A stretch of 28,834 bases of DNA, taken from positions 2,085-30,918 of the IMG/VR virus record IMGVR_UViG_3300030061_001646; one strand, 5' to 3'. The position numbers were made by a program, and so were the translations under genes. This document shows, one piece after another, positions 1-28,834 of the stretch (its first letter is position 1; the number at the start of each line of letters is the position of its first letter). The stretch is from a virus. The notes under the pieces were generated by a model. That model did not search any database and had not been told where the DNA came from. It saw only the letters and a list, made by a program, of their open reading frames with translations.

Positions 1-300
1 GAAGCAGATGTGTTTGCAGAACTTCTTTATCATAATTATTTAAAAAGAGATATTAAGGATGCTGAAGATAGGTTTAAGTTAGTGTTTGATATCTCTACTA
101 GGAATAAAATAAGTGAAAAGCTTAACATTTCTAATGCAGTTATACAGCAAGCTCTTGGAGGTTTGAGAAAAAAGAACGTTATTAAGGGTATAACGATAAG
201 AGAAACTTTTGCAGTAGAACCAGAGAACGGTGTATTTAATTTGAATTTTAAATTTGTAGTTAAAAGTAATCTCGTGATTAAGAAAGCTAAAGCAATTTAA
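1..300 (+). CDS. 3' end of a winged-helix/HTH-like phage protein (5' truncated)
   Basis: The reading frame is open from the first base and has no internal ATG. A GTG at position 10 is in frame, but nothing suggests it is the start, so this is most likely the last ~99 codons of a longer gene. The stretch around KISEKLNISNAVIQQAL followed by a basic LRKKNVI segment and two beta-strand-like stretches resembles a winged helix-turn-helix, with recognition helix near 'SNAVIQQAL'. Such a fold would bind DNA. The gene ends directly against the next ATG, so it belongs to the operon leading into the terminase genes. It could be a replication or transcription factor; I cannot tell which. Confidence 0.6.
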   Translation, partial: EADVFAELLYHNYLKRDIKDAEDRFKLVFDISTRNKISEKLNISNAVIQQALGGLRKKNVIKGITIRETFAVEPENGVFNLNFKFVVKSNLVIKKAKAI

Positions 301-483
301 ATGGTATCTAGAGTAATTAGTGTCTACAATGGTGACTTAGATAAGTTAATGAAAGACCTAATTGTTTATGAGATAGTAATTAAAGGATGGAAAGAAAAGA
401 ACCCTGATTACAGTATTGATTTAATTATAGATGTTGATGAAGGTGAGTTTTATACGTTATCAGTGAAATGCAAAAAAGTGTAG
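301..483 (+). CDS. Small protein of unknown function (60 aa)
   Basis: The ATG follows the upstream TAA with no gap, so translation is probably coupled. The product is short, acidic in the second half (IDVDEGEF) and ends in a basic CKKV tail. Predicted strands alternate with one helix (residues ~12-32). I see no signal peptide, membrane segment or known motif. The 3' end overlaps the next gene by 16 nt in another frame. It is kept as a gene because it fills the space exactly between two neighbours with stop/start contact. Confidence 0.55.
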   Translation: MVSRVISVYNGDLDKLMKDLIVYEIVIKGWKEKNPDYSIDLIIDVDEGEFYTLSVKCKKV

Positions 484-752
484 ATAGAATAATAAAAGAA
501 GCAGCAGAAAAGTACAATTTACCAGAAGAAGTAATTATCGCTATTTTTGAATCTCCTTATAAATGTGCAAGAACTAAAATATCAAAAGTTGAAAAAGAAA
601 AATTAGATAGTTTTGTTAATATAAGGTTCAAAAAATTAGGGTTACTTTATGCTGATCACGCAAAAATAAAAGCTATAGAAAATGCAAGAACTAATAGAAG
701 TAGTAAGAGTGACCAAATCAGCCGAGACAGGAATAGTAGACAAAACTCGTAA
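468..752 (+). CDS. Small conserved-type Bacteroidota phage protein (94 aa)
   Basis: The pattern 'IIKEAAEKYNLPEEVIIAIFES' (residues ~8-29) followed by a Phe-Asn-Ile-Arg-Phe-Lys-Lys-Leu-Gly block and 'LLYADHAKIKAI' is one I recall from short proteins encoded near the terminase genes of Bacteroidota phages, where the core ends at a G-K/L-L-Y motif. No function is known to me. The last ~24 residues (rich in Arg, Ser and Asn) are encoded in DNA that also encodes the start of the next protein. They look like an unconstrained tail. The gene overlaps the previous one by 16 nt and the next by 71 nt. Confidence 0.65.
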   Translation: MQKSVDRIIKEAAEKYNLPEEVIIAIFESPYKCARTKISKVEKEKLDSFVNIRFKKLGLLYADHAKIKAIENARTNRSSKSDQISRDRNSRQNS

Positions 753-963
753 AATAATAGAATGGAGAGACGTAGTTGCAATAGAAGAGGCTGGTATAGA
801 GACAATAAATGACACAGAAGAAGAAAACTTAACACTAATAAATTTATCATACATGGATATTTTAGTTACAGAAGATTATTCTGTGTTAGTTAAAAAGTGG
901 AAAAAGTATAAAACCTACATTAAGAATGAGGAGAGTAATCTAAACTTTGGTAAGCTAAACTAG
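682..963 (+). CDS. Hypothetical protein (93 aa)
   Basis: The start is the ATG at 682, inside the preceding gene and in another frame. No later ATG would keep the N-terminal half, which reads like a proper beginning (MQELIEVVRV). The product is acidic in the middle (IEEAGIETINDTEEENLT) and has a basic Lys/Trp/Tyr-rich segment (KKWKKYKTYIK) near residues 72-82. No membrane segment or recognised domain is visible. It sits in the pre-terminase operon, 5 nt before the next ATG. A shorter protein from the GTG near 709 is possible. Confidence 0.5.
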   Translation: MQELIEVVRVTKSAETGIVDKTRKIIEWRDVVAIEEAGIETINDTEEENLTLINLSYMDILVTEDYSVLVKKWKKYKTYIKNEESNLNFGKLN

Positions 964-968
964 AAATA

Positions 969-1403
969 ATGAAAGAAATAAGCAAAAAAGAATACAGTCT
1001 TTTAGACTTAAAAGAGAAGTTAAACTACTACTCAGTTACATCAAGGAAATGTGTTACAGAAGGATGTACAGAAGAAAATATAAAAACTGAAGATAATAGT
1101 GAAGAGCCACCTTTTGCTTTTATATATGCTATGGAGATGACAAAGAATGGGCCCATTTCAAAGAATTTGCCTATTAAACATGTATGCACAACTTGTATGG
1201 TAAAGAAGCAAGTTGTAGATCAGAAGTTTTTTAAGAAGAAAGAAGAAAAGAAGTTTAGTTTTAGTACAACTAAAATGAAAGGGAATAGAGGTAGTAATTA
1301 TTACAAAGACTTTTCAAAGCAATCCTGGAAAGCAGACCCTGAAGCAGGTAAAGGTGCAACAGTAATGAGTGAAAAAGATATTAATAGACTAAATAATTTA
1401 TAG
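969..1403 (+). CDS. Possible zinc-ribbon protein (144 aa)
   Basis: Two cysteine pairs are visible: C28-X4-C33 and C73-X2-C76. Their arrangement, about 40 residues apart and each near short strands, would suit a single tetrahedral zinc site (treble-clef or ribbon type). The central part is highly charged (KKKEEKKFSF) and the C-terminal third is Gly/Lys/Ser-rich and probably disordered before a short terminal helix. I do not recognise a family. The neighbours (GroES-like and candidate TerS genes) suggest a role in virion assembly or DNA packaging, but that is inference from position only. Confidence 0.55.
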   Translation: MKEISKKEYSLLDLKEKLNYYSVTSRKCVTEGCTEENIKTEDNSEEPPFAFIYAMEMTKNGPISKNLPIKHVCTTCMVKKQVVDQKFFKKKEEKKFSFSTTKMKGNRGSNYYKDFSKQSWKADPEAGKGATVMSEKDINRLNNL

Positions 1404-1406
1404 AAG

Positions 1407-1730
1407 ATGGAATTTAAAAACCCTTATTTAGAAGTAAAGATAACACCAACTAGAAACAACATTATAGTGGAGAACCCTATAAAACCAAAACCAAAATCAA
1501 GTATTGCATTAACTCCTGAAATGGAAGCAGAGCAAGAAATGGCATGGAATCAAGAGCAACTAAAAAATGCAGAGAAAGCTAAAGTACTGTCTGCAGGTAA
1601 TAGTTGTGTAGAAGTTAAAACAGGTGACACTGTAAAAATAAAGACAGGACGCTTCTTAAGTGCAGAACCACTAGAGAATGGAAAATATTTAATGTTTACT
1701 GAAGGAGATGTAATGGCAATTTACAAGTAA
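1407..1730 (+). CDS. GroES/Cpn10-like co-chaperonin
   Basis: Residues ~17-38 (NNIIVENPIKPKPKSSIALT) match the first strand and mobile loop of Cpn10, including the small hydrophobic IAL triplet where GroES contacts GroEL. After an inserted helical segment (residues ~39-57, Glu/Gln-rich), the C-terminal half follows the Cpn10 order: AKVLSAG, VKTGDTVKI, then FTEGDVMAIYK, equivalent to the closing 'ReddIlavi' strand of GroES. The length of 107 residues is close to the family norm of 95-100. Phage co-chaperonins such as T4 gp31 cap host GroEL to fold the capsid protein; the same role is likely here, with the capsid gene 6.6 kb downstream. The stop codon abuts the next ATG. Confidence 0.72.
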   Translation: MEFKNPYLEVKITPTRNNIIVENPIKPKPKSSIALTPEMEAEQEMAWNQEQLKNAEKAKVLSAGNSCVEVKTGDTVKIKTGRFLSAEPLENGKYLMFTEGDVMAIYK

Positions 1731-2300
1731 ATGAGTACACTATTAGGAACACTTGATACAGAGCTTAATTTTTGGGAAGCTAATCCCAACTTTAAATCTA
1801 TAAAACTGTTTAGGCAGTTCATGTTAAAAGATAAATCTAAAAAGAAAGACTATAGCTCGCGAGTAATGTGGGCTATTGCTCTTTGTTATGATAAGAACAT
1901 AGAGAATACTTGGAAAAACATGGCTATAGAAGAGAAAAAAGCTCTTTTAGCTACTGATATAATTGATAAAGAAGACTTTAATTGGGATGACATAGCACAT
2001 TTAGAGTTTTGTTACCAAGATAGAGTGATGAGTTTACCTGAAAAGGATCTTTTATTGTTTGAGGAGAAGCTTCATAAGCGTCAGAAGTTTATGGACAACA
2101 CAGAATACAGTTGGGATAGCTTAGATGAGCAGGGTAAAAAGATTTTAGGTACAGCTAAACAGCTTGATGACATGATGGCTAACACTAAAAAGCTGTATGA
2201 TCAGTTAAAACAACTACAATCTGAGTTTATACAGTCAGAAGAAGAAGGTCATGTTAGAGGAGGACGTACAGAAAGTGCTTCTGAACAAGGATTAATTTAG
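1731..2300 (+). CDS. Candidate small terminase subunit (189 aa)
   Basis: The gene lies immediately before the large terminase gene (1 nt gap), the usual place for TerS. The protein is almost wholly alpha-helical by eye. An N-terminal half with several Trp/Phe residues (residues ~12-120) is followed by a clear coiled coil (about 135-172: GTAKQLDDMM, TKKLYDQLKQLQSEF) and a short Gly/Arg/Ser tail. A helical oligomerising middle and flexible tail fit small terminases, but I see no definite helix-turn-helix. TerS is usually too divergent to recognise by eye in this phage group, so the call rests on position and architecture. Confidence 0.42.
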   Translation: MSTLLGTLDTELNFWEANPNFKSIKLFRQFMLKDKSKKKDYSSRVMWAIALCYDKNIENTWKNMAIEEKKALLATDIIDKEDFNWDDIAHLEFCYQDRVMSLPEKDLLLFEEKLHKRQKFMDNTEYSWDSLDEQGKKILGTAKQLDDMMANTKKLYDQLKQLQSEFIQSEEEGHVRGGRTESASEQGLI

Positions 2301-2301
2301 A

Positions 2302-4587
2302 ATGGGATTTATAAAGATAAATAACAGAAATAATTTTTTAATAGGAGAGTTACCAGAACTACACCCTAAGTCTAAAAACTACACTTTGTTTTGGAGAGAG
2401 GAGAAGAGAAGGTGTATAGAAGGCTTTTGGGGTGTAGATTCAAGTGACGTTTCGTTAAATTTGAAAAATAAAGATGTAGAGAGACATGAGAGTAGAGGTA
2501 ACTGGAGATGGATGCCGCCTAATCTTTATTTCTATGTAAATTATGGTATTATCTTACATAACCCACCTGATGCTCCTAAGACTGCACCTAAAAAGAAAAT
2601 GAGACCACTTTTAAGAGATTTTGAGTGGGAATTCTTTTACAATTACATGGAATGTAGAGGATTTTCAGGCTTTCAAAGAGATGATGAGCGTTGTTGTTTA
2701 AGAGATCTTAAATTATACTACGACAAAAAACTAGATAAAGAAGATTTAAGTAGTATTGCATACAAAGAAAACGGAGAACTTAAGGAGTATGCACCTGCTA
2801 GAGAGTATTTACGCCAACTATGGCATGAACCTATGGGATTACCTGATTATTCTAACACTGCACTTAATCTTTTTTTACTAGGAGCTAGGGGTGGTGGTAA
2901 ATCATACCTTAATGCTGTAGGAGTTATAGAACATGAAGTAGTATTTGACGGAGCAAGGTACTATACAGAGGAATCTATTAAAAACCCATCTACAGTTGAA
3001 GTGTTTGTAGGAGCAGCAATGGCATCTAAGTCAGGTGACATTCTTAAAAAGACTAAAACTGCTATGGTTAACATGCCTGGTAGTTGGGGAAAAGGGTCTA
3101 GTTATGTTCCCGCACCTTTTTACAAAGAAATGGCAGGAACTCTTAAATCAAACAACATAGAAAATCCTTGGAGACATGAATATGAAAAAAAGGTAGGAGG
3201 TAAAAAGTACATTGCAGGTAGTGGGTCTAATGTTAAACATGGAGTTTATACAGTAGAAAACGCTGAAGCGGCAGCAGGTACTAGACCAGGTGTAATGGTG
3301 ATAGAGGAAGTTGGACTATTAGCAAATGTACTTACAGTACATGCTTCAAATGAAGCTTGTCAGATGAAAGATGGTACAGTTAAGTTTGGAACATCTATAT
3401 ACATTGGTACTGGAGGTAATGTAGAAAAAATACAAGAAGCAGAAATAATATTTAGAGATCCAAAAGCTTACAACTTTTTAGAATTTGAAGATGAGTGGGA
3501 AGATACAGGTAAGATAGGATGGTTTGTACCTGCTTATTACATGGATGGAAACTTCAAAGATGAAAATGGTAATACCCTTACAGAGAAAGCAATAGCAAAT
3601 TACAAAGAACGTAGAGAAGAAAAAAGAAGAGCAAATTCAGCTGCAGCTATTGATGGAGAACTAATGAATTATCCACTTAAGCCATCTGAAATGTTTTTAA
3701 ATGCTAAAGGAAACATCTTTCCAATAGCAGATCTTAAAGTAGTTCAAGCAAACATTAAGACTAAAAAACATGAATACCGTAATAAGCACTGGTTTGGTGA
3801 AATTATATTAGACGGTAAAGGTAAGGTAAAGTGGAAAAACACAGACGCTATTAATCTTGTAAAAGAATGGCCAATTAAAGACAACAAAAATAAACCTGGG
3901 GTTATTGAAATAGCTGAAATGCCTAAAAAACAATCTGATGGTACTGTATTTCCAAACAGGTATTTAGCAGGAACAGATACATATGATGATGATGCGTCTT
4001 CTACTAAATCATTAGGTTCTATATTTGTACTAGACAGTTGGACAGATAGGATAGTAGCAGAATACACAGGACGTAGAAGTGCAGAAGAGTTTTATGAAAT
4101 AACAAGAAGACTTTGTTTGTTTTACAAAGCTCTCAACAACTATGAGCAGAATAAAAAGGGACTTTATATACATTACAAACATAAAAACTCTCTTCATTTG
4201 TTAGCAGAAACTCCAGAAATACTTAGAGATCAAGCTAATGCAACTATATCAAAAGTAGGTAACCGTAAATACGGTACAACTGCAACAGCTCAAGTAAATG
4301 CTTACGCGCTTAGGCTTGTACTTAAGTATTTAATTACACCTGCATATGGAGAAGACAATGAAGAAGTGCAGAATATGCACAAGTTGAGGTTCTTAGGAGC
4401 ACTAGATGAATTAATAGCACACAATGAAAACGGAAACTTTGACCGTGTATCAGCGTTAGGTATGTTAGCTATACTTAAAGAAGACAAGTTTTCTATACTA
4501 AAACGTAAAGACGAACAAAAGAACAGAGAAATAGGATTAGAGAATGATGAGTTTTTTACATCAAGAATGACACGTCCTATATATTAG
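2302..4587 (+). CDS. Terminase large subunit (TerL), DNA-packaging ATPase/nuclease
   Basis: This motor protein docks on the portal, pumps DNA into the prohead and cuts it. The ATPase domain has the Walker A loop GARGGGKS (residues ~194-201) and a Walker B with catalytic glutamate, VMVIEEVG (~331-338). The C-terminal RNase H-like nuclease domain shows its first acidic motif in LAGTDTYDDD (D559 onward) and a late one in NFDRVSALGM (D714). The 761-residue length is large compared with classical TerL proteins but normal for crAss-like phages, which carry a long N-terminal extension. It starts 1 nt after the candidate TerS gene. A 70-nt AT-rich gap separates it from the portal gene. Confidence 0.95.
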   Translation: MGFIKINNRNNFLIGELPELHPKSKNYTLFWREEKRRCIEGFWGVDSSDVSLNLKNKDVERHESRGNWRWMPPNLYFYVNYGIILHNPPDAPKTAPKKKMRPLLRDFEWEFFYNYMECRGFSGFQRDDERCCLRDLKLYYDKKLDKEDLSSIAYKENGELKEYAPAREYLRQLWHEPMGLPDYSNTALNLFLLGARGGGKSYLNAVGVIEHEVVFDGARYYTEESIKNPSTVEVFVGAAMASKSGDILKKTKTAMVNMPGSWGKGSSYVPAPFYKEMAGTLKSNNIENPWRHEYEKKVGGKKYIAGSGSNVKHGVYTVENAEAAAGTRPGVMVIEEVGLLANVLTVHASNEACQMKDGTVKFGTSIYIGTGGNVEKIQEAEIIFRDPKAYNFLEFEDEWEDTGKIGWFVPAYYMDGNFKDENGNTLTEKAIANYKERREEKRRANSAAAIDGELMNYPLKPSEMFLNAKGNIFPIADLKVVQANIKTKKHEYRNKHWFGEIILDGKGKVKWKNTDAINLVKEWPIKDNKNKPGVIEIAEMPKKQSDGTVFPNRYLAGTDTYDDDASSTKSLGSIFVLDSWTDRIVAEYTGRRSAEEFYEITRRLCLFYKALNNYEQNKKGLYIHYKHKNSLHLLAETPEILRDQANATISKVGNRKYGTTATAQVNAYALRLVLKYLITPAYGEDNEEVQNMHKLRFLGALDELIAHNENGNFDRVSALGMLAILKEDKFSILKRKDEQKNREIGLENDEFFTSRMTRPIY

Positions 4588-4657
4588 CTATAAATATTTT
4601 GTATTTATTTTTAAAACATCTTGTTATTATTATTATAAATTTTAATTTTCGTAAATT

Positions 4658-7060
4658 ATGGCAACTCCTGAAAAAGTTATACATTTCCCCGCACAGAAAA
4701 AATCTTTAAGTAAAAAGAATAAAGAGTGGAGAAAACAAAACATTAATGCTGCAGAAGACTATGCGTTTCATAGAGATGAAGGACTTAGAAAAAGCACAAA
4801 AAATAAAAAGATAAACTATGATTTGTATAGTGATATCTTAGATCAGGAAGATGTTGAAAAAACATGCAACCCATTTAAACTTAAAAATCTAACAGCACCT
4901 GCTTCAATGCAGAACTATCCTATAGCTAATCCTAAAATTGATTTACTTGTAGGGGAAGTTTTAAAGCGTAAATTAGATATAAGAGTAAGAGTAGGTAATG
5001 CAGACGCTATATCTCAAAAAGAAAAAGAGCTAAAATCATCATTAGTTAAGCTTATGATGGAAAGCATTGATAATGAAAACCTTACAGAAGAAGAAATGCA
5101 AAAAAAGCTTGCTGACTTTGAAAGGTTTAAAACATATGAGTTTCAAGACCATAGAGAAGAGATGGCTACTCATATATTAACACATCTTCAACAAAAACTA
5201 AAAATTGAACAAACATTTGCTAAAGGATTTAAAGATGCTTTAATTGCAGGTGAAGAAATATACCAAGTAGACGTAATTGGAAATGAACCAATACTACAAA
5301 GACTTAATTGTAAACATGTTAATATAATTAGATCAGGAGAATCTTCACATATAGAAGACTCTGATGTAATAACTATAAGAAGCTGGTATTCTCCAGGAAG
5401 AATTATAGATGAATATCACGAAGAGTTAACACCTGCAGAAATTGACATGTTAGAAGAAGGTTCTTTTTCAGGCGCTTCTGCATCTAACGGTATTGGAGAA
5501 CGTAAGCCTATTAATTTAGATCCAGAAACATTTGATCCTGATTGGTGGAGTGACAATGACTTTGGTAGTGTTTTTGACGAAGATGGTAATATTAGAGTAT
5601 TAAAAGTATATTGGAAATCTAGAAGAAAAATGCTTAAAGTTACTAAAATCAATGAATTTGGTAACGAGGTGGTTTCTCTAGAAGATGAAAACTACAAAAT
5701 AAACAAAGACTTAGGTGAAAAATCTAAAGTTCTTTGGATAAATGAATGGTGGGAAGGACATAAAATTGGAGGATCATCCGTACAAGGTGATGATAGAGCA
5801 ATCTATTTGAGAATGCAGCCTAGAAAAATCCAATTTAGAAACATGGAAAATCCTTCTAAATGCCATCCTGGAATTATAGGTACAATATACCAAACAAATG
5901 ATAATACTTCAGTTTCATTAATGGATAGAATGAAACCTTACCAATACATGTATAATGTACTTATGTACAATACAGAGTTAGCTATTGCTAAAAACTATGG
6001 TAAGATAATGTCATTAGATTTAGCTAGAGTTCCTGAAAATTGGAAGATTGATCAGTGGTTATCTTTTGCACAAGGTATGAATCTAGCTGTTTATGATTCT
6101 TTTAAAGAAGGTAACAAAGGTGCAGCAACAGGTAAGCTAGCAGGAGGACAACAACTTCCTACACCTGTTATAGATCTTGAGATGGGTAATACCATACAGC
6201 TATATATTAGCATGTTAGGATACATCAAACAAGAGTTAGGTGAAATATCAGGAGTATCTCCAGGAAGACAAGGGCAAATATCAGCAAGAGAAGCAGTAGG
6301 TAATGTAGAAAGAGAAGTAATTCAGTCTTCTCATATTACTGAGTATTGGTTTGCAGAGCATGAAGCTACACAAATTAGAGTATTAGAAGCTTTATTAGAA
6401 ACAGCTAAGTTTGCTTGGAGAAATAAAGAGAATATAAAAGTACAATATGTACTAGATGAAGGAAGTACAAAGTTATTTGAAATAGACGGTGAAATTTTTA
6501 ATGAAGCTGACTATGACATACATGTAACTACAGGGTCTATGAATGACAATTTAAGAGAAAGCCTTAAGCAACTTGCACATGCAGGATTACAAAATGGTAT
6601 GATTAACTTCTCTCAATTGTTAGACATTATGACTACTAATTCAGTTAGTGCTATTAAGCGTAAGATTGAAAGATCTGAAGAAGACGCTAAAGCTCAAGCA
6701 CAAAAACAACAAGAGCAAGAACAGCAAATGGCACAACAACAACTTCAACAGCAAGCTGCTATTGAAGAACAAAAAGCACAAGCTGAAGTTGATAAACAAC
6801 TTAGAGAATTAGAAGACAACCAGCGTGATAGAGAAAACGCTATATTGTTAAAACAACTAGACATAAACGCTAAAAATTCTGCAGAAACTAGTAAGGAAGG
6901 ACTAGAAAAGATTAAAATAGAAGCAGAAAAAATGCAAAAAGATTTCCAAATTAAGCAAAGTTCCTTAACTGAAATAGAGAGATCAAACAGAGCTAAGGAA
7001 GAAATTGAGCTTAAAAAAGTTGAAGTAGCTAAAAAGAATAAGACAACTTCAACAAAATAG
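4658..7060 (+). CDS. Portal protein (crAss-like, 800 aa)
   Basis: The portal dodecamer occupies one capsid vertex and is the docking site for terminase and then the tail. Evidence is the position directly after TerL, the length (~800 aa), and a mixed alpha/beta core with a stem/wing-like middle: WGSP-type loops are absent, but SWYSPGRIIDEYHEEL, a conserved-looking EISGVSPGRQGQIS and a helical ITEYWFAEHEATQIRVLEAL occur at residues ~530-590. From about residue 670 the protein becomes a long Gln/Lys/Glu coiled coil (QKQQEQEQQMAQQQLQQQ), matching the C-terminal barrel/crown extensions of large portals. No signal or membrane segment is seen. Confidence 0.9.
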   Translation: MATPEKVIHFPAQKKSLSKKNKEWRKQNINAAEDYAFHRDEGLRKSTKNKKINYDLYSDILDQEDVEKTCNPFKLKNLTAPASMQNYPIANPKIDLLVGEVLKRKLDIRVRVGNADAISQKEKELKSSLVKLMMESIDNENLTEEEMQKKLADFERFKTYEFQDHREEMATHILTHLQQKLKIEQTFAKGFKDALIAGEEIYQVDVIGNEPILQRLNCKHVNIIRSGESSHIEDSDVITIRSWYSPGRIIDEYHEELTPAEIDMLEEGSFSGASASNGIGERKPINLDPETFDPDWWSDNDFGSVFDEDGNIRVLKVYWKSRRKMLKVTKINEFGNEVVSLEDENYKINKDLGEKSKVLWINEWWEGHKIGGSSVQGDDRAIYLRMQPRKIQFRNMENPSKCHPGIIGTIYQTNDNTSVSLMDRMKPYQYMYNVLMYNTELAIAKNYGKIMSLDLARVPENWKIDQWLSFAQGMNLAVYDSFKEGNKGAATGKLAGGQQLPTPVIDLEMGNTIQLYISMLGYIKQELGEISGVSPGRQGQISAREAVGNVEREVIQSSHITEYWFAEHEATQIRVLEALLETAKFAWRNKENIKVQYVLDEGSTKLFEIDGEIFNEADYDIHVTTGSMNDNLRESLKQLAHAGLQNGMINFSQLLDIMTTNSVSAIKRKIERSEEDAKAQAQKQQEQEQQMAQQQLQQQAAIEEQKAQAEVDKQLRELEDNQRDRENAILLKQLDINAKNSAETSKEGLEKIKIEAEKMQKDFQIKQSSLTEIERSNRAKEEIELKKVEVAKKNKTTSTK

Positions 7061-7069
7061 CTATAACTA

Positions 7070-7096
7070 AGAGTGAAATATTTCGTATATCACTCT
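7070..7096 (+). other. Hairpin between portal and scaffold genes
   Basis: AGAGTGA (7070-7076) and TCACTCT (7090-7096) form a perfect 7-bp inverted repeat. After one A-A mismatch, three more pairs follow. There is no T tract downstream, so it is not a standard intrinsic terminator. It could be a processing site or mRNA-stability element. Nothing else is recognisable in this 95-nt gap apart from a very AT-rich leader. Confidence 0.45.
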
Positions 7097-7155
7097 AGAA
7101 AATTTGGAATTCTAATTAAGAATGTTTTTAATTTGTAATTATAATAAATTTTATT

Positions 7156-8295
7156 ATGGAAGGAGAGGATTTATTTGAAGGACTGGATGCTAATTTTTTA
7201 GAAGAAGGCGCCAGTGAAGGAACACTAGACATACCAGGCTTTGACGCAACAACGGGAGAAGTTTATGGTACAGAAACAGAAGAAAAAGAACCAGGAGATG
7301 AACCTGATTTACAAAAAGAATTAAATTTTGTACAAACAAGCGAGGAAACAGAAGAAAGTGTACAAAACAATGATGAAGATATTGATGAAGATGCCCCAGA
7401 CTCAGAAGAGTCTAACTCTTCTCCACTTACTTCCTTAACTTCTGCTCTTCGCGAGGATGGGGTTCTTTCATCTCTTTCTGATGATGAATTAAAAGAGATT
7501 AAGTCTGGTTCAGATTTAATTAACGTTATCAGAAAACAGGTAGAAAAAAATGAATATTCTGATTTGAATGAAGACCAAAAAGAATATTTAAAAGCTTTAA
7601 GAAATGGAGTCCCTGAAGACTCTTATAGAGAAGCAAAAAATTCTTCAAAACAACTAGCTGATATCAGCGCCTTTGATTTAGAAGGAGAAGATAAGCTAGA
7701 TTTTAGAAGAAAAGTACTTACTCAAGATTTTTTAGTTAAAGGTTTTGAGCAGTCAGAAGCTGAAAAGTACGCAGAACGTTCTATAGATCTTGGTGAAGAT
7801 GTTGAAGACTCTAAAAAAGCTTTAGCCAGACTTCAGAAAGTAGAGAAAGAAAGAATTGCAAAACTTTCTGAAGAGGCAGAGACTAGAAATAAAGAGGCGC
7901 AGGAAAACTATCAAAAAAGACTAAATACTTTGAAAACTAAAGTATTAAGCACTAAAGAAGTTATTCCTAATTTAAAAGTCAACGAAGACACACAAAACAA
8001 GGTCTATGACTTAATGACAAAAACTGCAGGTTATGATAGAAACAATAATCCTATAAGTGCAGTAGTTAAAAGTATGATTGAAGATCAAGACTACTTAGTT
8101 AAACTTAACTACTTACATCACTTAACAGATGGATTTAAAAGTTGGGATTCACTAACTGGACCTGTTTCAAATTCTGCAGTTAATAAACTAGATAGAGCTT
8201 TAGCAGCCCAAGACGCTAAAATTAAACAAGGCGTTTCAGGAAAACAAAAAAAGAATGCTAGTGGGTTACTTGGAGCTTTAGATAATATTATATAA
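7156..8295 (+). CDS. Scaffold/head-assembly protein (379 aa)
   Basis: The gene sits between portal and capsid genes, where scaffold genes lie. The first ~90 residues are strongly acidic and low complexity (many Glu/Asp, e.g. ETEEKEPGDEPD, DEDIDEDAPDSEES). The rest is charged and helical, with a probable coiled coil around residues 215-275 (KKALARLQKVEKERIAKLSEE is the core), and ends with a Lys-rich KQKKN segment before a short hydrophobic tail. Acidic, coiled-coil, portal-to-MCP proteins act as internal scaffolds that are lost or cleaved during maturation. I see no protease signature. The ATG follows a 95-nt AT-rich gap without a Shine-Dalgarno. Confidence 0.65.
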   Translation: MEGEDLFEGLDANFLEEGASEGTLDIPGFDATTGEVYGTETEEKEPGDEPDLQKELNFVQTSEETEESVQNNDEDIDEDAPDSEESNSSPLTSLTSALREDGVLSSLSDDELKEIKSGSDLINVIRKQVEKNEYSDLNEDQKEYLKALRNGVPEDSYREAKNSSKQLADISAFDLEGEDKLDFRRKVLTQDFLVKGFEQSEAEKYAERSIDLGEDVEDSKKALARLQKVEKERIAKLSEEAETRNKEAQENYQKRLNTLKTKVLSTKEVIPNLKVNEDTQNKVYDLMTKTAGYDRNNNPISAVVKSMIEDQDYLVKLNYLHHLTDGFKSWDSLTGPVSNSAVNKLDRALAAQDAKIKQGVSGKQKKNASGLLGALDNII

Positions 8296-8320
8296 AAGAA
8301 AACTTATTAAATAGATAGAT

Positions 8321-9805
8321 ATGTCACAATTATCATTTTTACAGATGACGGATGCTTCCGCTTGGAAGGGTCTTACGACAGAAAACCACTTGGGGGCTAT
8401 ATGGAAACAAGACCCTCATAAAGTTTCTGATTTGATTACTAAAATTCAGGCAGCAAACTTTGGAAATAACATTGACACTATGTTGTCTCAATTTCCAACA
8501 TTAGAGTTTGATGATGAAAGAGACTATACTTGGGAGCTAAGCTCACCAGCTATAGAAAACATTGGGCTAGTAGAAGCTAGACATGATGGTTCAACAGCAG
8601 ATGCTACTGATGAAGTAGGTAAAAACTTTTCAGAGTTTGAACTAGTGTTCCCTAAAAATTACTTTGATGATACTCAAGTTATTGTAGGTGAAAGAAACGA
8701 GCTTTATCCAATTTTAATTGTTGGAGAGCCAGTTGCTGAAGGAACTAACTTTGTTTACACTTGTAGATTAAACACAGGAGACGCTGACTTGTTTATTCCT
8801 TTTGAGGAATTAGCTGCAGGAAAGAAATTCTCTGGTGAGTACTCTCCAGTAGAAAGCAAATTCTCTGAGAAAGGTCACCAACCACGTTACAGAGGGAACA
8901 TCACTATGAGAAATGCGTTCACGCACTTACGTATGATGAAAAGAACTCCTGGTAACATGATCCTTAGAAAAATGGGAACTAAGTTAATGGACCCACGTTC
9001 TAAGAAGACTTTCACTGTATGGCAAGATTATGAATCTTATGTTTTTGACAGAGAGTTTAGAGATGACATCAACAGAATGTTAATGTACGGTACAGCTAAC
9101 AGAACTGAAGAAGGTGGTTACGAAGTAGCTGGTAAATCAGGATACAAGATTGTACAAGGTGCAGGTATCAGACAACAAATGGAAGCTGCTAACACTGAGT
9201 TCTACAATGAATTTTCTATTGAAGATTTAACTGAAAGACTTCTTGATTTATCAGAAGGTAAGATTTCAGGAGATCAAAGAAAATTTGTCTTGAGAACAGG
9301 TGAAAGAGGTGCTTACTTATTCCACAAAGCTTTAGAAAAATTCTCTCAACTTTACACACCTGCTAGAGACCAGTCTAGAATTGGAAAAGGAAAATCTCCA
9401 TCAGGAGTTTCAGTTGGTAAGCCAATGGGATACGGTGGACAATTTGTTGAGTACATTGGACCAAACGGAATTGAGGTAACTCTTTCTATTGACTCTATGT
9501 ATGGAGACAGAGACCGTAACAAAATTAATCACCCAGATGGTGGTGTTGCTGAGTCTTACAGATTTGACATTATGGACGTTGGTACAAGTGATGGTCAACC
9601 TAACATTCAGAAGGTTGCTGTTAAAGGTATGCCAACAATCCACAAGTATGTTGCAGGATTGAGAAATCCATTTGATCCAGCAGGAGCTGTAACAGCAGTA
9701 GGAAACGCAGTAGATGCTTGGGAAGAGCATAAGATGTTTATTGGAGGTGTTCTTGTAAGAGACCCATCTAAGACAGCGTCTTTCATTCCAAACATTTTAG
9801 CATAA
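8321..9805 (+). CDS. Major capsid protein (crAss-like, 494 aa)
   Basis: The capsid subunit, expected to have the HK97 fold. The call rests on length (crAss-like MCPs are ~490 aa), position after portal and scaffold, followed directly by a terminator, and content: helical N-terminal segment, then beta-rich E-loop region (residues ~55-100 and 125-165), and a long alpha/beta body with Trp-Gln-Asp-Tyr-Glu-Ser-Tyr-Val at ~236-243. Codon choice is distinct from its neighbours: by hand count only 2 of 28 isoleucine codons are ATA, and AAC, TTC and TAC are common. That fits very high expression. The start follows an A/T leader (no Shine-Dalgarno). Confidence 0.9.
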   Translation: MSQLSFLQMTDASAWKGLTTENHLGAIWKQDPHKVSDLITKIQAANFGNNIDTMLSQFPTLEFDDERDYTWELSSPAIENIGLVEARHDGSTADATDEVGKNFSEFELVFPKNYFDDTQVIVGERNELYPILIVGEPVAEGTNFVYTCRLNTGDADLFIPFEELAAGKKFSGEYSPVESKFSEKGHQPRYRGNITMRNAFTHLRMMKRTPGNMILRKMGTKLMDPRSKKTFTVWQDYESYVFDREFRDDINRMLMYGTANRTEEGGYEVAGKSGYKIVQGAGIRQQMEAANTEFYNEFSIEDLTERLLDLSEGKISGDQRKFVLRTGERGAYLFHKALEKFSQLYTPARDQSRIGKGKSPSGVSVGKPMGYGGQFVEYIGPNGIEVTLSIDSMYGDRDRNKINHPDGGVAESYRFDIMDVGTSDGQPNIQKVAVKGMPTIHKYVAGLRNPFDPAGAVTAVGNAVDAWEEHKMFIGGVLVRDPSKTASFIPNILA

Positions 9806-9812
9806 AATAATA

Positions 9813-9847
9813 GGGGCTATGTAACATAGTTGCATAGTCCTTTTTTT
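9813..9847 (+). terminator. Intrinsic terminator after the major capsid gene
   Basis: GGGCTATG (9814-9821) pairs with CATAGTCC (9833-9840), with one G-U wobble and an 11-nt loop. Seven T residues (9841-9847) follow. It lies 8 nt past the capsid stop codon, so it should end or thin out transcripts after the capsid gene. Confidence 0.85.
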
Positions 9848-9870
9848 ACTATATTTAATAAATAACCATA

Positions 9871-9877
9871 AAAGGAG
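9871..9877 (+). promoter_or_regulatory. Canonical Shine-Dalgarno (AAAGGAG)
   Basis: AAAGGAG sits 4 nt before the ATG at 9882. It is worth noting because most genes in this window lack such a site and rely on A/T-rich leaders. It fixes the start of the 291-residue gene and may allow stronger or separately controlled translation after the upstream terminator. Confidence 0.65.
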
Positions 9878-9881
9878 AAGA

Positions 9882-10757
9882 ATGGGAGTTAGTAAAGGGT
9901 TTAACCTAAGAGAAGACATGAAAGGCCAAACTATAAAAATTTTGCCTATCAAGAGGAGTAGTTGGATTACAGATCCAGAGCATGAAGCAGCGTTTTTAGT
10001 AGGACCTGCAACAAGAAATTATTCAGCACCAATGGATAGAAATGGTAACATTATATGTCCACTAACTGATGAAGAAAGAGAGTACTTTGAAAACCCAGAA
10101 TTATCTGGAATGTCATACAAAGCTGGAGACTTATCTCCACATAAAGAGAACGGTAACTTTTGGAAGCGGCACAAGATTAGACTAGGAAAAGATCCTAGAG
10201 TTTTAAAACTTGACCATCCAAAAGACTATATAGATTACAAACTTTTATTAGCGAATAAAGATGAGATAGCTCCTTCTTTTGCAACTTCTAAAAAGAAAAG
10301 GTCTTATAAGTTTATGCTTGTTTCAGAAGAAATAGCTGTAGACACAAGACTTACAAAACAAAAAAAGCTTCAAGAAGCTTATATGTTCCTTGGAAAGATT
10401 GGTGAAAACAAAGAAGAAATGACTAACTTCTTAAGAATACACGGTAAGCGTGTACCACTAGATGCCACTGAAAAATGGTTGCTAGATGAACTAGGTCAAA
10501 TGATACAAACTTCTTTGGATGCGTTCTTAGCAATTGCTAGAGACAGTGATAGAAAAACAAGATTGTTAATTCTAGATGCTGTTGAAGGAGGAATTGTTGT
10601 TAAAGAAGGACGTAAGTATTTCTTACAAGGTGGAGAGCCACTGGCGTCACCTGGACAAGTACCACTAATGGAAACTGCTGTTAAGTTTTTGAAACTTAAA
10701 AAAAATCAAGATATCTTAACAGAGATAAAAGCTAGATTAGAAACTGCTAAAGATTAG
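9882..10757 (+). CDS. Head-module protein of unknown function (291 aa)
   Basis: Located between the capsid gene and a connector-type gene, in the place where crAss-like phages carry further structural or assembly proteins. The N-terminal third (residues 1-110) has short strands and a Pro/Tyr-rich loop. A Lys/Arg-rich KKKRSYKFMLVSEEIAV segment near 146-162 leads into a helical half (165-290), including a conserved-looking FLRIHGKRVPLDATEKWLLD and a C-terminal LKLKKNQDILTEIKARLE. No enzyme motif, signal or membrane segment is visible. It has its own Shine-Dalgarno and begins downstream of the capsid terminator. It could be an auxiliary head, completion or assembly protein. Confidence 0.6.
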   Translation: MGVSKGFNLREDMKGQTIKILPIKRSSWITDPEHEAAFLVGPATRNYSAPMDRNGNIICPLTDEEREYFENPELSGMSYKAGDLSPHKENGNFWKRHKIRLGKDPRVLKLDHPKDYIDYKLLLANKDEIAPSFATSKKKRSYKFMLVSEEIAVDTRLTKQKKLQEAYMFLGKIGENKEEMTNFLRIHGKRVPLDATEKWLLDELGQMIQTSLDAFLAIARDSDRKTRLLILDAVEGGIVVKEGRKYFLQGGEPLASPGQVPLMETAVKFLKLKKNQDILTEIKARLETAKD

Positions 10758-10761
10758 GTAG

Positions 10762-11484
10762 ATGGATGCTGCTGAAATGCAAGAAGAATTTTTAATTCTT
10801 TATGATAAAATAACCAATTTTGATGCCCCTGGGTATACTGATGAAGAGATTAGTAGATTTCTCTCACGGGCGCAAGAAAGGTTTGTTTTACATGTTTACA
10901 ATCCTATGGGTAACAAATACGTTACAGGATTTGAAGAAACAGAAAAAAGACGTAAAGATTTATCAGAGCTTGTAAGAGATGTAGAATTAGTACCCGCAAT
11001 TTTACAAACAGACGCTAAAGCAGATGGAAAGTTCTTTGAATTACCTGCAAACTTTTTGTATACAATACAAGAAGAAGCTGAAATAAGTTCAACTGATAGT
11101 TGCTATAATGGAGATACAGGAGTAGAAGTTAAGCCTATAACGCATGACTACTATCTTAAAAACAAAAAGAATCCATACAAAAAACCTTATGGTGAATTAA
11201 TATGGAGACTAGATTTTAGCAGTAATGGGACTGCAAAAAGGCATGAGTTAATAACAGACACTGCTACAACTGTAACTAAATATAACGTTAGGTACATTAA
11301 AAAGCCTACTCCAATTATAACAGCAACAGGTGTAACAATTGAAGATGCAACTGGTGTAAAGAGTTGTGAATTACATCCTATTACACACAGAGCAATAGTT
11401 GATGAAGCAGTAGCTATAGCAGCAGGTATAACAAACCCTGAAACTTTCCAAATAAGAAAAATGGAAGCAGGATTATCAGAGTAA
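10762..11484 (+). CDS. Head-tail connector/adaptor-type protein (240 aa)
   Basis: The N-terminal half (EEFLILYDKIT, GYTDEEISRFLSRAQERFVL, a GNKYVTGFEETEKRRKDL segment) has the helical layout I recall from connector proteins of Bacteroidota phages: a 'tddEis.fLt.AQerlv' start, then 'eesEkRrkdLseLv', then 'FfeLPanFLyti.Ee', a 'VKPITHDYY' block and a C-terminal 'ElhpitHraIVd.AV..A' helix. All these elements are present in order. The family is thought to lie at the head-tail junction beneath the portal. The gene starts 4 nt after the preceding stop and is followed by a 51-nt AT-rich gap. Confidence 0.65.
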   Translation: MDAAEMQEEFLILYDKITNFDAPGYTDEEISRFLSRAQERFVLHVYNPMGNKYVTGFEETEKRRKDLSELVRDVELVPAILQTDAKADGKFFELPANFLYTIQEEAEISSTDSCYNGDTGVEVKPITHDYYLKNKKNPYKKPYGELIWRLDFSSNGTAKRHELITDTATTVTKYNVRYIKKPTPIITATGVTIEDATGVKSCELHPITHRAIVDEAVAIAAGITNPETFQIRKMEAGLSE

Positions 11485-11535
11485 ATTAAAAATAGAGTAA
11501 TATAAAAACAATTGTATAATTTAAATTAAACGAAA

Positions 11536-12819
11536 ATGGCAACATTTACAGAAAAAGACAAAACCACGTTGTTTGTTGGTAAAGACACAGCAATTACAAC
11601 TGGAGACATTTCTACATTGAATGATGGAGAAATTGGAATTTTTAACAAAGCTAAAACTGGCAGAATGCTAGAAGCTACTGGAGGAGCAACTGCTTTTACA
11701 ATAGCTGAAGGAAAAGGATCTGGAACTCCATTTGTGAGTGATACTATCAACATTAGTGACGTTACTAAAGTAAGCGTAAGAACTGCACAAGCAGCTGTTG
11801 AAAAAGTAGACTACATTGGATGGAATGGTACTTCAGGAGCAATTAGCGTAATTAACAGTAACCTTTACTTCGTAAGATTACATATTGATCAGTCAATCAC
11901 TAGTAGCCAAGGTGGTGGTATCTTAGTAAAGCATGGACAATATAAGTCTGATGCAAGTGCTACTCAAGAAGAAATTACTAACGGATTGTACGAAAGCTTA
12001 ATAAACAATTTTTCAAGAGAAGCTAAATCTTACATTAATTTTGAAAGAGTTAATTCAAAAACAATTACTAATCCCAGTGGAACTGGTACTCTTGCAGTAA
12101 CTAACGGTAGTAAAATTGTAAAAGCATCAACAGCAATTGATGATGGAAGTATGGCAGTAGGATGTTATATTTCAATACTTGGTGTAATTTATAAAATTGT
12201 TGCAATGGATGTACCAAATGAAACTGCAACACTAGATTTTCCTTACACAGGAGCAACTAACGCAGCAGTAGCTGATGCTGATGTAGGGTTTATTACTGAA
12301 GCTGATGCTCAAGGAGACGCTTGGGGTATCAAAATGACAGGTAAACCGTTAAAGTTTTCTGTAGGTAAAACGAACTACAAGAAAGCTAACTGGAAAACAA
12401 CTGTACAGAATTTTGGAACTACTACAGTTACTGAATCTGCAGGAGCTTATCCAGGATCTGGAACTTACGAGCAAGCTGCTGAACTAGAGTTCTTCTACAA
12501 AGGGAATGATGGTGAATACTTCAGAAAAGGTGCACCAGACATTTTTGACAGACCAATTGCGACAGTGCCAGGTTCTACTTACCATACTGTTACTATTGAA
12601 GTTGCTGAAACTGGAGGTGTTACTACTCGTAATAAGAGAAGTAAAACTTACGTACTTTTAATTCCTGTAGGAGCAGATTACGCACTTGAAAATGACGGTA
12701 CTAATCCTGTAGCCAATGACATCACTGATGTATTAGAAGTTTTACTAGCAGGTAAACCACAACACGGAAACGGTGCTACTGTAGTATCAGTATCAGGTAA
12801 CACTATTGATTTAAGTTAA
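11536..12819 (+). CDS. Abundant-type virion structural protein (427 aa)
   Basis: Beta-rich, Thr/Ala/Gly-rich and without any enzyme motif. An N-terminal domain (residues 1-160) includes VDYIGWNGTSG and a RLHIDQSITSSQGGG block. A middle Ig-like or jelly-roll stretch (175-260) follows, then a C-terminal domain with repeated strands (AELEFFYKGNDGEYFRKGAPD, TKTYVLLIPVGADY-type blocks). It has its own AT-rich leader and a strong terminator, which suggests high copy number. It could be a capsid auxiliary or decoration protein, or a tube-like protein. I favour an auxiliary capsid role, since a podovirus has little tail tube, but the sequence does not decide. Confidence 0.6.
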   Translation: MATFTEKDKTTLFVGKDTAITTGDISTLNDGEIGIFNKAKTGRMLEATGGATAFTIAEGKGSGTPFVSDTINISDVTKVSVRTAQAAVEKVDYIGWNGTSGAISVINSNLYFVRLHIDQSITSSQGGGILVKHGQYKSDASATQEEITNGLYESLINNFSREAKSYINFERVNSKTITNPSGTGTLAVTNGSKIVKASTAIDDGSMAVGCYISILGVIYKIVAMDVPNETATLDFPYTGATNAAVADADVGFITEADAQGDAWGIKMTGKPLKFSVGKTNYKKANWKTTVQNFGTTTVTESAGAYPGSGTYEQAAELEFFYKGNDGEYFRKGAPDIFDRPIATVPGSTYHTVTIEVAETGGVTTRNKRSKTYVLLIPVGADYALENDGTNPVANDITDVLEVLLAGKPQHGNGATVVSVSGNTIDLS

Positions 12820-12839
12820 TAGTAAATTAATTCACTAAT

Positions 12840-12880
12840 AAGGAGGGACTGTTGGGAAATCCCACGTCTCTCCTTTTTTT
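12840..12880 (+). terminator. Strong intrinsic terminator
   Basis: AAGGAGGGAC (12840-12849) pairs with GTCTCTCCTT (12866-12875) with one G-U wobble. Inside it, TGGG and CCCA form a further short stem around AAAT. A T run of seven follows the CC (12874-12880). It closes the head-gene block before the fibre cassette. Confidence 0.88.
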
Positions 12881-12899
12881 ATAACCTAATTCTTACACA

Positions 12900-13472
12900 A
12901 TGGCGTTATCTTTAGCATTTAAAGCAAGTTTAAATAGTACTGGTACACATATAACAATAACAGATACTACAGGCGCTTATTCAGCCACAAATACTGGAGG
13001 TTGGAACACAACTGGTGGAGATCCAAACATTGCACCAGCAGCTGTCACTGCTGTAACACTCACTATAACATATTCAGACGGAACTGTTCAAACAGCAACT
13101 CTTGATAAAACAGAAATACCTGCTTCTGTAACAGGAAACTTTTCTTATACTGCAATTAAACTAGAAGGCTATGTAGACGGTATTGCAACAGTTAATTACA
13201 AAATAACTACATCAACTACTTCATACGAAGCAGAAATAAAGCAACTATATACTTGCAATATAAGAAAATGTATTAATCAAATGTGGGTGAAAATTGCATG
13301 TGAAACTTGCAATGGTAACTGCGATTTAGTAAATTTAATAGACGATGCTAACCTTGCTGAGGGCTTATATAAAGCTTTAATTTCAGGAGCAGCTTCTTGC
13401 GACAGCGCGTGTGTTAATAAAATTTTAACTTCCTTAAACAATTTATGTTCTTGGAAGGATTGTAATTGTTAA
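12900..13472 (+). CDS. Ig-like protein with Cys-rich C-terminal domain (190 aa)
   Basis: Residues 1-115 form a Thr/Ala-rich beta domain resembling phage Ig-like or BIG modules (TAVTLTITYSDGTVQTATLD). The last ~75 residues are helical and carry ten cysteines in spaced pairs: TCNIRKC, ACETCNGNCD, SCDSACV and LCSWKDCNC at the end. I recall such Cys-rich tails from Bacteroidota phage virion proteins beside fibre genes. They could bind metal or form disulphides once released. The following gene starts with a similar Cys cluster, which suggests the two proteins meet in the virion. It is the first gene after the terminator at 12840-12880. Confidence 0.6.
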   Translation: MALSLAFKASLNSTGTHITITDTTGAYSATNTGGWNTTGGDPNIAPAAVTAVTLTITYSDGTVQTATLDKTEIPASVTGNFSYTAIKLEGYVDGIATVNYKITTSTTSYEAEIKQLYTCNIRKCINQMWVKIACETCNGNCDLVNLIDDANLAEGLYKALISGAASCDSACVNKILTSLNNLCSWKDCNC

Positions 13473-13495
13473 TAATCTTTAAAAATTAAAATATT

Positions 13496-16477
13496 ATGGG
13501 ATGCGGATGTGATTCAAGCTGTGATTGTTCACAAGTTATAACATTACCTACTGGCCAACAAGGAAACCAAGGACAACAAGGACAACAAGGTAATCCTGGT
13601 GCAGACGGTAACAGAATTTTCACTAGTACTATTGTACCACAAGATGTTGATGGTAATGATGGTGATATTCATATAAAAACTGATACAGCTGATCTGTACC
13701 AAAAAACAAGTTCAACTTGGGGAAGCCCAGTAGCTAATATTCAAGGAACTGCAGGAACTAATGGTACTAACGGTACTAATGGAGCTAATGGTACAAATGG
13801 ATCAGATGGTGCAGCAGCTACTATTACAGTAGGTACTGTAACAACTGGTGCGGCTGGTTCAAGTGCATCAATAACTAACTCAGGTACAAGTGCTGCAGCA
13901 GTATTTGATTTTACTATTCCTAAAGGAGACACAGGTTCTAGTGCTACAGCTCTTGTAGTTACTACTACTTATAGTGGTCTAACAACATTGATAACAGGAA
14001 GTAACCTTGAGCCAGGAACTTTATATAAATTCCCTTACAGTACTAAACATCTAATAGGAGGAACAAGTGCTGTTTACAATGATACAACAACAAAGCATGA
14101 CCCAGGAACAGGAGTTACTGCTGCGTTTGTTCCAGAGACAGAAAACCTTTTAGTGTTAGCAGTAACTGCTAATAAATTACACGTTCAAGCATACTCTGAA
14201 TCTCATCCTAGAGACATCATTCATTATGACCATACTTTAGATACTACTGAAGATGGATTACAAAGTAGACCAGGATTTATAACTTATAGAAAAGACCCTG
14301 ATAATGATGTATCTGCACATTTTGATTTTAGAAATGTTCTACATAGACGTTGGGATATGAACCAAGTTGTAGACAGAGATGCTCAATATGAAACAGCTTT
14401 AGGTTATGTAGCTGGTGATCCTTTAGCTAATGAACATCCTATTGCCTACGATTATGACGGGTATATTCCACCTTTTGTAAGTAATATTAATGGAGCAAAT
14501 ACTACTATAGGTATCATTACTACTCCGTACATAGGAGCTTCTAACTATAGAGATTTTAAAACTTTTGTAGGTTATGATGAGCCTCTTTGGCATGTAACTG
14601 GAGGAAGTAAAGAAAAGCCTAGATTTAAAAATGTACACATTAAAAAGTCTAGTAAAGTTGCAGCAGTTAATGGATCTTCAATAGGTACTTCTATAGAAGC
14701 AGAAGCTTCAGGGGGAGGAGGAACATTTGGTACGTTTTATCCTTCTATAGCAAACGTAGTTATGTTTTCTAGATCTTGTGAAAACATTACAGTAGGACAA
14801 AATGCTTCAGGTGTTACTATAACAGGAAGAACTAACAAGAATATAACTATTGGAAACAATAATGAAAACATAGTTATAGGAGGTTCAAAAACTGTCCCAG
14901 ACTATTCTACTGCAACAGAGCCAAAAACACTAGGATTCAATGAAAACATAGTTATTGGTAATGGTAATAGAAACATTATGATTTGTGATCATAATAGACG
15001 TATTACAATAGGAAACGCAAACCTTGGAATTCATTTTGAAAAATGGTGTACTGATTTTACTATAGGTAGTTATAATACAACAATCTATGCTAGTGAATGT
15101 TATGATGTATACATAGAAGATTGGTCTTCTGTTATAAGAATGTCTGCATCTAGTGACGTTAAAATAGAAAGTAAACAGGACACTGTTGATTTAAAAAACT
15201 GTAGACACAACGGTACTGGAGGTAAAGGTAAAACATTTCCACAAGGACATACAAGTTTATCTGCAACTGAAATTGCTGAAAGTAATATGTCTGTAGAAAT
15301 TAAATCTGGAGGTAAAGATTTGTGGATTGGTGATTCTGACGGAATTTTAATAGGTAGTGACTGTGAAGGCGTTTGGATAAAAACATCACAAAGTGTAACT
15401 GTTGATAACAGAGTCAGCAGACTTGCATTTATGTATTGTGAGTATGTATACATAAAAGACTCTGCAACTCATTTAGAATTTTCTGGCGTACAGCACGTTA
15501 ATATAGGGTGTAGTACTAGAAATACAAAGATATTTAATAGTTCTTATGTACACATTGGAGACAATGTTGTAGGCGCTTTAATAATGTATGGGTCTTTTGA
15601 TGTTAAAATAGGACACAACAGTAGTAATGTATTAATGGAATCAGCAAATCAGTGCTACACTGGAGACGCTTCCTCAATTGTAGAAATAAGAAAAGGAACA
15701 AGAATTAAAATTGGAGACCACTGTGATGGTATTTACTTAGTATATAATAATAATTGTTCAATAGGTGATGATTGTACTAATGTTACTATGAGTCCTTTAA
15801 ACGTAAAAAATGTAACTAGTAATTCTGGAGATTACAGTAATTTTAATTACAATACTATTTTAGACACTAACGGTGGAACAAGAATGAATACTCTTTCTAA
15901 TAGAACTTACGTAGGTGCAGGAAGCCCTGTAGCCCGTACTGGAGTAGCTAGTTCATTAGCAGAACTTATAAGTGAACCACAAGCTGAAAACATAGAAAAC
16001 CATGTAGGAGCAAAATGTTCAAATATTGGAATAGTTAGTAGTAAAAATAATGTAGTTGGAAACAACTGTAATGATGTTTTTATAGGATGTCCTTCAATAG
16101 CAAGTTACACTATAACTTACACTAGTGGTACAGTAGACCTTGCAGGATCTAGTCCTGCATATAACGCAACAAACATAACTGCACTAGCTACATTAGGAGG
16201 ATTAAATTGTAACTACAATACAATTGGAAACAACTGTTCTGCTATAAGATTGCAAGGAGCAACTAAAACTTACAACAATATTGGAAATAGTATATCAAAT
16301 GTTGATGCAGTTGCAGGTTTTGGATTTACAGAAGTGTCTGTGTTAGCTAGAGGAGCAGCAGTTGTTACAACAGCAGCTTACAGTAAAAAAGTATTTGATA
16401 GAACAGACGGTACTGATATTTGGGAACAAAGTATTAACTCTTCAGGAGCCGTACAAACACCTACTAAACTTCAATAA
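13496..16477 (+). CDS. Collagen-like, beta-helical tail fibre or spike (993 aa)
   Basis: Domains in order: a cysteine cluster MGCGCDSSCDCS (C3, C5, C9, C11); collagen-like Gly-X-Y repeats at 20-40 (GQQGNQGQQ...); a GDIHIKTDTADLYQK linker of the kind common between collagen blocks; a second run of GTN-type triplets at 84-104; a 'VFDFTIPKGDTG' trimerisation-type motif near 138-149; an alpha/beta region (~150-420); and a long repetitive section (~428-905) where Asn-Ile-x-Ile-Gly recurs every 9-10 residues, typical of beta-helical fibre shafts. It ends with a short capping domain. It is probably the main receptor-binding fibre or spike. The GT25 gene follows after 1 nt. Confidence 0.75.
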   Translation: MGCGCDSSCDCSQVITLPTGQQGNQGQQGQQGNPGADGNRIFTSTIVPQDVDGNDGDIHIKTDTADLYQKTSSTWGSPVANIQGTAGTNGTNGTNGANGTNGSDGAAATITVGTVTTGAAGSSASITNSGTSAAAVFDFTIPKGDTGSSATALVVTTTYSGLTTLITGSNLEPGTLYKFPYSTKHLIGGTSAVYNDTTTKHDPGTGVTAAFVPETENLLVLAVTANKLHVQAYSESHPRDIIHYDHTLDTTEDGLQSRPGFITYRKDPDNDVSAHFDFRNVLHRRWDMNQVVDRDAQYETALGYVAGDPLANEHPIAYDYDGYIPPFVSNINGANTTIGIITTPYIGASNYRDFKTFVGYDEPLWHVTGGSKEKPRFKNVHIKKSSKVAAVNGSSIGTSIEAEASGGGGTFGTFYPSIANVVMFSRSCENITVGQNASGVTITGRTNKNITIGNNNENIVIGGSKTVPDYSTATEPKTLGFNENIVIGNGNRNIMICDHNRRITIGNANLGIHFEKWCTDFTIGSYNTTIYASECYDVYIEDWSSVIRMSASSDVKIESKQDTVDLKNCRHNGTGGKGKTFPQGHTSLSATEIAESNMSVEIKSGGKDLWIGDSDGILIGSDCEGVWIKTSQSVTVDNRVSRLAFMYCEYVYIKDSATHLEFSGVQHVNIGCSTRNTKIFNSSYVHIGDNVVGALIMYGSFDVKIGHNSSNVLMESANQCYTGDASSIVEIRKGTRIKIGDHCDGIYLVYNNNCSIGDDCTNVTMSPLNVKNVTSNSGDYSNFNYNTILDTNGGTRMNTLSNRTYVGAGSPVARTGVASSLAELISEPQAENIENHVGAKCSNIGIVSSKNNVVGNNCNDVFIGCPSIASYTITYTSGTVDLAGSSPAYNATNITALATLGGLNCNYNTIGNNCSAIRLQGATKTYNNIGNSISNVDAVAGFGFTEVSVLARGAAVVTTAAYSKKVFDRTDGTDIWEQSINSSGAVQTPTKLQ
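13553..13615 (+). repeat. Collagen-like Gly-X-Y repeat block 1
   Basis: Seven in-frame Gly-X-Y triplets encoded by near-identical 9-bp units (for example GGACAACAA twice in a row). Loss or gain of a unit by slippage would change collagen length without breaking the frame. Confidence 0.7.
13745..13807 (+). repeat. Collagen-like Gly-X-Y repeat block 2 (GTN type)
   Basis: Seven triplets, mostly Gly-Thr-Asn or Gly-Ala-Asn, built on the 9-bp or 3-bp pattern GGTACTAAT/C. The run contains repeated Asn-Gly-Thr and many Thr residues, so it offers possible glycosylation positions. Confidence 0.7.
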
Positions 16478-16478
16478 T

Positions 16479-17114
16479 ATGTTTCATAAACTAGTAGATA
16501 AAGTGTATGCAATTAATCTGAAGTCTAGTGAAGACAGAAGAAACAACATTTATAGCGAATGTCATAAAATAGGTACGCACTTTAAATTAGTAGAAGCAAT
16601 AGACGGAAGAAAAGAGAACGTTCACTGGGTTAAAAATGACTGGAACAGTAAATATGATGGTTGGACACAAGGTGCAGCAGGTTTAGTACATACTACAATA
16701 GGTATTATTAAAGAAGCTAAAGCTAAAAAGTATAAATCCATAATGATTATGGAAGATGATATAGTTTTCAGACATGGTGCGTATAAAACAGCTAAAAATT
16801 TGTTTAAAACGTTGCCTAAAAACTGGGAACTTTTTCATTTAGCACATCAAAATTATAGTTCTGGCCGTCTTAATAGGGTACGTAATTTATTACAACTTAA
16901 ATCTTCCTGGTCTTGTCAGATATACATTATAAATGAAAACGTTTATGATGAATATTTAGAATGGTTAGAACTAGTTGATAGACCAATTGATAGTATTACT
17001 AGTAAAATACTGCACCCTAAAGGTAATTCATACGCTCCAATTGTAGATTTAATATCAACAATACCGAATTACTCTACTATAAGAGGCATGGAAATTAATT
17101 ATGGTATAACATAA
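16479..17114 (+). CDS. GT25-family glycosyltransferase (211 aa)
   Basis: Resembles the glycosyltransferase family 25 (LPS galactosyltransferase/collagen galactosyltransferase family), a nucleotide-sugar enzyme acting in the cytoplasm. Visible motifs, in order: VYAINLKSSEDRR (residues 9-21), EAIDGR (39-44), QGAAGLVHTTIGI (64-76), the metal-binding acidic MEDDI (91-95), DRPIDSITSKI (~157-167) and a terminal PIVDLISTIPNYSTIRG (the 'P...Q..S.I.G' site of the family). The start chosen is the ATG at 16479, 1 nt after the fibre stop. An upstream in-frame extension starting at 16362 overlaps the fibre gene and is not part of the family. Likely target: the neighbouring fibre, but host surface glycans cannot be excluded. 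Confidence 0.82.
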   Translation: MFHKLVDKVYAINLKSSEDRRNNIYSECHKIGTHFKLVEAIDGRKENVHWVKNDWNSKYDGWTQGAAGLVHTTIGIIKEAKAKKYKSIMIMEDDIVFRHGAYKTAKNLFKTLPKNWELFHLAHQNYSSGRLNRVRNLLQLKSSWSCQIYIINENVYDEYLEWLELVDRPIDSITSKILHPKGNSYAPIVDLISTIPNYSTIRGMEINYGIT

Positions 17115-17125
17115 ACTAAATTATA

Positions 17126-17746
17126 ATGAATAAAACGTGTTTAAATAATAATATTCTAAACATTCAGTATAAGCACAGTACGCTAGGAGTTACTTTAAGT
17201 GACCATTTAGAAGCAGGAACACGTAAAGTAGTATGTTTAGATAGGTATAATTTAGCTACAGGTTATATATTAGAAGTATTAAGGAAGTATAAACCTTTTG
17301 AAAGTGCCGTAACATACGCGTACAAGTTTACTTTTACTAGAACAGTTGGAGATACCACATCTGCAACAGTAACTATGCAGTTAAAAGACAACACAATAAC
17401 TCAATACACTGGAACTGGTACTGGAACTAACATTGCTGCACACTTTGAAACAGTTATAAAAGCAGGCGGGCTTACAATAGCGTATAATGTAGAAAGGGTT
17501 GATAATGTTTTATATGTTTATACTTACGATAGTGGTGCTTCTTATGCAGATGCTGCTACCACTACTTCAAGCACAACTAAAGTAACGGCAGTTTCTAAAA
17601 GTATTGAAACTGATTTAGACGAACTTCTTAATATTTGGAACAGTCTAACAGCAAAAGAACTATGTAATTTAATAAAGTTTGCTACAGCAGCATCAGGTAA
17701 AACTGCTGGTGGTAGTACAACTAATAGCAACGGATGTAATTGTTAA
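17126..17746 (+). CDS. CNC-tailed minor virion protein (206 aa)
   Basis: The N-terminus (LNIQYKHSTLGVTLSDHLEAGTRK) is followed by a beta domain (TYAYKFTFTRTVGDTTSATVTMQLKD is its core, residues ~60-125) that resembles phage virion beta domains with repeated Thr-rich strands. A helical segment (DLDELLNIWNSLTAKELCNL) precedes a Gly/Thr/Ser-rich linker and a terminal NGCNC. The CNC end repeats that of the Ig-like protein at 12900-13472. I recognise no function, but the position between the glycosyltransferase and the next fibre suggests an adhesin or fibre adaptor. The start lies 11 nt after the GT25 stop. Confidence 0.55.
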   Translation: MNKTCLNNNILNIQYKHSTLGVTLSDHLEAGTRKVVCLDRYNLATGYILEVLRKYKPFESAVTYAYKFTFTRTVGDTTSATVTMQLKDNTITQYTGTGTGTNIAAHFETVIKAGGLTIAYNVERVDNVLYVYTYDSGASYADAATTTSSTTKVTAVSKSIETDLDELLNIWNSLTAKELCNLIKFATAASGKTAGGSTTNSNGCNC

Positions 17747-17749
17747 CCT

Positions 17750-19423
17750 ATGGGACAGATATACAGAGAGTCACTTACAAAATATGAAGACGTAACATTA
17801 GACTTCCAAATACCTATTTGGAAAAAAGAAGGAGATAGAGATGGCCAGTTAAAAAGGATTACCTTAAAAGATTTCTTTGCGTCTGATTTAGTTAGTAGTG
17901 CAATTGATCCTCCTAATTGGAGTACAGGTCCATTAACGTTATCAGATAATATAACACACAGTTTAGCTGGTTATACATTAACAATAGCAAATGGTACGTA
18001 TCAAATTGCCAGTACTTCTACTTTTAGAACAGAAGGCGCTAATGTGTTCATGTCTGGTATACTAGAAGAAGACGGTATAACTAAAATAGCAGGAATTAAT
18101 GCTTCTGGACAAATTAGGTGGAAAAACGTAAACAGTATAACTAATCCAAATGCTTTTGATAAAACTGCTGATGACACTGATGACATTACAGAAGGTAATA
18201 ATAAATTTGTAACTGCTGGAGATGTTACCAAATTAGGACACATAAGCGTTTCTCAAGCTGTAGACCTGGATCAAATGGAGACAGACATTACAGCCAATAA
18301 TGCCAAAGTAACTAACGTTACTACGAATCTTTCAGAAGGTACTGCAACAAACACAACGGTGGATGTAAATTCCAGCGATGGTACAAACGCTACTCTAGTT
18401 TCTGCTTCTACATTACGGGCAGGGCTTTTAACAAAAGCTAAATTTGATGAGATAGAAGCAAATACTTTAAAAGTATCTAATCAACCTACTAACCTCTCAG
18501 AAGGAACTTCTACTGTTACAACAGTAGATGTAAATTCAAGTGATGGTACAAATGCTACTTTAGCAGCAGCTTCTACAACAAGAGCAGGGGTTATGTCCAA
18601 AGCTAAGTTTGATGAAGTAACTGCAAACACGCTTAAAGTAGGATTAACTGCAGGACAAATAACTATTTTAGGAAATACAAGTGGTACTAACACTGGAGAC
18701 CAAGATATTTCAGGTATAGCTACTAACACAACTGCAATAGCAACTAATGCAACTAATATTGCATCTAATGACACAGACATTGCAACTAACGCAACTAACA
18801 TTGCAACAAATACAACTGCAATAGCTTTAAACACAGCTAAAGTAACTAACGCTACACATACAGGTGAAGTAGAAGGATCTGGGGCTTTAACTATTGCAAG
18901 TGATGTAGTAGACGAAGACAATTTAAAAGTAAGTAATAGTCCTACAAATGGACATGTACTTACTGCTAGATCAGGAGAAGTTGGAGGATTAAAATGGGAA
19001 GCAGCTTCTAGTATACCTGCTTTAAATAACGGACAGGTGTTTGTAGGTGATGCTTCAAACCAAGCTGCTTCAGTTTCAATGAGTGGAGATGTTGCTATTA
19101 GTAATACTGGAGCAACTACAATACAACCTGATACAGTTACCTATGATAAGATGCAAGACGCTAGTGGTTCAACCATGTTAGGTAATCCAGTAGCAGGAAC
19201 AGGAACAGTGCAAGAAATTCCAATAGTACAACAATATCTTACAACGGGAACAAATACTGCTTTATTAGAAGATTCAGCAAATTGGGATGTAAATGGACAT
19301 TACAAAGCTACTTCTACATCATTAACTGGAACTTATCAAGGACAAGCACATTTAGATAGTAACGGTAACTATTGGTATACTGCGGTAGATGATAATGTTT
19401 GGATAAGATTAATTAGAGGATAA
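17750..19423 (+). CDS. Repeat-rich trimeric tail fibre (557 aa)
   Basis: The first ~50 residues (MGQIYRESLTKYEDV, then WKKEGDRDGQLKRITLKDFF) look like an attachment domain found at the N-termini of Bacteroidota phage fibres. Residues ~186-300 hold two tandem 55-residue repeats (each with NLSEGT, VDVNSSDGTNATL and KAKFDE blocks). Residues ~329-362 are five perfect heptads (Ile at 330, 337, 344, 351, 358) forming a trimeric coiled coil. A C-terminal beta domain (SANWDVNGHYK, QGQAHLDSNGNYWYT) is the likely tip. The length and low sequence complexity match a trimeric tail fibre. Confidence 0.72.
   Translation: MGQIYRESLTKYEDVTLDFQIPIWKKEGDRDGQLKRITLKDFFASDLVSSAIDPPNWSTGPLTLSDNITHSLAGYTLTIANGTYQIASTSTFRTEGANVFMSGILEEDGITKIAGINASGQIRWKNVNSITNPNAFDKTADDTDDITEGNNKFVTAGDVTKLGHISVSQAVDLDQMETDITANNAKVTNVTTNLSEGTATNTTVDVNSSDGTNATLVSASTLRAGLLTKAKFDEIEANTLKVSNQPTNLSEGTSTVTTVDVNSSDGTNATLAAASTTRAGVMSKAKFDEVTANTLKVGLTAGQITILGNTSGTNTGDQDISGIATNTTAIATNATNIASNDTDIATNATNIATNTTAIALNTAKVTNATHTGEVEGSGALTIASDVVDEDNLKVSNSPTNGHVLTARSGEVGGLKWEAASSIPALNNGQVFVGDASNQAASVSMSGDVAISNTGATTIQPDTVTYDKMQDASGSTMLGNPVAGTGTVQEIPIVQQYLTTGTNTALLEDSANWDVNGHYKATSTSLTGTYQGQAHLDSNGNYWYTAVDDNVWIRLIRG
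18305..18634 (+). repeat. Two tandem 165-bp (55-codon) repeats in the fibre gene
   Basis: Unit 1 is 18305-18469 and unit 2 is 18470-18634. Both share NLSEGT, TTVDVNSSDGTNATL, AST-RAG, KAKFDE and ANTLKV. The protein copies are much more alike than the DNA copies, which differ mostly at third codon positions, so the duplication is old and kept by selection. Confidence 0.8.
18734..18838 (+). repeat. Five 21-bp heptad units (coiled-coil stalk)
   Basis: Isoleucine codons recur exactly every 21 nt at 18737, 18758, 18779, 18800 and 18821 within Ala/Thr/Asn-rich heptads. This is the usual pattern of a trimeric fibre stalk and not a CRISPR repeat. Confidence 0.75.
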
Positions 19424-19427
19424 AATT

Positions 19428-21137
19428 ATGTCAATAATTATAAGTAAAACTAGAATAATAGGAACTACTCCTGTACCTGTTCAAACTTGGGAAAGGCCAG
19501 GTGATTGGTTAGATATGCCTGCATTATCTCAAGGAGATGAAAAAATATATTATCTTGTTAAAGTATTTGAAGACGGAGAGAATTTTCTTAGGTTTAGAAT
19601 AACTGGCGATTACACAGTAGATTGGGGAGATGGTACAGCAAATACAAATCATTCTTCGCTTACAAATGCAGAGCATGAATTTGCTTGGGGTGACGCTTCC
19701 CCAAGTTCATTAACAAGTCATGGTTTTAGACAAGTAATTGTTACAGTTACTCCACAATCAGGTTCAACATTAACAGGAATTAACAGACAAAGTTCTCCAT
19801 ATCACGCAACGGGAGATACTGCAAGAGGTGGAAGTAACAGCGTTATAAGTGTTAAAATGGCGGGTACTGGATTTACTACTCTACATCAAGCCTTTTATAA
19901 TTATACTGCTTTAGAAGAATTTGAATATGTTGGAACTACACCTAATTTAGTTACTGCCAGTCAAGTTTTTTCACAATGTACTCACCTTAAAAAAGTAATT
20001 CAATGGAATACAGCAAATGTTACAACTTTATCCAGTTGTTTTAATTCTTGCTACCAATTACTCACTCTTCCTCAATTAGACACAAGTAGTTGTACTAATT
20101 TTGCTAGTATGTTTCTAAATTGTTTTATTATAGATTATATTCCTCCAATAGTTGTAACTGCAGCTACGTCATTAAGTAATACTTTTAATGGTTGTAATAA
20201 TTTAAAAAGCAATCCAATTTCAGATTATACGGGAATAACCAATTTTACTGCTGCTTTTAAAAGTACGGGTATTAAAGTATTTGAAGCAACGTTACCTAAC
20301 GCAACAAATCTTTATACTATGTTTCAGAATTGTGCAAATTTAGAAGTTGCAAGCTTAACTATACCTAATGGGCAATTAACCAGCATAGGTTATTTATTTT
20401 CTGGTTGTAATCAAATTAAAGAAATTAAACCATTTGATACTTCTGCTGTTACTGAATTTAGATATGCTTTTGGAACAAATAGATATATTAGAGATTATGG
20501 TTGGTTAGATACCAGTTCAGGTCAAAACCTTACAGGAATGTTTTCTGGTAACTATTTAACAGACGCAAGTTTTATAGATATTAGTTCAGCAACAAGTGTA
20601 AGTAGTTTGTTTGCTGATTGTGTTAAGTTAAGAAAACTACCAGCTTCTTTTGATTGTACTAACTTAACATCAATAGCAGGAATGTTTAAAGGTTGTGGTA
20701 TGTTAGAAATAACTCCTAATTTAATCAACACAGGAAACATTACAAATACTACAACTGCTTTTTATTATTGCAGAACCCTTAAACAAGCTCCACCAATAAG
20801 TGGAACTATTTCTAATGCTCAACAAATGTTTCAAAATTGTAGGAACTTAGAGAAAATACCTGCTTATGATTTAAGTGGTTGCAACTCTGGAAATGAAACT
20901 TATTTATTTGCTTCAGCTTGTTTTAATTTAAGAGAGTCTTTAGTAACTGGTAACACTTCTAAAATTAATTACAGTAGTTGTGCTTTAAGTGAATCTAAAA
21001 TAGAAGAAATATTTACTAATTTAGGAACAGTATCAAGTGCAACAGTAATTAATGTTTCTAATTGTCCAGGTTCAGCAGGATTAACAACAGCACAAGAAGA
21101 TATAGCTATTATTAAAGGTTGGACAGTAACAAATTAA
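19428..21137 (+). CDS. PKD-like plus BspA-type leucine-rich-repeat protein (569 aa)
   Basis: The N-terminal domain (residues ~20-110) has a PKD-like strand and loop with DWGDGT at 65-70. From about residue 140 to 545 there are roughly ten repeats of the BspA/DUF285 type: an F-x-x-C-x-x-L core (FSQCTHL, FNSCYQL, FNGCNNL, FQNCANL, FSGCNQI, FADCVKL, FKGCGML, FYYCRTL, FQNCRNL) plus short helices and strands, with a Leu/Ile/Pro pattern and buried cysteines. BspA-like repeats are known in bacterial surface adhesins. A phage copy next to fibre genes is probably a receptor-binding or accessory adhesin. The ATG follows the fibre stop by 4 nt. Confidence 0.78.
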   Translation: MSIIISKTRIIGTTPVPVQTWERPGDWLDMPALSQGDEKIYYLVKVFEDGENFLRFRITGDYTVDWGDGTANTNHSSLTNAEHEFAWGDASPSSLTSHGFRQVIVTVTPQSGSTLTGINRQSSPYHATGDTARGGSNSVISVKMAGTGFTTLHQAFYNYTALEEFEYVGTTPNLVTASQVFSQCTHLKKVIQWNTANVTTLSSCFNSCYQLLTLPQLDTSSCTNFASMFLNCFIIDYIPPIVVTAATSLSNTFNGCNNLKSNPISDYTGITNFTAAFKSTGIKVFEATLPNATNLYTMFQNCANLEVASLTIPNGQLTSIGYLFSGCNQIKEIKPFDTSAVTEFRYAFGTNRYIRDYGWLDTSSGQNLTGMFSGNYLTDASFIDISSATSVSSLFADCVKLRKLPASFDCTNLTSIAGMFKGCGMLEITPNLINTGNITNTTTAFYYCRTLKQAPPISGTISNAQQMFQNCRNLEKIPAYDLSGCNSGNETYLFASACFNLRESLVTGNTSKINYSSCALSESKIEEIFTNLGTVSSATVINVSNCPGSAGLTTAQEDIAIIKGWTVTN

Positions 21138-21140
21138 AAT

Positions 21141-21314
21141 ATGGTTTATTTTTACGATATAGAAAATGATAATTGGGAAACAGGAAATAAAGTACGGTTT
21201 CCCAACGGAATTGTTATTTCAAAAGATAATAAAAGCGAACATGCAGGTTGGTTTTGGAGTGATGAACCACCAGCTGAATATACAGAATGGTTAAATAAAC
21301 AAGAAAATATTTAA
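21141..21314 (+). CDS. Small Trp-rich protein (57 aa)
   Basis: ATG at 21141, stop TAA at 21312-21314. The protein begins MVYFYDIENDNWE, contains a GNKVRFPNGIVISKDNK segment that looks like two strands, and a Trp-rich HAGWFWSDEPP region before a Glu/Asn-rich end. It has four tryptophans in 57 residues and many aromatic residues. The gap before it is 3 nt and after it 3 nt, so it fits the operon exactly. No known family. I suspect a small virion or fibre-accessory beta domain. Confidence 0.62.
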   Translation: MVYFYDIENDNWETGNKVRFPNGIVISKDNKSEHAGWFWSDEPPAEYTEWLNKQENI

Positions 21315-21317
21315 GAT

Positions 21318-22265
21318 ATGAGTGCTACACCAAATATAAATCCTAAAAAAATAGATGGTTCTGAATTACCAACATCAAACTCTGGTTTATCTGCAGGAGA
21401 TTTGTGGGCTGAAAATGGCTTTGTAAAAAACGCTACTGCAACTTCATTAGGAAGTGGAACTAAAGTTTTAGTAACTGGTAGTTTTGCAGGAAGTGGTACA
21501 GTACAAACGTTTGCTGTTGGACATACAAAAATAGAATTTGATGATAGTGTAACAGGTGGTACTGATGTAAATAGTGAGTGGGATAATACAAATCATAGAT
21601 TTACAGTTGGTGCAAGTGGTGCTGGTGTCTATATTTTTCAAGCTTCATTATTTGTAGAATCAAGCTCTGGTTGGGGTTCTGTATATCTAAAAAAAGGCGG
21701 TAGTCAATTAGTTACACAGAATTTAGGTGTTTCAGGTCATAATGACTCTCATGATGACATAGACGGTTCTGTTGCTGTTGAATTAGCAGTAGGAGAGTAT
21801 GTAGAATTTTGGGCACACTGGAGAACTGGTACTGGAAATATTAAAGATTCTTGGGGAATGGAAATACATACTTTTTCCATTACTAAAGTAGGAGATAGTA
21901 CAACAGTTAATAATATTGTTGCTCAAACTCTTAACAAAACAATAACTTTAGAAGAGCCTGTAAATGGTGATGACATTACAATATTTAGAACTGATGTAGC
22001 TATAACAGTAAAGGAAGTAATAAGTGTATTAGTTGGTAGTGGAACTACTGTAACTCACCAACTTTACCATCACCCAACAAGAAACTCAGCATCGGCAAAC
22101 GCACTAACAACTTCTCAAAACATTAATACCCAACTAACTGGAAATGCTTCTACTTTAAGTACTGCTGCAATTCCAGCAGACTCATGGGTCTGGGTAGAGT
22201 TTACTGCTCCTGCCACTGCAACAGCAGGGCAATACATAACTATTGACATAAGATACGAAGAATAA
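21318..22265 (+). CDS. C1q-like adhesin/receptor-binding protein (315 aa)
   Basis: Residues ~65-191 have the C1q/TNF-like jelly-roll layout: a 'FDDSVTGGTDVNSEWDN' start, RFTVGASGAGVYIFQASLFV (the family's 'F..P..GvY.F...' strand), SVYLKKGGSQLV, AVELAVGEYVEFWAH (the 'v.L..Gd.V.v.' strand), and a closing MEIHTFSITKV. Such trimeric jelly-roll heads bind carbohydrate or protein ligands and occur at phage fibre tips. A short N-terminal segment (NINPKKIDGSELPT, LSAGDLW) may attach it to the virion. A second beta domain (~195-315) follows. The cysteine-free sequence supports a virion protein. Confidence 0.68.
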   Translation: MSATPNINPKKIDGSELPTSNSGLSAGDLWAENGFVKNATATSLGSGTKVLVTGSFAGSGTVQTFAVGHTKIEFDDSVTGGTDVNSEWDNTNHRFTVGASGAGVYIFQASLFVESSSGWGSVYLKKGGSQLVTQNLGVSGHNDSHDDIDGSVAVELAVGEYVEFWAHWRTGTGNIKDSWGMEIHTFSITKVGDSTTVNNIVAQTLNKTITLEEPVNGDDITIFRTDVAITVKEVISVLVGSGTTVTHQLYHHPTRNSASANALTTSQNINTQLTGNASTLSTAAIPADSWVWVEFTAPATATAGQYITIDIRYEE

Positions 22266-22266
22266 G

Positions 22267-22545
22267 ATGATAACAATTATAGAGAAGATAGAATTAGGAG
22301 ATAACGGAGAAGTAGTAACTACAGAAGTAGGGTATACAGAAAACGTTTTTTTAATTAATGAAATAAACATTAGTTACGATGAATCTATGGGAGAATTTAT
22401 AGGAAAAAATAGAACTAACTTACAAAATGAAGTAGTTTCTATAAGTGCTTTTTTTGAAACTACTCCCGTTGTTCATACAGCATCTACAGTTACAGATGCT
22501 GAAAGACCAGATTTAATTGAAATAATACATTTAAACGAATTGTAA
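22267..22545 (+). CDS. Hypothetical protein (92 aa)
   Basis: The start lies 1 nt after the C1q-like stop and the next ATG lies 1 nt after its own stop, so it is operonic. The protein has alternating strands (IIEKIELGDNGEVV, TENVFLINEINISY), a Gly/Asn-rich loop near residue 47, and an acidic end (DLIEIIHLNEL). No known domain, signal or membrane segment. It may be a small beta-type chaperone or virion protein for one of the two flanking genes, which is only an inference from position. Confidence 0.55.
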   Translation: MITIIEKIELGDNGEVVTTEVGYTENVFLINEINISYDESMGEFIGKNRTNLQNEVVSISAFFETTPVVHTASTVTDAERPDLIEIIHLNEL

Positions 22546-22546
22546 T

Positions 22547-23242
22547 ATGGCAACATTAGGGCTTAAAGCAATATATAGTGGACCTTGTGGCGCAAATAAA
22601 AAGTCAATTTCTGTAACATGTAGCCCAGGAACAAATCCAGGTCTATTTGTAGTTGTTAGTATGGCTAATACAGTAAACTTTAATAATGCATTCTACAAAG
22701 ATACAAATGGTAATTTTGTTCAAATGCAAAGAATGACAAGAAGGAATATGGTAAGCACCAGACAAGTTGGATATTGGTTAGCAAATCCACCAACAGGTGT
22801 AGCTTTAGACTTTGAAGTTCGTTTTACTGGTAACCAATGGAATCCAATAAGCATTTATGCACAGTCTTTTACAGGAGTAGGTCAAAACAACTTAACTACT
22901 GAACACGCATATAATTTAGGCTTTAGTGGCGGAATAGACGGTACTACTCCTCACAGTAGAAGTATTACTATAGCAGCAAATGACCTCATATGTCTTTCTG
23001 GAATTTCAACACAAAGTATGTCAAATCCTTTTGTTATTGGAGGAGCTAACGCAGCTTTAGAAGTAAACCAACATAATGTAAATGGTAAATTTGTTAGTGT
23101 TGCTTATAGTGGAACAAGTTTACCTGCTGGATCAACTGTTTGTACAACAGTATCAAATAGCGGTAAGATAACTAATCAGGCATGGGTAATTCCTGATGCT
23201 GTAAGTGGAGGAAGTACAAGAAGACGTATCATAATATGCTGA
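22547..23242 (+). CDS. Beta-rich virion protein with C-terminal cysteine (231 aa)
   Basis: The sequence is beta-rich with Gly/Asn/Thr loops: AIYSGPCGANKKSISV, PGLFVVVSM, GVALDFEVRFTGNQWNPISIYA, ANDLICLSGIS, GKFVSVAYSG. It resembles single-domain jelly-roll or lectin-like proteins of phage fibre loci, but I cannot name a family. It ends in RRRIIIC. A lone terminal cysteine after three arginines is unusual for a cytoplasmic protein and matches the cysteine tails of other cassette proteins. It is the last gene of the adsorption cassette. Confidence 0.55.
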   Translation: MATLGLKAIYSGPCGANKKSISVTCSPGTNPGLFVVVSMANTVNFNNAFYKDTNGNFVQMQRMTRRNMVSTRQVGYWLANPPTGVALDFEVRFTGNQWNPISIYAQSFTGVGQNNLTTEHAYNLGFSGGIDGTTPHSRSITIAANDLICLSGISTQSMSNPFVIGGANAALEVNQHNVNGKFVSVAYSGTSLPAGSTVCTTVSNSGKITNQAWVIPDAVSGGSTRRRIIIC

Positions 23243-23269
23243 TATATTGCTCTTGCTATTATTGATTAA

Positions 23270-23291
23270 TTCTTTTATTTTTATAAAAGAA
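23270..23291 (+). other. AT-rich hairpin before the DUF1617-like gene
   Basis: TTCTTTTAT (23270-23278) and ATAAAAGAA (23283-23291) form a perfect 9-bp inverted repeat around TTTT. It lies in the 67-nt gap between the fibre cassette and the lysis genes. No U tract follows. It could be a weak terminator, an operator or an mRNA structure. Confidence 0.4.
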
Positions 23292-23309
23292 GTTTTAAGA
23301 AAAAAAATT

Positions 23310-23789
23310 ATGAAAAATGTAGAAGTTTTAGGAATTAATTTTGCGTTATCTGAACTTAATGCAGAAGGACTTTATGGAGTAAAGTTTTCACATGCATTAA
23401 TTAAAAACGCAAAAACATTTGAAGAGGAGGCAAAGAAAATTAAAAGCACTTTAGTATATCCAGAAGAGTTTTTAGTGTACAATAAAGAAATGGAAAAAAC
23501 TTTTAAAGAACATGCACTTAAAGACGAAAATGGGGAACTAGTAATTACAGATAATAAATATCAAATAGCTCCTGAAAAAATAGAAATATTTAAAGAAGTA
23601 GAAAAAGAAAAGCGTGAAGCCAACAGTGAGGTACTTAATAAGGCTAAAGAAATAGAAGACAAATATAATGATGCTTTAGACAACGAAAATGTTAATGTTA
23701 GTATTGTGTATGTTAAACTAGAAGAATTGCCAGAAACTATTACTCCTGACCAAATGAGTGCTTTATCTTTTATGATTGAAGACATTTAA
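23310..23789 (+). CDS. DUF1617-like phage protein (159 aa)
   Basis: The pattern fits the phage family DUF1617: a short strand-helix start (VEVLGINFALSELN), VKFSHALIKNAKTFEEEAKKI, then FLVYNKEMEKTFKEHA, a DENGELVI turn, KYQIAPEKIEIFKEVEKEKR, and a closing VYVKLEELPETITPDQMSAL. Function is unknown; members occur in phage tail/lysis regions. The start chosen is ATG 23310, after an A-rich leader. The in-frame TTG at 23247 would add a hydrophobic 21-residue head overlapping the hairpin, which I consider untranslated. Confidence 0.62.
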   Translation: MKNVEVLGINFALSELNAEGLYGVKFSHALIKNAKTFEEEAKKIKSTLVYPEEFLVYNKEMEKTFKEHALKDENGELVITDNKYQIAPEKIEIFKEVEKEKREANSEVLNKAKEIEDKYNDALDNENVNVSIVYVKLEELPETITPDQMSALSFMIEDI

Positions 23790-23803
23790 AATTAAAAGCC
23801 GTT

Positions 23804-24085
23804 ATGGACAGTAAAGAAACTAAAGATTTATTAATAAGACTAGAAGAACATGCAATAAATACTGCAAAAAGAACAGAAAGATTAGAAGTTGCTTTAGTTG
23901 GAGATCCGTCCATGGGGAATAAAGGAATTATTAAAAGAATAGAAGAAGTTGAAGACGGTCTTAAAAAAGCTGAAACAAAACAGCGTAAATTTGATAAAAA
24001 GATGGTTATCCTCGGTGCACTTGGTACAGGGGCAATACTTGGAATTAAAGGGCTTTGCCAAAAGTTCTTTGGAATGTTCAACTGA
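23804..24085 (+). CDS. Holin-like protein (93 aa)
   Basis: An N-terminal helical, charged coiled coil (residues 1-65: LLIRLEEHAINTAKRTERLE, then KRIEEVEDGLKKAETKQRK) precedes one hydrophobic segment (67-83: MVILGALGTGAILGIKG) and a short aromatic C-terminal tail. This design resembles XhlA-type phage holin partners, which anchor in the inner membrane and form lysis lesions. The gene lies immediately before a peptidoglycan hydrolase gene, supporting a lysis role. Having only one membrane segment, it may need a partner or act as a class III holin. Confidence 0.62.
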   Translation: MDSKETKDLLIRLEEHAINTAKRTERLEVALVGDPSMGNKGIIKRIEEVEDGLKKAETKQRKFDKKMVILGALGTGAILGIKGLCQKFFGMFN

Positions 24086-24098
24086 AAAAGAAAACAAG

Positions 24099-24632
24099 AT
24101 GGAGAAAGTTTCAGAATATGTTTCTTTAGCAGAAGTAACGCACAGTAACACTGCTATAAGTAGAGGACTAGATAACACACCAACTAGTAATCAGATGTTA
24201 CTTATACAAGCGTTATGTCTTAATGTCTTTGATAAACTTAGAAAACACACAGGTAAACCAATAAAGATAAACTCTGTATTCAGAGGACCTGAGCTTAACA
24301 AGGCTATTGGAGGATCAAAAAATTCACAACACTGTGTTGGACTAGACAAAACCAAACGTAATTACGGTGCAGCAATGGACATTGATGATTACTATTGGAG
24401 AAAAGGCATTAACAAGTATAATAACACTGAAATGGCTGACTGGATTAGAGAAAATCTAGACTATGATCAGCTAATTTACGAAAAGCCTGTAAACGGTTAT
24501 CCTGGATGGATACATGTTTCTTACAGAGCAGATGGTAAGAACAGAAAACAAAATTTAATATTTTTAGGTAAAGGTAAGTATATACCATACGAAGGTAATG
24601 AGAAGCTAATACAAAATCCAGATTTAGATTAA
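24099..24632 (+). CDS. M15-family peptidase endolysin (177 aa)
   Basis: A zinc peptidase of the M15/VanY type that cuts peptide bonds in host peptidoglycan. The zinc ligands fit: SQH (H78), GAAMDID (D94) and PGWIHVSY (H139), with the IKINSVFRGPELN start of the family at 56-68. Between H78 and D94 there is an insertion (LDKTKRNY) not found in the shortest M15 members. I chose the ATG at 24099. An in-frame extension upstream to 23949 overlaps the holin-like gene and reads as unrelated sequence. There is no signal peptide, so it must cross the membrane through the holin. The stop overlaps the next start (TAATG). Confidence 0.85.
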   Translation: MEKVSEYVSLAEVTHSNTAISRGLDNTPTSNQMLLIQALCLNVFDKLRKHTGKPIKINSVFRGPELNKAIGGSKNSQHCVGLDKTKRNYGAAMDIDDYYWRKGINKYNNTEMADWIRENLDYDQLIYEKPVNGYPGWIHVSYRADGKNRKQNLIFLGKGKYIPYEGNEKLIQNPDLD

Positions 24633-25222
24633 TGGACTTTAAAGACTACATATTACTTACAGTCATATTTACTTTAGGGTTTTGTTTGTTTAGGCAATGT
24701 ACAAAACCTAAAAATACCTTTAATAAAGACACTGAACCAAATGTTATTATAGAAACAGACACAGTAGTACAATATGTTAAAGGTAAGCCTGATACTATCC
24801 ATGATACTATCACTAAATGGCACAAAGAATTAGTAATTGAGTATATAAAAGATAGCGTTACTCCAACAGGAGATAGCGTTTCTTTTTATACAACTCCAGT
24901 AGAAGACTCTTTAATCTCTGGAAAATTTACTTCAGTTGTAAAAGGAGAACTACTTTCTTCTGATTTTAAATATGTATCAAAGTTTCCTAAATATATTTAT
25001 AAAACAGATACATTTAAACAGCAGATTAATACCAATAAAACAATAATAAAAGATCCTTGGGAATTATATGTAGGGGGTGTAGTTGGCGGAAATCCCGCCA
25101 CATTCACATTACAACCAGCTGCAATAGTTAGAGTCCCCAAAAAAGGATTTATGTTTGGATATGGTTATGATATAATACAAAAGACACACAATGTACATGT
25201 GTATACTAAGATAAAACGATAA
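24632..25222 (+). CDS. Spanin-like protein with N-terminal membrane anchor (196 aa)
   Basis: Translation starts within the endolysin stop (TAATG), so the two are coupled. Residues 6-20 (YILLTVIFTLGFCLF) form one membrane segment. A Thr/Asp/Lys-rich, charged periplasmic region (residues ~30-130) follows, with repeated T-D-T-V-V-type strands. The end (residues ~140-196: YVGGVVGGNPATFTLQ, FMFGYGYDIIQKTHNVHVYT) is beta-rich with alternating aromatic residues, like an outer-membrane or beta-hairpin domain. Endolysin-adjacent position and one anchor suggest a spanin, perhaps a single-protein type reaching the outer membrane. No lipobox is visible. Confidence 0.55.
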   Translation: MDFKDYILLTVIFTLGFCLFRQCTKPKNTFNKDTEPNVIIETDTVVQYVKGKPDTIHDTITKWHKELVIEYIKDSVTPTGDSVSFYTTPVEDSLISGKFTSVVKGELLSSDFKYVSKFPKYIYKTDTFKQQINTNKTIIKDPWELYVGGVVGGNPATFTLQPAAIVRVPKKGFMFGYGYDIIQKTHNVHVYTKIKR

Positions 25223-25233
25223 ACTGTTTATAT

Positions 25234-26130
25234 ATGCCCAACGAAATAGAGAAATTTTTAAGAATAAATACAGGATATCTTAAATGGGGCAAACAGAAAC
25301 TTGCTAATAAGCTTGGAGTATCTGTAAATGAAGTAGCAAATGCAAAGAAAGCCATTGCTTTAGAAAACTCTAAAATAATTAGTGATAAAGAATGGGAAGA
25401 GTTTAAAAAGTTTAAAGAGAATAAGTTTAAACCTCCTAAAAAGCTAAAGAAAAAGTTGCCTAAACCTTATTTAAAAGGTAACTTAAAAAACGTTCTTATT
25501 ATTGGCGACATACATGAGCCTTTTTCATTACCTGGTTATCTACAGTTTGTAAGGAAAATACAAGAAAGATATGATTGCGGGACTGTTGTTTTTATTGGAG
25601 ATGTAATTGATAACCATTACGCTAGTTACCATGAAACAGAAACAACTGCTTTAGGTTCTGATAATGAATTATTGTGGGCAATAGATAAAATACAAGAATG
25701 GTATAGCGTGTTTCCAAAAGCATATGTTACTATTGGAAACCATGATAGAATGGCTTTTAGAAAAGCTAAAACTTCTGGAGTATCATCCAAATGGGTTAGG
25801 GACTATGATGAGGTTCTTGGAACACCAGGATGGAACTTTGTAGAAGAAATTGAAATAGACAACGTTAATTATAATCACGGTGAAGGCGGTACAGCTAAAA
25901 CTAAGATGAAGAATGAACTACAGTCACAAGTGCAAGGGCACTTGCATGCACAAGCATACATTGAGTTTTCCACTGGTAAACATAATGTAGTGTTTGGTAT
26001 GCAAGTAGGTTGTGGTGTAGATGATACTGCTTACGCTATGGCGTATGGTAAAAATTTTAAAAAGAGTACAATATCTTGCGGAGTAGTTAAAAACGGTAAA
26101 CAGCCAATATTAATATCAATGAACTTATAA
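25234..26130 (+). CDS. HTH-metallophosphoesterase fusion (298 aa)
   Basis: The C-terminal ~210 residues are a calcineurin-like metallophosphoesterase with every metal-binding motif: GDIHEP (91-96), GDVIDNH (122-128), GNHDR (168-172), a NHGEGG block (214-219) and GHLHA (235-239). The enzyme cleaves phosphate esters, with substrate unknown. The N-terminal ~45 residues (GKQKLANKLGVSVNEVANAKKAI) look like a helix-turn-helix, which would let it act on or near DNA. A Lys/Pro-rich linker (55-80) joins the domains. It sits between lysis and neck genes. It could process packaged DNA, nucleic acid ends or host RNA. The start is ATG 25234, 12 nt after the preceding stop. Confidence 0.82.
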   Translation: MPNEIEKFLRINTGYLKWGKQKLANKLGVSVNEVANAKKAIALENSKIISDKEWEEFKKFKENKFKPPKKLKKKLPKPYLKGNLKNVLIIGDIHEPFSLPGYLQFVRKIQERYDCGTVVFIGDVIDNHYASYHETETTALGSDNELLWAIDKIQEWYSVFPKAYVTIGNHDRMAFRKAKTSGVSSKWVRDYDEVLGTPGWNFVEEIEIDNVNYNHGEGGTAKTKMKNELQSQVQGHLHAQAYIEFSTGKHNVVFGMQVGCGVDDTAYAMAYGKNFKKSTISCGVVKNGKQPILISMNL

Positions 26131-26133
26131 AAG

Positions 26134-26832
26134 ATGGCAACAGCAAATGAAATAATTTTTGATATTCTAGAAGATGTTAGGTCTAGTCACATAACTGATG
26201 ATTTAGATATTAGTGAAAGACAAGTACTTTATAAGATTGGAGTACAAAGATCTTTATGGATACGTAATGAACTGAACAAACCTGGAAGAACTATTGATCC
26301 TTTTATTGTACAGTCTTTAGGTTGTGTAGAACTAGAAGCTACAAATAGTTCAGAATGTCCTAATTTACCTGTAGGGTGCACTGTATTAAGAACTACGTGT
26401 GATTTACCAAAAGCGGTAGAATTACACCACAGAGAAGCCATCACTAAAGTAGGACCTATTGATAATTTAGATTACTTTTTCTCTTTTATACCTTACCAAC
26501 GAGCTGCTTTTTCAGGTAGTGGTAAATATAACAAAGATTCTATTTTTGCCTTTATTTACAATAAAAGAATGTATTTTAAAGTAAATAGCGAGCAATCTAA
26601 ACTTTTAAGAAAAGTAAATATAATGGGGATATTTGAAGATCCTACAGAAGTATCAAAGTTCTGTAATACAGACAGTAGTTCATGCTTTAGTCTTGATGAT
26701 GAATACCCAATAAGTAATTGGATGCTTCCTTTTATACATGAACAAGTTGTAAAGCAATTAATAACTTCATTACAATTACCAGAAGATAACAGCAATGATG
26801 CTGCATCAAATGAGAGAACAGGTGGAAAGTAG
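26134..26832 (+). CDS. crAss-like neck/ring structural protein (232 aa)
   Basis: The pattern matches a conserved crAss-like neck protein that I recall: an 'IIFDILEDVRSSHITDD' start, SERQVLYKIGVQRSLWIRNELNKPG-type helices (shortened here), an ELEATNSSECPNLPVGCTV block, DLPKAVELHHREAITKVGP, and a GIFEDPTEVSKFC end followed by a C-terminal helix. Members of this family form rings between portal and tail in crAss-like virions. The protein has several cysteines (e.g. C327-type spacing is absent, but SECPNLPVGC and TTCD are present). Start: ATG 26134, 3 nt after the phosphoesterase. It overlaps the next gene by 38 nt. Confidence 0.72.
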   Translation: MATANEIIFDILEDVRSSHITDDLDISERQVLYKIGVQRSLWIRNELNKPGRTIDPFIVQSLGCVELEATNSSECPNLPVGCTVLRTTCDLPKAVELHHREAITKVGPIDNLDYFFSFIPYQRAAFSGSGKYNKDSIFAFIYNKRMYFKVNSEQSKLLRKVNIMGIFEDPTEVSKFCNTDSSSCFSLDDEYPISNWMLPFIHEQVVKQLITSLQLPEDNSNDAASNERTGGK

Positions 26833-27379
26833 AGGAAAACAAAAAGAAAAAATTAAAGTAGATATTGGAATGAAAGAATTCTATAGCTACTACTGTGATA
26901 CTACATTTAAAGAGAAAGTAAACAATAAATCAATTGTACATAAGAACTCTAAATTTTGTGTAGATAGAAAAGTATATGGACAAATAATTGATTTTATACA
27001 CTCTAGAATTACAGATGAGATAATTTTTGACAACTTTGAATTTAAACTGCCGTCAAGAATGGGTACTTTATGTATAAAAAAGAAAAAGCCTATTCTTAAA
27101 TACAATAAAGAAGGTAATTTAATTAATACAATGCCTATAGATTGGAAAGCAACCAGAGAATTATGGGAAGAAGACGAAGAATCTAAAAAACAAAAGAAAC
27201 TTGTAAGACATCTTAATGAGCATACAAACGGATATGTACCTTTTTGGTACTTAAGTTTAAAATGTGCGACTTTTAAGTACAAATCTGCTTACAAATTTAA
27301 AGCTACAAGAACAATGAATAGGGATTTAAGTAAAGTACTTAAAGACCCTAGTATAAATACCAACTACTATTTAAAATAA
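26795..27379 (+). CDS. Conserved crAss-like structural-module protein (194 aa)
   Basis: A family between the two ring-type genes of crAss-like phages shows the same order of blocks: MKEFYSYYC, a helical 'YGQIIDFIHSRITDEIIF', 'FEFKLPSRMGTLCIKK' followed by 'NTMPIDWKATRELWEED', 'VRHLNEHTNGYVPFWYLS' and a C-terminal Arg/Lys/Asn-rich 'FKATRTMNRDLSKVLKD'. Function unknown. Start is uncertain: ATG 26795 (used here) overlaps the previous gene by 38 nt; ATG 26810 or ATG 26870 would also fit, and 26870 begins exactly at the conserved MKEFY. Confidence 0.7.
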   Translation: MMLHQMREQVESRGKQKEKIKVDIGMKEFYSYYCDTTFKEKVNNKSIVHKNSKFCVDRKVYGQIIDFIHSRITDEIIFDNFEFKLPSRMGTLCIKKKKPILKYNKEGNLINTMPIDWKATRELWEEDEESKKQKKLVRHLNEHTNGYVPFWYLSLKCATFKYKSAYKFKATRTMNRDLSKVLKDPSINTNYYLK

Positions 27380-27386
27380 AAGCATT

Positions 27387-27638
27387 ATGTACGGTGTAGA
27401 AGAAGATAAAATAAGAACTAAAAGTGTTACCAAAGACGGTGTCACTAAAGAGTTAAAAGTAATAACAGCAGAAAACGGTTTTATAGTTTGTATTACTACT
27501 TCCTATATGAAAGGAGAAGAGTACAAAGTAGACAAAAAACACTGGATTTCTAAAAGTGATCCAATACCAGATAAGTCAGATAAAGAATCTAAAGAGCCTG
27601 AAACTGTTTCACAAGCAATTAAGAACATTAATCTATAA
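27387..27638 (+). CDS. Small protein of unknown function (83 aa)
   Basis: Charged, mostly beta in the first 55 residues (KSVTKDGVTKELKVITAENGFIVCITTSY, shown only as a pattern of alternating strands) and then a Lys/Asp/Ser/Pro-rich disordered tail (KSDPIPDKSDKESKEPET). It lies 7 nt after the previous stop and 3 nt before the next ATG. A small protein in the same place is usual between crAss-like neck genes. No recognised domain; it may be a minor neck component or an assembly chaperone. Confidence 0.55.
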   Translation: MYGVEEDKIRTKSVTKDGVTKELKVITAENGFIVCITTSYMKGEEYKVDKKHWISKSDPIPDKSDKESKEPETVSQAIKNINL

Positions 27639-27641
27639 ATC

Positions 27642-28418
27642 ATGTTTAACGGTAAAGTAAAAAGTATTCAATTTATCTTAGAAAAAGTCTTTAGAGATAC
27701 AGGCTTAGTAGAGGGGGTAGACTTACATGATGCTCTAGAATGGGCAGGTGAAGCTATTGAACTTATTGGTTCTCCTCAAAGCTTAAGTGAGAAAGTTTCT
27801 TGTATAGACATAACTAACGGTAGAGGAAATTTACCGTGTGACTTGCATTTAGTAATGCAGTTTAGATATAAAACTGAGAATGGTTATGTTCCAATGTCTT
27901 ATGCTACAGACAATTTTCACAGACACTGCGCTTCTTCTCCTGATACAAAGTGTGAACATACAGTTACTTATACATTAAGTGATGACTGTGTATTTACAAA
28001 CTTTGATAAAGGTACAGTAGAGGTAGCTTATAAAGGTCTTCCTACAGATGATAATGGATGGCCTACTATTCCTGATGATATTAAATTTGTTAAAGCTGTA
28101 GAATTCTACATAAGAGAAAAAATTGATTATAAACTTTGGAGGTCTGGAAAACTTCCTCAAGGTGTATATGAAAAAACAGTACAAGACCAATTATGGTATC
28201 TTGGGTCAGCGCAAACAAGAGGAGTTATGCCGTCTGTAGATGAGATGATTAATATTAAAAACAACTTCTTAAGGTTAATTCCTAAAATTAACCAAGAACA
28301 AGACTTCTTTGCTTCTATAGGATTACAAGAAGAAAGAAACATAAGAACTAAAAGCGGCTCAACATCCTCTAATGAAGTAGATAGAGATGACTACTTTGAT
28401 AATTTAAGTAAAAAATAG
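27642..28418 (+). CDS. crAss-like ring/neck protein (258 aa)
   Basis: The sequence has the layout of a second conserved ring protein: an N-terminal helix (KVKSIQFILEKVFRDT), LHDALEWAGEAIELIGSP, then ITNGRGNLPCDLHLVMQF (the 'n.rg.LP.Dl..i' strand), a beta middle with HTVTYTLSDDCVFTNFDKG, a FVKAVEFYIREKIDYKLWRSG helix, and a charged, disordered C-terminus (~residues 228-258). Family members occur at the neck of crAss-like virions, between portal and muzzle. The start is ATG 27642, 3 nt after the previous stop. Confidence 0.72.
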   Translation: MFNGKVKSIQFILEKVFRDTGLVEGVDLHDALEWAGEAIELIGSPQSLSEKVSCIDITNGRGNLPCDLHLVMQFRYKTENGYVPMSYATDNFHRHCASSPDTKCEHTVTYTLSDDCVFTNFDKGTVEVAYKGLPTDDNGWPTIPDDIKFVKAVEFYIREKIDYKLWRSGKLPQGVYEKTVQDQLWYLGSAQTRGVMPSVDEMINIKNNFLRLIPKINQEQDFFASIGLQEERNIRTKSGSTSSNEVDRDDYFDNLSKK

Positions 28419-28429
28419 AACTAAGGAAA

Positions 28430-28834
28430 ATGCCTAAATCAGTAAATACATATATAAAAGGTTTAAATAAAGATAATAGTAGGTCTAAGTATGACCCTAG
28501 TAATTATTATGATGCTTTAAACATTAAAGTTATTACTAATGGAGGGCTGTCTACAGGTTCTGTAGAAACAGAGAAAGGTAATAAGCTGTCTTTTACAATA
28601 CCTAATATACCAGAAACTACTTATGAGTACATTAACGGTAATTCTGAAACTGTACCAGAACAAACAAATCTTAGAATTATAGGATGGTGCACTGTTTCTA
28701 ACTATGTAGTACTGTTTACAACTACATTAGGTGGAGGAGTAGGACAAATATGGAGATTCCAATATGAAGAAAAAACAGACACTATTATTACTACAGGAGG
28801 GGGAGCTTCTTTAAATGTTGATGATCATCTAATC
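28430..28834 (+). CDS. Tail muzzle/nozzle-type protein, 3' truncated by the window
   Basis: ATG at 28430 with an AAGGAAA-like site just upstream. The frame stays open to the last base (135 codons seen). The start MPKSVNTYIKGLNKDNSRSK followed by 'YDPSNYYDALNIKVIT' has the 'N.dnsr.k.dp.nyydalNirv' pattern that begins the long muzzle or nozzle proteins of crAss-like phages (functional counterparts of P22 gp10). Next come beta-propeller-like strands (LRIIGWCTVSNYVVLFTT, GQIWRFQYEE). In complete genomes these proteins are very long, so most of the gene is missing here. Confidence 0.72.
   Translation, partial: MPKSVNTYIKGLNKDNSRSKYDPSNYYDALNIKVITNGGLSTGSVETEKGNKLSFTIPNIPETTYEYINGNSETVPEQTNLRIIGWCTVSNYVVLFTTTLGGGVGQIWRFQYEEKTDTIITTGGGASLNVDDHLI

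What the first reader, a model, noticed from the sequence alone, without database searches (positions are those of the whole stretch)
13496..17114. GT25 glycosyltransferase directly behind a collagen-like fibre gene: candidate virion-glycosylation pair
Sequence shows a fibre with two Gly-X-Y blocks and, 1 nt after its stop, a GT25-type enzyme with EDD and the other family motifs. GT25 is the CAZy family that also contains the collagen galactosyltransferases of animals. Adjacency and coupled translation suggest the enzyme acts on the fibre, possibly on the Thr/Asn-rich GTN block, which contains Asn-Gly-Thr sites. Fibre glycosylation in a crAss-like phage could mask the virion or mimic host glycans. 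The collagen blocks lack lysine, so a hydroxylysine route as in animals is not expected; the acceptor would be different.
Basis: partly seen in the sequence, partly recalled or inferred. Interest (0 to 1): 0.76.

Follow-up and report, generated by a model that had tools for sequence, protein, structure and literature searches.

The report
Mobile phage fibre–glycosyltransferase gene pair
A phage gene for a spike-like surface protein is followed at once by a sugar-attaching enzyme, and the same two genes travel together between otherwise unrelated phages, which suggests that the enzyme decorates the spike with sugar.

Summary
In detail: a 993-aa collagen-bearing fibre-like gene (13496-16477) is followed after 1 nt by a real GT25 enzyme (16479-17114; Pfam 9.5e-14, confident GT25 fold, EDD intact). 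The closest GT25 relatives, found by enzyme sequence, lie directly behind a homologue of the same fibre in 10 of 10 contigs, with crAss-type, T4-type and megaphage members. In 15 of 15 crAss-type/T4-type pairs compared, no other gene nearby is shared, and both gene trees reject one crAss-type clade: the pair moves as a cassette. But only 2 of 9 complete partner fibres carry Gly-X-Y; what is shared is the fibre body. The collagen/GTN block is therefore an unlikely acceptor. The closest solved structure is the GT25 domain of human collagen galactosyltransferase, but three features essential to that enzyme are missing. Best explanation: a dedicated protein glycosyltransferase that modifies its partner fibre body, working like TibC on TibA (confidence 0.6). 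Rivals: modification of the host receptor, or a fibre chaperone. Sugar transfer and acceptor site are not shown. My paper searches (open-licence PMC) found no such pair.

The parts
13496..16477 (+). fibre-like protein, 993 aa: phage-specific collagen-bearing N-terminus plus conserved body
13553..13615 (+). Gly-X-Y block 1 (residues 20-40, 7 triplets, no Lys); Gly-X-Y occurs in 2 of 9 complete partner fibres
   Evidence: Pfam PF01391
13745..13816 (+). Gly-X-Y block 2, the GTN block (residues 84-107, 8 triplets); not found in the other 8 complete partner fibres
13955..14371 (+). head domain of the fibre body (about residues 154-292), found in all 9 complete partner fibres and in many phage fibres without GT25
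14756..15790 (+). predicted beta-helix (about residues 421-765, most of the confident part of a model that is poor elsewhere)
16479..17114 (+). GT25-family glycosyltransferase, 211 aa, single GT-A-like domain, starts 1 nt after the fibre stop
16752..16760 (+). EDD motif (residues 92-94), invariant in the 10 aligned GT25s of A3

Best explanation
The two genes form a mobile cassette: a tail/surface fibre whose body is inherited together with its own glycosyltransferase, while the N-terminal part differs between phages. Late in infection, in the cytoplasm, the GT25 enzyme takes a sugar from a host nucleotide-sugar pool (probably UDP-hexose) and attaches it to residues on the fibre body (head domain or beta-helix rungs) while the fibre is made. 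The mature virion then carries a sugar-decorated fibre. Shown: family and predicted fold of the enzyme, intact EDD, adjacency in 10 of 10 contigs, presence of the pair in crAss-type and T4-type phages that share nothing else nearby, and absence of collagen from most partners. Inferred: that catalysis occurs, that the fibre is the acceptor, the timing, the donor, the site and the benefit.
For: Close relatives of the enzyme were fetched by enzyme sequence. In 10 of 10 such contigs a homologue of the fibre lies directly upstream on the same strand: gaps of 1-30 nt in the nine with a complete fibre, and a fibre C-terminus 2 nt upstream where the tenth contig (L011) begins. Outside this set 1 of 17 judged GT25 rows had it (L059). 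Chance of the adjacency averages 0.09 per locus; the product over nine loci, 2e-10, overstates the case because the pairs share ancestry. Of 36 pairs of neighbourhoods of about 20 kb, 30 share no further gene; the 6 that do lie within one capsid/tail type. In 15 of 15 crAss-type/T4-type pairs nothing else is shared, the fibre being matched by BLAST in 14 (L018-L019 is the miss). Types: crAss capsid in 4 of 11 records, gp23 in another 4, crAss ring proteins in L079. One clade of the five crAss-type members is rejected for the enzyme (AU p 3e-57) and for the fibre body (p 0.005). Enzyme and head-domain distances correlate (Mantel r 0.86, p 0.0002, n 9; r 0.70, p 0.005, n 7 without the closest kin). 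EDD is kept in all 11 close enzymes. Fold: COLGALT1 Z 21.5 over 205 residues, mimivirus R655 Z 17.3, bacterial beta-1,4-galactosyltransferase Z about 16. 5 of 9 records have no PF00535 match, and in the other 4 none lies within 8 kb of the enzyme. A divergent GT25 overlapping a head-type fibre by 14 nt (L059) may be a second, independent pairing.
Against: No glycan, acceptor residue or activity was observed. No head-domain residue marks the partnered fibres clearly: T215 is in 8 of 9 partnered versus 8 of 29 others, a weak lead. The head domain mostly occurs without GT25: 28 of 38 distinct heads. Similarity to the rest of the body is strong in 5 of the 9 (the five that trained the profile), weak in L018 and L079, and not detected in L016 (as L007) and L019, so no well-conserved acceptor region beyond the head is common to all. 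GT25 enzymes of bacteria usually act on surface glycans (family knowledge), more distant phage GT25s do sit beside other glycosyltransferases, and co-transfer would also fit a fibre paired with an enzyme that alters its receptor.
Confidence: 0.6

Rival explanations
1. Receptor-modification pair: the enzyme adds a sugar to a host surface glycan (LPS/LOS) that the partner fibre recognises, preventing superinfection or loss of progeny on debris; fibre and enzyme travel together because their specificities match.
For: Pfam names the family after LPS biosynthesis, and the third-best solved group is a bacterial beta-1,4-galactosyltransferase. More distant phage GT25s (L021, L023, L029, L031) and a bacterial one (L082) have other glycosyltransferases beside them: 7 of 10 scanned neighbours are over a GT family's cut-off. 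Co-transfer with the fibre is equally expected. L013 and L015, and with one or two matches L016 and L019, encode GT2-type enzymes elsewhere.
Against: In this clade the enzyme stands directly behind the fibre gene, with no PF00535 match within 8 kb in any of nine records (other GT families were not searched). Its place in a structural region implies late expression, when exclusion is of little use (inference). The pair occurs in crAss-type, T4-type and mega-phages, which are unlikely to share one host glycan (inference).
Confidence: 0.2
2. Fibre-assembly factor or virion component: a GT25 fold used as a chaperone or cap for its fibre, in the slot behind the fibre gene where T4 gp38 and Mu Tfa are encoded; catalysis is secondary.
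For: Fibre chaperones of about 20-22 kDa are encoded directly downstream of fibre genes in T4, Mu and Alteromonas phage V22 (PMC7289586, passages). The enzyme's size (211 aa) and position fit. In L013/L015 it carries a 175-aa C-terminal extension for which I found no family, as if tied to something else.
Against: The EDD and other motif residues are kept in enzymes 29-72% identical to the window's, which a mere chaperone need not keep. The fold match to active enzymes runs over nearly the whole chain.
Confidence: 0.12
3. One reading: the enzyme glycosylates the collagen-like stem, possibly Asn-Gly-Thr in the GTN block.
For: Collagen galactosyltransferase is the closest solved relative; the window fibre has two Gly-X-Y blocks.
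Against: 7 of 9 complete partner fibres have no Gly-X-Y run of four triplets or more. The GTN block is not in the crAss-like relative L012. Collagen-like genes without a GT25 behind them occur in L003, L053 and L059. Three features essential to collagen galactosyltransferase activity are missing.
Confidence: 0.05

Closest known systems
TibA/TibC and AIDA-I/AAH: autotransporter adhesins with dedicated heptosyltransferases (PMC4358343, abstract start and passages seen)
   Same: A dedicated enzyme for a beta-helix adhesin; glycosylated TibA is among the beta-helix structures that match the fibre model (4q1q, Z 14.8, rmsd 5.1, 258 aligned)
   Different: TibC is a heptosyltransferase acting on serines of a bacterial autotransporter; here it is a GT25 enzyme with a phage fibre. 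A beta-helix match is a shared shape; tailspikes, epimerases and lyases match as well. That tibC and tibA are neighbours is recalled, not seen in a call
Procollagen galactosyltransferase 1 (COLGALT1/GLT25D1)
   Same: GT25 domain fold over nearly the whole chain (Z 21.5, 205 aligned, rmsd 2.5), EDD motif
   Different: Two GT domains with an essential first DXD, an essential second DXD and RMQV (PMC3244457, passages seen) that the phage enzyme lacks; most partner fibres have no collagen
Mimivirus R655 (with R699, L230): giant-virus enzymes proposed or shown to modify collagen (PMC9546862, passages seen)
   Same: Virus-encoded GT25-type enzyme in a virus with collagen-like proteins; R655 is the next-closest structure (Z 17.3)
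   Different: Eukaryotic virus; R655's activity was not tested in the passages I saw; no fixed fibre-enzyme cassette described there
Virion glycosylation in mycobacteriophages (Che8, Corndog, Myrna)
   Same: Phage-encoded glycosyltransferases modify the phage's own virion proteins (PMC12363180 and PMC12619734, passages seen; Freeman et al. 2023 seen only as a citation)
   Different: Capsid and tail-tube proteins; no fibre co-transfer in the passages seen
Tail-fibre chaperones (T4 gp38, Mu Tfa, V22 gp27)
   Same: Small gene directly behind the fibre gene (PMC7289586, passages seen)
   Different: No glycosyltransferase homology is known to me for these; not tested here

Membership tests
GT25 (Pfam PF01755) | Sequence match above the curated cut-off | tested here: met
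   52.2 bits against a cut-off of 24; NCBIfam gives no hit at E 0.01
GT25 (Pfam PF01755) | GT-A-like GT25 fold with EDD motif | tested here: met
   AF2 pLDDT 87.3; the best solved matches (ranks 1-18, 1-10) are COLGALT1, R655 and bacterial GT25 enzymes; EDD at 92-94 invariant in A3
GT25 (Pfam PF01755) | Transfers a sugar from a nucleotide donor | not testable with these tools
   needs enzyme assay
Collagen galactosyltransferase (COLGALT1/2) | EDD motif of the GT25 domain | tested here: met
   aligned
Collagen galactosyltransferase (COLGALT1/2) | N-terminal GT domain with essential first DXD (166-168) | tested here: not met
   211-aa protein aligned to COLGALT1 335-574 only; essentiality from PMC3244457 passages
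Collagen galactosyltransferase (COLGALT1/2) | Essential second DXD (461-463) | tested here: not met
   the aligned stretch reads N-W-E in the window; some relatives come nearer (D-W-E, D-W-D)
Collagen galactosyltransferase (COLGALT1/2) | RMQV motif after the second DXD | tested here: not met
   absent from the aligned stretch of the profile and from the window enzyme
Phage tail fibre/spike (partner protein) | Match to a known tail-fibre family | tested here: inconclusive
   window: tail PHROGs match residues 14-151 only; six relatives match no PHROG; four scanned relatives have no Pfam match over a cut-off; no solved structure by sequence
Phage tail fibre/spike (partner protein) | Beta-helix body as in tailspikes | tested here: inconclusive
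   model poor overall (pLDDT 49.5) but residues about 421-765 mostly well predicted; matches beta-helix proteins including phi29 gp12 and several tailspikes, Z about 14-16
Dedicated adhesin glycosyltransferase pair (TibC/TibA type) | Conserved genetic linkage of enzyme and adhesin-like partner | tested here: met
   10 of 10 contigs
Dedicated adhesin glycosyltransferase pair (TibC/TibA type) | Enzyme belongs to the heptosyltransferase family of TibC | tested here: not met
   it is GT25
Dedicated adhesin glycosyltransferase pair (TibC/TibA type) | Partner is glycosylated by the enzyme | not testable with these tools
   needs mass spectrometry

The most novel reading that the evidence does not exclude
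A horizontally mobile self-glycosylating fibre cassette: a fibre-body family without a match in the curated libraries searched carries its own collagen-galactosyltransferase-like GT25 enzyme and crosses between crAss-type phages, T4-type phages and megaphages, giving virions sugar-coated receptor-binding fibres. The pairing may have arisen twice (main clade and L059).
Probability: 0.45. Interest if true: 0.82.

Novelty: new variant of a known kind. Interest (0 to 1): 0.64.

Why it matters
Virion protein glycosylation by phage enzymes is documented, in the passages I saw, on capsids and tail tubes of mycobacteriophages. A fibre that travels with its own glycosyltransferase between unrelated phage groups would mean that sugar decoration can be part of a receptor-binding module, would bear on predicting phage-host pairs from sequence, and would give a compact two-gene system for testing what sugars on phage fibres do. 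It would also add a phage, protein-acceptor branch to the family that includes animal collagen galactosyltransferases.

Tried and rejected
Collagen as the shared partner: rejected on 7 of 9 fibres without Gly-X-Y. Bacterial origin: the genome-contig scan gave 3 loci that encode a relative, of 68 pattern matches (23-31% identity), none with a match to the fibre profile; it used two patterns and is not exhaustive. A head-domain residue marking partnered fibres: none clear, T215 weak. One clade of partnered heads: the free tree needs 3 changes; one clade of nine is not rejected (AU p 0.59) and not shown. The head and rest-of-body profiles were trained on partnered fibres, so their higher scores for these are biased and not used as evidence; the rest-of-body profile also touches one unpartnered fibre (L061, 18 bits). 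The 175-aa extension of the L013/L015 enzyme: no PHROG, no tblastn hit in phages, no match among fetched ORFs but itself; my impression of a fibre-tip motif came from no call. Many further fold matches are GT-A or beta-helix folds in general and say nothing of function. AU tests that did not reject: window+L012 for the enzyme (p 0.38), window+L012+L014 for the fibre (p 0.19). My first grouping left L079 out of the crAss type; one search showed ring proteins 1 and 2 there (ring 3/4 and capsid profiles did not ring), and repeats the tests with five. All groups were named after a first tree had been seen, and long branches are present, so the p values are guides. Paper searches that listed no fibre-GT25 pair: (open-licence PMC, 2-20 papers listed each), so this is no proof that it is not in print. 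Burkholderia phage AP3 (H3, H4, 25% identity) was listed and not fetched. Rows dropped or merged: L006 (same virus, short) from the trees; six contig-start GT25 rows not judged for upstream gene (two of them L011's); L033 left out of that tree because its match is under 100 residues (its upstream gene is not a head-type fibre); L016, L017 and LR756504 counted once, as were window, L001 and L010, and other loci that repeat a contig.
Full report
What is there. The window is part of a 33,995-base virus record (window = 2085-30918) and carries a crAss-like structural region: crAss major capsid protein 9.2e-136, ring proteins 1, 2 and 3/4, auxiliary capsid, portal and terminase. The fibre ORF is 13496-16477 and the enzyme 16479-17114, one base apart. 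The first-stage coordinates are right. Pfam calls the enzyme Glyco_transf_25 (9.5e-14); the collagen match of the fibre is marginal (27.3 bits, cut-off 27.2). Two Gly-X-Y runs of 7 and 8 triplets are present without lysine; 2 of 5000 shuffles reached a run of seven.

The enzyme. An AF2 model from ten related sequences has pLDDT 87.3. In PDB the best matches are the GT25 domain of human COLGALT1 (Foldseek 1.5e-14; Z 21.5, rmsd 2.5, 205 aligned), mimivirus R655 (Z 17.3) and bacterial beta-1,4-galactosyltransferases (Z 15-16). Profile search by sequence gives the same order: COLGALT1 8e-12, R655 3e-6, bacterial GT25 8e-4. E92, D93 and D94 are invariant in the alignment. By the mutagenesis in PMC3244457 (passages) collagen galactosyltransferase needs a first DXD in another domain and a second DXD, and its discussion calls RMQV essential; the phage protein lacks these in the alignment. 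So it is a GT25 enzyme related to, but not a member of, the collagen galactosyltransferases.

Relatives and linkage. Searching with the enzyme gave close relatives in IMG/VR and in the 636-kb record LR756504 (one search added no new contig). I count ten contigs: window/L010, L011, L012, L013, L014, L015, L016 (with L017 and LR756504), L018, L019, L079. The border of this set is mine: where printed, its enzymes match profile A3 at 1e-80 or better, but A3 was built from nine of the ten after I had seen their neighbours; with the narrower profile A1 the same contigs (L079 not yet fetched) rank first, down to L019 (2e-40), and the next, L020 (2e-34), has no such fibre. Nine have a complete gene upstream, and in nine of nine it is a homologue of the window fibre, 1, 4, 2, 3, 2, 15, 30, 17 and 1 nt away for window, L012, L013, L014, L015, L016, L018, L019 and L079. 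L011 begins 205 bases before its enzyme, and those bases encode a 66-residue stretch plainly like the end of L013's fibre, 2 nt before the enzyme. In the tree of 32 GT25 rows, 26 could be judged: of the 9 close rows 9 had the fibre upstream, of the other 17 one did (L059). Eight of the nine lie in one clade (98/95); L019 falls just outside it, near a Dehalococcoidia sequence. Seven of ten scanned neighbours of distant GT25s (L021, L023, L029, L031, bacterial L082) are themselves glycosyltransferases.

A cassette that moves. Neighbourhoods of about 20 kb of nine contigs were compared all against all (L011 not included). Of 36 pairs, 30 share no further gene; six do: L010-L012 (6 genes), L013-L015 (13), L014-L018 (4), L010-L018 (2), L012-L079 and L018-L079 (one weak match each). 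Types: crAss capsid in L010, L012, L014 and L018; T4-type gp23 in L011, L013, L015 and L019; neither found in L016, L079 and L059, which may be fragments. L079 has crAss ring proteins 1 and 2 over their cut-offs, not ring 3/4, so I group it as crAss-type. All six gene-sharing pairs are then within one type, and 15 of 15 crAss-type/T4-type pairs share nothing but the enzyme and, in 14 of 15 by BLAST, the fibre; the fifteenth, L018-L019, has a fibre in both by profile. In the enzyme tree the window's nearest row is L011's first enzyme (72% identity), from a T4-type contig, ahead of the crAss-like L012 (64%). One clade of the five crAss-type members is rejected for the enzyme (AU p 3e-57) and the fibre body (p 0.005); a T4-type clade is rejected for the fibre (p 0.006) and the enzyme (p 3e-5). 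Smaller groups give weaker results: window+L012+L014 p 0.02 for the enzyme, 0.19 for the fibre; window+L012 p 0.38 for the enzyme. L018 and L079 pair up in the fibre tree (100/100); in the enzyme trees they share a starred clade with L011's second enzyme. Distances of enzyme and head domain correlate (r 0.86, p 0.0002, nine contigs; r 0.70, p 0.005, seven). Long branches, few contigs and groups named after a first tree limit these tests.

What the partner is. Only window and L012 fibres have Gly-X-Y (2 of 9). The N-terminal parts differ between phages while the body from about residue 154 is shared. The head domain (154-292) occurs in all nine and in many fibres without GT25: 28 of 38 distinct heads. 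The rest of the body is strongly alike in window, L012, L013, L014 and L015 (the five that trained the profile), weakly in L018 and L079, and not detected in L007 (as L016) and L019. The fibre model is poor overall (49.5) but residues about 421-765 are mostly predicted well as a beta-helix, with matches to epimerases, phi29 gp12, tailspikes and glycosylated TibA. The libraries searched hold no family for the window's body, nor, over a cut-off, for the relatives scanned (a sub-threshold CBM_5_12 match in L016). So 'fibre' remains an inference from position, collagen stem and predicted shape.

Mechanism. Linkage through transfer between phage types, the conserved catalytic motif, and the lack of PF00535 glycosyltransferases in 5 of 9 records and within 8 kb of the enzyme in the other 4 point to an enzyme serving the fibre. 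I think it most likely that it glycosylates the body during synthesis, as TibC does to TibA (PMC4358343, passages). A receptor-modifying role is the main rival; a chaperone role in the slot where T4, Mu and V22 encode theirs (PMC7289586, passages) is another. The collagen/GTN acceptor idea is unlikely. Donor, site and benefit are unknown; T215 of the head is a weak lead. L059, with a divergent GT25 overlapping a head-type fibre by 14 nt, may be a second origin of the pairing; its branch is long and its place unsure.

Literature. Eight searches bearing on a phage fibre/GT25 or virion-glycosylation pair listed none that describes it, in an open-licence library and judged from titles and abstract starts. 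Virion glycosylation by phage enzymes is known. I therefore rate it a new variant of a known kind.

Noticed in passing
window 19428-21137: 569-aa protein with DUF285 repeats (PF03382, 2.9e-30) in the crAss-like structural region, matching PHROGs of unknown function; a possible second surface protein.
   Followed up: no
L011 206-838 and 840-1457: Two GT25 genes in tandem behind the fibre end in a T4-type contig, from two different subclades of the fibre-linked enzymes.
   Followed up: partly
L013/L015 10001-11161: The GT25 enzyme carries a 175-aa C-terminal extension for which no relatives were found.
   Followed up: partly
L059 2927-12876: Four head-type fibre genes in one stretch, two with long Gly-Ser/Thr-rich collagen-like repeats; only one is followed by a GT25. 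A second GT25 match in the same record holds an in-frame TAG.
   Followed up: partly
window 13440-13535 and 17720-17746; L003 3139-5130: Cys-rich ends (MGCGCDSSCDC, CNC, NGCNC) recur at the fibre N-terminus and at the C-termini of neighbouring window genes, and the three collagen-like genes of L003 have similar Cys-rich N-termini.
   Followed up: no
window 25234-26130: Calcineurin-like metallophosphoesterase gene directly before the ring protein 2 gene.
   Followed up: no
L016 8282-9985: The megaphage partner fibre has a sub-threshold match to a carbohydrate-binding module (PF02839, 21.9 bits, cut-off 26.2).
   Followed up: no
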